Assembly (NCBI GenBank): GCA_018333395.1
Contig: JAGXSQ010000117.1
Span: 1-64,000 of the forward strand
DNA: 64,000 nucleotides
Reading direction: 5' to 3'
Source: Dethiobacter sp.
GTDB lineage: Bacteria; Bacillota_D; Dethiobacteria; Dethiobacterales; Dethiobacteraceae
The first letter of the stretch is position 1. The number at the start of each line of letters is the position of its first letter. This document shows positions 1 through 64,000 of this stretch, in pieces. A program made the translations under genes and the position numbers. The notes below the pieces were generated by a model, which worked only from the letters and a program-made list of their open reading frames with translations, searched no databases and was not told the origin of the DNA.

Positions 1-1
1 C

Positions 2-526
2 GTCCTAGCCGACAACCCGCGTCTGACAAGCCGCCAGCCGGCGGAAGGGCGTACGCCGTTGCGTGTTATCGTGGATAGCCGGGCTAGGACGCCACTTGAT
101 GCCTGCGTGGTGACCGGAAACTACGGGCGGACGCTCTTAGCTGTGACCGAGGAAGCTCCGGCGGAGAGACTGGCGCAGCTACAAGAAAAGGGCGTAGAAA
201 TACTGAGATTGCCGGCTGGTGATGCTGGTCGGGTTCCGCTCTCCGGCTTGCTGGATGAACTGGGGCGGCGGGAGATATCTTCTGTTTTGGTGGAGGGTGG
301 CAGTACTCTTAACTATGCACTGATGGCCGAAGACCTAGTAGACAAGGTTTGTTTTTTTATCGCGCCGCTTATTTTTGGCGGAGCCGCCGCTCCCTCCCCG
401 GTGGGGGGGGCAGGGGTGGAAGCCGTTGGCGACGCTTGGCACGTGCGCGATGTAGAAATCAGTCGTTGCGAAAACGATTTGCTGGTTACCGGGTACATTG
501 TCAAAGCCGGTGCAGCGACTAATTAA
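2..526 (+). CDS. ribD: RibD, reductase-domain part (5' truncated by window)
   Basis: This is the C-terminal part of the bifunctional riboflavin biosynthesis deaminase/reductase. The open frame runs in from base 2, and the residues before the first in-window start codon (VLADNPRLTSR, then PLRVIVDS) are the typical beginning of the RibD reductase domain. The real start and the deaminase domain therefore lie upstream. The segment LVEGGSTLNYALM is the NADPH-binding reductase signature. The reductase reduces the ribosylamino-pyrimidine intermediate in the second and third steps of the pathway. It is followed after 15 nt by ribE in the same operon. An FMN riboswitch, if present, would lie outside the window. 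Confidence 0.95.
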   Translation, partial: VLADNPRLTSRQPAEGRTPLRVIVDSRARTPLDACVVTGNYGRTLLAVTEEAPAERLAQLQEKGVEILRLPAGDAGRVPLSGLLDELGRREISSVLVEGGSTLNYALMAEDLVDKVCFFIAPLIFGGAAAPSPVGGAGVEAVGDAWHVRDVEISRCENDLLVTGYIVKAGAATN

Positions 527-541
527 GCAAGGGGTGGGACG

Positions 542-1192
542 ATGTTTACCGGTATCATTGAAGAGATAGGAACGGTAAAATCGCTGGTTGTCCGCAGTGA
601 GTCGGCCAAGCTCCAGATTGCCGCGCGGAAAGTCCTAGCCGATGTTCGCCTTGGTGACAGCATCGCTGTAAATGGAGTCTGCCTGACGGTAATATCTTTT
701 TCACCGCAAGAGTTTACAGCTGACGTGATGCCGGAAACGCTACGCAAGACGAACCTGGTCGAGTTGAAGCCCGGGCAGGTGGTTAACCTAGAGCGGGCCT
801 TGGCTCTTGGTGGCCGACTGGGAGGACATCTGGTCAGCGGTCATGTGGATGGTACCGGGCGCATCCGTGACCGGCGGCTGGAAGAAAATGCTGTGGTGGT
901 GTGGATTGCCGCAGCACGCGAAGTATTGCGGCTGATTGTGCCTAAGGGAAGTATTACGGTTGACGGTATCTCTCTGACTGTGGTTGACGTCAGCCATGAT
1001 GCTTTTTCCGTCTCTCTTATTCCGCACACCGCGGTACAGACAACGCTTGGCCACAAGGCGCCGGGAGAATTGGTCAACCTGGAGAACGACCTGATCGGCA
1101 AATATGTAGAACGTCTGCTGGCTACCAACCAGGATTTTGGCAAAAAAGACCTGAATATGGATTTTCTTAAGGCGAACGGCTTTTTGCAGTGA
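542..1192 (+). CDS. ribE: Riboflavin synthase alpha chain
   Basis: Dismutates two molecules of 6,7-dimethyl-8-ribityllumazine to riboflavin plus the pyrimidine substrate of RibH. The 216-residue protein starts with the diagnostic [10 protein letters not shown] and has the two tandem lumazine-binding beta-barrels of the family. The first covers residues 1 to about 95; the second starts around [13 protein letters not shown], followed by a C-terminal helix. Length is normal for the family. The ATG follows a ggggtggg-type Shine-Dalgarno. The stop overlaps the region carrying the ribosome-binding site of ribBA, so the genes are probably co-translated. Confidence 0.96.
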
Positions 1193-1206
1193 CAGGAGTG
1201 AGAATA

Positions 1207-2412
1207 ATGGCTTTTAGCACCATCGAAGAAGCACTTGCCGATCTGGCAGCAGGTAAAATGATCGTGGTAGTGGACGATGAAGATCGGGAAAACGAGGGAG
1301 ACTTGGTGATGGCCGCTGCCAAAGCGACAGCCGAGTCCGTCAACTTCATGGCTCGGTTTGGGCGCGGCCTGATTTGTACCCCTCTGAGTGCCGAGCGCAT
1401 AGAGGAGTTGGATCTGCCGCTAATGGTCAGTGTCAATACTGATACACACAGCACAGCATTTACTGTTTCCGTGGATGCCAAGCAGACGACTACCGGGATT
1501 TCGGCTATGGAGCGGGCACAGACCATCGGGGCGCTACTTGACCCTGCTACGCAGCCCGCTGATCTGCGCCGGCCTGGACATGTCTTTCCGCTCAAAGCCA
1601 TGGACGGCGGTGTCCTGCGCCGCGCCGGGCACACTGAAGCGTCCGTTGACTTGGCCCGACTAGCCGGTCTTTACCCTGCGGGGGTTATCTGCGAAATCAT
1701 GAATGAAGACGGAACAATGGCTAGATTGCCGCAACTGTTGGCTTTTGCACGAACCCATGGCTTGAAGATAGTCACTATCGCCGACCTGATTAAGTACCGG
1801 ATGCAAAAAGAGAAGCTGGTTCAGCGCGCTGCCGAAGCGGAGTTGCCCACACGTTTTGGCGACTTCAGAGTGGTCGCTTATGAAAACAAGGTAGATGGCT
1901 TGGAACACCTAGCGATCGTTAAGGGAGAAATAAGTCCGGATGAGCCGGTGCTTGTCCGTGTACATTCAGAGTGTATGACGGGCGATGTTTTCAATTCACT
2001 GCGCTGTGACTGCGGCTCGCAGCTCGGACAGGCGCTGAAGATGATCAATGAGGAAGGTTCCGGCGCTCTGATTTATATGCGACAGGAAGGCCGGGGTATT
2101 GGTCTAGTGAATAAAATCAGGGCCTACGAGCTGCAGGACCAGGGGAAAGATACGGTGGAAGCAAATGAAGAACTGGGATTTGCTCCGGATCTGCGCGACT
2201 ACGGAGTGGGGGCGCAGATTTTGGTTGATCTTGGTGTGCGCTACATCAAACTACTAACAAACAACCCCCGGAAAATCAAGGGCCTAGAAGGATACGGCTT
2301 ATCGATTGTGGAACGTATGCCGCTAGAGATTTCACCGTGCGAATTCAACGAAAACTATCTGGAAACCAAACGAAGTAAGCTGGGGCATATGCTAGGCACG
2401 CGCTGCCTTTAG
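1207..2412 (+). CDS. ribBA: Bifunctional DHBP synthase / GTP cyclohydrolase II
   Basis: Supplies both early riboflavin precursors. The N-terminal half (about residues 1-200, with [11 protein letters not shown] and [13 protein letters not shown]) makes 3,4-dihydroxy-2-butanone 4-phosphate from ribulose 5-phosphate. The C-terminal half opens GTP. It shows the zinc-binding cysteines in the run [18 protein letters not shown], then RQEGRGIGL and NNPRKI. The chosen ATG at 1207 sits 6 nt behind AGGAGTG; a GTG at 1189 in the same frame overlaps the ribE stop and has no proper ribosome-binding site. The protein is 401 residues, full length for a RibBA fusion. Confidence 0.95.
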
Positions 2413-2479
2413 GTGGGGCAGGCTGTGGATAAGCTGAGCAGTATTAAAGTTTAGCAAATTTAAACAGGGGTGGTTTTTA

Positions 2480-2947
2480 ATGGTTAAGCTTTACGAAGGC
2501 CAGCTCGTGGCCAGGGAGTACCGGTTTGGTATTGTGGTGGCACGGTTTAACGAATTTATTTCCAGCAAACTGTTGAGCGGCTGCTTGGACGCGCTCAAAA
2601 GGCATGATGCTACGGAAGCGAACATGGAGATTGCCTGGGTGCCGGGCGCTTTTGAAGTGCCGCTTGCGGCTCAGAAAATGGTCGCTACCGGCCGTTTTGA
2701 TGCTGTTATCTGTCTGGGTGTCATTATCCGTGGCGCTACCCCGCATTTTGAGTATGTGGCCAGCGAGGCGGCCAAAGGGATTGCTAAAGTCAGCCTTGAC
2801 AGCGGTGTGCCGGTGATTTTTGGCCTTGTGACGAGTGATACCCTGGAGCAGGCCATTGAACGAGCGGGCACCAAAGCCGGCAACAAGGGCTGGGATGCGG
2901 CCGTCAGCGCCATTGAAATGGCCGACCTGCTGAAAAAAATCGGCTAA
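2480..2947 (+). CDS. ribH: 6,7-dimethyl-8-ribityllumazine synthase
   Basis: Condenses the RibBA product with the RibD product to lumazine; family members assemble as 60-mer icosahedra or pentamers. The 155 residues carry [15 protein letters not shown] near the N-terminus, WVPGAFEVP, the [15 protein letters not shown] substrate loop and [12 protein letters not shown], all canonical. The ATG follows aggggtgg. It closes the riboflavin operon. The next gene, an ECF sigma factor, starts only about 20 nt downstream with no visible terminator, so read-through is likely. Confidence 0.96.
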
Positions 2948-2968
2948 CCGTGGAGGGTGGGCAACTGC

Positions 2969-3598
2969 GTGCATTTAGACGATCAGGAACTGGTCAGGCG
3001 TTGCCGGAATGGTGATTTATCCTCATTTGACGAACTGATGCGGCGCTATGAAAAAAAGGTCTATTCGCTGTGCTTTCGCATGACGGGCAACACTGAAGAT
3101 GCTGCCGATTTGGCCCAGGAGGCTTTCTTAAAAGTCTACCGGGCCTTGCCTGCTTTCAGAGGACAGGCCGCTTTCTCCACGTGGCTCTATCGTATCGTCA
3201 CTAATACCTGCCTAGACGGGCGCAGACGCGCCGCCTCGCGCCCAACTCTTCTTGCGCTGGACAGGACGCTAGACACGGAGGAGGGTGAGTTGACGCTGGA
3301 GCTGCCGGGCAATTCTCCAGATCCGCAAAACAGCTTCCTGCAGGCAGAATTGCAGCATGAAATCAGCTCGTTACTGGGGAGCCTGCCTTCCGGACAGCGG
3401 CTGGTACTGGTGATGCGCGACTTAGAAGGGTATACTTACGAAGAGATAGCTGCTGCGCTTAACGTATCTTTAGGGACGGTCAAATCGCGGCTTAACAGAG
3501 CTCGCCTGCGCTTGCGTGCTCTTTATCTGCACCAAGAGGAACTTTCTAGCCTAGCTGTGCATCTAAAGGTGAAAGGGGGCGTTAGTCATGACCTGTAA
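2969..3598 (+). CDS. ECF-type RNA polymerase sigma factor
   Basis: Extracytoplasmic-function sigma-70 family factor of about 209 residues, SigW/RpoE-like. Region 2 is visible in SFDELMRRYEKKVYSLC, DAADLAQEAFLKVYRAL and FSTWLYRIVTN. Region 4 is visible in LPSGQRLVLVMRDLEGYTY, then EEIAAALNVSLGTVKSRLNR, the helix-turn-helix. A GTG at 2957 is in frame but overlaps the ggagggtg Shine-Dalgarno, so the GTG at 2969 is preferred. It overlaps the next gene, a zinc-finger anti-sigma factor, by 11 nt, the usual sign of a sigma/anti-sigma pair. The signal sensed is unknown. Confidence 0.9.
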   Translation: MHLDDQELVRRCRNGDLSSFDELMRRYEKKVYSLCFRMTGNTEDAADLAQEAFLKVYRALPAFRGQAAFSTWLYRIVTNTCLDGRRRAASRPTLLALDRTLDTEEGELTLELPGNSPDPQNSFLQAELQHEISSLLGSLPSGQRLVLVMRDLEGYTYEEIAAALNVSLGTVKSRLNRARLRLRALYLHQEELSSLAVHLKVKGGVSHDL

Positions 3599-4286
3599 GC
3601 AGGCGCAGCAGCTAATGAGCAAATATCTGGAAAATGGTCTCCAAGAAAAAGAAAATGTTGCTTTTCGCTCTCACTTGGCCGTCTGTCCCGACTGCCGCTG
3701 CCAGGCGGAAGAGATCGGCCGGGCTTTAGATTTTGTGCGCCGGGTAGAACCGCCTTCGCCGCCAAGCAATCTGCGCCAGACTGTGCTGCAGCAAATACAG
3801 CGTGAAGCGGCGGTGAAACGTAAACGCGCGTTCGCGCCTGGGTTTACGCAAGGTGCGGCTGCCGCCGCTGTTTTTGTCCTGCTGGTGGCCGGTAACGTGT
3901 CGCTTGGGGTGTTTGTTCCCAGGATGAACGGTGATACTCCTCCGGTGGCGCTGAAAAGTCCAAGCGTAGTTCAGGAATATGCTGTTGTGCCGGAGGAGGC
4001 GCCGACGCCAGCAACTCCTGATGTGAGGATGTTTGCAAACACCTCGGAGGCACAGGCAGAAGCTATTGCCGGGGACGCTGGCCAAGCGGCAGAACCGGCA
4101 ACTGGAATTACAACAACATCGGCAAATGATAGCGCCCTAGAGGGGACGCAGCCGGGTCGCTTTATTAGCATTTTACGCCTAGCACTGAACATGTTTTTAG
4201 TGCCGCTATTCCTGGCTTTTTCCTGGCAGGCTGTAAAAAAGAGAAGGGAGGCTCATCATTGTCGGACAAGGCAGACAAGTTCCTGA
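3588..4286 (+). CDS. Zinc-finger transmembrane anti-sigma factor
   Basis: Probable cognate inhibitor of the preceding sigma factor. The N-terminus has the ZAS-type motif H29-x3-C33-x2-C36 (HLAVCPDC). A basic stretch (KRKRAF) follows, then a membrane segment around residues 87-110. The extracytoplasmic region is rich in Ala, Pro and Glu and of low complexity. A second hydrophobic stretch near residues 193-215 ends in KKRREAHH, so the protein may cross the membrane twice. That is less usual for this family and would place the C-terminus inside. The 3' end overlaps polA by 28 nt in another frame, so polA translation is probably coupled to it. Function is inferred from motif and position. Confidence 0.85.
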   Translation: MTCKQAQQLMSKYLENGLQEKENVAFRSHLAVCPDCRCQAEEIGRALDFVRRVEPPSPPSNLRQTVLQQIQREAAVKRKRAFAPGFTQGAAAAAVFVLLVAGNVSLGVFVPRMNGDTPPVALKSPSVVQEYAVVPEEAPTPATPDVRMFANTSEAQAEAIAGDAGQAAEPATGITTTSANDSALEGTQPGRFISILRLALNMFLVPLFLAFSWQAVKKRREAHHCRTRQTSS

Positions 4287-7006
4287 TTGTTGACGGTAAC
4301 AGCTTGGTCTACCGTGCTTTTTTTGCTTTGCCGCTGTTGCAGAACAGTCAAGGTCTGTATACGAATGCTGTCTATGGGTTTGCCACAATGCTGCTGCGCT
4401 TGCTGGATGAGGAGAAGCCTGCCTACGTGATGGTGGTCTTCGACAAAGGCGGTCCTACCTTTCGCCATCGGCTGTTTGGTGAGTATAAAGCTAAACGGGA
4501 GAAGACCCCCTCAGAGTTGGTGGAGCAGCTGCCACGGGTCAGGGAACTGCTGGCAGCACTTGGTATCCCGGCACTGGAGGCGGATGACCTGGAGGCGGAC
4601 GACCTGATCGGCACTTTTTCCAGGCAAGCTGTGACACGTGGGGTCAGGCCAGTCGTCGTCAGCGGCGATGCCGATGTTTTGCAGCTAGTGGACCTGCCGG
4701 CGGAAATTATTTTTACACGACGCGGCATCTCTCAGACTGAAAGATACACGTCCAAAGAATTGAGGGCGCGCTTTGGTCTTACAGCATCCCAGTTTATTGA
4801 CTACAAGGCTCTCAAAGGCGACCAGTCCGACAATATCCCCGGCGTACCCGGTGTGGGTGAAAAGACGGCCAAGGATCTGCTTGGCCGGTTTGATTCACTG
4901 GACGGTATTTACGGACACCTTGACCAGTTGCCGAGTAAAAGTTTGCGGGAAAAGCTGGAAAAAAATCGGGAACAGGCCTATTTGAGCCGGCAACTGGCGA
5001 CCATAGAACTTAACGCGCCGGTTCCCTTCTTTTTAGAGGACTACAGGAGAACGAGCCCGGATTATACGGCTTTACATACTCTCTTTACACGGCTGGAGTT
5101 TAAAAGTATGTTGGAAAAGCTGCCGCTAGCGGATGTCGGGTGTCAAGGGTTGGCCTCTTGCTCCGAAGAAGAGCCGGCAAGCCGGCATGTTTCTGCTGAG
5201 CGTATTATCGTTATTGCCGCCTCGGATGAATGGCGCTATCTGCAAAAGGCAGTCGAGGCGAGCGGCCAAATCGCCGTATTGCCACAGCCGGCTACCTGTT
5301 CTTGGCGGGACAAGCCGCAAGGAATCATGATCGTCGCTCAGGAGGAGGTGTTTTATCTTCCAGTACAGGGAGACGGACCTCCAGCGGAGGCGGACATGTT
5401 TCTGGGCGAGTCTGTCTTTGCCGTAACATGTGACGCTAAGTCTTGGATTAACCTCTGCTTCCGCTGGTTTGGCCGCGAACCTGCTGGGCAGGTCTTTGAT
5501 GTGGCCTTGGCTGCCTACCTGCTTGATCCGCTGGAGAACGGCTACCCGCTCGACCGGCTAGCTAACCGCTATCTGGCAAGCGGTGGCCGGCGCGTGCCGT
5601 TTGCTTGGCCGCAGAGAGGTCGGCGGTCGGAGGGCAGGAGTCAGGGAACGATTAAAAACGGGACGGACAGAGACGAACTTTGCGCTGCGGCACGAGCGTT
5701 GTTGGACCTTTATCCGGTGCTGCGGGATAAGCTCGGGGAGTTTTCTCTGGAAAAGCTCTACGATGAGTTGGAGCTACCGCTGTCTTATACTTTAGCCCGG
5801 ATGGAAAGAGCGGGGATAGCTGTCGATTTGGCTACCCTAGCCGAACTGAAAAGGGAAATTTCCGGACGTGTGGCAGGCCTGGAGAAAGAAATTTATGACC
5901 TGGCCGGGGAGACTTTTAACCTGAACTCGCCCAAACAGCTGGCCGTTATTTTGTTTGAAAAACTTTCCCTGCCGGTATGGAAAAAAACCAAAACAGGTTA
6001 TTCCACCGATGCCGAAGTATTGGAGGAATTAGCGCCGCGCCATGAAATCGTGGCCAAGATTCTCTCCTACCGGATGCTTACGAAACTGCTGACTACTTAC
6101 CTGGAGGGGCTGGTTAAACTGGTCAACCCGGCGACCGGGCGCCTCCACACGACTTTTAACCAGACGGTGACAGCCACTGGGCGTTTAAGCAGCGCGGAGC
6201 CTAATTTGCAAAACATCCCTATCCGCCTGGATGAAGGTCGCCGAGTTCGGCGTGCCTTTGTGCCGGGCGGGAAAGGAATTTGCCTGCTTTCTGCTGACTA
6301 TTCGCAGATTGAGCTGCGCATCCTAGCGCATATTTCCGAAGACGAGGCGTTAAGGGGGTCTTTCTGCCGCGAGGAAGATATCCACCAGCGGACGGCGGCG
6401 GAGGTCTTCGGTGTAGAGCAGGAGCAGGTAACACGCCAGATGCGGGATCAGGCCAAGGCCGTTAATTTTGGCATCATTTACGGTATCAGTGATTATGGGC
6501 TTTCCCGCCAACTCGGTATCTCCAGGGCAGAGGCGCACCTTTATATTGAGCGCTACCTAGAGCGTTATCCGGGTGTGTGCCGCTATATTCGCCGCATAGT
6601 GGATGACGCCCGCCAGGCGGGCTATGTTACCACGCTGTTTGGACGCAGACGGTATCTCCCAGGCATCAACTCCCGCAACTTTGCTGAACGCAGCTTTGCT
6701 GAACGCACCGCTCTTAATACGCCCATCCAGGGCACGGCCGCCGATATTATCAAGCTGGCCATGCTACGCGTGGAAGAGGCGCTTAAAATGTGCGGCGCAC
6801 AAGTGCGGATGCTCTTGCAGGTCCATGATGAATTGGTCTTTGAGGCAGAGGAGGCCTCCTTGCCACTGGTGGGGAGTCTGGTGCGGGAAAAGATGGAGGG
6901 AGCCTTCCCGCTCTCTGTTCCGCTGACCGTAGAAGTTAAGGCCGGGCCTAACTGGGCTGAGATGGTCAGACTGGAAGCCCGTTTAAGGAGGGGAAAAGAT
7001 GCCTGA
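4259..7006 (+). CDS. polA: DNA polymerase I
   Basis: Repair and Okazaki-fragment polymerase, 915 residues, with a TTG start behind gggagg inside the anti-sigma gene. The N-terminal 5'-nuclease domain starts at FLIVDGNSLVYR and includes GDQSDNIPGVPGVGEKTA. The middle domain (about 300-500) shows no D-x-E exonuclease motif, so proofreading is probably lost, as in several Gram-positive PolA proteins. The polymerase domain has motif A (LLSADYSQIELRILAHIS), motif B (RDQAKAVNFGIIYG) and motif C (LQVHDELVFE). It overlaps mutM by 8 nt, matching the polA-mutM order of B. subtilis. Confidence 0.97.
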   Translation: MSDKADKFLIVDGNSLVYRAFFALPLLQNSQGLYTNAVYGFATMLLRLLDEEKPAYVMVVFDKGGPTFRHRLFGEYKAKREKTPSELVEQLPRVRELLAALGIPALEADDLEADDLIGTFSRQAVTRGVRPVVVSGDADVLQLVDLPAEIIFTRRGISQTERYTSKELRARFGLTASQFIDYKALKGDQSDNIPGVPGVGEKTAKDLLGRFDSLDGIYGHLDQLPSKSLREKLEKNREQAYLSRQLATIELNAPVPFFLEDYRRTSPDYTALHTLFTRLEFKSMLEKLPLADVGCQGLASCSEEEPASRHVSAERIIVIAASDEWRYLQKAVEASGQIAVLPQPATCSWRDKPQGIMIVAQEEVFYLPVQGDGPPAEADMFLGESVFAVTCDAKSWINLCFRWFGREPAGQVFDVALAAYLLDPLENGYPLDRLANRYLASGGRRVPFAWPQRGRRSEGRSQGTIKNGTDRDELCAAARALLDLYPVLRDKLGEFSLEKLYDELELPLSYTLARMERAGIAVDLATLAELKREISGRVAGLEKEIYDLAGETFNLNSPKQLAVILFEKLSLPVWKKTKTGYSTDAEVLEELAPRHEIVAKILSYRMLTKLLTTYLEGLVKLVNPATGRLHTTFNQTVTATGRLSSAEPNLQNIPIRLDEGRRVRRAFVPGGKGICLLSADYSQIELRILAHISEDEALRGSFCREEDIHQRTAAEVFGVEQEQVTRQMRDQAKAVNFGIIYGISDYGLSRQLGISRAEAHLYIERYLERYPGVCRYIRRIVDDARQAGYVTTLFGRRRYLPGINSRNFAERSFAERTALNTPIQGTAADIIKLAMLRVEEALKMCGAQVRMLLQVHDELVFEAEEASLPLVGSLVREKMEGAFPLSVPLTVEVKAGPNWAEMVRLEARLRRGKDA

Positions 7007-7823
7007 ACTACCGGAAGTGGAAACCATCCGGCGCGACTTGGACGCTGTGCTTCTAGAGCAGATTTTCAGTCGCGTGGAGATTATTTATCCAGGGCCGGTC
7101 AGGCCTCTGTCTGCGGAGCAGTTTGCCGAGAAGCTTGCCGGAAAAAAAATTATCTCTACTGGGAGGCGCGGAAAATATCTGCTGCTTAACCTCGATGATG
7201 GCAGTGTCATCGCTTTTCATCTGCGGATGACCGGCCGTCTTGTTTTTGCCCGCCAGGAGTGCGCAAGAGACAAGCACACACATTTAGTGTTTCATTTTGC
7301 CGATGGTTCCTGCTTGACTTTTTCTGATGTACGAAAATTCGGTACTATTTGGTTATTATCTACCGGTGGTGCAGACCAAATACCAGGATTGTCGGCCCTT
7401 GGCCCCGAGCCCCTTTCGGGGGATTTCCATTTTCCTTACCTGGACAGAGCGCTGGAAAAAAGAGCTGTCAGCGTCAAGGCTTTGTTGCTGGACCAGCGGG
7501 TAGTCGCCGGTCTTGGCAATATTTACGCCGACGAAGTCCTGCACCGCGCCTGTATCCGGCCGGAACGCAAGGCGAGGTCGCTTGGTCGCGAGGAACGAAT
7601 CGTGCTGTTTCTGGCTATCCGGGAAGTGTTGGAGGAGGCCATTAGCTGCCGCGGCACTACTGTGAGCGACTACCGGGACGCGTCAGGTTCGTCCGGAATG
7701 TTCCAGGAAAGACTGCGGGTATATGGGCGCCGGGGGGAGCTGTGCTCCAGGTGCGGTGAGGTTATTTGCCGCTCTTGCGTGGCCGGGAGAGGAACCTACT
7801 ACTGCCCCCGCTGTCAAAAATAA
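6999..7823 (+). CDS. mutM: Formamidopyrimidine-DNA glycosylase
   Basis: Base-excision repair enzyme for oxidised purines (8-oxoG, FapyG) with AP-lyase activity. The mature N-terminal proline nucleophile and catalytic glutamate are in MPELPEVETIRRDL. The conserved lysine lies in GRRGKYLLL, and the C-terminal CxxC...CxxC zinc finger is visible as CSRCGEVICRSC and YYCPRCQK. Length (274) is normal. Translationally coupled to polA by overlap. The following gene is convergent, and I see no clear terminator hairpin in the 36 nt between them. Confidence 0.97.
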   Translation: MPELPEVETIRRDLDAVLLEQIFSRVEIIYPGPVRPLSAEQFAEKLAGKKIISTGRRGKYLLLNLDDGSVIAFHLRMTGRLVFARQECARDKHTHLVFHFADGSCLTFSDVRKFGTIWLLSTGGADQIPGLSALGPEPLSGDFHFPYLDRALEKRAVSVKALLLDQRVVAGLGNIYADEVLHRACIRPERKARSLGREERIVLFLAIREVLEEAISCRGTTVSDYRDASGSSGMFQERLRVYGRRGELCSRCGEVICRSCVAGRGTYYCPRCQK

Positions 7824-7859
7824 CTTAGGATAAGGGCGTAAACCGGGTTCTTCTTTAGC

Positions 7860-9860
7860 TCAGGAATTCACTAATTCGTCGGAAGACCGTAAACCACATT
7901 TTTTTAATTTACGGTAGAGGGTGGTACGGGCGATATTTAATTCCTTTGCGACTTTGGATAAATTTCCGTTGTGTTTTTTTAATAGTTCAATGAGTCGTTT
8001 CTTTTCATCTCCGGCTTCGAAAGTGATTATTTCTTGCGGGCTTTGTCCTTTAGGCTGTTTACACCGCTTAATTTCGTCGGGGACCACATCAACGGTAAGA
8101 GTGTCAGTTTTTAGCGTGTTAACGATCCTTTCCATGATGTTTTGTAATTGTCTTACGTTACCGGGCCAGTCGCAGGAAAGAAAGATGTCCATTACTTCAG
8201 GTGAAATGCGGTTGATAACTTTTTGTTGCTGATCCGCTATTTTTTGCATGAAATACTCAGCCAATTCCATAATATCTTCTTTTCTGTCCCTCAGAGGGAG
8301 TATGTTGATAGTCAGCACGTTTAGCCTGTAAAAGAGGTCATCTCTGAAGTTGCCTCTGCTGGCTTCGTGCCATAGGTTCTTGTTGGTGGCAGAAATAATT
8401 CTAACGTCTACCGGTATGGAATCGCCGCTGCCAATGCGCATGATTCTTTTTTCTTCAAGAACCCGAAGGAGGACAGACTGCAATTCTAGAGGCATATCTC
8501 CTATTTCATCCAGGAAAAGAGTGCCTCCGTCAGCAAGCTCGAATTTTCCTGGATTACCGCCTTTTTTGGCACCAGTAAACGCGCCTTCGGCATAACCAAA
8601 CAACTCGCTGCCAATTAAATCGCGTGGAATTCCGGAGCAGTTTATGGCCAGGAAGGGGCCTTCTCCCCGCTGGCTGCTATTGTGTATGGCCTGAGCAAAC
8701 ATTTCCTTGCCGGTACCGCTCTCGCCCAGGATTAGCACGTTGGATGAACTTTGTGCCGCATCTCTGGCGAGTTCTATCGATTGCCGGAACTTTTCGTTTT
8801 TGCCAATTAAATTGTCAAAGGTGAAATGAGCCTGACTGCGCAAAATCTGTTGCAGTAATTTTCGGGTTCTTTTTAATTCACTAAGCAGCAGCACTTTTCC
8901 GTGATTCTCATCGTGGTCGGCTGTTATTTGGCGTGAGGTAACGGTGCACTGGACTTTTTGGTGCGAAAAAAGGTTATAGATACTGATTTGCTGATCTGTA
9001 ACTTCTTCTTTTTGCATGATTACTTTTTTTAGAAGGCTATTTTGCGGACCAAGCACATGATGGATGTCTTGGTGAAGTGCTCTGCTTTCGCTGAAACCAA
9101 GTAAATGGCAACAAACATTGTTTACTTGAGTTATTTCACTTTTTTCGTTAACGGCAATTATTCCTTCTGCTATAGAGTCAATGATTTTTGCTTTCTGAGC
9201 GTTGGCAACCTCACAGCACATCCAGGCATTTCTGAGCGCCAATTCATTCTCAATGGCGTACACTGCCGCATAAACCATGCCAAGCGTATGGCTGTGTACG
9301 TTCTCGTAAAGGCCGGTCAAACAGAGCACGCCGCTAATTTTATTATCAGTTGGACTAGTAATGGGTGAAGCGGAGCAAGTCCACCTGTGTGAACACTTGC
9401 AGTAATGTTCGTGGGCGAAAACTTGTAAGGGACTACCGGCTACGAGGGCAGTACCGATAGCATTAGTGCCGGCAGATCGTTCGCTCCAGTTTGCACCGGG
9501 TCTAAAGTTACCTTTCTGCGAGGCTAGGACTATTTCAGGGTCACCTATAATTTTCAGGAGATAGCCTTCCTTATCTGCCAACGAGACGATGAAGCCGGAT
9601 CCGGAAACAAAATGGTAGAGCTTTTCCATGATGGGGAGAGCAATATTTATCAATTCCTGATTTGCTGCGCCCTTTTCATCAAGCTCTTGAAAACTAATAA
9701 CTTCTTCAACCTGAATCTGATGAGGGATAACCCCCCACTTTCTGCATCTTTCCCAGGAATCCAGAATAATCTGCCTGACTTCACCGGGCAGGACTTGTTT
9801 TGTGGCAGTGTACTCTTGCCAAATTCTTTTTAACGTTTCTTGTCGGTCTGATACTAGCAT
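7860..9860 (-). CDS. Sigma-54 dependent activator (AcoR/DhaR-like: GAF-PAS-AAA+-Fis)
   Basis: A 666-residue enhancer-binding protein. The N-terminal helix LDSWERCRKWGV is typical of AcoR/DhaR-type regulators and leads into a GAF-like sensor (about 60-190). A PAS-like segment follows (about 215-320; IDSIAEGIIAVNEKSEI). The AAA+ core has Walker A GESGTGKE, the sigma-54 contact loop GAFTGA and Walker B GGTLFLDEIGDMP. A C-terminal Fis-type helix-turn-helix (NLSKVAKELNIARTTLYRKL) ends the protein. It is divergent from the CoA-transferase operon, whose promoter is of sigma-54 type, and three palindromes lie 15-57 bp in front of its start codon. It is therefore the likely activator of that operon and perhaps autoregulated. 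The gene is visibly AT-richer than the housekeeping genes. The effector is unknown; a short-chain acid or acyl-CoA is a guess. Confidence 0.9.
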   Translation of the reverse strand: MLVSDRQETLKRIWQEYTATKQVLPGEVRQIILDSWERCRKWGVIPHQIQVEEVISFQELDEKGAANQELINIALPIMEKLYHFVSGSGFIVSLADKEGYLLKIIGDPEIVLASQKGNFRPGANWSERSAGTNAIGTALVAGSPLQVFAHEHYCKCSHRWTCSASPITSPTDNKISGVLCLTGLYENVHSHTLGMVYAAVYAIENELALRNAWMCCEVANAQKAKIIDSIAEGIIAVNEKSEITQVNNVCCHLLGFSESRALHQDIHHVLGPQNSLLKKVIMQKEEVTDQQISIYNLFSHQKVQCTVTSRQITADHDENHGKVLLLSELKRTRKLLQQILRSQAHFTFDNLIGKNEKFRQSIELARDAAQSSSNVLILGESGTGKEMFAQAIHNSSQRGEGPFLAINCSGIPRDLIGSELFGYAEGAFTGAKKGGNPGKFELADGGTLFLDEIGDMPLELQSVLLRVLEEKRIMRIGSGDSIPVDVRIISATNKNLWHEASRGNFRDDLFYRLNVLTINILPLRDRKEDIMELAEYFMQKIADQQQKVINRISPEVMDIFLSCDWPGNVRQLQNIMERIVNTLKTDTLTVDVVPDEIKRCKQPKGQSPQEIITFEAGDEKKRLIELLKKHNGNLSKVAKELNIARTTLYRKLKKCGLRSSDELVNS

Positions 9861-9875
9861 GGCAGACCCCTTTCC

Positions 9876-9917
9876 TGTAGCGCTACAGCGTAGCGATCGC
9901 TACACTGTAGCGCTACA
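9876..9917. promoter_or_regulatory. Triple palindrome, probable activator binding array
   Basis: Three perfect palindromes stand in a row: TGTAGCGCTACA (9876-9887), GTAGCGATCGCTAC (9890-9903) and TGTAGCGCTACA again (9906-9917). Their centres (9881.5, 9896.5, 9911.5) are exactly 15 bp apart, and the whole array is itself symmetric. It lies about 130-170 bp upstream of the -12 element of the sigma-54 promoter at 10032, a normal enhancer distance. It is also only 15 bp from the start codon of the divergent regulator. Best read as the upstream activating sequence for that regulator, which would also cover its own promoter. Confidence 0.75.
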
Positions 9918-10031
9918 CATTAGGTTGAAAAGGCAAAAAGTTGTGCTCTTCAGTTAGAGGCGATGGCAAAGTAGCATTAAAAAGGGGGGGGCAGGGCGTT
10001 TTCTATGAGAATGTTTCACCGCATTAATTAT

Positions 10032-10047
10032 TGGCACGTATTTTGCA
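10032..10047 (+). promoter_or_regulatory. Sigma-54 (-24/-12) promoter of the CoA-transferase operon
   Basis: The sequence TGGCACGTATTTTGCA fits the consensus TGGCACG-N4-TTGCW. Exactly 10 bp lie between the invariant GG (10033-10034) and GC (10045-10046). Expected transcription start is near 10058, giving an AT-rich leader of about 130 nt before the first gene at 10189. The rest of the 9861-10188 gap holds the palindrome array, an 8-G run near 9982 and no further recognised feature. Confidence 0.85.
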
Positions 10048-10188
10048 ATAGCAATTTGTAACAAATCATAAGGTGTTGAAAACATTATAAAACACATTAT
10101 CAAGAAGTGTAAAGCATAAGATTTGCGAATCGCTGCAAAACGATACATTTTCCGGAATGGAGAAAATCTGATGTGAGGAGAGAGTGCG

Positions 10189-11109
10189 ATGCCTGATTCC
10201 CCTGGAAGAAAAAGAACAGACAAGACAATGTCATTAGCGGAAGCGTTTAATTTGTTTATTAATAAGGGTGACAGCATTGCCTTCAGCGGCATGGGAGGTT
10301 CCCAGTGTGTCGCTCATACCTATGAACTTATTCGTCTCGGGTATAGTGGTATGACGCTTTTCGGAGATAGTCCCTGTGAGGCTGGTGATATGTTAATAGG
10401 TGCCGGAATTATAGACAGGGTTGAACTAGCGTGGTGCTCTTATGCGGTGGCGGGACTTGGCCATAACTATCGCCGGGCAGTGGAAGAAAATATTCCCGCA
10501 AAGATTGAAGTAAAAGAGTTTTCGAACTATACAATGGGCCTTCGTTTTTTAGCTGGGGCTATGAATTTACCGTTTTTGCCGACTAAATCGCTGCTAGGGT
10601 CAGCTTTGCCAACCTATAATGCGGATATCAAAGAGATAAAGTGTCCTTACACAGGTGATAAACTGGCACTAGTCCCTGCTGCTACGCCTGATGTGGCCGT
10701 GATACATGTTTCACGTGCTGATAAACGTGGTAATTGCCAGAACCTTGGCTTTACATCTAATGCGGAAAACATCGGGCGGGCAGCCAAGAGAACTGTAGTC
10801 ACCTGCGAAGAACTGGTAAGCACTGATGAGATTAGACGTAACGCTAATCTGACTTTTCTGCCCGAGTATTGTGTAGATGCAGTAATAGAGTTGCCTTTTG
10901 CTTCCCACCCCTGGAATTTTCCTTACTCCTATGCTTATGATATTCCCTTTCACGCACAGCAAATGGAGGCTTTCCGGACCAGAGAAGGTTTCGTAAAATG
11001 GTTGGATGAATGGTGTTTTGAAGCTGGCAGCTGGGACGGTTACTTAAAGAAAGTAGGTTGGGAGAGGCTTTTCAAGCTGCAGAAGATAGAAAAGCGTTTT
11101 TGTAAATGA
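10189..11109 (+). CDS. CoA-transferase subunit A (glutaconate CoA-transferase-like)
   Basis: The 306-residue alpha subunit of a family I two-subunit CoA-transferase, closest in pattern to GctA. After a polar N-terminus, the glycine motif FSGMGGSQCVAH and the stretch PDVAVIHVSRADKRGNCQ are typical of this fold. It would pair with the next gene, which carries the catalytic glutamate, to move CoA between an acyl-CoA donor such as acetyl-CoA and a carboxylic acid. ATG follows gaggagag. First gene of the sigma-54 operon. The substrate cannot be read from sequence; a C4 hydroxy acid is inferred from the dehydratase downstream. Confidence 0.85.
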   Translation: MPDSPGRKRTDKTMSLAEAFNLFINKGDSIAFSGMGGSQCVAHTYELIRLGYSGMTLFGDSPCEAGDMLIGAGIIDRVELAWCSYAVAGLGHNYRRAVEENIPAKIEVKEFSNYTMGLRFLAGAMNLPFLPTKSLLGSALPTYNADIKEIKCPYTGDKLALVPAATPDVAVIHVSRADKRGNCQNLGFTSNAENIGRAAKRTVVTCEELVSTDEIRRNANLTFLPEYCVDAVIELPFASHPWNFPYSYAYDIPFHAQQMEAFRTREGFVKWLDEWCFEAGSWDGYLKKVGWERLFKLQKIEKRFCK

Positions 11110-11139
11110 TAGTGGAGCGATTAAGGAAGGGGGAGAAAT

Positions 11140-12030
11140 ATGGGTTATGCCAGCGATTACACACTTGCTGAATTGTTAGTGGCCACAGCGGCTAGGGAGA
11201 TAAAAGACGGCGATGTTGTTTTTGTCGGGGTGGGCATTCCCGGTTTAGGGGCCGGGTTGGCTAAGCTGACGCATGCGCCGAATATGATTATGGCCATGGA
11301 GTGTGGCAGTATTGGCTCTCAATCTTATAGGCTGGTTCTTGGCATCGGTGACAATGCTTGTGTGGAAAATGCCATCTGCAACACTTCGCTCTGGCGGCTT
11401 TTTTCAGACCAACAGAGAGGTTATTTTGATGTCGGGATGATATCAGGCGCCCAAGTAGATAAGTATGGAAACCTAAACAGCACCACAATCATCGGTAACC
11501 GTAGCTATCAGCAACCAAAGACTAGGTTGCCCGGCAGCGGTGGCGCCAACGATATTGCCAGTTCGGCACGTAAAACAATATTAATGATTAATATGCAGGC
11601 GCGCCGCTTTATGGAGAGAGTCGATTACATTACCTCGCCGGGTTATCTGGATGGCTACGAGGCGCGCGAAAAAGCTGGCCTGCTGGGAGGAGGCCCCGAG
11701 GCTATTATTACCGATAAGTGCCTTATGCGTTTTGACCCTGTTACAAAAGAAGCTTTTGTGGCAAGTGTGCATCCGGGGGCCACGATGGAAGAGATAAAGT
11801 CACTGGTGAGCTGGGACTTAAAGTTCAGCCCAGATTTGCAGGAGACAGAGCCCCCCACGGATGAACAGGTCAGAGTAACAAGGACACTTGATTCAGAAGG
11901 TATTTACTTGAGGGGTGGCCTCAAAGGATTAACCTTCGACAGATATATGGCGATGTTGGAGAATTCCAGGGATGTTTTGTCAAAGGTGTTTATGAAGAAG
12001 TTATATAGTGGAGATGAAGACCAATGTTAA
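11140..12030 (+). CDS. CoA-transferase subunit B (catalytic, GctB-like)
   Basis: The 296-residue beta subunit. Glutamate 54 in MAMECGSIGS lies at the position of the catalytic Glu54 known in Acidaminococcus fermentans GctB, which forms the glutamyl-CoA thioester intermediate. The glycine-rich PGSGGANDIASSA and DKCLMRF segments also fit the family. ATG is preceded by gggggag. It overlaps the SDR gene by 7 nt. Together with the preceding gene it would activate the operon's substrate without ATP. Usual 4-hydroxybutyrate CoA-transferases (AbfT/Cat2) are single-chain, so a two-subunit enzyme next to a 4-hydroxybutyryl-CoA dehydratase homologue is a variation. Confidence 0.85.
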   Translation: MGYASDYTLAELLVATAAREIKDGDVVFVGVGIPGLGAGLAKLTHAPNMIMAMECGSIGSQSYRLVLGIGDNACVENAICNTSLWRLFSDQQRGYFDVGMISGAQVDKYGNLNSTTIIGNRSYQQPKTRLPGSGGANDIASSARKTILMINMQARRFMERVDYITSPGYLDGYEAREKAGLLGGGPEAIITDKCLMRFDPVTKEAFVASVHPGATMEEIKSLVSWDLKFSPDLQETEPPTDEQVRVTRTLDSEGIYLRGGLKGLTFDRYMAMLENSRDVLSKVFMKKLYSGDEDQC

Positions 12031-12785
12031 CAGATTTTTCGCTAACGGGTAGGGTTGCTATAGTTACCGGCGCTACAAAAGGCCTTGGGCGAGGGATAGC
12101 CCACGGCCTGGCAGAAGCAGGGGCAAAACTTGTGGTAGTTAGCCGCAATCAGAAAGAGTGTGACGCCGTGGCTTTGGAGTTGCAAGAAAAAGGTGTGTCG
12201 TCGCTAGCTTACGCCGCTGACCTGCGCAATCTCGCTTCTATTCAAGCTCTTGTCGAGGCAGTGGTTAAGCAATTCGGCCGCATTGATATCCTGATCAATA
12301 ATGCCGGAGCTGCCGTCACAAAACCTCCCGAGGCCATGACGGAAGAGGAATGGGATTTTGTTATGGATCTAAATCTGAAGGGGGCCTTTTTCACGGCTCA
12401 ACAGGTAGGCTCGCAAATGATTAAGCAGCAGTACGGAAAAATCATTAATATCGGATCCATCTTCAGCTTTGTGGGAGATGCCAATATAGTTTCTTACTGC
12501 GCCAGCAAGGGAGGACTTGTCCAAATGACAAGGTCGCTGGCCTTAGCTTGGGCGCGCCATAATATCAGCGTAAATGCCATAGCTCCAGGCTATATCACAA
12601 CTGAATTGAATAAGGAAACGCTAAACGAGGGAAAAGTATTTAACCATCTTATGAAGAATACACCTGCCAGAAGGTTAGGGGAAGTAAAGGATGTAGTAGG
12701 AGCCGCAGTATTCCTCGCTTCATCAGCTTCTGACTATATGACTGGGCAAAGTATCGTAATTGATGGCGGTTGGTTGGCGCACTAG
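12024..12785 (+). CDS. Short-chain dehydrogenase/reductase (3-hydroxyacid/3-hydroxyacyl type)
   Basis: Classical SDR of 253 residues. It has the cofactor motif TGATKGLG (15-22), NNAG (92-95), catalytic Ser145, Tyr158 and Lys162 (YCASK), and the C-terminal DGGW. Such proteins include FabG-like ketoacyl reductases, acetoacetyl-CoA reductase and 3-hydroxybutyrate dehydrogenase; sequence alone does not decide. In an operon with AtoE-type transport and acetoacetyl-CoA synthetase nearby, oxidation of 3-hydroxybutyrate to acetoacetate is a reasonable inference. Start overlaps gctB-like by 7 nt, so translation is coupled. Confidence 0.85.
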   Translation: MLTDFSLTGRVAIVTGATKGLGRGIAHGLAEAGAKLVVVSRNQKECDAVALELQEKGVSSLAYAADLRNLASIQALVEAVVKQFGRIDILINNAGAAVTKPPEAMTEEEWDFVMDLNLKGAFFTAQQVGSQMIKQQYGKIINIGSIFSFVGDANIVSYCASKGGLVQMTRSLALAWARHNISVNAIAPGYITTELNKETLNEGKVFNHLMKNTPARRLGEVKDVVGAAVFLASSASDYMTGQSIVIDGGWLAH

Positions 12786-12822
12786 CGGATGTTGTAAAAA
12801 TAAATAACTGAGAGGAAGTGCT

Positions 12823-14277
12823 TTGAAAATGATGACAGGTAAGGAATATATTGATAGTTTGCGGCAGTTGAAAACGGTTGTTTACGCGTTCGGGGAAAAG
12901 TTGGATAATATTGTGGACCATCCATTAATCAAGCCCCATGTTAATGCGGCAGCAACTACTTATGAAATGGCGCATGACCCGGAGTTTGAAGACTTGGTAA
13001 CGGCCACTTCGCATCTGACCGGAGAAAAAGTCAGTCGCTTTACCCATATCCATCACAGCACAGATGACCTTATCAAGAAAGTAAAAATGCTGCGGGCTAT
13101 CGCACAGCGTACCGGTTCCTGCTACCAGCGCTGTGTAGGTTTTGACGGTATTAACGCCCTTTATGCTACTACTTATGAAATAGATCAGAAGTATGGCACC
13201 AACTACCATGAAAGAATGAAAGACTTCGTTAAATACCTGCAAAAGACGGATAAAATGGTCGCTGGTTCCATGACTGATCCGAAAGGTGATAGGGGGTTAT
13301 CTCCAGGTAAGCAGACTGATCCTGACATGTACGTACGTGTTGTGGAGAAGAACGAAAAAGGTATTGTCATCCGCGGAGCTAAGGCACACCAGACAGGTGT
13401 CGTTAATTCTCACGAAATGCTGATTATGCCCACCATTGCTTTGGATGAAACAGAGAAGGATTATGCTGTGGCTTGCGCTATCCCAGTGGACGCCCCTGGT
13501 GTATTGCATATCTTTGGCCGGCAGACTAATGACACTCGCAAATTTGATGAAATGGACCAAGGCAATGCTTGCTTCGGAGCGGTAGGCGGAGAGGCGCTGA
13601 CCGTACTGGAAGATGTTTTTGTACCATGGGAGCGGGTGTTTATGTGCGGTGAATACGATTTTGCCGGCATGATGGTGGAGCGTTTCGCCTGCTACCACCG
13701 TCAGAACTACGGCGGATGCAAAGGCGGTGTTAGCGATATTCTCATAGGCGCCACAGCGGCCATGGCAGAAATGAATGGAGTGGCGAAAGCTTCGCATATT
13801 AGGGATAAAATTGTCGAGATGATTCACCTGGCGGAAACAATTTACTGTGGCTCAGTAGCTTGCTCCAGCCAGGGAAGGCCGCTACCGTGTGGTTCATACT
13901 TTGTAGACCCGCTGCTCGCCAACGTCACAAAACTTAATGTCACCAGAAATATTTATGAGATCTGTCGCTTGAGTCACGATATCGCCGGAGGCCTCTTGGC
14001 TACTACGCCATCGGAACAAGATTTAAACCACCCTGAGGTTGGTAAGTACGTGGAGAAGTACAGCAAAGGAGTGGATTCTGTGCCCGCTATCGAGCGCCTG
14101 CGCATGGCAAGGTTGCTGGAAAACATGACAGGTGGTACAGCACTTGTGGAGAGCATGCATGGAGCCGGTTCACCTCAGGCGCAACGTGTAATGATACTTC
14201 GCCAAGGTAATCTTGCGCATAAAGTTAAAATGGCCAAAAGGCTGGCCAGCCGTGATCGATCGGGCAATGAAAGATAA
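12823..14277 (+). CDS. abfD: 4-hydroxybutyryl-CoA dehydratase / vinylacetyl-CoA isomerase homologue
   Basis: The 484-residue flavin and [4Fe-4S] dehydratase. The characterised Clostridium enzyme turns 4-hydroxybutyryl-CoA into crotonyl-CoA through a ketyl radical. All four cluster ligands known there are present: C100 and C104 (SCYQRCVG), H292 and C299 (YHRQNYGGCK). The active-site residues E257, Y296 and K300, the HQTG threonine and the glutamate in ESMHGAGSPQAQR are also kept. TTG is preferred as start (AGAGGAAG 7 nt upstream); ATG at 12829 is the alternative. The enzyme is oxygen-sensitive, which fits an anaerobe. The crotonase needed for the next step is not in the window. Exact substrate is inferred from family residues. 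Confidence 0.9.
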   Translation: MKMMTGKEYIDSLRQLKTVVYAFGEKLDNIVDHPLIKPHVNAAATTYEMAHDPEFEDLVTATSHLTGEKVSRFTHIHHSTDDLIKKVKMLRAIAQRTGSCYQRCVGFDGINALYATTYEIDQKYGTNYHERMKDFVKYLQKTDKMVAGSMTDPKGDRGLSPGKQTDPDMYVRVVEKNEKGIVIRGAKAHQTGVVNSHEMLIMPTIALDETEKDYAVACAIPVDAPGVLHIFGRQTNDTRKFDEMDQGNACFGAVGGEALTVLEDVFVPWERVFMCGEYDFAGMMVERFACYHRQNYGGCKGGVSDILIGATAAMAEMNGVAKASHIRDKIVEMIHLAETIYCGSVACSSQGRPLPCGSYFVDPLLANVTKLNVTRNIYEICRLSHDIAGGLLATTPSEQDLNHPEVGKYVEKYSKGVDSVPAIERLRMARLLENMTGGTALVESMHGAGSPQAQRVMILRQGNLAHKVKMAKRLASRDRSGNER

Positions 14278-14285
14278 CCTTTTTA

Positions 14286-14618
14286 ATGATGGCTATGAAG
14301 ATGCCTGCTAAAATAGCCGTCAAATTCTGCGGGAACTGCAACCCGCAAATATCCTGCGGAGAAATCTTAAAAGAGATAAAAACTAAAGCCGCGAGTAGGT
14401 TGCCGGCGGCGGAGTTTGTATCTTGGGACTCCCCGGAGACAGATGTATTACTGGTAATCAGCGGCTGTCCTGTGGATTGTGCCGCTAGGCCTCAGGGTAG
14501 CGCTGAGGAAATTGTTGTGGCCGGCGAGTCGGTTAACACTGTTGGTTGTGGAGCAGACCAAATAAGCAAGCGCGTGCTTGATATTCTACAGCGCCTAATG
14601 GCTGGGAGGGAGAAATAA
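14286..14618 (+). CDS. Small Cys-rich protein of unknown function
   Basis: About 110 residues, not assigned to a named family. Six cysteines: C15, C18 and C24 in FCGNCNPQISC, C61 and C65 in SGCPVDCA, and C88 in VGCG. The segment ETDVLLVISG is a hydrophobic strand ending in the second cysteine pair, so it looks like a small alpha/beta protein binding a metal or Fe-S cluster. It sits 8 nt after the dehydratase and abuts the thiolase start, so it belongs to the operon. A role in cluster assembly, electron supply or activation of the dehydratase is speculation. Start is ambiguous among ATGs at 14286, 14289, 14295 and 14301; no strong ribosome-binding site precedes the first. Confidence 0.75.
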   Translation: MMAMKMPAKIAVKFCGNCNPQISCGEILKEIKTKAASRLPAAEFVSWDSPETDVLLVISGCPVDCAARPQGSAEEIVVAGESVNTVGCGADQISKRVLDILQRLMAGREK

Positions 14619-15800
14619 TTGGGTAAAGAGATTGTGATTATTGACGGTTGCCGTTCACCTATCGGCGATTTTGGCGGGGCGTTCAAAGAGTTCTTGCCGT
14701 CTAATCTTGCTGTTCCCGTGGTGCAGGCCTTAATGGAGAAAACAGGCGTGGATAAAGCGCTGGTTGAAGAAATAATACTCGGCCAGTGCCTCCAGCGGAC
14801 TGACGACGCCAATACTGCCCGGGTGGTGGCGCTGAAGGCTGGGTTCCCCAAAGAAACTACCGGAGTTACTGTGCAGAGGCAGTGCAGTTCTGCGATGCAG
14901 GCCATTATTCAAGGATATCATGAGTTATATCACGGTGATGTAGACATGGTTATCGCAGGCGGTGTGGAAGTAATGAGTTCTTCGCCTTATGTGCTAAAAG
15001 CCGCTCGTTGGGGACAGCGCCTGCAGCACGGCGGCATGCATGACACCGTCTGGGAAATACTGACTGACCCGGTGGCTAACATTATGATGGGTGTGACTGC
15101 AGAAAATCTGGCGGAGAAATATGGGATTACCCGGGATGAACAGGATGAAGTAGCTTTCCAGAGCCATGCTAAGGCCATAAAAGCTGCCAAAGAGGGACTT
15201 TTCAGCGAAGAAATTGTGCCCATTTCTGTGCCTAGAGGCAAAAAAGCGCCGCTAGTAGTTGATAAGGATGAGCACCCGCGTGAAGATATTGACAGGGAAA
15301 AGCTGGCCCAGTTGCCGGCCGCTTTTCGCAAAGACGGTACAGTTACCGCGGGTAATGCTTCCGGAATTAATGACGGAGCGGCAGCGGTACTGATGACGAC
15401 GGCGGAACGCGCCCGGCAACTCGGGTTAGAGCCCATGGGCAGGATAATATCTTTTGCCTGGGCGGGTGTGGAGCCGGAGTTAATGGGCTACGGCCCTGTG
15501 CCGGCGACGAAAAAAGCCTTGCAAAGAGCAGGATTAACCATTGATGATATGGAGCTGATCGAGGTTAACGAAGCCTTTGCCGCTCAATACCTGGCCTGTG
15601 AAAAGTTATTGGGGTTGAACAGGCAAATAACTAATGTTAATGGCAGCGGTATAGGCTTGGGACATCCAGTCGGCTGCACAGGAACGCGTATTGTGGTTAC
15701 ATTATTGCACGAAATGGCTAGGCGCAGTCTCCGCTACGGCCTAGCTACTCTCTGTGTCGGCGGCGGGATGGGAGTGTCTTTGATTGTGGAAAGAACTTAA
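14619..15800 (+). CDS. Acetyl-CoA C-acetyltransferase (thiolase)
   Basis: The 393-residue thiolase would cleave acetoacetyl-CoA to two acetyl-CoA. Nucleophile Cys89 (QRQCSSAMQ), His349 (GHP) and Cys379 (LCVGGGMG) match the catalytic triad positions of Zoogloea thiolase, and NEAFA is present. The loop around the histidine reads NGSGIGLGHPVGCTG, not the usual NGGAIALGHPIGASG, so it belongs to a less common subgroup and its acyl preference may differ. TTG start with gggaggg upstream, directly abutting the stop of the Cys-rich protein. Confidence 0.93.
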   Translation: MGKEIVIIDGCRSPIGDFGGAFKEFLPSNLAVPVVQALMEKTGVDKALVEEIILGQCLQRTDDANTARVVALKAGFPKETTGVTVQRQCSSAMQAIIQGYHELYHGDVDMVIAGGVEVMSSSPYVLKAARWGQRLQHGGMHDTVWEILTDPVANIMMGVTAENLAEKYGITRDEQDEVAFQSHAKAIKAAKEGLFSEEIVPISVPRGKKAPLVVDKDEHPREDIDREKLAQLPAAFRKDGTVTAGNASGINDGAAAVLMTTAERARQLGLEPMGRIISFAWAGVEPELMGYGPVPATKKALQRAGLTIDDMELIEVNEAFAAQYLACEKLLGLNRQITNVNGSGIGLGHPVGCTGTRIVVTLLHEMARRSLRYGLATLCVGGGMGVSLIVERT

Positions 15801-15824
15801 AAGTAGGCACGGGAGGGGATTAGT

Positions 15825-16685
15825 ATGGAGATAAAAACTATTGGGGTTGTCGGTAGCGGTTTGATGGGCAGTGGTATTGCGCAGGTAGCCTTGCAGGCCG
15901 GATACAAAGTGATTCTAAATGATGTTAAAGAAGAATTTATTAGCAAGGGCATTAGTATAATGCGGAATAATTTGCACCGGGACATAAAAAAAGGCCGGAA
16001 AACTGCTGAGGAAATGGAGCAGATGCTATCCTGCCTAGCCACAACCACGGAGCTTTCTGATCTGTCAATCGCGGACTTGGTTATTGAAGCTGTATTTGAG
16101 CGGATGGAGGTCAAAAAACAGCTCTTTGCCGCTCTTTGTAAAATCTGCAAGTCCGATACCTGCCTTATTTCGAACACCTCTGGACTTAGTATTACGGAAA
16201 TCGCTTCCGCGACAAAAAGGTCTGATAAGGTGGTGGGGTTGCACTTTTTTAACCCGGTCCCCTTAATGAAGCTTGTAGAGGTCATCAGAGCTTATGACAC
16301 CTCAGATGAAACGTTTGACATGGCTTGGGACCTTTCCATCAAACTTGGCAAGGAACCGATAGCCGTGCAGGACGCTCCTCTCTTCGCTGTCAACAGGATA
16401 CTGGTTCCCATGATTAATGAAGCAATCCTTGTTTTGTCGGAAGGTATAGCCACCGCCGAGGATATCGATAAAGGGCTGAGGCTTGGCGCAAGCCACCCCA
16501 TGGGCCCCTTGGCGTTAGCCGATTTAATCGGGCTCGATACTCTGCTCATGGTTCAGGAGACGCTCTATAAAGAAACCGCAGACTCCAAATACCGCCCCGC
16601 ATTGCTGTTAAAACAACTAGTAAGAGCAGGTCATTACGGCCGCAAGACGGGACGAGGCTTTTACAACTATGAAGTGATTATGTAG
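15825..16685 (+). CDS. hbd: 3-hydroxyacyl-CoA (3-hydroxybutyryl-CoA) dehydrogenase
   Basis: The 286-residue NAD-dependent dehydrogenase oxidises (S)-3-hydroxybutyryl-CoA to acetoacetyl-CoA. The Rossmann motif [11 protein letters not shown] is at residues 10-20. N117 and S119 lie in NTSGLS, the catalytic H140 in [15 protein letters not shown], and the C-terminal domain ends with the family signature [14 protein letters not shown] has a gggagggg ribosome-binding site. It is the last gene before a 198-nt gap to the transporter. With the thiolase it completes a crotonyl-CoA to acetyl-CoA route, apart from the hydratase step. Confidence 0.94.
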
Positions 16686-16850
16686 CCTAGGGAAGCCATA
16701 CTCTGATTGGAGCATATACAAGTCAAGAGCAGAAAGGGGGTGGAATTATAAGAATTATAAATAGACTGAATATTTCGCCAGAAGGTTGTGGTGCTTTTGG
16801 GGTTTGAGGAGGATTGTTGCCGGCTCAGTAAACGCCAAACAAATTACTAG

Positions 16851-16886
16851 GGGAGGTGAAAGCAGGCTTTTGCCTGCGGCACAATG
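16851..16886 (+). promoter_or_regulatory. Shine-Dalgarno separated from ATG by a small hairpin
   Basis: A strong GGGAGGTG (16851-16858) lies some 25 nt before the only usable ATG (16884). That is far too distant unless the intervening perfect hairpin GCAGGC-TTTT-GCCTGC (16862-16877) forms. With the hairpin folded, effective spacing shortens to about 10 nt. I see no alternative in-frame start codon nearer to the Shine-Dalgarno. Confidence 0.6.
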
Positions 16887-18233
16887 ATCAATTCATTAGC
16901 TAAACCATTTGTTCGTTTTGTGGAAAGGTATTATCCAGACCCGTACATTTTTGCGTTACTGCTTACTTTCCTAGCGTATATCATGGCTTTTCTCTTTACA
17001 GATACTACGTTTATTGGTGCTGTTACGGCCTGGGGCGGCGGTTTTGCCGGTTTAATGGCCTTTATCGCCCAAGTGGGTTTTACTTTGCTTTCCAGCTCGG
17101 CTCTTGCTAATACGCGTCCTGTTAAAAGGTTCTTGCAAAAAATTGCGGGCCTGCCTAACAGTGCGGCGACCTCTTATGCTTTGGCAGCCTTTGTGACGGC
17201 TATTGCCAGCTTGATTGCCTGGGCGCTGGGATTAATCGCGGGGGGCATTTTGGCGCGTCACATCCAGTACCAAGCTCAAAAGAAGGGGATTAAGGTTCAC
17301 TATCCCCTGCTCGTAGCGGCAGCTTATTCCGGCTTTGTGATCTGGCATATGGGCTACTCCGGCAGTGCCCAATTAATGGTGGCCACGCCAGGTCATGCCA
17401 TGGAAGCCTTGATCGGCATCATCCCTGTCTCCGCTACTCTTTTCGCGGGTTATAATTTGTTAGGAATAGTTTTCCTGGTCATCACACTCCCGATATTGGC
17501 GGCTTTAATGAAACCCAAGGACTCGGACAGGATTGTCGAGCTTTCTGATGAGGTGATGGCTCAAATTACGGAAGAAGGTCACGCCGCTACAGCCAAAGAA
17601 GCTCCACCCGCAACTTTTGGCGAAAAACTGGAGAGAATGCGGTGGATTAACATTGTTGCCGGCGCCCTGATGGCCATATTTCTGTTCAACCATTTCTCTA
17701 ATAGGGGAATGGACTTGAATTTGAACATCGTGAACTGGTCATTTCTGACCCTCGGGCTGCTCCTGTCGAATTCACCTATTCACTATGTGGGATTGATCAA
17801 TGCAGCCGCAAAAAACGTCGGACCGATACTGCTGCAGTATCCTTTTTATGCGGGCTTGATGGGCCTGATGGGAGGCACCGGCTTGGTCAAGGTCTTGTCG
17901 GAGTGGTTTATAGTCGTGGCCAACGCGGAAACGCTGCCGGTCTTTGCGTTCTGGTCAGCAGGCATATTGAATATGTTTATTCCCTCCGGCGGTGGTCAGT
18001 GGGCGGTCCAGGGCCCGATAATGCTTGGGGCGGCAAGCTCCTTAGGGGTAAGTCCGGCCGTTATTGTCAATGCTGTGGCTTACGGTGACCAGTGGACAAA
18101 CATGATTCAACCTTTTTGGTCCATTCCCCTCCTGGCAGTTGCGGGTCTTAAAATGCGTGACATGATGGGGTACTGTTTTATTACGCTGATCTATACCGGT
18201 GTGGTTTTTTCAGTATTGTTGCTCATAGCTTGA
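16884..18233 (+). CDS. atoE: Short-chain fatty acid transporter, AtoE family
   Basis: A 449-residue multi-spanning membrane protein of the SCFA_trans family. AtoE of E. coli takes up short-chain fatty acids such as acetoacetate and butyrate. The N-terminus VERYYPDPYIFALLLTF, the segment VIWHMGYSGSAQLMVATPGH and the loop IPSGGGQWAVQGP are family hallmarks. There are roughly a dozen hydrophobic segments, with a charged cytoplasmic loop around residues 208-250. It probably imports the substrate of the neighbouring enzymes. A 13-bp inverted repeat follows, then a sigma-54 promoter for the next gene. Confidence 0.92.
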   Translation: MINSLAKPFVRFVERYYPDPYIFALLLTFLAYIMAFLFTDTTFIGAVTAWGGGFAGLMAFIAQVGFTLLSSSALANTRPVKRFLQKIAGLPNSAATSYALAAFVTAIASLIAWALGLIAGGILARHIQYQAQKKGIKVHYPLLVAAAYSGFVIWHMGYSGSAQLMVATPGHAMEALIGIIPVSATLFAGYNLLGIVFLVITLPILAALMKPKDSDRIVELSDEVMAQITEEGHAATAKEAPPATFGEKLERMRWINIVAGALMAIFLFNHFSNRGMDLNLNIVNWSFLTLGLLLSNSPIHYVGLINAAAKNVGPILLQYPFYAGLMGLMGGTGLVKVLSEWFIVVANAETLPVFAFWSAGILNMFIPSGGGQWAVQGPIMLGAASSLGVSPAVIVNAVAYGDQWTNMIQPFWSIPLLAVAGLKMRDMMGYCFITLIYTGVVFSVLLLIA

Positions 18234-18252
18234 GAGTTGTGTCTCTAAGTCA

Positions 18253-18293
18253 GGACGACGGCGGACCTTTCATGAAAAGCTCCGCCGTCGTCC
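18253..18293. terminator. Strong inverted repeat after the transporter gene
   Basis: Perfect 13-bp stem GGACGACGGCGGA (18253-18265) / TCCGCCGTCGTCC (18281-18293) with a 15-nt loop. No uridine run follows immediately (catatggggg), so it is either a Rho-independent terminator of weak type, an mRNA 3' stabiliser, or a protein-binding site ahead of the sigma-54 promoter 27 bp downstream. Confidence 0.55.
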
Positions 18294-18319
18294 CATATGG
18301 GGGTTTATTTTAAGTTTTT

Positions 18320-18335
18320 TGGCATAAATATTGCA
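18320..18335 (+). promoter_or_regulatory. Second sigma-54 promoter (acetoacetyl-CoA synthetase)
   Basis: TGGCATAAATATTGCA has the -24 GG (18321-18322) and -12 GC (18333-18334) with exactly 10 bp between them. Expected start is near 18346, which leaves a leader of about 27 nt containing the aaggagg ribosome-binding site. No copy of the TGTAGCGCTACA palindrome is visible in the 250 bp upstream. Confidence 0.78.
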
Positions 18336-18372
18336 AAAAAGAGGGTGAAACATCACAAGGAGGTTTTAGCCT

Positions 18373-20325
18373 TTGAAAAAGCCGCTTTGGACGCCTAATG
18401 CCGAGCGTAAGTCCCGGGCCAACATGACCGGCTTCATCAGCTTGGTCAATGAAAAGTTCAGCAAAAATTTTGCGGACTATGACGAGCTTTACAACTGGTC
18501 TGTTGACCATAGCGCTGATTTCTGGCCGCTGATGTGGCAGTTTGGGGAAATAATCGCTTCCCGTCCTTACACTAGTGTGGTCAAAAATTTCGCTGATATG
18601 TTTAACAGCGAATGGTTTGAAGGGGCGAGGCTGAATTTTGCCGAAAACCTGCTGCGTTACCGGGACGAACGGACGGCCCTGGTCTTTAAAGGAGAAGCTG
18701 CGCCGCCCAGACGAATGACTTACCGCGAGCTGTATAACGAAGTAGCGCGCTTGAGCCGCGCTTTACGTGCCGCCGGTGTGACGGCAGGAGACCGGGTGGC
18801 GGGCTTTATGCCCAATATGATTGAGACGGTGGCGGCGATGCTCGCTACAGCCAGTATTGGCGCGATCTGGTCGTCGTGTTCTCCTGATTTCGGGTTCCAG
18901 GGAGTGATGGATCGTTTCGGGCAGATCCAGCCCAAAGTGTTGTTCTGTGCCAACGGCTACTCTTACAATGGCAAAAATTTTGACTCACTCGCTAAGGCAC
19001 GGCAAATTACGGAGGAAATTCCTGCTATTGAAAAGGTCGTGGTGGTCCCTTACACTGAAGCAGCACCGGACCTGGGCGGCATCAGAGGAGCGCTCATGTA
19101 CAGTGATTTTTTGGGGAAAGAGAACGCGCCGGAAATAGAATTTGCTCAGCTTCCTTTCGAGCATCCTTTGTATATTATGTACTCGTCAGGCACCACGGGC
19201 GTGCCAAAGTGCATCGTCCACGGTGCCGGCGGAACACTAATTCAGCATCTCAAAGAACTAATCCTGCACTCCGACCTGACGCGGCAAGATACCATTTTCT
19301 ACTTTACTACCTGCGGCTGGATGATGTGGAACTGGCTCGTCAGCTCTCTGGCGGTAGGTGCCACGATTGTTCTCTTTGACGGATCTCCTTTTTACCCTGA
19401 TGCGGGGGCGCTTTTACAACTGGCGCAGGATGAAAGAATCACCGTTTTTGGTACCAGCGCTAGGTATCTCGCTTCGGCAGAACAAGCCGGAGTCAGGGCA
19501 AAGGATAAGTATGATCTAACGCCGCTGAAGACCATCCTTTCTACCGGTTCACCGCTGACGGTAGAAAGTTTCCGCTATGTCTACCGTGAGATTAAAGAGG
19601 ACGTCTGTCTTTCGTCTATCTCCGGCGGCACAGATATTATCTCCTGTTTTGCCCTGGGGAATCCTATTGCTCCCGTTTATGAGGGCGAGCTACAGTGCCG
19701 CGGCCTAGGGATGAAAGTGCAGGCGTTTGACTTGGCAGGACGGCCGGTTGTCGGTGAGAAAGGTGAGCTGGTTTGCTCAGAACCCTTCCCGTCTATGCCG
19801 ATTTATTTCTGGAATGACCCGGAGGACAAGAAATACCTAGGCGCCTATTTTGAGACTTTCAAAAATGTCTGGCACCATGGCGATTATGTAGAATTGACCG
19901 ACACAGGGGGCATGATTATTTACGGGCGATCTGATGCTACACTGAACCCCGGCGGGGTCAGAATCGGCACATCAGAAATCTATCGCCAGTTGGAAGCTGT
20001 TCCGGAGGTGCTTGATAGCCTCGTAATAGGTCAGGAGTGGCGCACTGACGAGCGCGTCATTCTCTTTGTCAAACTAGCACCTGGCCTTGAACTGACCGAA
20101 GAGTTGAAAAGCAGCATTAAGGCTACCATCAGGAAGCACACCACACCCCGTCATGTGCCGGAAAAAATTCTGGCCATTGACGATATTCCCTATACTATCA
20201 ACGGCAAGAAAGTGGAGATGGCGGTAAAGAAAGTTATCCACGGGCAGGAGGTCCTCAACAGAGACGCGTTAGCCAATCCTCAGGCACTGGAACTTTACCG
20301 GGATCTGCCGGAGCTGAGCACATAA
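18373..20325 (+). CDS. Acetoacetyl-CoA synthetase (acetoacetate-CoA ligase)
   Basis: ATP-dependent AMP-forming ligase of 650 residues that activates acetoacetate. The N-terminal acetyl-CoA-synthetase-type region (WSVDHSADFWPLMWQF) is followed by the AMP-binding signature YSSGTTGVPKCIVHG, the segment YFTTCGWMMWN and the C-terminal lysine region INGKKVEMAVKK, as in the AacS family. TTG start, 9 nt behind AAGGAGG. Directly preceded by a sigma-54 promoter and followed by a clear terminator, so it is a single-gene transcript coordinated with the upstream operon. Together with AtoE and thiolase it would allow growth on acetoacetate. Confidence 0.93.
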   Translation: MKKPLWTPNAERKSRANMTGFISLVNEKFSKNFADYDELYNWSVDHSADFWPLMWQFGEIIASRPYTSVVKNFADMFNSEWFEGARLNFAENLLRYRDERTALVFKGEAAPPRRMTYRELYNEVARLSRALRAAGVTAGDRVAGFMPNMIETVAAMLATASIGAIWSSCSPDFGFQGVMDRFGQIQPKVLFCANGYSYNGKNFDSLAKARQITEEIPAIEKVVVVPYTEAAPDLGGIRGALMYSDFLGKENAPEIEFAQLPFEHPLYIMYSSGTTGVPKCIVHGAGGTLIQHLKELILHSDLTRQDTIFYFTTCGWMMWNWLVSSLAVGATIVLFDGSPFYPDAGALLQLAQDERITVFGTSARYLASAEQAGVRAKDKYDLTPLKTILSTGSPLTVESFRYVYREIKEDVCLSSISGGTDIISCFALGNPIAPVYEGELQCRGLGMKVQAFDLAGRPVVGEKGELVCSEPFPSMPIYFWNDPEDKKYLGAYFETFKNVWHHGDYVELTDTGGMIIYGRSDATLNPGGVRIGTSEIYRQLEAVPEVLDSLVIGQEWRTDERVILFVKLAPGLELTEELKSSIKATIRKHTTPRHVPEKILAIDDIPYTINGKKVEMAVKKVIHGQEVLNRDALANPQALELYRDLPELST

Positions 20326-20391
20326 GACTGATGCAGTCACTCATCGCTCTTTGTGCATAAGTGCATCTTTTTGACGGTTCAGAGGTTTGCG

Positions 20392-20422
20392 AAAGACAGC
20401 TAGATTCCTGGCTGTCTTTTTT
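20392..20422 (+). terminator. Intrinsic terminator after acetoacetyl-CoA synthetase
   Basis: Stem AAAGACAGC (20392-20400) / GCTGTCTTT (20411-20419) with a 10-nt loop, running into a T tract up to 20422. Confidence 0.85.
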
Positions 20423-20484
20423 GTCGGCATTAAGACATTTTCAAAGCAACGGCCGAGTAAAGATATTTGATAGGAGGGGGTGTT

Positions 20485-22077
20485 GTGTGGTTCAAGGCCA
20501 TGACTGTCGTTTTGTGTCTCATTCTGCTGGCACTTTGCGGGTGTAGCGCAAAGGATGAACAAGCGGAGCGGCAGAGCCTGCATGTGGCGGCGCTGAGTAA
20601 CCCGTTGACGCTGAACCCTCTGTTTGTGCGGGAGGCCGCTTCTGCGGAGGTGAGCTACCTGTTGCACTCGCCGCTTTTATTTACCGACCCGGAGACATTG
20701 GATGTTAGGCCGGGAATCGTTTCTGCTTGGGAAATCGGAAATGACGGCCGTACTTATACCCTGACTATGCGGGAAGACGTTTTCTGGTCGGATGGAGAGC
20801 CTGTTACGGCAGAGGATGTGGCCTTTACGTTACGGGTCATTTGTCACCCTGACTACACGGGCTGGATGTTTCTTTTCGCCAGTAGTATAGAGGGAGCGTC
20901 AGCCTACCGGGATGGACACCGCTCTCCCTTTGCTGACGGGGAAATCGCCGGCCTGCGGGTGCTTGGCGACTATGCCCTGGAAATTAGGCTGGCAGAAACA
21001 TTTGCGCCATTTTTATCGCATCTTGCTTTAGCGCCTCTGCCTTTCCACCTGCTTGGCAGTGTTCCCGTGACAGAACTTGAAGGTCATGCCTATTCTCGTG
21101 AGGCTCACGTAGTAAACGGACCTTTCCGATTAGCAAATTGGCGGCCGGAAGAGTACCTGCATTTCCAGGCCAACCTGTACTATTTTCTGGGCCAGCCCAA
21201 AATCAGGGATATCTTCTACCGCATTATTCCGAGCCAGGAAACGCAGATGATGGAGTTTTTGGCGGGCAGGCTGGATTTGTTGCCTACTGTGGTCAGGGTG
21301 GAGGATGTTGCTCTGCTACAGGCCGATCCGGATGTTGCCGTTTATCAAAACAGGCGGCTGGCTTACGATTACCTGGGTTTTAATCTGAGAAACGGCCATA
21401 CTGCCTTGTCTGATCGTCGGGTAAGGCAGGCGCTTTCTCTGGTGCTTGACCGGCAGAAAATTGTGGAGAACCTGCTCTTGGGGCACGGGCAAGTAGCCAG
21501 CGGCCCGCTGCTACCGCTGCACTTTGCTTATGAACCCGGTCAGCTTGAGCTGCAACCTGACCGGGTGAAGGCCGGAAAATTGCTCCGGGAGGCCGACGTT
21601 TTGCCGCTTAATCTAAAACTTATTTACAATGCCGGCAACGCTGTGCGTGAAAATGTGGCCCTGTTCTTTAAGGACCAGGCGGCCACTGTTGGGGTGACTG
21701 TGCAAGTGGTGGTGCTGGAGTGGGAGGCTTTTCTTTCCGCACTGCGTGATGGTGCATACGACCTAGTTATTTTGGGGCGCGGTGCAGATCCTGACCCGGA
21801 CCTTTCTTATCACTGGCATTCGCGGGGTCCGGGGAACCGGTTGGGGTACGTCAACCGGCAGGTAGATGCGCTGCTGGAGGCTGGAAACGCTACTTTAGAC
21901 CGCCGGGAAAGGACGCGCCTCTATCGGGAGGCACAGCGGCTGATTCTGGAAGATGTGCCCATGATCTGGCTGTATTCCCGGCCGGCCATCCATGCTGCTA
22001 CGTCTAGGCTGAAAAATTTTCTTCCGCACCCGGAGACGCCTTTTTATCATGTCCACCTGTGGGAGCTTGGCGATTAA
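20485..22077 (+). CDS. ABC transporter substrate-binding lipoprotein (family 5, peptide/nickel type)
   Basis: Extracytoplasmic solute receptor of about 530 residues. The N-terminal hydrophobic segment ends in a lipobox-like LCGC-S, so the protein is probably lipid-anchored. VRPGIVSAWEIGNDGRTYT and VFWSDGEPVTAEDVAFTLR are the SBP_bac_5 signature, and MIWLYSRPAIHA lies near the C-terminus. GTG at 20485 is chosen because it follows taggaggggg; earlier in-frame starts run through that site. First gene of a five-gene importer. Ligand (oligopeptide, dipeptide, nickel or other) cannot be decided. Confidence 0.9.
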   Translation: MWFKAMTVVLCLILLALCGCSAKDEQAERQSLHVAALSNPLTLNPLFVREAASAEVSYLLHSPLLFTDPETLDVRPGIVSAWEIGNDGRTYTLTMREDVFWSDGEPVTAEDVAFTLRVICHPDYTGWMFLFASSIEGASAYRDGHRSPFADGEIAGLRVLGDYALEIRLAETFAPFLSHLALAPLPFHLLGSVPVTELEGHAYSREAHVVNGPFRLANWRPEEYLHFQANLYYFLGQPKIRDIFYRIIPSQETQMMEFLAGRLDLLPTVVRVEDVALLQADPDVAVYQNRRLAYDYLGFNLRNGHTALSDRRVRQALSLVLDRQKIVENLLLGHGQVASGPLLPLHFAYEPGQLELQPDRVKAGKLLREADVLPLNLKLIYNAGNAVRENVALFFKDQAATVGVTVQVVVLEWEAFLSALRDGAYDLVILGRGADPDPDLSYHWHSRGPGNRLGYVNRQVDALLEAGNATLDRRERTRLYREAQRLILEDVPMIWLYSRPAIHAATSRLKNFLPHPETPFYHVHLWELGD

Positions 22078-22089
22078 GGGGAGAAAGCC

Positions 22090-23034
22090 GTGTGCATGCT
22101 AATCTTGCGACGTATTACCCAAACAGGGGTTGTTCTTCTTGGGGTGACCGTGGCTACTTTCTTGCTGATGCATTTGGCTCCCGGCCGCCCACTCCAGGCC
22201 AACCCGGAGCTGCGCGCTGACCCGACGGCGGTAGAGCGCTGGCTGCAGCTAAGAGAGTTGGATAAACCGCTGCCTGCCCAGTTTTTTTCCTGGCTGAGCC
22301 GCTTGTGGCGCGGCGATTTCGGCGTTTCTCTCATCTACAATCGTCCGGTCGCTGAACTGGTAGTGGAGCGGCTACCGGCTACCATTCTGCTTAGCGGTAG
22401 CGCGTTTATTCTTGCCCTGTCGCTGGCTATGTTGTACGGTGCTTTGTGCGCAGTAAATCGCGGGTCGCGGCTTGATCGTACGCTGAATTTCTTGTCGCTT
22501 TGCGGCATCTCTATCCCTAGCTTTTGGGCAGGGATGTTGCTTTTGATTTTGTTTTCTTATCACTTGCCGTGGTTGCCGGCGGCAGGTATGCGGACGCCGG
22601 GGGACGGCAGCATTTTGGATGTGTCGCGCCATATGGTTCTGCCTGTATTAGTCCTGTCTACGGGCATTTTTGCCTATTATTTTCGGTACATACGTCAGGC
22701 GGTATTAGATGTTCTGGAACAAGACTATATCCGGACGGCCAGAGCCAAAGGGTTGCCGATGCAGCGTATCTTTTACCGTCATGTCCTCCCTAATGTGGCT
22801 CTGCCTCTGGTTACTCTGGCGGCCCTTTCGCTACCAGTGCTGTTTACGGGAACGGTAGTGGTGGAAACAGTTTTCGCTTGGCCGGGGTTGGGTCGTTTCG
22901 TTGTTTTTTCCGCCATGGCCCGCGATTACCCGGCTATCATGTTTGTCAATCTGTACACGGCTCTGCTGGTCGCCTTGGCCAGTCTTTTGGCTGAATTACT
23001 GTGTCTTGTTTTTGATCCTCGACTAAAGCCATGA
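22090..23034 (+). CDS. ABC transporter permease, DppB/OppB type
   Basis: A 314-residue integral membrane subunit with an N-terminal membrane helix (LRRITQTGVVLLGVTVATFLL), then the large periplasmic loop and the EAA loop region (DYIRTARAKGLPMQRIFYRH) that contacts the ATPases. Starts at GTG 22090 or ATG 22096 just after the binding-protein gene. It forms a heterodimer with the next permease. Confidence 0.93.
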   Translation: MCMLILRRITQTGVVLLGVTVATFLLMHLAPGRPLQANPELRADPTAVERWLQLRELDKPLPAQFFSWLSRLWRGDFGVSLIYNRPVAELVVERLPATILLSGSAFILALSLAMLYGALCAVNRGSRLDRTLNFLSLCGISIPSFWAGMLLLILFSYHLPWLPAAGMRTPGDGSILDVSRHMVLPVLVLSTGIFAYYFRYIRQAVLDVLEQDYIRTARAKGLPMQRIFYRHVLPNVALPLVTLAALSLPVLFTGTVVVETVFAWPGLGRFVVFSAMARDYPAIMFVNLYTALLVALASLLAELLCLVFDPRLKP

Positions 23035-23055
23035 CCTGCTTGGGGAGGCGAGAAA

Positions 23056-23883
23056 ATGTCTACGAGAAGCGCACCCACTATTCTAGGGCTTTGTTTTGTT
23101 TTTTTCCTTTTTGGGTTAGCTATTTTTGCTCCCTTGTTAGCCGCATACTGTCCTTATAGTGTGGAGCTGGAAAGGGCTTTACGTCCGCCTTGTCGGGAGC
23201 ATTTTTTTGGCACCGACAGGCTTGGCCGTGATATTTTCAGCCGTGTTCTGTTCGGTGCCCGTGTTTCTCTGGCGGTGGGGGTGCTTTCTATGCTGCTGGC
23301 TATAGGTATCGGGACAAGTATCGGGGCGGTAGCAGGCTATTACCGCGGGATAACAGAGGCAGCGTTGATGCGTCTGACCGACATCGTGCTGGCTTTCCCG
23401 ACATTCTTTTTAATCTTGTTGTTGGTAGCTTTTTTTGAACCGGGCTTTTGGCTCGTTATCGCGGTAATAGGGGGAACAGGCTGGCCGGCCACAGCCCGGC
23501 TTGTCCGCGCGGAGTTCCTGCGCCTACGGGAGGCAGATTTCGTAGCAGCGGCACGTCTGCTAAGCGCTTCCGACGCCCGCATTATCCTGCGTCATTTGTT
23601 GCCAAATGCGCTTGGTCCGGTGCTGGTGTCGGCTACGCTTTCTGTCCCGGCGGCTATCCTTACCGAGGCGGGGCTTGGTTATTTTGGCTTGGGAGTGCAG
23701 CCTGCTGTTCCTACCTGGGGGAATATGTTGCGGGAGGCCCAAAACTATTTCCGCCATGCTTGGTGGTATGCTACTTTCCCGGGAGTATTTATTTTTTTGA
23801 CGGTCTTTTCTTTCCACCTTTTGGCCGACGGGCTACGGCAACAGTTGAACCCTGGCCGTTGGCGGGGGCGTCTCCTTGCTTAA
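23056..23883 (+). CDS. ABC transporter permease, DppC/OppC type
   Basis: The 275-residue partner permease. The early FFGTDRLGRDIFSRVLFGAR is the DppC-family signature. The EAA loop is visible as ADFVAAARLLSASDARIILR, with several membrane helices on both sides. ATG behind ggggaggcg. Its 3' end overlaps the next ATPase gene by 8 nt. Confidence 0.94.
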   Translation: MSTRSAPTILGLCFVFFLFGLAIFAPLLAAYCPYSVELERALRPPCREHFFGTDRLGRDIFSRVLFGARVSLAVGVLSMLLAIGIGTSIGAVAGYYRGITEAALMRLTDIVLAFPTFFLILLLVAFFEPGFWLVIAVIGGTGWPATARLVRAEFLRLREADFVAAARLLSASDARIILRHLLPNALGPVLVSATLSVPAAILTEAGLGYFGLGVQPAVPTWGNMLREAQNYFRHAWWYATFPGVFIFLTVFSFHLLADGLRQQLNPGRWRGRLLA

Positions 23884-24835
23884 GGTAAAAAATCTTTCTG
23901 TTGGGTTCCATAATGGCAGGACGAATTTTTATGTTGTCAAGTCTCTTTCCTTTGGCGTGAGGCAAGGTGAAATACTGGCCGTTGTGGGCGAGAGCGGTAG
24001 TGGCAAAACTATGACGGCGCTGGCTATCATGGGTCTGCTCCCCGGGGGTGCTTGGGTACGGGGAGCAGTATGGTTGCAGGGACGTCTCCTTACTGTTGGT
24101 CGGCAGGAGGCTTGGTCCGGCTGGCGTGGCAAGTCTATGGCGATGGTTTTCCAGAATCCTTCTGCCTCGCTTAATCCGGTGGTGAAAGTGGGATGGCAAG
24201 TCTCTGAAATGTTGCAGGTACACCGCCAGATGAACAAAGCCAGTGCTGTTCAGGTAACCTGGCGTCTTTTCAGTAGTCTTGGGCTTGTGCCACCAAAGCG
24301 TCGCTTTCATCAATACCCGCACCAGCTAAGCGGCGGACTGCAGCAGCGTGTCATGCTGGCTATCGCTTTGTCCTGTTCCCCCCTGCTACTTATTGCCGAT
24401 GAGCCTACTTCCGCACTAGATTTAACTGTCCAGGCACAGATCCTTGAGCTTCTCCAGGCAAACGTCAGGGGGCAGGAAAAGTCGCTTCTTTTGGTTACTC
24501 ATGACCTGGGGGTGGTGGCACAGGCGGCTGACCGGGTGCTGGTTATGTGCGGCGGGGTGATGGTGGAGGAGGCGACTGTGACGGAGCTTTTTGGGCGGCC
24601 GCAGCATCCTTATACTAAAATGTTGCTCGACTCTGTACCTAGGCTGGACGGTAGTGGTAGCCTAGGTACAGGGGGGGCATTTTTTCAGGACCAGTTCAGG
24701 CCTGCTGGAGGTTGTCCGTTTTTGCCCCGCTGCCGGCAGGGCGGGGCGCTATGCCGCCAGATGCCGTCACTTATCATTCTTTCACCGACACACCGGGTCT
24801 TCTGCCATCGCGCCGGAGGAGGGCGGCATGTCTGA
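23876..24835 (+). CDS. ABC transporter ATPase, DppD/OppD type
   Basis: A 319-residue nucleotide-binding subunit. Walker A GESGSGKT, signature LSGGLQQR, Walker [14 protein letters not shown] and the switch histidine in LLVTHDLG are all visible. The oligopeptide-transporter C-terminal extension with CPFLPRC is present; in this family it can carry an Fe-S cluster. TTG start inside the end of the permease gene. Overlaps the second ATPase by 8 nt. Confidence 0.94.
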
Positions 24836-25793
24836 ATTATTGCTTGAAGCGAAGAAAATCAGCGTTTTTTATCAACCTACCTGCGGAATTTTGCCTAGCA
24901 CCGCCACAGCGCTACAGGCACTCGAGGAGGTCACGGTCAGTGTTGGCACAGGTGAGGCGCTCGCCCTGGTGGGTGAAAGCGGCTCAGGCAAAACTACGTT
25001 GGCAAAGGTTGTAGCCGGTTTGCTGAAGCCGTCTGCGGGCGAGGTTTTTTACGAAGGCCAAAAACATGACTTTTTGGGCTGCCAGCCTTGGGTGCAGATG
25101 GTCTTTCAAAACCCTTATGGTTCTCTGAATCCTCGCCTTGATGTGCAAAGCCTTGTGGCAGAGGGATTGCAAGTCCGTAAAATAGGTGATAACGCTGCCA
25201 GGAGACGAAAGGTGCTGGAAACTCTGGATGTTGTCGGTCTGTCCCGTAATATGCTTGGCCGTTATCCGCATCAGCTTAGTGGCGGACAACAGCAGCGGGT
25301 AGCGCTGGCCCGTACCTTGGCCGTCAGTCCCCGGCTGCTGGTGCTTGACGAGCCCCTTGCGGCACTGGATGTTTCCGCTCAGGCCCACCTGCTGCTCCTG
25401 CTTGCCGAACTTAAAACGCAGTTTAACCTTTCTTACCTGTTCATTACTCATAACTTAGCTGCTGTTCGTCAGTTCTGTGAGCGGATCGCTGTCATGTATC
25501 TCGGCAGAATTGTGGAAAACGGTCCTGTTTCGACAGTGTTGTCTGATCCTGGTCATCAATACACGGCCATGCTGCTTGAGGCCTACCTGTGGCCTGACCC
25601 GGCCAGAAAAAAAAGGACTTCCAGCTTTTGGGGGGAGATTCCTGACCCTTTTGCCGTTCCAGACGGCTGCCGTTTCCATCCGCGCTGCTCCCGGGCCTCT
25701 TCGCGTTGCCGGAAAGTGCCGCCCTTGTTACTGGCCAGCGGACCGGAGCGTTTCGTGGCCTGTCATCTGCCAGTGACGAATGCTGGTAGGTGA
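24828..25793 (+). CDS. ABC transporter ATPase, DppF/OppF type
   Basis: The 321-residue second ATPase. Walker [10 protein letters not shown], signature LSGGQQQRVALAR, Walker B LLVLDEPLAALD, and the C-terminal FHPRCSRASSRC cysteine motif. It closes the importer operon. The following dprA begins about 65 nt downstream with its own ribosome-binding site and no evident terminator, so the importer may be co-transcribed with it. Confidence 0.94.
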   Translation: MSELLLEAKKISVFYQPTCGILPSTATALQALEEVTVSVGTGEALALVGESGSGKTTLAKVVAGLLKPSAGEVFYEGQKHDFLGCQPWVQMVFQNPYGSLNPRLDVQSLVAEGLQVRKIGDNAARRRKVLETLDVVGLSRNMLGRYPHQLSGGQQQRVALARTLAVSPRLLVLDEPLAALDVSAQAHLLLLLAELKTQFNLSYLFITHNLAAVRQFCERIAVMYLGRIVENGPVSTVLSDPGHQYTAMLLEAYLWPDPARKKRTSSFWGEIPDPFAVPDGCRFHPRCSRASSRCRKVPPLLLASGPERFVACHLPVTNAGR

Positions 25794-25858
25794 GAAAATG
25801 TGGGCAGGATTCCTGGTTGTGGCGTAGAATAAAATGGAAAAGCACGGGGGGGACAGCT

Positions 25859-26932
25859 ATGAGCGATACTAGGTACTGGGTTGCTCTTTGCCGGATCTCG
25901 GAGTTTGGCGCCCGCAGAATCCGTTTGCTTTGGGAATACTTCGGTTCGGCTAAAGACGCTTTTACAGCTACAGAGGCCAGCCTCTCACGGACCGGTCTGT
26001 CGGCACGGGCGGTAGCGGCGCTGCTGGCGGAGCGGGAGAAGATTAATCCTGACGCTGAGTGGATAAATTTGCTGGAGCAGGGCTTTCGGGTGACTACTTT
26101 AGCTGACCCGGATTATCCTCGGCTTTTGCAGCAGATTTACGATCCGCCGGCGTTGCTTTTTTACCGCGGGGATTTGTCTGTGCTGGCCGCACCGTGTGTG
26201 GCTGTGGTAGGGTCACGTAAGGCTACAGCATATGGTCGCGCAGCTGCTACTAGGCTGGCGGCTGATTTGGCGCGTGCCGGTGTGGTGGTAGTAAGTGGGA
26301 TGGCCCGTGGTATTGATACCTGTGCCCACTTGGGAGCGCTGCAGGGCGGCGGGCGGACAGCTGCTGTCCTCGGCTGTGGGCTTGATATCTGCTATCCGCA
26401 GGAGAACCGGCCTCTGCGGGAAAAAATAGTCCAGGCCGGGGTGCTGCTAAGTGAATTTCCGCCGGGGACGGAGCCGAAGGCACCGCACTTTCCGCAGCGC
26501 AACCGGATTATTAGCGGCCTGTCTCTGGCCACGGTAGTGGTGGAAGCGGCGGAAAAAAGCGGCGCGCTCATCACGGCCGACTGTGCCCTAGAGCAGGGGC
26601 GCGAGGTGTTTGCCATTCCGGGCAGTATTAACAGTCCCTACAGCCGCGGTTGCCACAAGCTGCTGAAGGAAGGAGCAGCAATGCTGGAAGAGGCAGGAGA
26701 CGTTTTGCTGGAGCTCGGCTTGGCACCGCCCGCCCGGGAAAGGCAGTTGGCGTCAGAATTGATGCCGCAACAGCAGGTAGTGTTAGCAGTTCTTGAGTTT
26801 GAACCGGTCCATTTTGACGTGTTGCTGGAACGCTGTAGCCTAGATGTGCAGGTACTGGCGGCCATACTGGTGGAACTGGAGCTGCTGCTGCTTGTCAAAA
26901 AGCTGCCGGGGAATTATTACTTACGCGTATAG
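25859..26932 (+). CDS. dprA: DNA-processing protein DprA (RecA loader)
   Basis: Binds incoming single-stranded DNA and loads RecA in natural transformation; widespread also in non-competent bacteria. The Rossmann-like core shows VGSRKATAYGR, VVSGMARGIDTCAH, FPQRNRIISGLS and REVFAIPGSI. A C-terminal winged-helix-like region ends the 357-residue protein. An in-frame GTG at 25790 overlaps the previous stop, but the ATG at 25859 follows ggggggg-acagct and matches the usual N-terminus. The dprA-topA-trmFO-xerC order is the Gram-positive one. Confidence 0.95.
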   Translation: MSDTRYWVALCRISEFGARRIRLLWEYFGSAKDAFTATEASLSRTGLSARAVAALLAEREKINPDAEWINLLEQGFRVTTLADPDYPRLLQQIYDPPALLFYRGDLSVLAAPCVAVVGSRKATAYGRAAATRLAADLARAGVVVVSGMARGIDTCAHLGALQGGGRTAAVLGCGLDICYPQENRPLREKIVQAGVLLSEFPPGTEPKAPHFPQRNRIISGLSLATVVVEAAEKSGALITADCALEQGREVFAIPGSINSPYSRGCHKLLKEGAAMLEEAGDVLLELGLAPPARERQLASELMPQQQVVLAVLEFEPVHFDVLLERCSLDVQVLAAILVELELLLLVKKLPGNYYLRV

Positions 26933-27009
26933 CCAAGATAAAATAGTACATAAGTTAAGTTAAGCAAAGAAATCGACAGACGGTCTAAAAAACGGGGGGT
27001 GTCCTACTA

Positions 27010-29163
27010 TTGTCTGATTACCTCGTCATTGTTGAATCACCCGCTAAAGCGAAGACGATCAAAAAATATCTGGGAAAAAAATATCAGGTTTTGGCTTCCA
27101 TAGGCCATTGTATAGATCTGCCCAAAAGTCAGTTCGGCATCGATCTTAAGAATAACTTTGCGCCTAAATACATTACTATTCGCGGCAAAGGCACTATTCT
27201 TAAAGAAATGAAAGAGGCCACAAAAGAAGCAGAAAAGGTTTTTCTGGCTGCTGACCCCGACAGAGAAGGAGAAGCGATCTGCTGGCATTTAGCTAAGGCG
27301 CTTGGCGTCGATGAGGAAGAACCATGCCGTGTGGAATTTCATGAGATTACCGAGGCAGCCATTAAACAGGCGTTCAAAAAACCGCGCCTCATAAATCAGC
27401 CACGGGTGGATGCGCAGCAGGCCCGCCGGGTATTGGATCGCTTGGTCGGTTATAAAATTTCACCGCTGTTATGGAAGAAGATTAGAAAAGGCCTTTCTGC
27501 CGGCCGGGTTCAGTCGGTGGCGCTACGCCTCATTGTAGACAGGGAAAAAGAGATTGATAATTTCAAGAAAGAAGAATATTGGACACTCGAAGCGCTCCTG
27601 CGGACAGGCAGCTTTGAGTTTACCGCCCGCTACTTCGGCCGCAAAGGCAAAAAGCATGTTCCTGCTTCCCGTGCGGAGATTGACGCGTTGCTTGGCGAAT
27701 TGCAGGAGAAGGTTTTTGTGGTCACAGGTGTGAAGCAGAAAGAACGCCGCCGCCACCCGGCACCCCCATTTATCACCAGCAGCTTGCAGCAGGAGGCTTC
27801 CCGCAAACTAGGCTTTACCTCGCGCCGGACAATGATGCTGGCTCAGCAGCTCTATGAAGGACTCTCCCTGGGAGAAGGAGGCCTGGTCGGACTAGTGACG
27901 TATATCCGTACCGATGCCTCGCGGATTGCAGAGGCCGCCCAAACGGAAGCGCGTCTTTTTATAGAAAAAGAGTTTGGCAAAACATATCTTCCCGATAAAC
28001 CTCCCGTCTATAAAGCGAGAAGAGGGGCCGAAGCTGCCCATGAAGCGATTCGCCCCACTGCGGTAAGCCGCACCCCGCAGCAGGTTAAGGATAAATTATC
28101 GAGGGATCAGTACCGGCTATACCGGCTGATTTGGGAACGCTTTCTGGCTAGCCAAATGAGTTCGGCCATCTATGATACAGTCACAGCGGAAATAACGGCT
28201 GGAGACTGCCAGTTCCGCGCTACCGGTTCACAAGTTCGGTTTGACGGTTTTATGAGGCTTTACCTTGAGGGACAGGACGTAGAAGAAAAAGAGGACAGCG
28301 GCCCCCTGCCCGAACTTGTGGCAGGTCTTGAACTGCAAAAGCGGGAATTAAAGCCTTCGCAACACTTTACCGAGCCTCCTCCACGCTACAGTGAGGCCAT
28401 GCTGGTTAAGGTTCTGGAGGAAAAAGGGATTGGCCGCCCGAGCACCTATGCTCCCATCGTGGAGACACTGCAGGCTCGTGGTTATGTTACGCGGGAGAAG
28501 AAGCTTTTTTTCTCCACGGAACTGGGACGGGTAGTCCTTGAACAGCTCCTGGAATTTTTTGCGGAGATTCTTAATGTCGACTTTACGGCGCAAATGGAGC
28601 AAAAATTGGATCAAGTCGCTGCCGGGGAAATGGCTTGGGTCGAGGTAATCCGTGATTTTTATGATAGCTTTGCCAAGGACCTTCAGGTGGCGGAAGAGCG
28701 GATGGAAAAGGTGGAATTGACACCTGACGTCACAGATGAGCCCTGCCCCAACTGTGGCAGGTTGCTCGTTCGTAAAATGGGACGCTTCGGACTGTTTTTA
28801 GCTTGCCCGGGGTTTCCTGAGTGCCGTTTTGCCAAGCCTATCGTGCGGGAGATCGAGGTGGATTGTCCGGAGTGCGGGAAATCTTTAGTAGAAAGGAAGA
28901 CCAAGCGGGGCCGAAAATTTTATGGGTGCGCCGGGTACCCGGAGTGCCAGGTAACAACTTGGGATCTTCCGGAGAAAGAAAAATGTCCTCTTTGCCGTTA
29001 TCTGACTGTTAAAAAAGGAGACGTGTGGCGTTGCGCCAGGAAAGAATGCGGCCACCTTCTGCAGGATACACAAGCCGTACTACCGACAGCCAAAAAAGTT
29101 GAAAAAAGAAAAGCGTCCGGGAAGGCCTCAAAAATAAAGACTGGAGAAAGCACAGATGATTGA
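27010..29163 (+). CDS. topA: DNA topoisomerase I
   Basis: Type IA topoisomerase of 717 residues that relaxes negative supercoils. The Toprim domain starts at [14 protein letters not shown] and includes [12 protein letters not shown]. The active-site tyrosine lies in [11 protein letters not shown], with [11 protein letters not shown] upstream. Three C-terminal zinc ribbons are visible (CPNCGRLL..., CPECGKSL..., CPLCRYLT...). TTG start, 9 nt after ggggggtg. The 3' end overlaps trmFO by 8 nt. Confidence 0.97.
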
Positions 29164-30475
29164 GGTAACCATTATCGGAGGCGGGTTGGCTGGAGCAGAA
29201 GCGGCCTGGCAGGTCGCAAAGGCTGGGGTGCGCGTGCGCCTGTATGAGATGCGGCCAGGTAAAATGACGCCGGCACATCATACCGGCGAACTGGCAGAAT
29301 TGGTTTGCAGTAATTCGCTGGGTGCGGCTGGTTTGGGAAATGCAGCAGGTCTGCTGAAAGAAGAAATGCGCTTATGCGGCTCACTCATCATTGCCCTAGC
29401 CGACAAGCACGCCGTTCCCGCAGGAGGAGCTCTCGCTGTGGATCGGGATGGATTTGCCCGCGCTGTGAGTAGTGTTCTTGCCGAGCATCCGCTGGTGACG
29501 AGAATTGAGCAAGAGGTTACGGCAATACCTGAAAACCCTGCCGAGCCGATTATTCTGGCCACAGGGCCGCTGACTTCGCCACCCCTGGCGGAGGCGATTG
29601 CCCGGCTGACCGGACAGCAGTCGCTGTATTTTTATGATGCTGCCGCTCCGATTGTCACTGCGGAATCGCTGGATATGGATAAAATATTCCGCGCTTCCCG
29701 CTACGATAAAGGGGAGGCCGCCTACCTTAACTGCCCTCTGGATGAGGAGCAGTACCGGCGCTTTTACCAGGCCTTGACAACAGCAGCAGTCCACCAGGGC
29801 CACTGTGACGGCGAAGTGAGCAAATACTTCGAAGGCTGCTTGCCCATCGAAGTCCTAGCTTCCCGAGGGTTTGAGACGCTGCTTTTTGGCCCTCTCAAAC
29901 CGGTAGGGCTGACAGACCCCCGCACCGGCAGCCGCCCCTTCGCCGTGGTGCAGCTACGCCAGGATAATGCTGCTGCTTCCCTTTATAACCTGGTAGGCTT
30001 TCAGACGCGTTTGCTCTGGTCAGAACAACGGCGGGTTCTACACTTAATTCCGGGGTTGGAACAGGCCGAGTTTGTGCGCTTTGGTGTGATGCACCGCAAT
30101 ACTTACCTCAATTCACCCCGCATGTTGCTGCCGACGCTGCAGTTTAAGGATGTCGGATCAAGACTTTTTTTTGCCGGGCAGATCACAGGAGTGGAGGGTT
30201 ATGTGGAGTCTGCCGCAATGGGGTTGGTGGCGGGTAGCAATGCCGCCCGCCTGGCACGGGGGCTGTCACCGCTTGTCTGTCCGCCGGAAACGGCGCATGG
30301 TGCTCTCTGCCGCTATATCACCACGGCTGACCCAGGAAATTTTCAGCCGATGAATTTCAACTTTGGCCTTCTTCCTCCGCTGCCTGGCCGGGTAGCGAAA
30401 AAAGAGCGTCGGCGTGCTTTGGCCGACATTGCTCTGGAAAAGCTTGATGAATGGCGCGTCAATAGTCAAAATTAA
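29156..30475 (+). CDS. trmFO: tRNA (uracil-54-C5) methyltransferase, folate-dependent
   Basis: FAD-dependent enzyme that makes ribothymidine at tRNA position 54 using methylene-tetrahydrofolate; formerly Gid. The N-terminal [12 protein letters not shown] binds FAD, and [28 protein letters not shown] and [14 protein letters not shown] are family signatures. Length (439) is typical. ATG overlaps the topA stop (atgattga). Confidence 0.97.
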
Positions 30476-30476
30476 C

Positions 30477-30505
30477 TTGCAAAGCCATTTTTGATATGTT
30501 AAGAT
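30477..30505 (+). promoter_or_regulatory. Sigma-70-type promoter for xerC-hslVU-codY
   Basis: -35 TTGCAA (30477-30482), 17-bp spacer, -10 TAAGAT (30500-30505) preceded by an extended TG. The 13-mer GATATGTTAAGAT is repeated exactly at the rimP promoter. Confidence 0.7.
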
Positions 30506-30528
30506 TTTGGGCAGGAGGAAGGCGGAAA

Positions 30529-31428
30529 ATGGTTGATTTCTTGGATAGTTTTACTGCTTTTTTGAGAGCAGAGAAAAACGCCTCCCGACACACGGTCAGA
30601 AATTATGCCGAGGACATTGGCCGATTCCTTTACTTTCTCGATGAGCGGGGAATGATTTTCCCGCAGGAATTAGATTATCTGGCGCTCAGGCATTACTTAG
30701 CTCACTTGCAGGCCAAAGGCTACGAACGTCGCACGGTGGCACGTAAACTTTCAGCCATTCGCTCTTTCTTACGCTTTTTGGCCCGGGAGGGAGTGCTTAG
30801 TGCTACGTGCTGGGCCGCTGTTGCTACTCCTCGCTTAGGGAAAAAATTGCCTAAATTCCTGTACTTGGAGGAAATGCTGCGTTTGCTTTCTGCCCCCGAC
30901 ACGGCTATGCCTGCTGGGTTGCGCGACGCGGCTTTGCTGGAGGTGCTTTATGCTTCCGGCCTCCGTGTCGGCGAGTTGGTTAGCCTAAACACCGGTGATC
31001 TGGAATTGCAAAGCGGCCAAGGCGTTGTCCTTGGCAAAGGAGCCAGAGAGAGAATTTTTTACTTGGGTCGCTTTGCGCGGCGCACCGTCCAAGCTTACTT
31101 GGACCAGAGCCGACCGCATCTCCTCCGCAAGAATAATGCCGGCGAAAAAGAAAAGGCCCTCTGGCTGAATAAATACGGCTGCCGTCTCACAGACAGGGGT
31201 GTGCGCCGCGTCGTGGAGAAGTATGTCTTGCAAGCCGGCTTGGCGGCACGAGTCAGTCCGCACAGCATCCGGCATAGTTTCGCTACCCACCTGCTAAATG
31301 ACGGCGCCGATTTGCGGGCTGTGCAGGAGTTGCTGGGTCATGTAAATGTCTCTACAACGCAACTTTATACCCATATTACCAGGGAGAAGCTGAAAAAGGT
31401 TTACGCAGACGCTCATCCCCGGGCCTAA
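30529..31428 (+). CDS. xerC: Tyrosine recombinase XerC (CodV)
   Basis: Resolves chromosome dimers at dif together with XerD. Within 299 residues the N-terminal SAM-like domain shows [16 protein letters not shown]. The catalytic residues appear in [22 protein letters not shown] and [14 protein letters not shown] (Arg, His-x2-Arg, His, Tyr). The ATG at 30529 lies behind gcaggagg and is preferred to an upstream in-frame start. XerC rather than XerD follows from its place between trmFO and hslV, as codV in B. subtilis. Confidence 0.92.
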
Positions 31429-31439
31429 GAGGAGCACGC

Positions 31440-31970
31440 ATGTTTCACTCGACTACCATTGTAGCGGTGTTAAAGGACGGCCGTTGCGCTTTGGCTGGAG
31501 ACGGCCAGGTAACGTTTGGCGGCAGTACAGTTATGAAGCATCAAGCTAAAAAGGTCAGGACGATTTACCAGGGACGGGTGCTGGCCGGGTTTGCCGGCTC
31601 GGTAGCCGACTCGTTTACTTTATTTGAGAAGTTTGAGGAGCAACTGGAGAAGTACCGTGGCAACTTGCGGCGTGCTGCGGTGGAACTAGCCAGGGAATGG
31701 CGCACAGATAAAGTGTTGCGCCGCCTCGAAGCGCTCTTGCTTGTGGGCAACACCGATGGCCTGTTGATTTTATCCGGCAGCGGTGAGGTGATTGAGCCTG
31801 ACGATGGCGTAGCGGCCATCGGTTCCGGTGGACCGTACGCCTTGGCCGCCGCTAGGGCACTTTTCCGCAGCACCGACCTTTCCGCCGGAGAAATAGCGCG
31901 GCAGGCTCTACATATTGCCAGTGAAATATGTGTTTTTACTAATAATAATATTATTCTGGAAGAAATCTGA
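31440..31970 (+). CDS. hslV: ATP-dependent protease subunit HslV (ClpQ)
   Basis: Proteolytic core of the HslUV protease, 176 residues. The N-terminal nucleophile would be Thr5 of [10 protein letters not shown]. Methionine aminopeptidase does not remove Met before Phe, so the four-residue leader must be autoprocessed, as in short-propeptide family members; in B. subtilis a serine takes this role. [18 protein letters not shown] and [12 protein letters not shown] are typical. ATG behind aagaggag. The next gene is its ATPase partner. Confidence 0.95.
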
Positions 31971-31988
31971 GTTTGGCGGAGGACCCGA

Positions 31989-33389
31989 ATGAATAGAGCA
32001 GAGTTGACACCGAAAGAAGTTGTCGCTGAACTAGATAAATATATCGTCGGACAGCAGGAAGCCAAAAAATGCGTGGCGGTTGCCCTGCGCAACCGCTATC
32101 GGCGGAAGCGCCTGCCGGAGGAACTCCGCGAGGAGGTTTACCCCAAAAATATTATTATGATCGGTCCGACAGGTGTTGGCAAAACGGAAATTGCCCGCCG
32201 CCTGGCCAAACTTGTTAAGGCGCCCTTTGTTAAGGTAGAGGCTACCAAGTTTACGGAAGTAGGTTACGTGGGTCGCGATGTCGAAACAATGGTTCGTGAC
32301 CTAGTGGAAACGGCCATCCGTATTGTCCAGTCAGAGAAAATGGCCGGTGTAGAGGCCAAGGCTAAGGTGTTGGCCGAGGAACGGCTCCTGGATCTTCTGG
32401 CGCCTCCCCTGCAGCGGGAACGGATGGCCCCTTTGAGCATGTTTTTCCCAGGTACCGCTACCAGCGACAACCCGGAAGACAATGATGACTTTCGCGAGAA
32501 ACAGCAAAGTAATGAATTAATCCGGAACCAACTACGCCTCAGGCTGCTGGAAGGCGAGCTCGAAAATGAAGCGACGGAAGTTGAAGTTGACGAACGCCCT
32601 CCAGTTCTGGAGTTTTTTTCTGGCTCCGGAATGGAGGAGCTGGGTGTTAATTTCCAAGATGTCTTGGGCCATATTTTCCCACGCAAAAAAAAGCAGCGTC
32701 GTCTGCCCGTCAGCCAAGTGCGAAAGATACTGCAGCAGGAGGAAGCTCAGAAGCTTATTGATATGGATGAAGTAACGGCAGATGCTGTGGCGCGCGCGGA
32801 GCAGGCGGGAATTATTTTTCTAGATGAGATTGATAAGGTAGCCGGCAGAGGTTACCAGGGAGGCCCAGACGTTTCGCGGGAGGGTGTGCAGAGAGATATT
32901 CTCCCAATTGTCGAGGGCTCCACGGTAATGACCAAATACGGCCCTGTCCGGACTGATTTTATGCTCTTTATTGCTGCCGGCGCTTTCCACGTGTCCAAGC
33001 CCTCCGATCTGATTCCGGAACTACAGGGTCGTTTTCCCATCCGGGTGGAACTGCACAGCCTAAGTGAAGATGATTTTAAGCAGATCCTGACAGAGCCGGC
33101 CAATGCGTTGATTAAACAGTATACGGCTCTCCTCTCTACTGAGGGGGTAGTAGTGGAGTTTGGTGACGATGCCATTGCCGAAATCGCTGCTATGGCACGG
33201 CAGCTGAACGAGGAGATGGAAAATATCGGAGCGCGACGCCTGCACACCATCTTGGAAAAAATTCTGGAAGACCTCTCGTTTAATGCCCCCGAAATTTCCG
33301 GACAGACCGTCAGGATTACTGATTTCTACGTCCGCGATAAGTTGCAGGATATTGTCAGGAACAGAGATTTAAGCCGGTATATTTTGTAA
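31989..33389 (+). CDS. hslU: ATPase subunit HslU (ClpY) of HslUV protease
   Basis: AAA+ unfoldase of 466 residues that feeds HslV. The N-terminus [14 protein letters not shown] is standard. Walker A is GPTGVGKT, the pore loop is GYVGRD, the I domain covers roughly residues 110-240, and Walker B is [10 protein letters not shown]. It ends with RDLSRYIL, the C-terminal tail that inserts into HslV. ATG at 31989, 18 nt after hslV. Confidence 0.97.
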
Positions 33390-33413
33390 ATAAGCCAAGA
33401 GAGGACGATCCTT

Positions 33414-34211
33414 ATGCTAATGATGCCATTACTCGAAAAAACTCGCCGGATTAATAAGATCTTACAAAAAACGGCCGGACAGCATGTGGACTTTGAAGAA
33501 GTAGCCGATGTTTTAAGCACTGTTATCCATGCCAATATCTATATTGCCGACCGCGCCGGTAAAATCCTAGGCTACGCGCTCGTTGATGAATTTGAGTGTG
33601 AGCTGATGGTCAACGAAGTGCTAAAAACTGGTATCTTCCCCGAACAATACAATGAGCTGTTGCTTGGCCACGATGAGTCTCGTGTAAACCTAAGGCAAAA
33701 ATGCAATGCCTGTGTCTTTATTGAAAAGATGGCCTGCTTGTTTACCAGTAAGATTACGACCATTGTACCGATTGTCGGCGGTGCTAAAAGACTGGGTACG
33801 CTTTTATTGGCCCGCTTTAACGAGGAGTTTGTTCCGGAAGACCTGATTCTCGCTGAATACGGTGCTACGGTGGTAGGTATGGAAATCCTGCGTTCCAAGG
33901 CGGAAAAGATTGAGGAGGAAGCACGCAATAAGGCCATTGTCCAATTGGCCATCGGTACGCTTTCCTACTCAGAGATGGAGGCCGTAGAGCACATCTTCGA
34001 GGAACTGAGCGGCGACGAAGGGTTGCTGGTGGCCAGCAAAATTGCTGACCAGCTTGGTATTACCCGCTCCGTTATTGTCAACGCACTGCGCAAGTTTGAA
34101 AGTGCCGGAGTTATAGAGTCTCGCTCTCTCGGCATGAAAGGGACGTACATAAAAGTAAAAAATCCCTACTTGCTCGACCAGCTGGCAAAGCGCAAAGGAG
34201 CCCGGAGTTAA
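33414..34211 (+). CDS. codY: Global transcriptional repressor CodY
   Basis: GTP- and branched-chain-amino-acid-responsive repressor typical of low-GC Firmicutes. The N-terminal GAF domain (residues 1 to about 155) includes [14 protein letters not shown], with a helical linker after it. The C-terminal winged helix reads [20 protein letters not shown]. Length (265) is typical. Two close ATGs (33414, 33423) are possible. In B. subtilis codY is followed by the flagellar operon; here it is followed by one small membrane-protein gene and then rpsB. Confidence 0.96.
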
Positions 34212-34286
34212 ACGCTGCTACTTTCGCTTTTCCTCAAGTCATAAAAGGTCGCCGAAATGACATAATATATGGCAGGGGTGAAGCCT

Positions 34287-34817
34287 GTGCAACAGAGGCG
34301 AAGAGCTCATCTTCCGTCCTTCCTGGCCGGGTTCGCCAGTGCTTTGTTTTTGTTTCTTTTGCTGTTCGGCGGAGTTGTTTTGCTGCTTACTTACCACGGT
34401 GTGACAGTCACATTGAATAGCGGTGAGATTGCCCGGATGGTGAGGGAGCGGGTTGTGATCCAGGCCAGAGAGGACTTGCCTCGCCTGATTGACACAGCCA
34501 AGACGAAGATTCCCAGCATTGTCGAGGCACAGATGCGCGAGCAGCTTATTTCAGACAGGATGGAAATAGCTGGCTTTGTCTTTCGCGTCCCGGAAGAGTT
34601 GCTTGGCCAGCTACGCCAAAGTATTCGGGAAAGCGCGGAACAGGCGGCCACGAAAATTCTAGAAGGAGTCGATACCTCAGCGTTAGCCGAAAACATGGGC
34701 GATAACGTCTACTTGACAGTGCAGGAAACCTTGAGTCAGGAGTTGCACGGCAAGATCTTTGAAGTTCTGGCTTATGGACGGCTACCTTTGCGAGTGCGCC
34801 TGCAGATAAGCAATTAA
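34287..34817 (+). CDS. Single-pass membrane protein of unknown function
   Basis: Not recognised. About 176 residues: a basic N-terminus, one membrane segment (about residues 8-35, FLAGFASALFLFLLLFGG), then a largely helical, charged extracytoplasmic domain without cysteines. The GTG at 34287 is favoured because caggggtgaa lies just upstream; the ATG at 34269 in the same frame has no ribosome-binding site. The composition (many Arg, Glu, Leu, Ala) suggests amphipathic helices. It lies alone between codY and the rpsB promoter. Confidence 0.75.
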   Translation: MQQRRRAHLPSFLAGFASALFLFLLLFGGVVLLLTYHGVTVTLNSGEIARMVRERVVIQAREDLPRLIDTAKTKIPSIVEAQMREQLISDRMEIAGFVFRVPEELLGQLRQSIRESAEQAATKILEGVDTSALAENMGDNVYLTVQETLSQELHGKIFEVLAYGRLPLRVRLQISN

Positions 34818-34877
34818 GGAAAAGACGACGCAGGCGCAACAAAGAAAGTAGCCGTAAGTTTTTTCCGTCAGAGCTGA

Positions 34878-34906
34878 TTGTCAAATCTGACAAGGTATGC
34901 TATAGT
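34878..34906 (+). promoter_or_regulatory. rpsB-tsf promoter
   Basis: -35 TTGTCA (34878-34883), 17-bp spacer, -10 TATAGT (34901-34906) with an extended TG upstream (TGC before the hexamer). Predicted start is near 34913, leaving a leader of about 105 nt before rpsB in which no known ribosomal-protein leader motif was recognised. Confidence 0.8.
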
Positions 34907-35018
34907 AGGTGCTGTGCAAAAATCACACGCTGCTCGATTTGCGCGGGTGTGCCTGGACAACCTGGTGCCGCGGAAAAGTGAAGGCAGCGGAGGAAAAACT
35001 AAAGAGGAGGTTTGATAA

Positions 35019-35768
35019 GTGTCGGTTGTTTCCATGAAGCAATTGCTGGAAGCTGGTGTTCACTTCGGACATCAGACACGCCGCTGGAACCCAAAAATGA
35101 AGCCCTATATTTTTACGGAACGGAACGGCATTTACATCATTGATCTGCAGAAGACGGTCAGGATGATTGATGAAGTTTACGGTTACGTCAGGGCTCTTGC
35201 TGGTAACGGCGGCAGGATTATGTTTGTCGGCACAAAGAAACAGGCTCAGGAGTCTATTCAGGTTGAGGCTGAGCGTTGTGGTATGCCCTATGTCAACCAA
35301 CGTTGGCTCGGGGGGATGCTTACAAATTTTAGGACCATTCGTAACCGGGTAAACCGCCTGCTGCAGCTTGAGAAAATGGAAGCAGACGGTGTTTTTGATG
35401 TACTGACCAAGAAGGAAGTGCTGCGCTTGCGCCATGAGCATGAGAAACTGAACAAGTTTCTGGCCGGCGTGAGGAACATGCGCCAGCTTCCTGAAGCGCT
35501 GTTTATTGTCGACCCACGCAAGGAAAAAATTGCTGTTGCCGAAGCCAGGAAACTGGGGATTCCTATTGTCAGTATTGTGGATACAAACTGTGACCCTGAT
35601 GAAATTGACCACATCATCCCCGGCAATGATGATGCCATCCGGGCAGTAAAACTGATTTCCTCTCGCCTAGCCGATGCTGTCCTGGAAGGACTCGAAGGGC
35701 GCCAAGACCATATTGTGCTTGATGACAGACAAACCGGGCCTGTGGCGGTTCTTGCTGAGGCTGAGTAA
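35019..35768 (+). CDS. rpsB: 30S ribosomal protein S2
   Basis: Small-subunit protein of 249 residues needed for S1 binding and initiation. The N-terminus [20 protein letters not shown], the segments GTKKQAQE and [12 protein letters not shown], and [20 protein letters not shown] are canonical. GTG start behind agaggaggtttgataa. Paired with tsf as in nearly all bacteria. Confidence 0.98.
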
Positions 35769-35815
35769 TTGGCTGGGCGTTCGGCTATCTTAAAAGATAG
35801 ATAAGGAGGGAAAAG

Positions 35816-36463
35816 ATGATTTCCGCTACCTTGGTCAAGGAACTCCGTGAAAAAACGGGGGCGGGAATGATGGACTGTAAAAGGGCGCTCACCGAGACGG
35901 GTGGCGAATTTGACAAAGCCATCGAGTTGCTACGCCAGAAAGGTTTGTCAGCGGCGTCCAAAAAATCAGGCCGCATCGCTGCCGAAGGTGTAGTAGACGC
36001 CTATATCCATCTAGGCGGAAGGATTGGCGTGTTGGTGGAGGTCAACTGCGAAACTGATTTTGTAGCCCGTACCGATGAGTTCCGCTCTTTTGTCCGGGAT
36101 ATTGCTATGCAGGTTGCGGCGACAAACCCATCTTACCTTTCCCGGGAAGACGTCCCGGCAGAAGTAATCGAAAAAGAGAAAGAAATTCTGAAGATACAGG
36201 CGCTTCACGAAGGGAAACCGGAAAAGATTGTTGATAAGATCGTGGCTGGTCGTGTAGAGAAATTTTACACCGAAAACTGCTTGCTGGACCAGGCGTTTAT
36301 CCGCGATCCAGACATTACTGTTACTGACCTGCTAAAGGGGAAAATTTCTAAAACTGGCGAGAACATCAACATCCGCCGTTTTATGCGTTATGAGATGGGC
36401 GAAGGACTGGCTAAGAAGGCCTGCGACTTGGCTGCAGAGGTCGCACAGATGACCTCACGGTAA
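35816..36463 (+). CDS. tsf: Elongation factor Ts (short form)
   Basis: Guanine-nucleotide exchange factor for EF-Tu. At 215 residues it is the short form, as in Thermus and cyanobacteria, lacking much of the dimerisation region of the 283-residue E. coli protein. The UBA-like N-terminus [20 protein letters not shown] and the core [12 protein letters not shown] are diagnostic. ATG follows taaggaggg. Terminated by a UUCG hairpin just downstream. Confidence 0.97.
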
Positions 36464-36483
36464 GCATAAGCGCATGACAATAC

Positions 36484-36513
36484 AAAAAAAGAGCACTTCG
36501 GTGTTCTTTTTTT
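36484..36513 (+). terminator. Intrinsic terminator after tsf (UUCG tetraloop)
   Basis: GAGCAC (36491-36496), loop TTCG, GTGTTC (36501-36506), flanked by seven A on the left and seven T on the right. It ends the rpsB-tsf transcript and its A/T arms make it potentially bidirectional. Confidence 0.92.
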
Positions 36514-36540
36514 ACAGGAAAATGACAGGCTGTGTAGAAT
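36511..36540 (+). promoter_or_regulatory. Probable pyrH promoter nested in the tsf terminator
   Basis: -35 TTTACA (36511-36516) uses the last bases of the terminator T-run, followed by an 18-bp spacer and -10 TAGAAT (36535-36540). It would start the pyrH-frr transcript after termination of rpsB-tsf. Confidence 0.55.
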
Positions 36541-36557
36541 ATCTGACGGGAGGTTAG

Positions 36558-37286
<729 letters not shown>

Positions 37287-37289
37287 GGA

Positions 37290-37847
37290 ATGGTTCAGGA
37301 AATTAAAAGCATGGCCGAAAGCAAAATGGAAAAGACGGTTGCTACTTTGCGCCGGGAACTCGCCACACTCCGTGCGGGGCGGGCTACCCCTGCGTTGCTC
37401 GACAAAATTACTGTGGAATACTACGGCTCCGCTACGCCGGTTAGCCAGCTGGCCAATATTTCTGTGCCGGAGCCGCGCCTCCTCGTTATCCAGCCCTGGG
37501 ATAAAAAGACCATGGCTGAGATAGAACGCGCCATACTAAAGTCTGATCTGGGGCTGACGCCAAACAACGACGGCTCTGTTATCCGCTTGGCCATTCCTCA
37601 GCTAACAGAGGAACGGCGCCGGGAACTGGTCAAGGTAGTCAAAAAAAAATCGGAGGAAACTCGCGTGGCTGTTCGTAATATTCGTCGCGACGTCAACGAG
37701 GAACTGAAAAAAAGTGAAAAGAACGGTGAGCTGACGGAGGACGAATTGCGGAAGCTACAGGAGAGCATGCAAAAACTGACTGATAAATATATTGAAGAGA
37801 TAGAAAAAGTATTAGTAACCAAAGAAAAGGAGATTATGGAGGTTTGA
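37290..37847 (+). CDS. frr: Ribosome recycling factor
   Basis: Splits post-termination ribosomes together with EF-G. The 185 residues include [28 protein letters not shown] and the C-terminal [21 protein letters not shown]. Canonical length and order after pyrH. The stop overlaps the Shine-Dalgarno of the small ferredoxin gene. Confidence 0.98.
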
Positions 37848-37861
37848 AAGGAGGTGTAACT

Positions 37862-38026
37862 GTGGCCTATAAGATTACCGAAGAGTGCCTAGCCTGCGGC
37901 AACTGCCTTGAGGCCTGTCCGAGCGAGGCCATCGAAGAGGGCGATGTGTACCGGATTACTGGCGATTGCGTTGAATGTGGCTTATGCGTCGAGGATTGCC
38001 CACATGGAGCTATTGTCGAGGAATGA
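37862..38026 (+). CDS. Small 2[4Fe-4S] ferredoxin
   Basis: A 54-residue clostridial-type ferredoxin with two CxxCxxCxxxCP motifs: CLACGNCLEACP and CVECGLCVEDCP. GTG at 37862 is chosen because a strong aaaggaggtg stands 7-8 nt upstream; a TTG at 37844 in frame would run through that site. It lies between frr and uppS, where B. subtilis has no gene, and is followed at once by a terminator-like hairpin. The acidic protein is a general low-potential electron carrier. A link to the [4Fe-4S] isoprenoid enzyme IspG encoded 4 kb downstream is only a suggestion. Confidence 0.93.
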   Translation: MAYKITEECLACGNCLEACPSEAIEEGDVYRITGDCVECGLCVEDCPHGAIVEE

Positions 38027-38032
38027 TGCGCT

Positions 38033-38064
38033 AAAAGCCCCCTCTCACGAGGGGGTCCGCTTTT
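38033..38064 (+). terminator. Terminator-like hairpin between ferredoxin and uppS
   Basis: CCCCCTC (38038-38044), loop TCAC, GAGGGGG (38049-38055). An outer AAAAG/CTTTT pairing surrounds it, separated on the right by a short bulge. The T-run is only four bases, so read-through into uppS is likely; uppS has no obvious promoter of its own. Confidence 0.6.
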
Positions 38065-38085
38065 ACCAACGAAGAGGTGAATAAC

Positions 38086-38856
38086 TTGACGCAACGCCTG
38101 AGGGCATTTCTGCGTACGCGACCAGATCTGTCTGCAGCAAAGTCGGAGGGGCCTAATATTCCGGCCCATATCGCTATCATTATGGATGGTAATGGGCGCT
38201 GGGCCCGGCGTCGTGGCCTGCCGCGCTCGGCAGGTCATTACGCCGGGATGCAGGCACTGCGGCGGACCATCCGCGCCGCCGGAGATATAGGAGTCAGATT
38301 TCTGACGGTGTATGCCTTTTCGACAGAAAACTGGCGTCGTCCCAAGGAGGAGATAGACTTTTTGCTGCGTCTGCCCAGCGAATTTCTTCGGTCAGATTTG
38401 CCGGAATTAAAAGCCAGGAATGCGCGGATCTGTTTTATCGGCGCTCTGGATGAATTGCCGGCGTCTACCCGGGAGGCGGCTAGGCAGGCATTGGCAGAGA
38501 CGGCAGATAATACGGGGATGGTTTTAACCTTTGCCGTCAACTATGGCAGCCGGGCTGAGATTGTCAGGGCTGTGCAGGAAATCTCCCGCCAGAGCGCGGC
38601 AGGCGAATTGGACCCGGCGGAAGTTGACGAGGAAACAGTAGAAGGGCATCTTTTTACGGCCGGACTTCCCGATCCTGATCTGCTGATCCGCCCAAGCGGC
38701 GAATTCCGCCTGAGCAATTTCTTGCTTTGGCAGCTGGCATATGCGGAATTTTGGTTTCCCAAAGTTTGCTGGCCAGATTTTAACCGGCGGCACCTGTTGG
38801 AAGCCATTGATGCTTATCAAAAAAGAAGCCGCCGCTACGGCGGGATTAAGCTGTAG
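38086..38856 (+). CDS. uppS: Undecaprenyl (isoprenyl) pyrophosphate synthase
   Basis: Cis-prenyltransferase that builds the C55 lipid carrier for peptidoglycan. IIMDGNGRWARRRGLPRSAG holds the catalytic Asp and the pyrophosphate-binding Arg. FSTENWRRPKEE and DLLIRPSGEFRLSNF are also diagnostic. TTG at 38086 fits the gaggtg ribosome-binding site (6 nt); a GTG at 38077 overlaps it. About 256 residues. Confidence 0.95.
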   Translation: MTQRLRAFLRTRPDLSAAKSEGPNIPAHIAIIMDGNGRWARRRGLPRSAGHYAGMQALRRTIRAAGDIGVRFLTVYAFSTENWRRPKEEIDFLLRLPSEFLRSDLPELKARNARICFIGALDELPASTREAARQALAETADNTGMVLTFAVNYGSRAEIVRAVQEISRQSAAGELDPAEVDEETVEGHLFTAGLPDPDLLIRPSGEFRLSNFLLWQLAYAEFWFPKVCWPDFNRRHLLEAIDAYQKRSRRYGGIKL

Positions 38857-38868
38857 GGTGATGATGGC

Positions 38869-39660
38869 ATGCTGAGGCAGCGACTTGTCAGTGCTTTGGT
38901 GATGATTCCTCTTGTGCTGACAACGACATATTTTGGCGGGCTGCCGTTTTTTCTACTGGTAGCTCTGGTAGCAGCGCTGGCACTCCGGGAACTTTATAAG
39001 CTTGGCGGCTTGCGGGCCAAACCGCTGCTGGCGCTTGGCCACTTGGCTAATGTAGCTATGCTCATGGCGTTGCTTAGCTTTGGCCCCGGAACATTTTTTC
39101 ATCTGTTCATTGCGTTCTTCCTGTTGTTGAACATCTTCTGGGTGTTAAGCTTCCCTCTAGATTTTCGTTCCCTAGCTATTCTCCTGTGGGGTAAAGTTTA
39201 TATTACCACCCTGCTTGGTTTTTTGTTGCTGCTGCGCGAGACGCCGGGAGGCTTCCTGTCGGTGCTAACTCTTTTTCTGGCTGTGTGGGTCAGTGATGCT
39301 GGCGCCTATTTTTTTGGTAGATTCTGGGGCAAGAGACGGTTGCTAGTCACGGTCAGCCCGAAAAAAACATGGGCCGGAGCGTTTGGCGCTTTGTTTTGTA
39401 CCGCGATGCTTCTTTTCCTTTTGGCTCCGCAACTTGGCTTTTCCCGCCCGTCAGGATTGTTGATGGGGCTCTTGCTTTCCTTGGCTGGTCAGTGTGGCGA
39501 CCTTGCTGAATCAGTCCTGAAACGCTGGGCGCAAATCAAGGATTCGGGGACATTGTTGCCGGGACACGGTGGGGTACTGGACCGCTTGGACAGCCTGCTC
39601 TTTGCCGCCCCGGTAGCGTACTTACTTTTTTCCTATCTTTTCGGAGCTCAAGGCAGATGA
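38869..39660 (+). CDS. cdsA: Phosphatidate cytidylyltransferase
   Basis: Makes CDP-diacylglycerol for phospholipid synthesis. A 263-residue membrane protein with about seven hydrophobic segments. The C-terminal signature spans SPKKTWAGAFGALF, DLAESVLKRWAQIKDSG and PGHGGVLDRLDSL. Overlaps dxr by 4 nt, the conserved uppS-cdsA-dxr-rseP order. Confidence 0.96.
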   Translation: MLRQRLVSALVMIPLVLTTTYFGGLPFFLLVALVAALALRELYKLGGLRAKPLLALGHLANVAMLMALLSFGPGTFFHLFIAFFLLLNIFWVLSFPLDFRSLAILLWGKVYITTLLGFLLLLRETPGGFLSVLTLFLAVWVSDAGAYFFGRFWGKRRLLVTVSPKKTWAGAFGALFCTAMLLFLLAPQLGFSRPSGLLMGLLLSLAGQCGDLAESVLKRWAQIKDSGTLLPGHGGVLDRLDSLLFAAPVAYLLFSYLFGAQGR

Positions 39661-40817
39661 AGAAAAAGATAGCGGTGCTAGGTTCCACCGGGTCCATTGG
39701 CCGCCAAGCGCTGCGAGTTATGGCCTCTTACCCAGAACGGTTTCGTGTCGTGGCCCTTTCCGCTAACCGAGAAGTGAAGCTGCTGGCTGAACAGGTACGA
39801 CGCTTTAAGCCGGCGCTGGTAGCCATCGGCGACCACTCGTTTTATCGTGAACTACGGGCAGGACTCCGTGACCTGAATCTGGAAATTATAGCAGGGGAAG
39901 AGGGACTTTGCCGGCTGGCGGGGCAAAGTGGCGCAGATTTGGTCTTAAACGCTTTAGTAGGGTTTGCCGGGCTGAAGCCTACGCTGTCTGCTCTGGACTC
40001 AGGTACGGGCGTAGCGCTGGCCAACAAGGAATCGTTGGTGGCCGGAGGGCATCTGGTCATGCCTTTGGCAGCGCGGGTAGGTGTGCCTGTTATCCCGGTA
40101 GACAGTGAGCATTCAGCTATTTTCCAGTGTTTGCAGGGCCAGGACAGCTCTGTAGTGGAAAGAATCATCCTTACTGCTTCCGGTGGTCCGTTTTTTGGTC
40201 TGTCCGGCTCTGAGCTGGCCGCCGTTACTCCGGAGCAAGCGCTCCTCCACCCTAACTGGCAGATGGGCACAAAAATTACTGTGGACTCTGCTACGCTGAT
40301 GAACAAGGGACTAGAGGTAATCGAGGCCCGCTGGCTTTTCGACCTGCCTTACGAGCGGATCAGAGTGGTGGTCCACAGGGAGAGCATTATCCATTCGCTG
40401 GTAGAATTTCGTGATGGCGCTGCACTGGCCCAGCTTGGCGCTCCCGACATGCGTGTGCCCATTCAGTTCGCCCTGACTTTTCCTGAGCGGCTGGCCGGGG
40501 AAGCGCCGCGTGTAGATTGGTCTAGTCTTGGTGCTTTGCATTTTAGCGACCCTGACACGGAAAGTTTTCCTTGCCTGAGCCTAGCTTACCGCGCTGGCCT
40601 TGCAGCGGGCAGTATGCCGGCCGTCCTCAATGCCGCCAACGAAGAGGCTGTCACGCTTTTTCTGAAACGCCGCATCGGCTTTCTGGCCATTCCCCGTATA
40701 ATTGAAGCGGTGATGAATAAACATAAGGTAGTTTTAGCCCCCACGCTGGGAGACTTAGTGGATGCTGACCGCGAGGCCAGGGAAGCAGCCAGGGCATTCT
40801 CGGCCATGAAAGGGTGA
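39657..40817 (+). CDS. dxr: 1-deoxy-D-xylulose 5-phosphate reductoisomerase
   Basis: Second step of the MEP isoprenoid pathway, NADPH-dependent. GSTGSIGRQALRVM binds the cofactor, ALANKESLVAGG and DSEHSAIFQCL carry substrate and metal ligands, and SGGPFFG is the flexible-loop region. At 386 residues it is full length. ATG overlaps the cdsA stop. Confidence 0.97.
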   Translation: MKKKIAVLGSTGSIGRQALRVMASYPERFRVVALSANREVKLLAEQVRRFKPALVAIGDHSFYRELRAGLRDLNLEIIAGEEGLCRLAGQSGADLVLNALVGFAGLKPTLSALDSGTGVALANKESLVAGGHLVMPLAARVGVPVIPVDSEHSAIFQCLQGQDSSVVERIILTASGGPFFGLSGSELAAVTPEQALLHPNWQMGTKITVDSATLMNKGLEVIEARWLFDLPYERIRVVVHRESIIHSLVEFRDGAALAQLGAPDMRVPIQFALTFPERLAGEAPRVDWSSLGALHFSDPDTESFPCLSLAYRAGLAAGSMPAVLNAANEEAVTLFLKRRIGFLAIPRIIEAVMNKHKVVLAPTLGDLVDADREAREAARAFSAMKG

Positions 40818-40821
40818 GAAA

Positions 40822-41847
40822 ATGCAGACATTTGTCGCTTCAGTAGTTATTTTTGGTCTGCTGATTTTTGTTCACGAACTAGGCCACTTTTTGGTGGCCA
40901 AAAAAGCAGGAATCGGCGTCACAGAATTCGCCATTGGCTTTGGGCCGCGCCTGCTCGGCTGGCAGTCAGGGGAGACGTCTTACTCCCTGCGCCTTTTTCC
41001 ACTTGGTGGTTTTGTTCGCCTAGTAGGCCAAGATCCCGAAGAGAGCGAACTGGAAGGAAGCTTCCAGCGACAACCTGTCTGGCGTCGTTTTGCCGTTATT
41101 ATCTCAGGTCCGCTAATGAACTTTGCCTTGGCCATATTGCTTTTTTCACTCATCTATTTTGCTTTCACCGGCATTCCGTACCATCAGTCAACGGCTATCG
41201 GGGGCCTGCTGCCTGGAGGGCGCGCGATTGATGTTGGCCTGCAGCCTGGCGATATACTGCAAAACATCGCGGGGGAACAGGTTAATGATTGGCCGGAAGT
41301 AGTAAAGCAGATTAACGCCAACCCCGAGAAGCAAATCACCATTGATTTTGAACGGGATGGACGCCGCCAGACGGTGCAGGTGACGCCGCGGCGCGACCCG
41401 CAGACTGGTTTAGGATTAATCGGTATTTCACCGCAAACGAGGCTTTATGCCTTTTTCCCTTCCCTGCAGATGGGCTTCTCCAATACGGTCCGGTTTCTGG
41501 AGTTTATCGGGGCCAGTATCCTGCAGATGCTTACGGGGCGTATCGCGCCTGATGTGGTAGGACCGGTGGGCATTGTTCAGATTGTGGGTGAAGCTGCCCG
41601 CACCGGTGTGGTTAATCTGCTATCGCTAGCGGCGATTATCAGCGTGAACTTAGGATTGCTTAATCTCCTGCCGATTCCGGCGCTTGATGGCAGCAGATTG
41701 CTGTTTCTTCTCCTGGAGGCGGTGCGCGGCCGGCCGGTTGATCCACGCAAAGAGTCTTTTGTCCACTTTGTCGGCTTTACCGTCCTGATTTTATTAATGA
41801 TTGTTGTGGCTTACCGGGACTTAGTGCGTCTCGATATCTTCTTTTAG
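40822..41847 (+). CDS. rseP: Site-2 intramembrane zinc protease RseP/RasP
   Basis: Cleaves anti-sigma factors and leftover signal peptides within the membrane. HELGHF near residue 19 is the zinc motif. A PDZ domain covers about residues 115-185 (GLQPGDILQNIAGEQV). The second metal ligand is in NLLPIPALDGSRLLF, and four or so membrane helices are visible. A possible client is the anti-sigma factor encoded upstream in the window (inference). Confidence 0.96.
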   Translation: MQTFVASVVIFGLLIFVHELGHFLVAKKAGIGVTEFAIGFGPRLLGWQSGETSYSLRLFPLGGFVRLVGQDPEESELEGSFQRQPVWRRFAVIISGPLMNFALAILLFSLIYFAFTGIPYHQSTAIGGLLPGGRAIDVGLQPGDILQNIAGEQVNDWPEVVKQINANPEKQITIDFERDGRRQTVQVTPRRDPQTGLGLIGISPQTRLYAFFPSLQMGFSNTVRFLEFIGASILQMLTGRIAPDVVGPVGIVQIVGEAARTGVVNLLSLAAIISVNLGLLNLLPIPALDGSRLLFLLLEAVRGRPVDPRKESFVHFVGFTVLILLMIVVAYRDLVRLDIFF

Positions 41848-41857
41848 GAGCATTAAT

Positions 41858-42940
41858 GTGTTCAGACGCGAATCAACGAGACCGGTAAAGGTGGGCCCGC
41901 TCATAATCGGCGGCGGTGCACCGGTCGTTATCGAGTCGATGACAAACACCTCCACCGTCGACCTGCAAGCTACGCTTGCCCAGATTCACGAACTATCTGT
42001 TGCCGGTTGTGAGCTGGTGCGTGTGGCTGTTCCTGATAAGGATGCTGCTTCTGTTTTGCCAGAGTTGGTTCAGAGTTCGCCGCTTCCCGTGATCGCCGAT
42101 ATTCATTTCCATCACCGCCTAGCACTTTTGGCACTGGAAGCGGGAGTGGCGATGTTGCGTGTCAACCCGGGCAACATTGGCGGAGAAGAGAGGCTTGCGG
42201 AGGTCCTGGCCCTGGCAGCCCGCAGAGGTATCCCTATCCGCATCGGGGTCAATGCCGGCTCTCTGGAGAAGAGGCTTCTGACCAAATACGGCTCCGTCAC
42301 AGCCGAGGCCATGGTGGAATCGGCGCTAGATAACATCAATTTGGCAGAAAAGCTGAATTTCCGCGACTTGATCGTTTCTCTTAAGTCTTCCTCCGTGCCG
42401 GTTACCGTGCGAGCCTGTCGTCTGCTGGCGGAAAAGGTAAACTACCCCCTCCACATCGGCGTGACGGAGGCGGGCACATCTTTTGCCGGTACTGTCTACT
42501 CAGCGGTGGGAATTGGTGCGCTGCTGCTGGACGGGCTTGGTGATACACTGCGCGTTTCCCTGACGGCCCCACCCGCAGAAGAGATTAAAGTAGCCAAAAA
42601 GATCCTTTCCGCAGTGGAGTTGCGTCGTTTTGGCCCGCGTGTTATCTCCTGCCCCACCTGCGGTCGCTGCCAGATTGATTTGGCTTCGCTGGCGGCAGAG
42701 GTGGAACGGCGCGTAGCCGCTATCACCGCCCCGCTGACACTGGCCGTGATGGGTTGCGTGGTCAACGGGCCTGGCGAGGCGCGGGAAGCCGATCTTGGTA
42801 TCGCTGGCGGGAAAAAGCAGGGCCTGATTTTCTGTGCCGGGAAAATCGTTGGCCGGGTCCCTGCGGAGCGTCTGCTGGACGAATTTATGCACCATCTTCA
42901 GCTCTATTTACAAAGAAAGATAACGGGGGAAAAGCCGTGA
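41858..42940 (+). CDS. ispG: 4-hydroxy-3-methylbut-2-enyl diphosphate synthase (flavodoxin/ferredoxin)
   Basis: [4Fe-4S] enzyme that opens MEcPP to HMBPP. The TIM-barrel part shows ESMTNTSTVD and VRVAVPDKD. The cluster ligands are in CPTCGRCQ and MGCVVNGPGEAREADLG. GTG start behind taggagc. Clustered with dxr and uppS, so three isoprenoid genes are together. The stop overlaps the next gene (gtga). Confidence 0.96.
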   Translation: MFRRESTRPVKVGPLIIGGGAPVVIESMTNTSTVDLQATLAQIHELSVAGCELVRVAVPDKDAASVLPELVQSSPLPVIADIHFHHRLALLALEAGVAMLRVNPGNIGGEERLAEVLALAARRGIPIRIGVNAGSLEKRLLTKYGSVTAEAMVESALDNINLAEKLNFRDLIVSLKSSSVPVTVRACRLLAEKVNYPLHIGVTEAGTSFAGTVYSAVGIGALLLDGLGDTLRVSLTAPPAEEIKVAKKILSAVELRRFGPRVISCPTCGRCQIDLASLAAEVERRVAAITAPLTLAVMGCVVNGPGEAREADLGIAGGKKQGLIFCAGKIVGRVPAERLLDEFMHHLQLYLQRKITGEKP

Positions 42941-43569
42941 GAATAGTATCCATCGTCCCAGCTTTTAATGAGGAAAAAACGATCGGTGATGTCCTTACTG
43001 TACTGATTAAGTTGCCTGAAATTGCCGAGATAATCGTTGTTGACGATGCCTCTACGGATCGCACGGGCCAGGTAGCGGCAAGCTTTGGCGTGACGCTTGT
43101 TTCCTTGCCGGAAAATCGCGGCAAAGGGGGGGCGGTTAAGGCCGGTTTGGATCGCAGTCAGGCTGAGGTGATTCTTTTTCTTGACGCTGACTTGGTCGGT
43201 TTGCACGCCGGGCATGTCAGACAACTGCTGGCACCAGTTGTATCTGGACGGGCGACCATGAGTATTGGTCTCTTTGAATGCGGCAGAATGGCTACCGACT
43301 TGGCGCAGAGGGTAGCACCCTACCTGACAGGGCAGCGGGCTGTCAGGCGGGAGGCGCTAGAACACGTTAACGACCTGGACATTACCCGTTTTGGCTTTGA
43401 GATAGCTTTAACCAGACAGATAGAGGCGCAGCGCCTGCCTGTCGCGGAGGTCCAGCTGCATAATCTTACGCATGTGACCAAAGAGGAGAAGATGGGATTG
43501 CTGAGGGGGTTTGCCGCTCGCCTACGGATGTACTGGGAGATTGTCCGCTGCTACGCTAAAAGCAGCTGA
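42937..43569 (+). CDS. Family 2 glycosyltransferase
   Basis: A 210-residue GT-A glycosyltransferase. The N-terminus RIVSIVPAFNEEKTIGDVL, IIVVDDASTDRTGQVA, GKGGAVKAGLDRS and FLDADLVGL (the DxD-type metal site) are clear. It lacks C-terminal membrane helices, so it may work on a soluble or peripheral lipid acceptor. GTG overlaps the ispG stop by 4 nt. proS and polC, which stand here in B. subtilis, are absent. The product is unknown; a polyprenyl-phosphate sugar would fit the neighbours but is a guess. Confidence 0.88.
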   Translation: MRIVSIVPAFNEEKTIGDVLTVLIKLPEIAEIIVVDDASTDRTGQVAASFGVTLVSLPENRGKGGAVKAGLDRSQAEVILFLDADLVGLHAGHVRQLLAPVVSGRATMSIGLFECGRMATDLAQRVAPYLTGQRAVRREALEHVNDLDITRFGFEIALTRQIEAQRLPVAEVQLHNLTHVTKEEKMGLLRGFAARLRMYWEIVRCYAKSS

Positions 43570-43599
43570 GGCTGTGCCTACCGCTCATTTCGCCGCTAC

Positions 43600-43628
43600 T
43601 TGCGAACTGTCGTCAGATATGTTAAGAT
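43600..43628 (+). promoter_or_regulatory. rimP-nusA-infB operon promoter
   Basis: -35 TTGCGA (43600-43605), 17-bp spacer, -10 TAAGAT (43623-43628), extended by TG. It shares GATATGTTAAGAT with the xerC promoter. Predicted start is near 43635. Confidence 0.72.
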
Positions 43629-43656
43629 GGCAATGGTTGGTCGGACATGACAGCGG

Positions 43657-43692
43657 CGCCAGAAGAGTGGGACTATCCCCACTCTTCTGGCG
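43657..43692 (+). promoter_or_regulatory. 15-bp perfect hairpin in the rimP leader
   Basis: CGCCAGAAGAGTGGG (43657-43671) pairs perfectly with CCCACTCTTCTGGCG (43678-43692) across a 6-nt loop. It starts about 22 nt after the predicted transcription start and ends 59 nt before rimP. No U-run follows, so it is a stable 5' UTR structure rather than a simple terminator. Possible roles are transcript stability or control by NusA or ribonuclease, all inferred. Confidence 0.7.
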
Positions 43693-43751
43693 TATCAGAC
43701 TTGATTGGCGAAAATGTGCCACCAGCAAGGGAAGACGAGGGGAAGAAAGAG

Positions 43752-44243
43752 ATGGCTAAACTGCCTGTGACGGAAGTCGTCGCCTCCCTAGCCGCCCCGC
43801 ATGCGGTACGCGTGGGGTTGGAAGTGGTTGACGTGGAGTTTGTCAGGGAAGGCGGCCAGAAAATTTTAAGAGTACTTATTGACCGCGAGGGCGGTATTTC
43901 TTTGGAAGATTGCGAAGCCATGAGTAAGGCGCTGGGAGAGGATCTGGACCGTACTGATCCTATCCCCTTCAGCTATTGTTTGGAAGTATCTTCGCCGGGG
44001 ATTGAGCGACCGCTAAAAAAGGAGCAGGATTTCAGACGTTTTGCCGGCCGTCTGGTGCACTGCCGTCTTTACAGCCCGCTGGACGGGAAGAAGAATTTCA
44101 GCGGGGTGCTGCTCGGTTTGGAGGGGCAGGAAATTTTGCTGGAAGACGAAGAAGCTGGCTTGGTGCGTTTCCCGTTTGCCGAAGTTGCGGGAGCCAAGCT
44201 TGTTTTTGCGGAAAAGGGCAGGAAAGGAGGAAAACACAGATGA
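43752..44243 (+). CDS. rimP: Ribosome maturation factor RimP
   Basis: Needed for 30S subunit maturation. VDVEFVREGGQKILRVLIDR, SLEDCEAMSKALGEDLD, and YCLEVSSPGIERPLKKEQDF are characteristic. The ATG at 43752 follows gaggggaag and gives 163 residues. Overlaps nusA by 4 nt. First gene of the conserved rimP-nusA-rnpM-ylxQ-infB block. Confidence 0.95.
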   Translation: MAKLPVTEVVASLAAPHAVRVGLEVVDVEFVREGGQKILRVLIDREGGISLEDCEAMSKALGEDLDRTDPIPFSYCLEVSSPGIERPLKKEQDFRRFAGRLVHCRLYSPLDGKKNFSGVLLGLEGQEILLEDEEAGLVRFPFAEVAGAKLVFAEKGRKGGKHR

Positions 44244-45385
44244 ACGAGGATTTTTTATCGGCCCTGTCAGCCATCGAGAGGGAAAAGGGTGTAAAAAAAG
44301 AGATCTTGTTTGAAGCCATTGAGGCAGCCCTCGTTTCGGCTTATAAGCGCAACTTCAATACGGCGGCCAACGTCCGCGTCCAACTGGACAAAGAAACAGG
44401 TGAGATCAAAGTTTACATGCGTCTTGTGGTAGTGGATGAGGCCACCCATCCGCAACTGGAAATTTCTCTGAGTGAGGCGAGTCAGCTAAACCGTTCTTAC
44501 CGGAACGGAGATATAGTGGAGAAGGAAGTAACTCCCAAAAATTTTGGGCGCATTGCGGCGCAAACGGCTAAGCAGGTTGTTATTCAGCGCATCCGGGAGG
44601 CGGAGCGGGAGCTTGTCTTTGAAGAGTATATTGACCGGGAGGATGATATCATCACCGGCATTGTGCAGAGGACGGAGCAGAAAAATGTGATTATCGATCT
44701 CGGCAAAACTGAAGCGGTACTCGCACCTGCAGAGCAGATGCCAGCCGATGAGTACCGGCAGGGAGAACGAGTCAAAGCCTATATTACAGAGGTACGAAAG
44801 ACGACAAAAGGTCCGCAGATCTTTGTTTCCAGGACACACCCGGGACTGCTGAAGCGTTTGTTTGAGCTGGAGGTGCCAGAAATCTTTGACGGCACGGTAG
44901 AGATTAAGTCGGTGGCCCGCGAAGCCGGCTATCGTTCTAAGCTGGCTGTTCATTCCCGCAATAAGGATGTTGACCCGGTCGGTGCCTGCGTAGGCCATAA
45001 AGGTGCCCGGGTGCAGGCGATTGTAAGCGAACTGCGCGGTGAGAAGATTGATGTGGTTAAGTGGGATGAGAATCCGGATGTTTTTGTCGCTAATGCCCTT
45101 TCGCCGGCCAAAGTTGTCTTAGTCAACTTGCAGGAGGAGCAAAAAATAGCCGGCGTCGTTGTTCCTGACTATCAGCTTTCCCTGGCCATCGGCCGGGAAG
45201 GACAGAATGCCCGCCTAGCGGCTAAACTGACCGGCTGGAAAATAGATATTGCCAGTGAAAGCCAAGCGTCGCAGCGTGCCCGTCCGACCGCAGGAAGCTC
45301 TACGACCGTTGCTGGTCAGGAGGAGGGCGTTAGCATTCTGGCAGGCGCAGTGCCCGAACCAGAGGAAAGGAGCGGGGACAGTTGA
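44240..45385 (+). CDS. nusA: Transcription termination/antitermination factor NusA
   Basis: RNA polymerase pausing and termination factor, 381 residues. The N-terminal polymerase-binding domain is followed by an S1 domain (GIVQRTEQKNVIIDLGKTE) and two KH domains (DPVGACVGHKGARVQAIV; LAIGREGQNARLAAKLTGWK). It lacks the C-terminal acidic repeats of E. coli NusA, as in other Firmicutes. The stop overlaps the next start. Confidence 0.97.
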   Translation: MNEDFLSALSAIEREKGVKKEILFEAIEAALVSAYKRNFNTAANVRVQLDKETGEIKVYMRLVVVDEATHPQLEISLSEASQLNRSYRNGDIVEKEVTPKNFGRIAAQTAKQVVIQRIREAERELVFEEYIDREDDIITGIVQRTEQKNVIIDLGKTEAVLAPAEQMPADEYRQGERVKAYITEVRKTTKGPQIFVSRTHPGLLKRLFELEVPEIFDGTVEIKSVAREAGYRSKLAVHSRNKDVDPVGACVGHKGARVQAIVSELRGEKIDVVKWDENPDVFVANALSPAKVVLVNLQEEQKIAGVVVPDYQLSLAIGREGQNARLAAKLTGWKIDIASESQASQRARPTAGSSTTVAGQEEGVSILAGAVPEPEERSGDS

Positions 45386-45663
45386 AAAAGCGCAAACTTC
45401 CCTTGCGGGTCTGCATTGGCTGCCAGCAGCAAAAAACTAAACGCGAGTTGATCCGTCTGGTAAGAACGCCTGAGGGTCATGTAGAAGTGGACCCTACCGG
45501 GAAAAAGGCGGGTCGGGGTACTTATCTCTGCCGCCAGCTCGCTTGCCTGGAGGCGGCGGTTAAGGCCAAACGCATTGAACGCAGCCTTAAACACCCGGTT
45601 TCCCCGGCTGTGGTGGAGGCACTGGCTGGACAGTTGTCTGCCGGCGATGAGGATGACGTCTAA
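45382..45663 (+). CDS. rnpM: RNase P modulator RnpM (YlxR)
   Basis: Small RNA-binding protein of 93 residues, formerly YlxR, reported in B. subtilis to bind and modulate RNase P. LRVCIGCQQQKTKRELIRLV and GRGTYLC are the family motifs. TTG start within the nusA stop region; its 3' end overlaps ylxQ. Confidence 0.92.
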   Translation: MKKRKLPLRVCIGCQQQKTKRELIRLVRTPEGHVEVDPTGKKAGRGTYLCRQLACLEAAVKAKRIERSLKHPVSPAVVEALAGQLSAGDEDDV

Positions 45664-45979
45664 AATTCTTTTACATCTGGGTCTGGCTAGAAGGGCAGGT
45701 AAGCTATCCTGGCGAGAGGATGACAACCTGGCGGCCATTCGCGCCGGGCGCGCCCGACTACTGGTGCTGGCCTACGATGCCGGTCCTGCCACGGCTAAAA
45801 GATATCGAGACAAATGCCGGACATTTACCGTTCCCCTGTTAAGCTATGCTACCAGTGCTGAACTTGGATGGGCCGCCGGTCTTTCTCCCCGCCCGGCGCT
45901 TGTCTTACTGGACGATGGTTTTGCGTCACGATTGCGGGAGCTGGCCCGGGAAGAAGGCCTGAACCATCTTGGGACTTGA
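45653..45979 (+). CDS. ylxQ: L7Ae-family RNA-binding protein YlxQ
   Basis: A 108-residue kink-turn-type protein related to ribosomal L7Ae. LGLARRAGKLSWREDDNLAA and the segment LLVLAYDAGPATAKRYRDKC correspond to the family core. ATG at 45653 lies inside the end of rnpM; upstream in-frame starts read antiparallel to no known family sequence. Position between rnpM and infB is conserved in Firmicutes. Confidence 0.88.
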   Translation: MTSKILLHLGLARRAGKLSWREDDNLAAIRAGRARLLVLAYDAGPATAKRYRDKCRTFTVPLLSYATSAELGWAAGLSPRPALVLLDDGFASRLRELAREEGLNHLGT

Positions 45980-46006
45980 GGAGGCCAAACTAATGGAGGT
46001 GTAACA

Positions 46007-48259
46007 ATGGGCAAGGTCCGTGTTCACGAGTTGGCAAAAGAACTGGACGTGCCGAGCAGGCGAATTATTGACCTGCTGGCGGATATTGGTTTTGTCGTGA
46101 AAAATCATATGAGTGTGTTGGAAGATGAGGCTGTGCGGCGCATTACTTACCAACTGACTGGTAAAGGTGAACCGCCCGCAGTTTCAGTTCCCCAAAAAGC
46201 AGAAAGTGAGAAGCCTGCAGTTAGCCCCGCCACCGCTGCCAAGGTTGCTAAAGGTAATACCCCCGGAGTTTCAGTTGCCCCAAGAGTAGGGAATGAGAAG
46301 CCTATAGTTAAGCCAGGTACGGTAGCAACAGTGGCTAAGGTCAACAAAGGAAGTACTCCGGCGAGGCCACAGGTCAGAGCCCCGCAGGCAAAAACGGCTT
46401 CTGTGACTCCCTTGCCGGAGAAAAGAAAAGAAAGGCGCCGTGGCCGTGCCGACCGTTTGGAGCGCAAAGCGCGGCGCGAAACACGCAACCGTGACGAGCA
46501 GCAAAAAAGAGAATCGACCGTTGTCCTGGAAGGCCGCGTTACTGTGGGAGAGTTGGCTGACCGACTCGGAGTCTCCGTCGGTGAGATTATCGCCAAGCTT
46601 ATGAATATGGGCATAATGGCCACCATCAATCAGTTTATCGACGTGGACGTCTCCCAGGTGCTGGCGGAAGAGTACGGGTTTAGGGTAGAAGTCAAATTAG
46701 ATCCGGTCGAAGCGGGGTTGGTGGAGACGGTGCAAGACCGCGAGGAGGACTTGCGCGGGCGACCTCCCGTTGTCACTGTTCTTGGACATGTTGATCATGG
46801 CAAAACTTCGCTGCTCGATGCCATCCGCATGACTAATGTCACGGCGCGGGAGGCGGGCGGCATTACGCAACATATCGGCGCCTACCAGGCGGAGGTAGCT
46901 GGTAAAAAAGTCGTTTTCCTCGATACACCCGGCCACGAAGCTTTTACCGCTATGCGAGCACGGGGTGCCCAAGTCACCGATATAGCTATTGTGGTGGTGG
47001 CTGCCGATGATGGAGTTATGCCGCAGACGGTAGAAGCCATTAACCATGTTAAAGCGGCGGGGGTGCCCATTATCGTGGCTGTTAACAAGATTGACAAGGC
47101 CGGCGCCAATCCTGACCGAGTTAAACAACAGCTAGCAGAATATGGTCTGGTGTCCGAGGAATGGGGTGGCGACACAGTCTTTGTCCATGTGTCGGCACTG
47201 AAACGACAGGGTATGGAAACACTGTTAGAAATGATCCTGTTAGTCGCAGAAATGGCCGAACTTAAAGCTAATCCGACCAAGCCTGCCAGCGGTACCGTGG
47301 TGGAGGCTCGGCTAGACAAAGGTCGCGGCCCGGTGGCGACTGTCTTAATTCAGGACGGCACACTGTATGTGGGAGATCCGGTTATTGCCGGCAGTATTTC
47401 CGGGAAGGTCCGGGCCATGGTTGATGATAAAGGAAAGCGTCTGAAAAAGGCCGGTCCCTCTACGCCAGTGGAGGTGCTGGGTCTGACGGATCTGCCGCAG
47501 GCGGGAGATGTGCTTCAGGTGGTCAACGACGAACGGGCCGCCCGACAGATCGCGGAAAGAAGACAGGAAAAGCGACGGGAAATATCGCTGAAGAAAACGG
47601 CTAAAGTGTCTTTGGAGGACCTCTTTAAGCAAATTCAGGAGGGGGAAGTCAAAGACCTGAACTTGATCCTCAAGGCAGATGTCCAGGGTTCAGTAGAGGC
47701 CATGCGTGAAGCGTTGCTGAAACTGGAAAGCGATGAGGTTCGTCTGCAGGTGTTGCATGGGGGCGTGGGGGTCATTACCGAATCGGATGTGATGTTGGCA
47801 TCTGCCTCCAATGCGATCATTATAGGCTTTAACGTACGTCCCGAGCCGAGTTCCCGCAAGATGGCCGAGCGGGAACTCGTCGATATCCGTCTGTACAGGG
47901 TAATCTACGAGGCTATTGAAGACATCAGAGCTGCCATGACCGGGATGCTGGCGCCACGCTTTAAGGAAGTGGTGCTGGGGCAAGCCGAAGTGAGGCAAAT
48001 ATTTAAGGTTTCCCGACTTGGTACTATTGCCGGTTGTCATGTGATCGAAGGCAAGATCACCCGAAATGCCGGTATTCGTATTGTTCGCGATGGGGTTGTG
48101 GTGCATGAAGGGAAAATTGAGACGTTGAAACGTTTCAAGGAGGACACCAAAGAAGTGGTGGCAGGCTACGAATGTGGCATTCTGCTGGAAAAGTTTCATG
48201 ATTTCCAGGAAGGTGACTTGGTCGAATCCTACACCATGCAGCAGCTTAACCCTGTCTAA
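46007..48259 (+). CDS. infB: Translation initiation factor IF-2
   Basis: GTPase that positions initiator tRNA, 750 residues. The N-terminal IF2_N domain ([20 protein letters not shown]) is followed by a low-complexity basic linker, then a second IF2_N. The G domain has [18 protein letters not shown] and NKID. Domains II-IV end in the fMet-tRNA-binding barrel ([18 protein letters not shown]). ATG behind ggaggtg. Confidence 0.98.
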
Positions 48260-48270
48260 GCGGTGTCTCT

Positions 48271-48552
48271 ATGGTGATCGGTCTTTGCGAAATCACTTTG
48301 CGCCTTCCTGGTGTTTTGTCGCTGAAAGCGAAGCGATCCCTGCTGAAATCGCTGATCGCGAGACTCCGGCAAAGATTTAATGTTTCGGTAGCTGAAGTTG
48401 ACGAGCATGATAAATGGCAGTTGTCGGTTATCGCTGTAGCTTGCGTGTCGACAGACAGTGCCCAAGCTCACCGACTATTGGAACAAGTCCTGCATTTTGC
48501 AGAGAGAGATACCCAGATACAGGTTATCCAGAGCTCCAGCCAGATTTTCTAA
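48271..48552 (+). CDS. ylxP: DUF503 family protein YlxP
   Basis: A 93-residue protein of the conserved DUF503 family found between infB and rbfA. The pattern GLCEITLRLPGVLSLKAKRS, then AEVDEHDKWQLSVIAVACVS, matches the family. Function is not established in my knowledge; position implies a link to ribosome biogenesis. Confidence 0.9.
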   Translation: MVIGLCEITLRLPGVLSLKAKRSLLKSLIARLRQRFNVSVAEVDEHDKWQLSVIAVACVSTDSAQAHRLLEQVLHFAERDTQIQVIQSSSQIF

Positions 48553-48605
48553 CGGCGCATGATAACCCAGATTTTATGTAGTACTGACTAGGTGGAGGGA
48601 TATCT

Positions 48606-48974
48606 ATGTCTGAACAGCGTGCGCAAAGAGTTGCGGAGGAAATAAAGAGAGAGCTTAGCCAGATCCTGAGAAACGAGCTGAAAGACCCGCGCATCAGCAG
48701 CTTTATTAGTGTGACCAGTGTCGATGTCACCCGCGATCTGCGGCATGCCAAGGTTTTCATCAGCGTTTTTGGCAGTGAGGAAGAACAGCAACTAACTCTG
48801 CAAGCTTTAACAAAAGCAGTAGGGTTTATCCGCACGGAGATCGGCCGGCGGATTCGGTTGCGGCACACACCCGCAGTTTCCATCCACCTCGACCACTCCA
48901 TAGCTTATGGTGCCCACATCAATCAGTTGCTGCGCGGCCTGAATAAAGACGGGGGAGAAGGACCAATTGAATAG
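48606..48974 (+). CDS. rbfA: Ribosome-binding factor A
   Basis: Cold-shock 30S maturation factor with a KH-like fold, 122 residues. QRVAEEIKRELSQILRNELK, DPRISSFISVTSVDVTRDL and HAKVFISVFGSEEEQ are canonical. ATG follows ggtggaggg. Overlaps nrnA by 8 nt. Confidence 0.96.
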   Translation: MSEQRAQRVAEEIKRELSQILRNELKDPRISSFISVTSVDVTRDLRHAKVFISVFGSEEEQQLTLQALTKAVGFIRTEIGRRIRLRHTPAVSIHLDHSIAYGAHINQLLRGLNKDGGEGPIE

Positions 48975-49935
48975 TCTGAAGGAAATCGCCGCTGAGCTGA
49001 GAAAACCTGGTGAAACACTGCTAACAACGCACATCCTGCCGGACGGAGACAGCATCGGTTCTTTGCTCGGGCTGGGTCTGTCCATGAGGGAGGCTGGCTT
49101 GCCTGTCACGATGCATTCTGCGGACGGAGTGCCGTTTCGCTATCGTTTTCTGCGGGGGGCAGAACACGTGGTGTCTGGGGAGGTGCCAGACGTAGCCTTC
49201 GCCCGTGTTGTGACACTGGACTGCAGCGATCCCTTGCGCCTCCGTCCTGTCTGGGCGGCTGTCAAAGACAGGCTGATTATCAACATTGACCACCATACTA
49301 CCAACCAGCGCTTTGGCACCTTAAATTTTGTCGATCCGGCCGCCGCTGCCACTGGAGAAATCATCTTTGACCTGTTATCTGAAATGGGGCTGCCTCTGAA
49401 AGCAGAAGTAGCCGCTGCTCTTTTTATCGCTATCAGCACGGATACAGGTTCATTTAAGTATGAAAATACTACACCCCGCACCTATCGCCTTGCCGCTCAA
49501 TTGCTGGAGGCTGGCGCTAAGCCGCAGGAGCTTTCGCTGCCGGTTTTTGACCTGCGCACTAGGGCAGCCACGTTCATTCTACGATTAGCTTTGGAGTCAC
49601 TAAAGTTTTCGGCAGACGGACGCATAGCCTGGATGGTCCTTACGGAGGAAGAAATGGAGCGAGCAGGCGCTAAGGACGAGGATTTAGAAGGAATTGTTAA
49701 TTTTGCCAAAAACATTGAAAATGTAGAAATCGGCCTGATTTTCCGCGCCAAAAAGGAGGGGTCAGTTAAGGTAGCCTTCCGTTCCCGAAATATTGATGTG
49801 AGCAAAGTAGCTGAAGTTTTCGGTGGTGGAGGACATCCACGGGCCTCCGGCTGTTCGCTGGAGTCTGATCTGGATAGTGCCGTAACTCTGATACTGTCCG
49901 CACTTCAGAATATCCTGCCCCGGACTAAGGATTGA
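48967..49935 (+). CDS. nrnA: DHH phosphoesterase NrnA (nanoRNase / pAp phosphatase)
   Basis: Bifunctional oligoribonuclease and 3'-phosphoadenosine 5'-phosphate phosphatase, 322 residues. The DHH domain shows THILPDGDSIGS and NIDHHTTNQRFG. The DHHA1 domain ends with FGGGGHPRASG. TTG start after gggggagaagg. Conserved between rbfA and truB in Firmicutes. Confidence 0.94.
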   Translation: MNSLKEIAAELRKPGETLLTTHILPDGDSIGSLLGLGLSMREAGLPVTMHSADGVPFRYRFLRGAEHVVSGEVPDVAFARVVTLDCSDPLRLRPVWAAVKDRLIINIDHHTTNQRFGTLNFVDPAAAATGEIIFDLLSEMGLPLKAEVAAALFIAISTDTGSFKYENTTPRTYRLAAQLLEAGAKPQELSLPVFDLRTRAATFILRLALESLKFSADGRIAWMVLTEEEMERAGAKDEDLEGIVNFAKNIENVEIGLIFRAKKEGSVKVAFRSRNIDVSKVAEVFGGGGHPRASGCSLESDLDSAVTLILSALQNILPRTKD

Positions 49936-49946
49936 GCAGCGAAGCT

Positions 49947-50828
49947 ATGGAAGGAATTCTGAATGTTTTAAAGCCCTCCGGCATGACCTCCCACGACGTG
50001 GTTAGCTGCGTGCGGCGCCTAACCGGACAGAAGCGGGTAGGGCATACCGGGACGCTCGACCCCGGCGCGGCTGGCGTGCTGCCAGTGTGTGTTGGTCGCG
50101 CCACGCGGGCGGCTGAGTACGTCTTGGAGATGGACAAGTCGTATCGGGCCGAACTTACTTTGGGGGTCGCCACTGATACTGAAGACGCTTCCGGCCGTAT
50201 TGTGGCAGAAAAGAGTGTCCCCATCCTAGATGAAGAGACGGTCCGTGCTGTACTCGTTCAGTTTCTCGGTCTTGGTGCCCAAGTCCCGCCGATGTACTCA
50301 GCAGTCCGTAAAAAGGGAGTAAGGCTTTATGAGCTTGCCAGACGCGGCGAGACTGTGGAGCGAGAGGCGCGGTCAATCAATATTTACCGCCTGGAACTGG
50401 TTGAACTGGGGCGGAACACAGTTATGTTTGATGTGACCTGTTCGCGTGGCACCTATGTGCGCACCCTTTGTACGGCGATTGCAGAAAAGCTCGGCACATA
50501 CGGCCATATGTCGTTTCTCTTGCGCACGGCAGTGGGGCCGTATCTCTTGCCAGAAGCCCAAACGCTGGCCTATTTGGCAGAACTTGCGGCCGTCGGACGT
50601 CTGCATGAAGTTTTCCTGCCCGTTGAGACAGCTCTGCAGAAAATACCGGCTCTCCGACTGCCGGCTGAGCAGGCGGAGAGGGTGAAACACGGCGGCACTG
50701 TTTCCTGCGAGGGGCTGCTGGAAAATGCCTTGTTTCAGCTCTGTAGCGAAAGCGGGGAGCTCTTGGCGGTGGCCCGTTTTTCCGGTGACAAGTTGCAACC
50801 GCAAAAAGTTTTTTGGACTGCTGACTAA
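49947..50828 (+). CDS. truB: tRNA pseudouridine-55 synthase
   Basis: Makes the universal T-loop pseudouridine. GILNVLKPSGMTSHDVVS opens the protein. The catalytic aspartate is in GHTGTLDPGAAGVLPV, with VPPMYSAVRKKGVRLYELAR and CSRGTYVRTLC further on. ATG at 49947 gives the usual N-terminus; a TTG at 49932 overlapping the nrnA stop is the alternative. About 293 residues. Confidence 0.95.
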   Translation: MEGILNVLKPSGMTSHDVVSCVRRLTGQKRVGHTGTLDPGAAGVLPVCVGRATRAAEYVLEMDKSYRAELTLGVATDTEDASGRIVAEKSVPILDEETVRAVLVQFLGLGAQVPPMYSAVRKKGVRLYELARRGETVEREARSINIYRLELVELGRNTVMFDVTCSRGTYVRTLCTAIAEKLGTYGHMSFLLRTAVGPYLLPEAQTLAYLAELAAVGRLHEVFLPVETALQKIPALRLPAEQAERVKHGGTVSCEGLLENALFQLCSESGELLAVARFSGDKLQPQKVFWTAD

Positions 50829-50843
50829 ATGTAGGTGAAGAAA

Positions 50844-51773
50844 ATGGAAATAGTTAATGGAATCTCATTTTTCAGGCAAGCATGCCGTGAACCACATGTG
50901 CTTTCTCTTGGTAATTTTGACGGTGTACACCTGGGGCATCGTGCTATTCTCCAGGCAACCGTTGACGCAGCTAAAGAGCGTGGCGGCAAGAGCTCTGTCC
51001 TGATTTTCACACCCCACCCGCTGCAGGTTCTGGCGCCGGAAAGGTTCCCCGCTCTCCTGATTAGTATGGAGGATCGCATGCGTCTGCTTGCTGCCGCTGG
51101 TATTGACTATGCTATTGTTCACCGATTTACCAAAGAATTTGCCGCTATTACTCCGGAGAAGTTTGCCAAAGAAATTTTAAAAGGGCAGCTTGACGTCAGC
51201 GGCGTGGTTGTAGGCTTTGACTACACGTTCGGTTGTTATGGATCCGGCAGTACTGAAGACATGCAAAATTTCGGAAAAATATGCCAGTTTACGGTAAAAG
51301 TTATTGATCCGGTTGCCGTCAACGGCGAGCCGGCAGGTAGTTCCAGAATTCGCACCCTTCTTTTGATGGGCAGGGTGGAGGAAGCGGCCGAGATGCTGGG
51401 CTATACGTTTTATCTGCGTGGCACGGTGGTACCTGGCGACGGCCGAGGACGCAAGCTTGGCTTTCCAACGGCTAATGTGCTGAGCTCGTGTGATGTTATC
51501 CAGCCGGGTCATGGCGTCTATCTGACACGTGCCTTGGTGGCAGGTCGGTCGTTTTGGGGAGTGACTAACGTCGGCAGGAGACCTACTTTTTGTAAGGGGG
51601 AGACAGCCGTGGAAGTTTACCTGCTAGATGTTGCTGGAAACTTTTACGGACAGGAATTAACTGTAGAGTTTTGGCGAAAAATCAGAGATGAAAAGACTTT
51701 TGCGAGCTCCACCGAGCTAGTAGAGCAGATTAGCCAAGATGTAGCTGGCGCCCGCCAATGGATTGCCACATAA
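50844..51773 (+). CDS. ribF: Bifunctional riboflavin kinase / FAD synthetase
   Basis: Turns riboflavin into FMN and FAD. The N-terminal nucleotidyltransferase shows LSLGNFDGVHLGHRAIL and VVGFDYTFG. The C-terminal flavokinase shows GDGRGRKLGFPTANV and GVTNVGRRPTF. ATG at 50844 follows taggtgaag. About 309 residues, typical. It uses the product of the riboflavin operon at the start of the window. Confidence 0.96.
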   Translation: MEIVNGISFFRQACREPHVLSLGNFDGVHLGHRAILQATVDAAKERGGKSSVLIFTPHPLQVLAPERFPALLISMEDRMRLLAAAGIDYAIVHRFTKEFAAITPEKFAKEILKGQLDVSGVVVGFDYTFGCYGSGSTEDMQNFGKICQFTVKVIDPVAVNGEPAGSSRIRTLLLMGRVEEAAEMLGYTFYLRGTVVPGDGRGRKLGFPTANVLSSCDVIQPGHGVYLTRALVAGRSFWGVTNVGRRPTFCKGETAVEVYLLDVAGNFYGQELTVEFWRKIRDEKTFASSTELVEQISQDVAGARQWIAT

Positions 51774-51776
51774 TCC

Positions 51777-51805
51777 TTGCCGTTCCCTCTGTAGTATGAT
51801 AGAAT
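51777..51805 (+). promoter_or_regulatory. rpsO promoter
   Basis: -35 TTGCCG (51777-51782), 17-bp spacer, -10 TAGAAT (51800-51805). Predicted start is near 51812, giving a leader of about 95 nt with the stem-loop structure described next. Confidence 0.75.
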
Positions 51806-51820
51806 GTCGATGTTAAACCT

Positions 51821-51877
51821 TAGGCTAGGGTAGTTGCTTCTCCGGACCGTGAGACGGTCTGCATTTACCTTGGCTTA
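51821..51877 (+). promoter_or_regulatory. Structured rpsO leader, candidate S15 autoregulatory site
   Basis: TAGGCTAGGGT (51821-51831) can pair over all 11 positions (3 G-U) with ACCTTGGCTTA (51867-51877). It encloses a hairpin GACCGT-GAG-ACGGTC (51845-51859). Ribosomal protein S15 is known to regulate its own mRNA leader in Firmicutes and other groups, and the element ends 13 nt before the Shine-Dalgarno. Assignment is from hand pairing only. Confidence 0.55.
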
Positions 51878-51907
51878 GTGGGGATCTGAAAAAAGGAGGT
51901 GAAAGCG

Positions 51908-52177
51908 GTGGCTTTGGATACTACCCGTAAACAGGGGTTGATTGCCAAGTTCCGCCTGCACGAGACGGACACCGGTTCCCCCGAAGTCCAAATCGCTCTG
52001 CTGACGGAGCGCATCAACTACTTGACGGAGCATTTGCAGATGCACAAAAAGGATCATCATTCGCGTCGCGGGTTGCTGAAAATGGTCGGCCAACGCCGGG
52101 CTTTGCTCAATTATGTGAAGAAAATTGATGCCGAGCGCTATCGCAGCATTTTAGGGAAACTGAATCTGCGCAAATAG
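51908..52177 (+). CDS. rpsO: 30S ribosomal protein S15
   Basis: Primary 16S rRNA-binding protein, exactly 89 residues as usual. [20 protein letters not shown], and [19 protein letters not shown] are canonical. GTG at 51908 is used because aaaggaggtg lies just upstream; an in-frame GTG at 51899 overlaps it. Followed by a long hairpin and pnp, the usual order. Confidence 0.97.
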
Positions 52178-52193
52178 TTTGCGGGCAACAAAC

Positions 52194-52224
52194 ACAACAA
52201 GCGGGGGGAAACCCCGCTTGTTGT
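52194..52224 (+). promoter_or_regulatory. 13-bp hairpin between rpsO and pnp
   Basis: ACAACAAGCGGGG (52194-52206) / CCCCGCTTGTTGT (52212-52224) with loop GGAAA. A T-run does not follow. In E. coli a stem-loop at this place is cut by RNase III and lets PNPase regulate itself; here it could serve as a processing site or a 3' stabiliser of rpsO mRNA. Confidence 0.7.
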
Positions 52225-52257
52225 CAAGACATTAGTTCGCAAGGAGGGATGTTACTT

Positions 52258-54429
52258 TTGAAAACATTTAAGCTAGAACTTGCCGGTCGGGAAATGAGTT
52301 TTGAAACCGGCAGAGTAGCCAAGCAAGCTAGCGGTGCGGTCCTGGTGCGTTATGGGGATACGGTGGCGCTGGTGACGGCTACAGTTTCGCCTGAGCCGCG
52401 CGAAGGCATTGATTTTTTTCCGTTGACGGTTGATTATGAGGAAAGACTTTATGCGGTAGGCAAAATTCCAGGAGGCTTCATTAAGCGCGAAGGACGTCCT
52501 ACGGAAAAAGCGATTCTGGCATCTCGGCTGACAGACCGGCCCTGCAGACCGCTTTTCCCAAAGGGTTTTCGTAATTCTGTACATATTGTGGCTACAGTGC
52601 TTTCTGTTGATCAGGACTGTGCCCCGGAAATACTTGCTATCTGCGGTGCTTCGGCGGCGCTATCCATTTCTGATATTCCTTTCGCTGGCCCTATTGCCGC
52701 CTCCTTCGTAGGCTGGGTAGAGGGACATCCGGTCATTAATCCTACGCAGGCGCAGGCCGAACACTCTCGCTTGCACCTGGTGGTGGCCAGCACGAGTGAG
52801 GCCATTATGATGGTGGAGGCCAGCGCTTCTGAGCTGACTGAGGAAGAGATTCTGGAAGCGATTATGGCCGGATACGAAGCCAATAAGAAAGTAGTGGCGT
52901 TGCAGGAACAGATGGTTCAGGAGCTTGGTGCTGAAAAAATGACGGTGTCCGCTTTTACGCCTGATGCGGCCATCACTGCCCAGGTACGTGAGTTTTGCAG
53001 AGACCGCGTGGAACTGGCGTTGCGCCTCCATGAGAAGCAGGAACGGGAGTCCGCAATCAGTAGCGCTAAGAAAGAAGCGCTCGCCCAGCTTCTTCCTCTT
53101 TATGCCGAAAAAGATAAGGACATCCGCTTCATCTTCGATAATCTCGTAAAAGAAACGATGCGCGCCATGATCCTGCAGGAAAGCACCCGGCCCGACGGCC
53201 GTCGTCCCTCTGAAATCAGGCCCATCGGCTCGGAGGTGGGTGTCTTACCCAGGACACACGGTTCAGGCTTGTTTACGCGTGGACAGACTCAGGTTCTGAC
53301 TATCTGCACACTGGGACCGCCTGGTGATGAACAGCGGTTGGATGGCCTGACGCTGGAGGAGACGAAGCGCTACATGCACCATTATAATTTCCCACCCTAT
53401 AGCGTAGGTGAAGCTGGCTTCATGCGCGGCCCCGGTCGCCGGGATGTGGGGCACGGTGCTCTGGCGGAGCGGGCGCTGGTTCCAGCGATTCCCTCGCGAG
53501 AGGATTTTCCTTACACTATCCGCTTGGTTTCCGAAGTGCTGGAGTCGAACGGTTCCACATCCATGGGTAGTGTCTGTGGCTCTACGCTGGCCTTGATGGA
53601 TGCTGGTGTGCCAATTAAAAAACCAGTTTCCGGCATCGCCATGGGCTTGATTAAAGAAGGCGATGAGGTAGCTATTTTAAGTGACATCCAGGGTATGGAA
53701 GACTTTCTGGGCGATATGGACTTTAAGGTTGCCGGGACACGGGATGGCATTACGGCATTACAGATGGATATCAAAATCAAGGGACTTTCCCGGGAGATTC
53801 TTGCCCTAGCGTTGGCGCAGGCTAAAGCTGGTTATCTGCATATCTTGGACAAGATGCTGATGGTCATTCCTCGGCCGCGCGAGGAAATGTCTCCTTACGC
53901 GCCGCGCATCATCACCGTGCAGATTCATCCTGATAAAATACGTGATATTATCGGACCTGGCGGCAAGATGATTAACAAAATCACTACTGAAACTAACACT
54001 GAGATAGATATTGAGGATGACGGTACCGTCTATATTTCGGCGGTCAATCAGGAAATGGGCCAACTGGCCCAAAAGATGATTGAGGCGCTAACAAGGGAAG
54101 TGGCCCCTGGAGAGGTCTACCTGGGGAAGGTGACGCGTGTGGAGAAGTATGGCGCTTTTGTGGAAATATTCCCCGGCAAAGACGGGTTGGTGCACATTTC
54201 ACGCCTAGCCCATGAACGGGTGGAAAAGACGGAGGACGTCGTCAAGGTTGGTGATGAAACGCCCGTCAAGGTTATCGGCATTGACGAGCGCGGCCGCATC
54301 GACCTCTCCCGCCGGGCTGCTATCCCCAACGAGCTTGGTCTGATGATAGAGGAAGAAGTGCCCAAAAGAGAAGATCGCCGAGAGCGACGACCTTTTGACG
54401 GGCGCCGCAGAGAAGGGCCTAAACGCTAA
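52258..54429 (+). CDS. pnp: Polyribonucleotide nucleotidyltransferase (PNPase)
   Basis: Phosphorolytic 3'-5' exoribonuclease, about 723 residues. Two RNase PH domains ([40 protein letters not shown]), a KH domain ([14 protein letters not shown]) and an S1 domain ([21 protein letters not shown]) are in order. TTG at 52258 is 9 nt from AAGGAGG; the ATG at 52249 touches the ribosome-binding site. Its stop codon lies inside the terminator stem-loop. Confidence 0.97.
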
Positions 54430-54446
54430 CCGTTTAGGCTTTTTTG
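54417..54446 (+). terminator. Intrinsic terminator overlapping the pnp stop codon
   Basis: GCCTAAACG (54417-54425), loop CTAAC, CGTTTAGGC (54431-54439) and six to seven T. The TAA stop of pnp (54427-54429) is in the loop. Confidence 0.9.
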
Positions 54447-54575
54447 TTTGCCCCGCATAAGGGCTACTTGGCGGCGCTGGCTTTTGCGCCCCGGGCCGTC
54501 TGGTAGTCGTACAACAAACAGCGGAGACTTCGAAGGGCCTACGTTTGTCTTATGTGTAGCACGGCTGCAAGGGCA

Positions 54576-55370
54576 TTAACTACCGCTTTCGTGACGCAAC
54601 GTCCCTTTTGCTTTATCCATCCAGTAGGTGTACCGCTTCTTACCCTTGGTGGAGCGGCCGAACTCAATCGCTGCCTCCGGACAGAAATTTACACAGCACA
54701 TGCAGTGCTCGCACCCAGCCTTCCAGCGGGGGCGGGCATCGCTGTCTAGCGCAATGCACTGCGTCGGGCACATGGTAACGCAGGCTCCGCAGCCCGTGCA
54801 CGCGTCGTTGGCACGGTAGAAGCGCCCCATGTAGTTGAGGCCGAATAGGAACATGCGATGCGCAAGGGCGAGGGGGCCAAAGCGGCTATAGTGCGGCAAT
54901 GTAGATGCCGCGTCGCCTAGCGCTGCCAGCAACTCGGCCACCTTTGCTCTGCCTGCCGCGACGATTTCTGCCGCTTTGCTGTCCGCATCTGCCTCGCTAA
55001 AGACAATGTAGTTGTTGGGCATACGCACCCAATCCGCCAACTTAACATGGTAGCCCTTTTGGCTCAAGGCCCGGGCTACAGCAGCAGGCGCGGGCCCCGC
55101 CGTACCTGCTGCGTTGGCGACGACAATCGCCGCCTTTCCTTCCCCCGGTGGTAACGACCGCACGAAGTTGACGATAATGCGCGGGGCGCCAAAACAGTAA
55201 ACCGGGAAGAAGACTCCTATCAGGTCGGCCGGACAGAGCTCGCGATGGCTAGCAACATCGCGTAGGGTTATCGCGGTGCCCTGCTGCGAGATAGTCTCGC
55301 CTGCAGCTTCGGCTAAAGCCTTGGTGTTGCCAGTGCCAGAGAAATAGTAGAATGTAGCAGTACGATACAT
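54576..55370 (-). CDS. EFR1-type flavodoxin/ferredoxin fusion protein
   Basis: Redox protein of about 264 residues. The N-terminal flavodoxin-like domain has the FMN-phosphate loop FSGTGNT (near residue 10). The C-terminus has two [4Fe-4S] motifs, CTGCGACVTMCP and CEHCMCCVNFCP. The second is irregular (extra Cys at CMCC). The likely start is the ATG at 55370, behind gtgaggtt on the reverse strand; the frame is open further upstream. It interrupts the otherwise forward-strand ribosomal/spore cluster and lies next to IS21 remnants, so recent insertion is likely. Electron partner is unknown. Confidence 0.88.
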   Translation of the reverse strand: MYRTATFYYFSGTGNTKALAEAAGETISQQGTAITLRDVASHRELCPADLIGVFFPVYCFGAPRIIVNFVRSLPPGEGKAAIVVANAAGTAGPAPAAVARALSQKGYHVKLADWVRMPNNYIVFSEADADSKAAEIVAAGRAKVAELLAALGDAASTLPHYSRFGPLALAHRMFLFGLNYMGRFYRANDACTGCGACVTMCPTQCIALDSDARPRWKAGCEHCMCCVNFCPEAAIEFGRSTKGKKRYTYWMDKAKGTLRHESGS

Positions 55371-55437
55371 GAGCAACCTCACTTTCTTAGTCCCGGTTTG
55401 GGCTCGCTTGCACGGGTAGGGCAAAAGCTGTGTCCAT

Positions 55438-55482
55438 GGCGCTTCAAAGTTGACCCTTTTCGGCACTTGAATTTTGACCCCC
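55438..55482. repeat. IS21-type terminal repeats (relic)
   Basis: On the reverse strand two related direct repeats are seen: GGGTCAAAATTCAAGTGCCG (55461-55480) and GGGTCAACTTTGAAGCGCC (55438-55456). They share GGGTCAA, AAG and GCC at the same spacing. IS21-family ends typically carry several such copies. No matching other end is visible in the window. Confidence 0.6.
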
Positions 55483-55501
55483 AAAAGATGAACTGACTCT
55501 T

Positions 55502-55678
55502 CTATGACATCGACATCGGTAGTTCCGCGTCACCTCCTGAGGTCATGGCCATCTCCAACGGCCTCCGAACTAACCCGGCTCGTTGTTTTTCTTTCAGGCG
55601 GCATGATTCGCCTTTGCTGTTGATGACCGTACTGTGGTGGAGCCTGATAACCTTCGCGGCAACCGCGACAAATCCTGC
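55502..55678 (-). pseudogene. IstB-like transposition helper, 3' remnant
   Basis: Reading the reverse strand gives 58 codons ending at a stop at 55502. They include KVIRLHHSTVINSKGESCRLKEK, here cited as RLHHSTVIN and GESCRLKEKQRAG. This resembles the C-terminus of IstB proteins (RLxHHSxVINxxGESYRLKEK). The frame upstream is broken by stops (TGA at 55679-55681 and others), and the rest of istB and istA are missing. Together with the terminal repeats it shows a decayed IS21-family element filling 55430-55700. The remaining bases to 55816 show nothing I recognise. Confidence 0.65.
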
Positions 55679-55816
55679 TCAATAATCTTTTAGGAGTCAT
55701 ATTCGGGAATCGTGGCCAGGAATATCTTGTAGCTGGCGGTAAGGTCAGGGCTCGATACATTTTTACTCTTGTTTTTGCATAACAATGAGCTGGGAGTTAC
55801 TGTGCCGGAGGAAAGG

Positions 55817-56554
55817 GTGGAGGGCATGTCCCGGGAAGCGCGCCGACGCCAGCGTCGGCTGGGGCTGTTTATAGCCTTACTTGTGACGGTTGCCGTCTTG
55901 TCTGTCTTGTTGCACGGCCAGATTCTTGACGATATTTTTTCTCCGCTCGTCAGGGGAGCAATTTACCGCGTCGAGACAGAAAGAAAGGCGGTGGCACTTA
56001 CCTTCGACGTGGTCTGGATGCCGGCGGAGACAGGGGTACTTTTAGATATTCTGGACCGTTATCAGGTCAGAGTCACGTTTTTTTTAACTGGCCAGTGGGT
56101 ACGTAATAACCCGGACTTGGCGCGGGAAATAATCCTGCGCGGCCATGAAATCGGGCAACACAGCTTTTCTCATCAGCGGCTGCCAGAGCTAGGCGATAAA
56201 GAGTTGGCTAGCGAGTTTGACCTGTTGGAGAAAGCGCTGCGCGAAGAGCTAAATGTTACGACAAAGCTTTTCCGACCGCCTTATGGTGATCTTGATCAGC
56301 GAGTGCAGGATTTTGCTGCGGAGAGAGGGTACACTACCGTACTCTGGAGCATCAACCCGCACGACTGGCTTAACCCCGGCGTGGACCTGATTGCCCGTCG
56401 TGTCCTGCAAAATATACATCAGGGGGCCATTGTTCTCTTCCATTCGAGTTCCAGCCAGTTGCCAGAAGCACTGCCGTTAATCATCGAGGGATTAAGAGCA
56501 AAAGAATACGAGATGTTGACGGTCTCTGCTTTGCTTGGGCTGGCAGGCAAATAG
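55817..56554 (+). CDS. ylxY: Polysaccharide deacetylase, YlxY/PdaB-like
   Basis: Membrane-anchored NodB-domain protein of about 245 residues. The basic N-terminus and a membrane helix (GLFIALLVTVAVLSVLL) are followed by the NodB domain. Motif 1 reads ALTFDVVWMPAET, with Val in place of the second metal-binding Asp of TFDDGP, similar to PdaB-like TFDISWG proteins. The H-x3-H (HSFSH) and RPPYG motifs are intact. In B. subtilis ylxY follows pnpA, as here. Start is uncertain: GTG 55817 (GGAGG upstream), ATG 55826, or GTG 55802. Probable role is in cell-wall or spore-cortex modification. Confidence 0.88.
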   Translation: MEGMSREARRRQRRLGLFIALLVTVAVLSVLLHGQILDDIFSPLVRGAIYRVETERKAVALTFDVVWMPAETGVLLDILDRYQVRVTFFLTGQWVRNNPDLAREIILRGHEIGQHSFSHQRLPELGDKELASEFDLLEKALREELNVTTKLFRPPYGDLDQRVQDFAAERGYTTVLWSINPHDWLNPGVDLIARRVLQNIHQGAIVLFHSSSSQLPEALPLIIEGLRAKEYEMLTVSALLGLAGK

Positions 56555-56566
56555 GGGGCGAAGGTA

Positions 56567-57589
56567 ATGCGTTTCCGTTACTTCAGAGCTCTAGACGGCC
56601 TTAAGGTGTGCAGTATTTTCTTGGTCCTCTGTATTATACCCGCAATTTTGGACGGCTGCCGTGGAAGCTGGCGACAAGGATTGGTGGCCGCTAGGCCAAA
56701 CGTCACTTTTCAGGGCCAAGCGCTGGGGGGACTTTTGCCTCAGGAGGTATACGTTGTGGTGGAGCGCCTGGCTGCTGACCTGCAGATGGCGCCGCTGGAA
56801 GCAACGCTGGACCAGGAGACGGGCGGCGTCATCCCGGAGCTAAACGGCTATCAGGTTAATGTGGAAGAGACAGTTAGCGCGATTCTGGCGGCTAGGTCGG
56901 GCACGCAGGTGGCCCCGGTTTTTCGCGAAGTAACCTCCGCCGTAACTTTAGCCGCTTTTCCGGAACGGGCTATTTACAGAGGGCGTCCGGAAAGAGGTCA
57001 GGTGGCTTTTCTTGTTAATGTGGCCTGGGGGAATGAGTACCTGCCGGAGCTTTTGCAGGCGTTGCGTGAAGTGGAGGCAGGCGCCACCTTTTTTCTCGTT
57101 GGCCGCTGGGTGCGGCAGTACCCTGACCTTGCAGTAGCCATTCGCGAGGCAGGCTTTGAACTGGCCAACCATGGGTATTCGGACGCCGTATCCTTGGGCC
57201 GGGTCGGGGTCAGTGATGTCAGGGAAGAGATAGCGAAAGGTGCGGCAACTATCAAGGACGTGTGTGGCATTTATCCGACCTACTTTAGCCCCCACAGAGG
57301 GGAACTGACGGAAAAGGTCCTGCAGGCTGCGTCCCTGGAAAACAGCCGGGTAATCATGTGGACTGTTGATACGGTCGATTGGAAGCTGCCGGGTGTGGAA
57401 AAAATGGTGCAAAAAGTCTTGGCCAAAGCGGAGGGCGGCAGCATGGTTCTGATGCATCCTACCGCCCAGACGGCGGAGTTTGTGCGGCTGACAGTCCCAG
57501 CCTTGCGGAAAAGCGGACTACATCCAGTTTCAGTTTCAGAGCTACTTTGCCCTTCCCGTATGCCAAGAAGCGCTGGTGCTATGCGGTGA
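56567..57589 (+). CDS. Degenerate polysaccharide deacetylase with PG-binding-like N-terminus
   Basis: A 340-residue protein with an N-terminal membrane segment (CSIFLVLCIIPAIL). An about 80-residue domain follows (NVTFQGQALGGLLPQEV...), resembling the peptidoglycan-binding-4 region of VanW proteins, then a NodB-like domain. The catalytic motifs have been lost: TFDD is LVNVAW, H-x3-H is NHGYSD, and RPPYG is SPHRG. The fold markers (GATFFLVGRWVRQYPDL, MWTVDTVDW, MVLMHPT) remain. It is probably a non-enzymatic homologue that binds cell-wall glycan. ATG after the deacetylase gene by 12 nt; overlaps the VanW gene by 4 nt. Confidence 0.8.
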   Translation: MRFRYFRALDGLKVCSIFLVLCIIPAILDGCRGSWRQGLVAARPNVTFQGQALGGLLPQEVYVVVERLAADLQMAPLEATLDQETGGVIPELNGYQVNVEETVSAILAARSGTQVAPVFREVTSAVTLAAFPERAIYRGRPERGQVAFLVNVAWGNEYLPELLQALREVEAGATFFLVGRWVRQYPDLAVAIREAGFELANHGYSDAVSLGRVGVSDVREEIAKGAATIKDVCGIYPTYFSPHRGELTEKVLQAASLENSRVIMWTVDTVDWKLPGVEKMVQKVLAKAEGGSMVLMHPTAQTAEFVRLTVPALRKSGLHPVSVSELLCPSRMPRSAGAMR

Positions 57590-58413
57590 AGAGGTGGCTT
57601 AAGCCCTGGCGAGCCACGATTTTGCTATTGCTATCAGTCATAGCGGCCCTCTTTTTCTTGTTTAACATCGGTGAGCGCTCCTATCGCTACTTCTTTGGGG
57701 TTAAGCCTGGCGTTACACTAGATGGTGTACCCGTGGAGCGAATGCTGGCTGATGAAGTACGATCCAGGTTGGAGAAAATAGCTTTAGCTTTGGAACGTGC
57801 CCCGCGCAACGCACGATATGATCCGCAGACGGGCAACATTTTCAGCGAGGTGCCGGGGATAGCGGTGGATGTTCAGGGCACACTCCAGGCTGTCATGGAG
57901 GCCGATCGGGACGAAAAAATAGCGATATTCCTCCTCCGACTCGAGCCGGAACTGACTGTAGAGCATTTTCAGAGTATTACCCGGAAGATTACTTCTTTTT
58001 CCACCAGTGGCGGTGGCAGCGCCGGGAGGACAGACAATCTGTACATTGCTGCCAGATACATGGACGGTACAGTACTGGCTCCCGGTGACGTCTTTTCTTT
58101 TAACAAGACGACAGGCCCCTTTGACCTTGAGCGGGGTTACAGCATGGCGCCGATAGTAGGCGGTGGCGGTATGGGCATCGGCGGCGGAGTCTGTCAAGTA
58201 GCTACTACGCTATACAATGCGGCTTTACAGGCACGCCTGGAAATCATGGAAAGGCACCAGCATAGTGTCAGTGTCAGGTATGTGCCACCAGGCAAGGATG
58301 CCACAGTCACAAACTATATTGACCTGAAACTCCGCAATTCTACGGATAGCTTTATCAAAATACGTTCCGGCGCCAGTGGAGGATACGTCTGGGTGCAAAT
58401 CTGGAGCCAGTGA
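57586..58413 (+). CDS. VanW family protein
   Basis: About 275 residues. One N-terminal membrane helix (ATILLLLSVIAALFFLF) is followed by the PG-binding-like domain (KPGVTLDGVPVERMLADEV) and the VanW domain (GTVLAPGDVFSFNKTTGPF, then GGGMGIGGGVCQVATTLYNA). The GTG at 57586 overlaps the previous stop; the frame is open further upstream, but within the deacetylase-like gene. VanW proteins are of unknown biochemical function and are common in spore-formers. The preceding gene shares the N-terminal domain, so the two may have arisen by domain duplication. Confidence 0.88.
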   Translation: MKRWLKPWRATILLLLSVIAALFFLFNIGERSYRYFFGVKPGVTLDGVPVERMLADEVRSRLEKIALALERAPRNARYDPQTGNIFSEVPGIAVDVQGTLQAVMEADRDEKIAIFLLRLEPELTVEHFQSITRKITSFSTSGGGSAGRTDNLYIAARYMDGTVLAPGDVFSFNKTTGPFDLERGYSMAPIVGGGGMGIGGGVCQVATTLYNAALQARLEIMERHQHSVSVRYVPPGKDATVTNYIDLKLRNSTDSFIKIRSGASGGYVWVQIWSQ

Positions 58414-58414
58414 C

Positions 58415-58444
58415 TTGACAAAGGCGCGCGCCAGAAAGTAAGCT
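58415..58444 (+). promoter_or_regulatory. Possible dut promoter
   Basis: -35 TTGACA (58415-58420), 18-bp GC-rich spacer, -10 TAAGCT (58439-58444), just after the VanW stop codon. The -35 is perfect, the -10 weak. Confidence 0.45.
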
Positions 58445-58473
58445 GGGGAAGAAATAATGAAAGGGAGCGCACA

Positions 58474-58923
58474 ATGCCACACATACAAGTTTTTGTTAAC
58501 AAGCTTCCCCATGCCCACGACCTGCCACTGCCCAGCTACATGACCAAGGGGTCGGCGGGTATGGATCTGCTGGCCGCAATCACCGAGCCTCTTGTTCTAC
58601 TGCCCGGTACCCGCGCCCTGATTCCAGCAGGACTGCAGATCGCCTTGCCGGCTGGGTTTGAGGCGCAAGTGCGGCCGCGCAGCGGCCTGGCGTTCCGGCA
58701 CGGTATCACCGTGCTGAACAGCCCTGGAACCATTGATGCCGATTACCGCGGAGAAATCAAAGTGGTCTTGGCTAATTTGGGGGAGGAGCCTTTTGTCGTT
58801 AACAGAGGAGACCGTATCGCCCAACTGGTGCTGGGCAGGGTGGTGCAGGCTTCTTTCTGCGAATGTGAAACCCTGCCGGAATCAGGGCGTGGGGAGGGAG
58901 GCTTCGGACATACCGGCCTTTAG
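58474..58923 (+). CDS. dut: dUTP pyrophosphatase
   Basis: Trimeric dUTPase, 149 residues, keeping uracil out of DNA and supplying dUMP. All five motifs are visible: [41 protein letters not shown] and the C-terminal [14 protein letters not shown] behind gggag. Located between the cell-wall genes and the dipicolinate genes, as in related Clostridia. Confidence 0.96.
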
Positions 58924-58956
58924 CCGGTGCTCGCATATAAAAGTGGAGGGATGGGC

Positions 58957-59280
58957 ATGCCTGTTTTTTTGCTCCTGCTTACTGCCGTTGCTGCTTCACT
59001 GGCATTACGTGTACGAGAAAAGAGCAGAGCACAGAAGTACGAAGTGCCTGAGCATGCACAATCGTCGCCATTGTCACAGGCGTTGCAGGAGTTGGTATCT
59101 ACAGCTGGGGGCATCTATTTGTCCCTTGTCCTGCTGACAGCTTTTTTGCAGATAGATATGAGCAAAAAAACCTTGATAAGCGGTAAGGAAATAGATACGC
59201 TGGCCTTTATAGCACTTGCGCTGGCTGTTGCACAGCCGTTTTTACTGCGTTTCTACCGCTGGTTTAAAGGAGTGTTGTAA
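58957..59280 (+). CDS. Small two-helix membrane protein, unknown
   Basis: Not recognised. About 107 residues. An N-terminal hydrophobic helix (PVFLLLLTAVAASLAL) is followed by a basic/polar loop, a second hydrophobic region (GGIYLSLVLLTAFLQI) and a third near the C-terminus (FIALALAVAQPFLL). ATG at 58957 is 7 nt from ggagg; the ATG at 58951 is too close. Immediately upstream of ylmC-like, 2 nt apart, so probably co-translated. Confidence 0.72.
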   Translation: MPVFLLLLTAVAASLALRVREKSRAQKYEVPEHAQSSPLSQALQELVSTAGGIYLSLVLLTAFLQIDMSKKTLISGKEIDTLAFIALALAVAQPFLLRFYRWFKGVL

Positions 59281-59282
59281 TT

Positions 59283-59546
59283 TTGGAGCTTTCCAGACTC
59301 TCACGCAGGGAGATTATCAATCTTTACGACGGGGCTAGGCTGGGCTTTATCGGTGAAGCTGACTTGGTAATTGACGAGAAAAGCGGGGAAATTAAGGCTA
59401 TTATTGTCGCTCCCAGGGGATTGTCTCTGAAATTTAGTCGCAGCAAAGAGATGTTCATTCCCTGGACAGCGGTAAAAAAAATCGGCGATGAAGTGATGAT
59501 TATTGATCTCTCACCAGCGGCTGCCTCTTCCCCTAGGCTGTCTTGA
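59283..59546 (+). CDS. ymxH: YlmC/YmxH family PRC-barrel sporulation protein
   Basis: An 87-residue PRC-barrel protein. The N-terminus LSRLSRREIINLYDGARLGF and the strand pattern ADLVIDEKSGEIKAIIV match YlmC/YmxH proteins, found beside dpa or sigma-E genes in spore-formers. In B. subtilis ymxH directly precedes spoVFA; here one gene lies between. TTG start behind aaaggag. Function is unknown; association with sporulation is from context. Confidence 0.88.
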   Translation: MELSRLSRREIINLYDGARLGFIGEADLVIDEKSGEIKAIIVAPRGLSLKFSRSKEMFIPWTAVKKIGDEVMIIDLSPAAASSPRLS

Positions 59547-59615
59547 ATAAGATGTTTTCTGTCGGCTGATACTAAGCGGGGAGACCTAATCAGTCGTAAG
59601 GAGGCATCTTAAAAG

Positions 59616-60101
59616 TTGCAGAAGGTCCTTGCATTGTTCCGTTCCGGTGGGCAGGCTGAAGAAGCAATCAGAGAGCTAAAAGCCAGGGATTTTGCCGTTC
59701 AGGACATCTCTGTCGTGGCGAGTAGTGATGATGTTGGCGGCCAGGGTAACGACCTAACGGGCCGTGACCATCAGAATCTGGCTAACGGTACGGTTGCAGG
59801 AGGCGCGATTGGCGGGTTGACTGGGTTGCTGGCAGGAGTCGGAGCCCTGTTAATCCCTGGCCTTGGCCCGATCATAGCGGCCGGTCCCTTGGCCGGAGCG
59901 CTGACTGGTATCGTGACCGGCGGTATTGCCGGAGGACTTATTGACTATGGCCTTCCCGAAGCAGAGGGCCGGCGCTATGAGGAGGAGATCAGCCGCGGCA
60001 ATGTCCTAGTAGCGGTAGAAACGGATGATGAAAATCTATCCCGGGAAGTGATCGCCGTTTTTCGGGAAAACGGTGCCCAGGAAGTAAAAACTCATCTATA
60101 A
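59616..60101 (+). CDS. General stress protein 17M-like (glycine-rich) protein
   Basis: A 161-residue protein. The N-terminal domain (KVLALFRSGGQAEEAIRELK) and C-terminal strand (GNVLVAVETDDE, EVIAVFRENGAQEV) form a ferredoxin-like split domain, as in YflT/17M stress proteins. Between them lies a long Gly/Ala/Leu-rich segment (GGAIGGLTGLLAGVGALL) resembling a glycine-zipper membrane insertion. TTG start behind aaggagg. Own terminator follows. Function is inferred only from family resemblance. Confidence 0.75.
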   Translation: MQKVLALFRSGGQAEEAIRELKARDFAVQDISVVASSDDVGGQGNDLTGRDHQNLANGTVAGGAIGGLTGLLAGVGALLIPGLGPIIAAGPLAGALTGIVTGGIAGGLIDYGLPEAEGRRYEEEISRGNVLVAVETDDENLSREVIAVFRENGAQEVKTHL

Positions 60102-60119
60102 CAGGTAACGTTCGGGTAA

Positions 60120-60146
60120 CCCGGCGCCACAAGCGCCGGGTTTTTT
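60120..60146 (+). terminator. Intrinsic terminator before dpaA
   Basis: CCCGGCGC (60120-60127), loop CACAA, GCGCCGGG (60133-60140), then six T. Confidence 0.93.
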
Positions 60147-60256
60147 CGTGCGCGCTGGAAATTATATTGGGCTTTCCTGCGCCGCAGGATGGAGGGATGC
60201 ACCCAATACTACCCGTAGCTCATATACTAATTCACCAGCGGGAGGAGAGGTTGCTG

Positions 60257-61144
60257 TTGAGAAATAATGGACTGCAGGGGTGGAAAGTCCTCATTGCCGG
60301 AGGTGACAGGCGGGAAATCTTCCTGGCTGCTGACCTGGCGAAAAAGGGGGCAGATGTCTGGTTATACGGTTTTGAAAAATGTCTGCTGCCGTCAGAAATG
60401 TTGCTCCGTACCGGTTTGCCGGAACAGGCAGATGTCATCGTTTGTCCGCTACCGGGGATGGACGGGGAAGGCAAAATCTTTGCCCCCTTTGCGGAACAGC
60501 CCTGTACCCTTGATAGCTTACAGCGGTTTTTTTTGCCCGAGGTGCTGCTGATTTGCGGCAGGATGCCGGCGCACTGTCAACAAGCGTTGGAGAAGGCAGG
60601 GGTACATGTCTTCCTGAGTGGGGAAGACGATGAGTTGGCCATTTTAAACGCGATTCCTACTGCTGAGGGGGCGGTGGAAATAGCCATGCGGGAAAGTTCC
60701 ATCACCATCCACGGCAGTGAAAGTTTGGTCATTGGTTTCGGCCGCTGCGGACTGCCACTAGCTAGAACTTTGCAAGGGATTGGGGCGTCTGTCACGGTAG
60801 CGGTGCGGCGCCGGGAAGCGCAGGCCTTAGCTCTGGCACTGGGATTTACCGCAGCGGGGATGGAGGAACTGGGGCGTCTGGTAAAAACATGCGACTTTAT
60901 TTTTAATACGGTACCGGCCTTAATCCTGACGGCAGATGTTTTGGCGGCGACCAACCGCAACGCCCTTATAGTTGATATAGCCTCAAGGCCAGGAGGAACT
61001 GATTTTGACAACGCGGCAAAACTTGGCATTAAAAGCTTTTTAGCACCTGGTCTTCCCGGCCAAGTAGCGCCGGTGACGGCGGGGAAGATTCTTGGACGTG
61101 TTTACTTACCACTGATTCATACGTTGGGGAGAAGGAGGGATTAA
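60257..61144 (+). CDS. dpaA: Dipicolinate synthase subunit A
   Basis: Makes dipicolinic acid for the spore core from a dihydrodipicolinate-pathway intermediate, together with DpaB, in the mother cell. The N-terminal segment WKVLIAGGDRREIFLAADL and the later NAD-binding GFGRCGLPLARTLQGIGASV are characteristic of SpoVFA. The frame is open from 60167, but the ribosome-binding site ggaggagagg (60241-60250) favours a TTG at 60257 or 60251. About 295 residues, normal. Presence of this gene is strong evidence of sporulation. No sigma-K promoter could be assigned with confidence. Confidence 0.93.
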   Translation: MRNNGLQGWKVLIAGGDRREIFLAADLAKKGADVWLYGFEKCLLPSEMLLRTGLPEQADVIVCPLPGMDGEGKIFAPFAEQPCTLDSLQRFFLPEVLLICGRMPAHCQQALEKAGVHVFLSGEDDELAILNAIPTAEGAVEIAMRESSITIHGSESLVIGFGRCGLPLARTLQGIGASVTVAVRRREAQALALALGFTAAGMEELGRLVKTCDFIFNTVPALILTADVLAATNRNALIVDIASRPGGTDFDNAAKLGIKSFLAPGLPGQVAPVTAGKILGRVYLPLIHTLGRRRD

Positions 61145-61145
61145 T

Positions 61146-61745
61146 GTGCGGCTTAAAGGCCTCAAAATCGGGTTTGCCCTGACGGGCTCTCATTGTACGC
61201 TAGAAAAAGTTTTCCCTGAATTGGAGAAGCTCCTGGCTGAAGGGGCAGAAATCTATCCGGTTATTTCTCCGGCCATTGACCATACCGATACCCGTTTTGG
61301 CGAGGCTGCGGAATGGAAAACCAGGTTTGTACAGACGACGGGGCACCGGCTGATTAACAGCATTGCCAGTGCCGAGCCCATCGGTCCCCAAGCATTGCTT
61401 GATGCCTATATTATCGCTCCTTGCACCGGTAATACACTGGCTAAACTGGCCAGCGGCATTACAGACACGGCTGTACTTATGGGAGCTAAGGCGCAGTTAC
61501 GCAACCAAAAACCAGTGATTTTAGCCATCGCCACCAATGACGGCCTGGGTATGAATGCCAAAAACGTGAGCACTTTGCTGAATACCAAAAACATATATAT
61601 GGTGCCGTTTGGTCAGGACAGTCCGTTCGGCAAGCCTAATTCCCTGGGAGCAAAGCTGGATTTGCTCCTGCCGACAGTGTTACAGGCGCTGGCTGGGAAA
61701 CAGCTGCAACCGCTATTGGTTAACGTGTCGGTGGAAAGTGTTTGA
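61146..61745 (+). CDS. dpaB: Dipicolinate synthase subunit B
   Basis: Flavoprotein-like partner of DpaA (SpoVFB), 199 residues. KIGFALTGSHCTLEKVFPEL and IIAPCTGNTLAKLASGITD are the flavoprotein-type FMN/phosphate regions. ATNDGLGMNAKNVSTLLN is family-typical. GTG start behind gaaggaggg, 1 nt after dpaA. The end of the gene contains the -35 box of the dapA promoter. Confidence 0.94.
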   Translation: MRLKGLKIGFALTGSHCTLEKVFPELEKLLAEGAEIYPVISPAIDHTDTRFGEAAEWKTRFVQTTGHRLINSIASAEPIGPQALLDAYIIAPCTGNTLAKLASGITDTAVLMGAKAQLRNQKPVILAIATNDGLGMNAKNVSTLLNTKNIYMVPFGQDSPFGKPNSLGAKLDLLLPTVLQALAGKQLQPLLVNVSVESV

Positions 61746-61770
61746 AAAAAAAGCGCCGCTTTGTTATAAT
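61742..61770 (+). promoter_or_regulatory. Consensus promoter for dapA
   Basis: -35 TTGAAA (61742-61747), 17-bp spacer, -10 TATAAT (61765-61770). It overlaps the dpaB stop codon and should give a start near 61777, about 30 nt before dapA. This lets dapA be expressed in vegetative cells independently of the sporulation genes. Confidence 0.85.
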
Positions 61771-61807
61771 TGGACGAAAACTCAAGGAGAGCTTGGAGGT
61801 GTTCGTA

Positions 61808-62689
61808 TTGTTCGCGCCTTTTGGAGAGGTGCTTACCGCGATGGTGACACCGTTTTTGCCAAACGGGGAAGTAAATTACAGGAAAGCGGCGGAGCTTGCT
61901 CTTTATTTAGCGGAAAATGGTTCTGACGGCCTTGTATTGTCTGGGACTACCGGAGAGTCCCCGACCCTTACCAAAGAGGAAAAACTGGAGCTTTTTCATG
62001 TCGTAGTGGCAGCTGTCAGGGGCAAAGCCAAGGTGGTGGCCGGAACCGGCTCAAACGACACGAAACAGACAGTTCAGTTTACCAGGCAAGCAGCGGGGTG
62101 TGGCGTGGATGGGATTATGCTGGTTACCCCGTACTATAACAAACCATCCCAGGAAGGCCTGTATCAGCATTTTGCCGCTGTGGCCGGGGCGGTCTCCCTC
62201 CCGGTGATGCTCTACAATGTCCCGGGACGGACCGGGGTCAATATGCTGACGGAAACTACCTTGCGTCTGGCGGAGCTGTCTAATGTGGTGGCAGTTAAGG
62301 AGGCCAGCGGAGACCTAGAACAAATTGCCCGCCTCTGCGCTGGTGCGCCTGCCGGGTTTGCCGTCTACAGCGGCGATGACGGCATGACTTTTCCTGTCCT
62401 AGCCATCGGTGGTTGTGGTGTGGTCTCCGTGGCGGGGCATGTGGCAGGTAGGGAGATAAAAGAAATGATCAGAGCTTTCAGCGTCGGTGATATGGAGCGG
62501 GCGCGCTTTATGCACCACCGCCTCCTTCCTCTGTTTAAGGTTTTGTTTATTGCCAGTAATCCAGTTCCTGTGAAGGCAGCTATGAACTTGCTTGGACACA
62601 ACCTGGGGCCCGTTCGCCTGCCGCTGGTAGCTCTTGGCGAAGCGCATCTGAAAGAAGTGCAAAAAGTCTTAGCTGCGTTGGGGTATTGA
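61808..62689 (+). CDS. dapA: 4-hydroxy-tetrahydrodipicolinate synthase
   Basis: Condenses pyruvate with aspartate semialdehyde, feeding lysine, meso-diaminopimelate and dipicolinate. About 293 residues. LSGTTGESPTL, YYNKPSQEGLYQHF with the catalytic Tyr, and VVAVKEASGDL with the Schiff-base lysine. TTG at 61808 follows ttggaggtg and gives the normal length; the frame is open upstream to 61742, but that lies in the promoter. In B. subtilis asd and dapG stand between spoVFB and dapA; they are absent here. Confidence 0.95.
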   Translation: MFAPFGEVLTAMVTPFLPNGEVNYRKAAELALYLAENGSDGLVLSGTTGESPTLTKEEKLELFHVVVAAVRGKAKVVAGTGSNDTKQTVQFTRQAAGCGVDGIMLVTPYYNKPSQEGLYQHFAAVAGAVSLPVMLYNVPGRTGVNMLTETTLRLAELSNVVAVKEASGDLEQIARLCAGAPAGFAVYSGDDGMTFPVLAIGGCGVVSVAGHVAGREIKEMIRAFSVGDMERARFMHHRLLPLFKVLFIASNPVPVKAAMNLLGHNLGPVRLPLVALGEAHLKEVQKVLAALGY

Positions 62690-62730
62690 TTAGTGATAAA
62701 CGTCTTGGGCAAATGTGTCTGGCGTTCATC

Positions 62731-62759
62731 TTGACATAATTAGATAAAGACGATACAAT
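62731..62759 (+). promoter_or_regulatory. Consensus promoter upstream of rny
   Basis: -35 TTGACA (62731-62736), 17-bp spacer, -10 TACAAT (62754-62759). Start near 62766. It leads into a leader of about 185 nt that contains an intrinsic terminator before rny. Confidence 0.87.
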
Positions 62760-62887
62760 TTATGCAGGCAGAAAGATGTGTGGGTCTGATAAAGAGGATA
62801 CGGCCAGTTGGCCTGATCATATGAATCTTTTACTGGTTAAAACGTAACAGCAGTACTTTCCCAGTTAAGATAGATATGGTGTCCCTT

Positions 62888-62919
62888 TATAGCTGTGCGC
62901 CCGCACAGCTATATTTTTT
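62888..62919 (+). terminator. Intrinsic terminator within the rny leader
   Basis: TATAGCTGTGC (62888-62898), loop GCCC, GCACAGCTATA (62903-62913), six T (62914-62919). It lies 120 nt after the predicted start and 35 nt before rny, so it either ends a small RNA or serves as an attenuator. Confidence 0.88.
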
Positions 62920-62953
62920 GGGGATTTCTACTACTACACGGGAGGTAAAAACT

Positions 62954-64000
62954 TTGAATACCGGAGCAGTATTCCTTATTGCCATTGTTACCGGCCTGAT
63001 CGGTGCTGCTGCAGGCTATCTGTTCAGAAAGCTGGCGGCGGAGAAGAAAATCCGCTCAGCGGAAGAATCGGCCAAAACTATCCTAGACGATGCCGAAAAG
63101 CAGGCGCAGTCTCTGAAGCGGGAAAAACTTGTTGAAGCCAAAGAAGAAGTACACCGCATGCGTAAAGAGCTGGAGGTGGAAAGCCGGGAGCGGAGGTCAG
63201 AAATCCAGCGCTTAGAACGCCGCATCATCCAGAAGGAAGAGACACTCGACAAGAAGCTGCTGCAGATAGAGAAGAAGGAAGAGGATGTCCGTAGCAGGGA
63301 AAGTGAAATTACAGAAGCTCAGGAAAAAATCGGCCATGCGCTGAAGCAGCAGTTGGCAGAATTGGAACGAATTTCCGGACTGACGACGGAGCAAGCTAAA
63401 GAAACCATCCTTTCCCGAGTGCGCGACGAGGTCAGGCATGAAATGGCCCTGATGATCAAGGAATTGGAAGGCGAGGCTAGGGAAGAAGCTGAAAAGCGGG
63501 CGCGGAATATTATCACCTACGCTATTCAGAAGTTTGCCGCCGACCATGTTTCTGAGTCAACCGTATCGGTAGTTTCGTTGCCTAATGATGAAATGAAAGG
63601 CCGGATTATTGGCCGTGAGGGACGCAACATACGTACACTGGAGACGTTGACCGGTATTGATCTGATTATTGATGATACTCCGGAAGCAGTTATCCTTTCC
63701 GGTTTCGATCCGATTCGCCGCGAAGTTGCCCGCATTGCGCTGGAGAAGCTGGTAGCTGATGGCCGTATACATCCGGCCCGCATCGAAGAGATGGTGGAGA
63801 AGGCGCGCCAAGAGGTGGACCTTCGCATCCGTGAGGAGGGCGAACAGGCCGTTTTTACGTCCGGTGTCCACGGGTTGCACCCGGAAATAGTTAAGCTGCT
63901 TGGCAGGCTACGTTTTCGCACTAGCTACGGTCAGAATGTACTCAAGCACTCTATTGAGGTGGCCCATCTGGCTGGGGCTATGGCTGCCGAGCTCGGACTG
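62954..64000 (+). CDS. rny: Ribonuclease Y (3' truncated by window)
   Basis: Membrane-bound endoribonuclease that initiates mRNA decay in Firmicutes. 349 codons are in the window and the frame is open to the last base. The N-terminal membrane helix ([19 protein letters not shown]) is followed by a long charged coiled coil (about residues 25-190). The KH domain includes [20 protein letters not shown], and the start of the HD domain ([17 protein letters not shown]) with its first His is visible; the catalytic HD pair is beyond the edge. TTG start behind gggaggt. Confidence 0.95.

Follow-up and report, generated by a model that had tools for sequence, protein, structure and literature searches.

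The 64,000-nucleotide stretch of Dethiobacter sp. DNA analysed here (the window) carries three palindromes between the gene of a sigma-54 activator and a divergent CoA-transferase/dehydratase/thiolase operon. This array is very probably (probability of roughly 0.8) the upstream activating sequence, or enhancer, through which the activator encoded at 7860-9860 would drive the operon, because the regulator belongs to the sigma-54 activator family, a consensus sigma-54 promoter is present, and the half-site TGTAGC goes with the recognition helix across relatives. The computed basis consists of the array, the promoter, the protein domains, the association of half-site and helix, and a site-to-promoter distance common to three relatives. 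Judged from these data, the array belongs to a known enhancer class, and its odd part is the local arrangement. The proposal in the initial annotation that the array is the palindromic enhancer of the activator is supported, whereas the distinct 15-bp operator grammar that it proposed is not.

The Activator and the Divergent Operon

7860-9860, minus strand: AcoR/DhaR-type sigma-54 activator, 666 aa (Pfam scan)
10031-10047, plus strand: sigma-54 (-24/-12) promoter TTGGCACGTATTTTGCA, GG at 10033-10034 and GC at 10045-10046
10189-11109, plus strand: CoA-transferase subunit A (Pfam PF01144), first gene of the divergent operon
11140-12030, plus strand: CoA-transferase subunit B (Pfam PF01144)
12024-12785, plus strand: SDR oxidoreductase (NCBIfam), presumed operon
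12823-14277, plus strand: 4-hydroxybutyryl-CoA dehydratase/vinylacetyl-CoA isomerase-like protein (NCBIfam), presumed operon
14286-14618, plus strand: small protein, presumed operon
14619-15800, plus strand: thiolase (NCBIfam), presumed operon
15825-16685, plus strand: 3-hydroxybutyryl-CoA dehydrogenase (NCBIfam), presumed operon
16884-18233, plus strand: short-chain fatty acid transporter, AtoE-like (PF02667, E 1.7e-129)

The activator contains a GAF domain (residues 70-203), a PAS domain (224-320), an AAA+ sigma-54 interaction domain (351-518) that carries GAFTGA in its translation, and a Fis-type HTH_8 domain (619-654), with Pfam E-values of 4.2e-9 (PF01590), 9.3e-10 (PF00989), 4.5e-68 (PF00158) and 2.7e-11 (PF02954), in that order; its recognition helix is NIARTTLYRKLKK. 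GAFTGA in the AAA+ domain and HTH_8 at the C terminus, together with GAF and PAS domains at the N terminus, are the make-up of an AcoR/DhaR-type bEBP, in agreement with the initial annotation of the regulator as a sigma-54 activator. Residues 29-336 match the DhaR chain 4lrx_C (E 9.6e-11). The best 25 of the 34 NCBIfam models that match the protein all fall below their cut-offs for a named equivalog, the best being PrdR (415, with 795 needed) and DhaR (412, with 551 needed), and no AcoR model is among these 25.

Read directly, the sigma-54 motif is TTGGCACG-TATT-TTGCA, a consensus match from which a transcript start at about 10058 is predicted. The consensus promoter claimed downstream of the array is thus in place, but at 113 bases, counted from the array end (9917) to the first T of the motif, rather than at 115 bp. 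The presumed operon without the transporter ends at 16685, and the AtoE-like gene is possibly its last. The dehydratase-like protein matches 1u8v (E 4.6e-182) and 6vjr (E 5.3e-164). The operon is probably of the butyrate/4-hydroxybutyrate type, and the host, judged from its relatives, is probably an anaerobic member of the Bacillota.

In the proposed mechanism, activator dimers would read TGTAGC half-sites via the HTH_8 recognition helix and would occupy three neighbouring sites next to one another, where they may assemble into an AAA+ ring. Looping over about 110-130 bp would then allow the sigma-54 promoter at 10031-10047 to be opened and to drive the CoA-transferase/4-hydroxybutyryl-CoA-dehydratase/thiolase operon, the trigger presumably being a signal sensed by the GAF-PAS part.

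Architecture of the Array

Direct reading bears out the three palindromes with centres 15 bp apart that had been described. The outer two are identical, perfect copies of TGTAGCGCTACA (9876-9887 and 9906-9917), the first of which extends in full to the 14 bp of CTGTAGCGCTACAG (9875-9888), and the middle one is GTAGCGATCGCTAC (9890-9903), with centres at 9881.5, 9896.5 and 9911.5, in exact 15-bp steps. The 15-bp distance claimed between array and regulator is also correct, as bases 9861-9875 separate the array from the start codon, which ends at 9860 on the minus strand. The whole array forms a single 42-bp dyad with symmetry at 20 of its 21 base pairs; the second-best 42-bp stretch of the window reaches 17, and the best stretch per shuffle 14-16 (20 shuffles). 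A lone perfect palindrome is ordinary, since the window holds 14 of at least 12 bp vs 16.5 (sd 3.1) in 40 dinucleotide shuffles. A triplet with centres within 31 bp is found once in the window and in none of the 40 shuffles, and both cluster and dyad are far beyond chance. The equal spacing is no independent oddity, because it follows whenever two copies flank a central palindrome within a larger dyad.

The array can be divided into three putative sites:

9871-9887: putative 17-bp site 1, left arm degenerate and right arm GCTACA intact; holds the first palindrome
9889-9904: putative site 2, CGT-N10-ACA, 16 bp; holds the middle palindrome
9906-9922: putative promoter-proximal site 3, TGTAGCGCTACACATTA; holds the third palindrome (9906-9917)

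The inner spacing is N10 in the middle palindrome and N6 in the outer two (TGT-N6-ACA), and the array has no exact TGT-N11-ACA site. The outer sites match an inverted TGT/ACA with a 10-12-bp spacer only via a degenerate far arm, and the middle CGT-N10-ACA is one change off. In the N11 register, site 1 scores 7.3 vs 11.6-20.8 for the 16 sites from which the matrix was built, and site 3 scores 7.2; site 2 is the top N10 match of the whole 64-kb window (score 14.7). The two junctions, ACA-G-CGT and ACA-C-TGT, match the ACA-N1-TGT of the 18-bp tandems in relatives exactly or almost exactly, and site 3 starts 127 bp from the -24 GG. The top TGT-N11-ACA match of the window lies at 55353; it was rejected as an enhancer site and counted as chance because it is within an open reading frame (54576-55484) and no adjoining sigma-54 promoter was seen by eye.

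Conservation in Related Loci

The close ortholog compared at the DNA level, L001, has an activator that is 76% identical, the same divergent operon, a counterpart of the sigma-54 promoter (TTGGCATAAAACTTGCA), and remnants of the array. These comprise one near-perfect palindrome, located 20 bp closer to the promoter, and a displaced remnant of a second; the gap between the second and third sites is 5 bp longer than in the window, and the first site is degraded. The ortholog search suggested for the triple array recovered, in one close ortholog, a palindrome and a remnant, but neither the exact array nor its 15-bp spacing. L001 constitutes the DNA comparison with close orthologs, and P0002 and P0004-P0009 (55-98% identity) were compared as proteins. 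In its compact form, site 3 has 12 of 12 bases of TGTAGCGCTACA in the window and 11 of 12 in L001, with far arms TTA and ACT, not ACA; a compact register is favoured in this lineage because compact site 3 is better conserved than the far arm. A further block is shared:

10131-10147: CGCTGCAAAACGATACA, a conserved stretch located upstream of the candidate -35 element of the regulator gene

Twelve contiguous bases of this block (10136-10147) are identical to L001, and its TGT-N11-ACA-like score is 5.6 in the window and 8.1 in L001.

The wider set comprised 205 activator matches, used if they start by residue 60 and reach residue 645, which gave 149 non-redundant activators after merging those with more than half of their six-residue words in common. 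L128, too like L130, was dropped from the 149 and retained in the site lists, and DNA was included for 80 of the 83 places without a locus. A TGTAGC-armed N11 site adjoins 6 of 15 activators with the helix AR[ST]T vs 2 of the 134 with other helices (p 9e-6 in a Fisher test that was framed after the pattern was noticed and ignores kinship); the remaining 9 of the 15, the window and L001 included, have no such site within 450 bp. Clustering of six-base words around the initial activator loci gave chiefly A+T noise and was informative for L040, L053 and Clostridium GAAACA loci. A scan of viral contigs found no relative.

Three relatives (L127, L128 and L130) with activators 47-50% identical carry the activator gene directly before the dehydratase gene, and between the two genes lie tandem TGTAGC-armed TGT-N11-ACA sites at 18 bp, followed by a sigma-54 promoter. 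The unit beside the dehydratase operon in these relatives is a 17-bp TGT-N11-ACA site with an 18-bp repeat. The promoter-proximal site stands 127 (L127), 129 (L130) and 130 bp (L128) from the -24 GG, and 107 (L001), 120 (L086) and 69 bp (L149) elsewhere; counterparts of site 3 are TGTAGCGCTACACAACA in L130 and TGTAGCGCTGCACAACT in L001. Relative to these tandems, the window keeps the half-site, the ACA-N1-TGT junction and the promoter distance, and the spacing within sites has changed.

Inverted TGT/ACA sites that fit a 10-12-bp spacer exactly occur in L127, L128, L130, L149, L086, L138 (=L163) and L140 (=L164). The exact tandem TGTAGC-N8-ACA-N1-TGTAGC is present once each in four of seven genomes (G123, G170, G205, G471), always adjoining the activator gene, and is missing from the other three (G001, G156, G437); with up to 2 mismatches, there are 33 matches vs 28 for the reversed control in the seven genomes. 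Dehydratase neighbourhoods were covered by 20 stretches (21 of 58 dehydratase places), 12 of which have an activator-like match, with the tandem in 5 of these 12. Beside activators, TGT-N11-ACA is strongly enriched (135 vs 28.8, sd 5.1), the commonest pitch of exact pairs being 18 bp (10 of the 30 pairs within 60 bp). TGT-N6-ACA is scarcely enriched (40 vs 28.1, sd 5.8), and exact pairs of it 15 or 30 bp apart are found at none of the 148 other non-redundant activator loci. This absence, together with the lack of the exact arrangement in the 76% ortholog, speaks against a conserved triple-palindrome grammar at 15 bp and in part matches the refuting result named in the initial annotation, orthologous regions that lack the palindromes. 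The statement in the initial annotation that a 15-bp pitch is unlike usual helical phasing is likewise unsupported, because the 18-bp pitch of the family is also a non-integral number of turns.

Transcription of the Regulator Gene

10084-10113, minus strand: candidate sigma-70 promoter for the regulator gene (TTTACA-N18-TATAAT), in agreement with the consensus at 11 of 12 positions

This best candidate would start transcription at about 10077, some 215 bp ahead of the ATG and beyond the sigma-54 promoter as seen from the regulator, so that the transcript would cross the sigma-54 promoter. It recurs at the same place in L001 (TTTACA-N17-TATACT, L001 5737-5765). The regulator strand has a weaker match, with 9 of 12 positions, at 10054-10027, and none between array and ATG. 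All are motif matches, and the 2 promoter-like sites in the stretch do not exceed chance, as shuffles give 1.0 (sd 1.1). The array would accordingly be transcribed leader, not promoter, because the best match starts so far upstream. A G run occupies 9984-9991.

Alternative Readings

How the enhancer is divided into units is less firm than its identity as an enhancer. We lean somewhat towards 16-17-bp sites with the ACA-N1-TGT junction, as in relatives, over three compact 12-14-bp palindromes. A less likely alternative is that three dimers each sit on one of the compact palindromes, exactly 15 bp apart, an operator grammar of its own that would resemble NorR, whose sites are also compact (GT-N7-AC, similar to the GT-N6-AC of the array). 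The outer copies are indeed perfect and identical, and the promoter-proximal site of L130 has all 12 bases of TGTAGCGCTACA, with 11, 11 and 10 kept in L128, L001 and L127. However, the spacing enriched beside activators is N11 and scarcely N6, no other locus of the 149 has exact N6 pairs with a step of 15 or 30 bp, the sites of L001 are degraded or further apart, and three like dimers would need unlike sites, because the middle palindrome is N10 and the outer two N6. It is rather unlikely, though conceivable, that the enhancer was rebuilt in the lineage of the window, 17-bp sites at 18 bp having been compressed into a symmetric, orientation-neutral 42-bp dyad whose outer sites have overlapping N6 and N11 registers. 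One stretch of DNA could in that case accommodate a compact complex of three dimers or, alternatively, the standard tandem of the family, and the enhancer may act on both divergent genes.

Other readings would give the array another role. Autorepression, in which the array is a start-codon operator used by the activator to shut down its own gene, had been suggested from the 15 bp between array and ATG, and divergent regulator pairs are often autoregulated. This is nevertheless doubtful, as the best sigma-70 motif match lies about 170-200 bp upstream of the array, at the same place in L001, the weaker match is also upstream, and the same array type sits behind the activator stop codon in L127, L128 and L130. 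A sigma-54 promoter between the sites and the activator gene of L138 suggests self-activation there; autoregulation by some other route is possible, as is a roadblock within the regulator leader. The palindrome is very unlikely to work as RNA, with a leader hairpin before the Shine-Dalgarno sequence controlling translation. The predicted fold of the leader (10077-9855) does contain a 19-bp hairpin (9917-9876) and pairs CCCCUUUUU (9987-9979) with the GGAAAGGGG that precedes the start codon, and none of 200 shuffles is equally stable (z -5.29), but the L001 leader is without such a fold (z -0.53, 60 of 200 shuffles equally stable) while its DNA half-sites persist, and the half-sites of L127, L128 and L130 are outside the activator leader altogether. 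A dispersed repeat, terminator or chance palindrome of no regulatory role is largely refuted already and hardly credible: although single 12-bp palindromes are as frequent as expected in the window, the cluster and the dyad were unmatched in 40 and 20 shuffles, TGTAGCGCTACA has no further copy in the 64 kb at up to 1 mismatch, and the relative genome G001 shows no enrichment of the core GTAGCGCTAC (43 places vs 64 with the reversed control, 1 mismatch being allowed). A terminator was rejected, as the array is not followed by a T-run on either strand; the sole terminator-like site found is at 9803-9821, away from the array.

Implications

The preferred reading, an enhancer of the adjoining activator, links an uncharacterised regulator to a probable 4-hydroxybutyrate/butyrate-type operon and to a likely half-site. 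It suggests that the half-site, its helix match, the short inter-site junction and the rough promoter distance are inherited, and that the spacing inside sites can drift in this AcoR-type activator family. A helix-to-half-site code for AcoR-type activators becomes testable.

Comparison with Known Systems

The AcoR-type activators of Sporomusa (L040 and L053) belong to the same protein family and have the helix IARSTLYRK. Clusters of four TGTAGC/GCTACA half-sites precede their sigma-54 promoters, mostly as direct repeats 10-16 bp apart and, unlike the window, without a triple palindrome. By eye, from translations, the L040 operon resembles an acetoin dehydrogenase operon. As described in PMC2941729, three enhancers in the norR-norVW intergenic region are essential for activation and scaffold the NorR ring. 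The activator of the window would likewise be a GAF-regulated protein with three sites; NorR senses nitric oxide, and the window activator has an extra PAS domain.

A further parallel in kind is found in the Fis-type sigma-54 activators of Clostridiales, for which Nie, Dong and Yang (2019, PMC6615313) describe TGT-N10-12-ACA enhancers, several per sigma-54 promoter and mostly 100-250 bp off, with the activator gene usually adjoining its target. Butyrate-type operons are among these targets, and one of them, that of XanR, contains abfD; XanR is among those of the 39 groups with a distinct motif. A limited literature search returned, in the portions of the sources covered, no statement of an 18- or 15-bp pitch. 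Relative to the enhancers as described there, the array differs in its CGT-N10-ACA middle, the compact TGT-N6-ACA at both ends and, as far as the text of that paper goes, the half-site TGTAGC. It has in common with them the inverted TGT/ACA arms, the several sites and the probable butyrate-type target beside the activator gene, and its distance of 127 bp from site 3 to the GG fits their 100-250 bp.

Organization of the Array and Its Flanking Genes

The intergenic region between the activator gene and the operon contains three perfect palindromes with centers exactly 15 bp apart, as described in the initial annotation, and the consensus sigma-54 promoter claimed there is also present. The features are as follows:

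7860–9860, leftward: activator (regulator) gene
9876–9887, 9890–9903, 9906–9917: the three palindromes, within sites 1, 2, and 3 of the array
10031–10047: consensus sigma-54 promoter
10113–10084, regulator's strand: candidate sigma-70 promoter of the regulator, a near-consensus match (11/12)
From 10189, rightward: operon encoding a two-subunit CoA-transferase, short-chain dehydrogenase, 4-hydroxybutyryl-CoA dehydratase-like protein, thiolase, and 3-hydroxybutyryl-CoA dehydrogenase
After a gap, downstream of the 3-hydroxybutyryl-CoA dehydrogenase gene: short-chain fatty acid transporter gene

Single palindromes this long occur at an ordinary frequency (14 in the window vs 16.5 in shuffles); three so close together were found in none of 40 shuffles. 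Over 42 bp, 20 of 21 pairs are symmetric, while the best stretches of 20 shuffles reach only 14–16. The array is one large dyad, and the equal 15-bp spacing follows from this symmetry. Between the array and the promoter lies a run of eight G (9984–9991), read as C in the regulator's leader, where the fold prediction pairs it with the Shine-Dalgarno region; the run aligns to a gap in L001, the 76% ortholog.

The activator contains GAF, PAS, AAA+ (with GAFTGA), and HTH_8 domains and the recognition helix NIARTTLYRK. It falls below the NCBIfam cut-off in all 25 models listed; AcoR is the name of a 76% relative in its source record. The dehydratase-like protein matches 1u8v (E 4.6e-182), and the gene content suggests an operon for using or making 4-hydroxybutyrate or butyrate. 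The operon also encodes a 110-aa protein (14286–14618) that neither Pfam nor NCBIfam models match at E 0.001, relatives of which are found in L001 and adjoining the dehydratase in L127, L129, and L131.

Conservation in Related Loci

Among the 80 loci retrieved with the activator protein, only L001 also has the operon within the flanks covered. In L001 the genes are likewise divergent, a sigma-54 promoter is present, and the regulator's sigma-70 match falls at the same relative place: by coordinates, the ends of the -10 and of TTGCA are 36 bp apart, compared with 37 in the window. The exact triple array expected in orthologs is not retained in L001, yet half-sites persist: site 3 reads TGTAGCGCTGCACAACT, the middle site keeps CGTAGCG but is shifted 5 bp farther away, and the match at the first site is poor. 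The site-to-promoter distance in this degraded array is 107 bp vs 127 in the window.

When 398 genomes sampled from the phylum were searched with the dehydratase, 42 contained the enzyme (58 places listed), and 20 stretches covering 21 of these places were retrieved. Twelve stretches contain an activator-like match (L126–L131, L136, L138, L140, L142–L144), half of which (L126, L131, L136, L142–L144) are weaker or partial matches, activators with other helices. TGT/ACA tandems with sites 12–24 bp apart occur in five of the twelve (L127, L128, L130, L138, L140). In L127, L128, and L130 the activator (47–50% identity) lies immediately ahead of the dehydratase gene, and the gap holds 17-bp sites at 18 bp followed by a sigma-54 promoter. 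The promoter-proximal site opens with TGTAGCGCTA in these three loci and the window, and the distance from its start to the -24 GG is 127, 130, 129, and 127 bp, respectively; an earlier L128 match, at offset 32, was skipped because its GG–GC spacing is 9 rather than 10. L138 has three pairs, one ahead of the activator's own sigma-54 promoter, one with a changed arm after the activator gene, and one ahead of the dehydratase operon. No site pair was seen in L129, even though its activator is near the operon. In L142, an other-helix activator precedes the dehydratase and a sigma-54 promoter is present; the TGTAGC pair is absent from this locus.

Site Spacing and Half-Site Preference Across the Family

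The 205 activator matches were reduced to 149, and 450 bp on each side were scanned (296 regions). TGT-N11-ACA occurs 135 times vs 28.8 (sd 5.1) in 20 shuffles, with counts of 48 for N12 (27.6 shuffled), 39 for N10 (27.9), and 40 for N6, the form of the window's outer sites (28.1, sd 5.8). At least one exact N11 site accompanies 85 of the 149 activators, and tandems with a pitch of 18 or 19 bp accompany 14. The 30 exact N11 pairs within 60 bp (0.6 in shuffles altogether) have pitches of 18 bp in 10, 19 in 4, and 43 in 6. A non-integral pitch is therefore common in this family, which does not support the proposal that the array's helical phasing is unusual. Two loci alone, the window (30 bp) and L130 (18 bp), have pairs of exact N6 sites 60 bp or less apart.

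Six activators with AR[ST]T helices have +18 pairs of exact N11 sites. L021 and L032 (GRTT/GRST helices) each have three N11 sites, spaced at +19 and +43, which could accommodate three dimers. Four TGT-N12-ACA sites lie upstream of the L089 activator, the second to fourth being offset from the first by 11, 22, and 54 bp; this run is roughly helically phased, unlike the 18-bp tandems of other activators.

Across the 149 activators the commonest arm differs with the recognition helix: TGTTCC for GRNT, TGTATC and TGTTTC for GRST, TGTTTC for GRTT, TGTCCG for ARSS (3 activators), and TGTAGC and TGTTGT for ARTT; no arm is clearly preferred with SRST, SRNT, SRTT, or ARNT. A TGTAGC-armed N11 site lies near 6 of 15 AR[ST]T activators vs 2 of 134 others (p 9e-6), and at least two TGTAGC hexamers within 60 bp lie near 6 of 15 (window included) vs 1 of 134, both comparisons being post hoc and uncorrected for kinship. 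Nine AR[ST]T activators are without the TGTAGC N11 site: the window and the Sporomusa loci L040 and L053 have differently arranged TGTAGC clusters, and L001, L042, L129, L161, L243, and L057 have no cluster of exact hexamers. Exact TGTAGC-N8-ACA-N1-TGTAGC is present in one copy each in 4 of 7 genomes, always adjoining an activator; with up to 2 mismatches allowed, it barely outnumbers its reversed control (33 vs 28 matches). Across part of the AcoR-type family, residues of the recognition helix co-vary with half-site bases 4–6, a possible specificity code.

Reading the Array and Its Possible Role in Regulation

The window array is made up of six half-sites of alternating direction (anchored at 9876, 9889, and 9906 on the forward and at 9887, 9904, and 9917 on the reverse), and the junctions ACA-G-CGT (9885–9891) and ACA-C-TGT (9902–9908) nearly match or equal the ACA-N1-TGT made by the 18-bp pitch in relatives. 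On this reading the array has three putative 16–17-bp sites centered at ~9879, 9896.5, and 9914, in which the outer arms of sites 1 and 3 would be worn. The initial annotation instead read three compact palindromes, and compact site 3 is itself conserved (bases of 12: window 12, L130 12, L128 11, L001 11, L127 10); the comparative evidence leans toward the 16–17-bp sites. Because compact site 3 is conserved, both registers may matter.

Lying close to the ATG, the array looks like an operator for autorepression, but the most plausible start found for the regulator (~10077) lies far upstream of the ATG, which would place the array in the leader. The sigma-70 promoter is a motif match only (11/12, with 2 sites in the scan vs a 1.0 shuffle average), supported by recurrence in L001. 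An RNA role for the array in this leader, which is predicted to fold into a 19-bp hairpin there and to have its Shine-Dalgarno region paired, is not favored because the L001 leader fold scarcely exceeds shuffles (z -0.53). The sigma-54 promoter and the candidate sigma-70 promoter face each other in the window (10031–10113) and again in L001 (5737–5817), an arrangement in which each transcript would cross the other promoter. If the starts at ~10058 and ~10077 are real, they cross, and the promoters may therefore hinder one another; judging from motif positions alone, such interference would be a better feedback candidate than start-codon occupancy. The block CGCTGCAAAACGATACA (10131–10147) is located 17 bases upstream of the -35 hexamer of the regulator, and 12 contiguous bases of it (10136–10147) are identical in L001; it may be a second operator or a site for another factor.

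Comparison with Known Systems

In the part of the literature covered, no statement was found of the 18-bp tandem, of arrays with +19 and +43 steps (L021 and L032 have both), or of the helix code, and these may merit separate study. The Clostridiales survey by Nie and colleagues describes 39 activator groups, of which 15 have TGT/ACA arms 10–12 bp apart and 32 have targets that carry several sites each; one activator, XanR, is abfD-linked (PMC6615313). Three-site scaffolds are known from NorR (PMC2941729). Since multi-site TGT/ACA enhancers and three-site scaffolds are already described, the window array belongs to a known kind of enhancer, with an unusual local arrangement.
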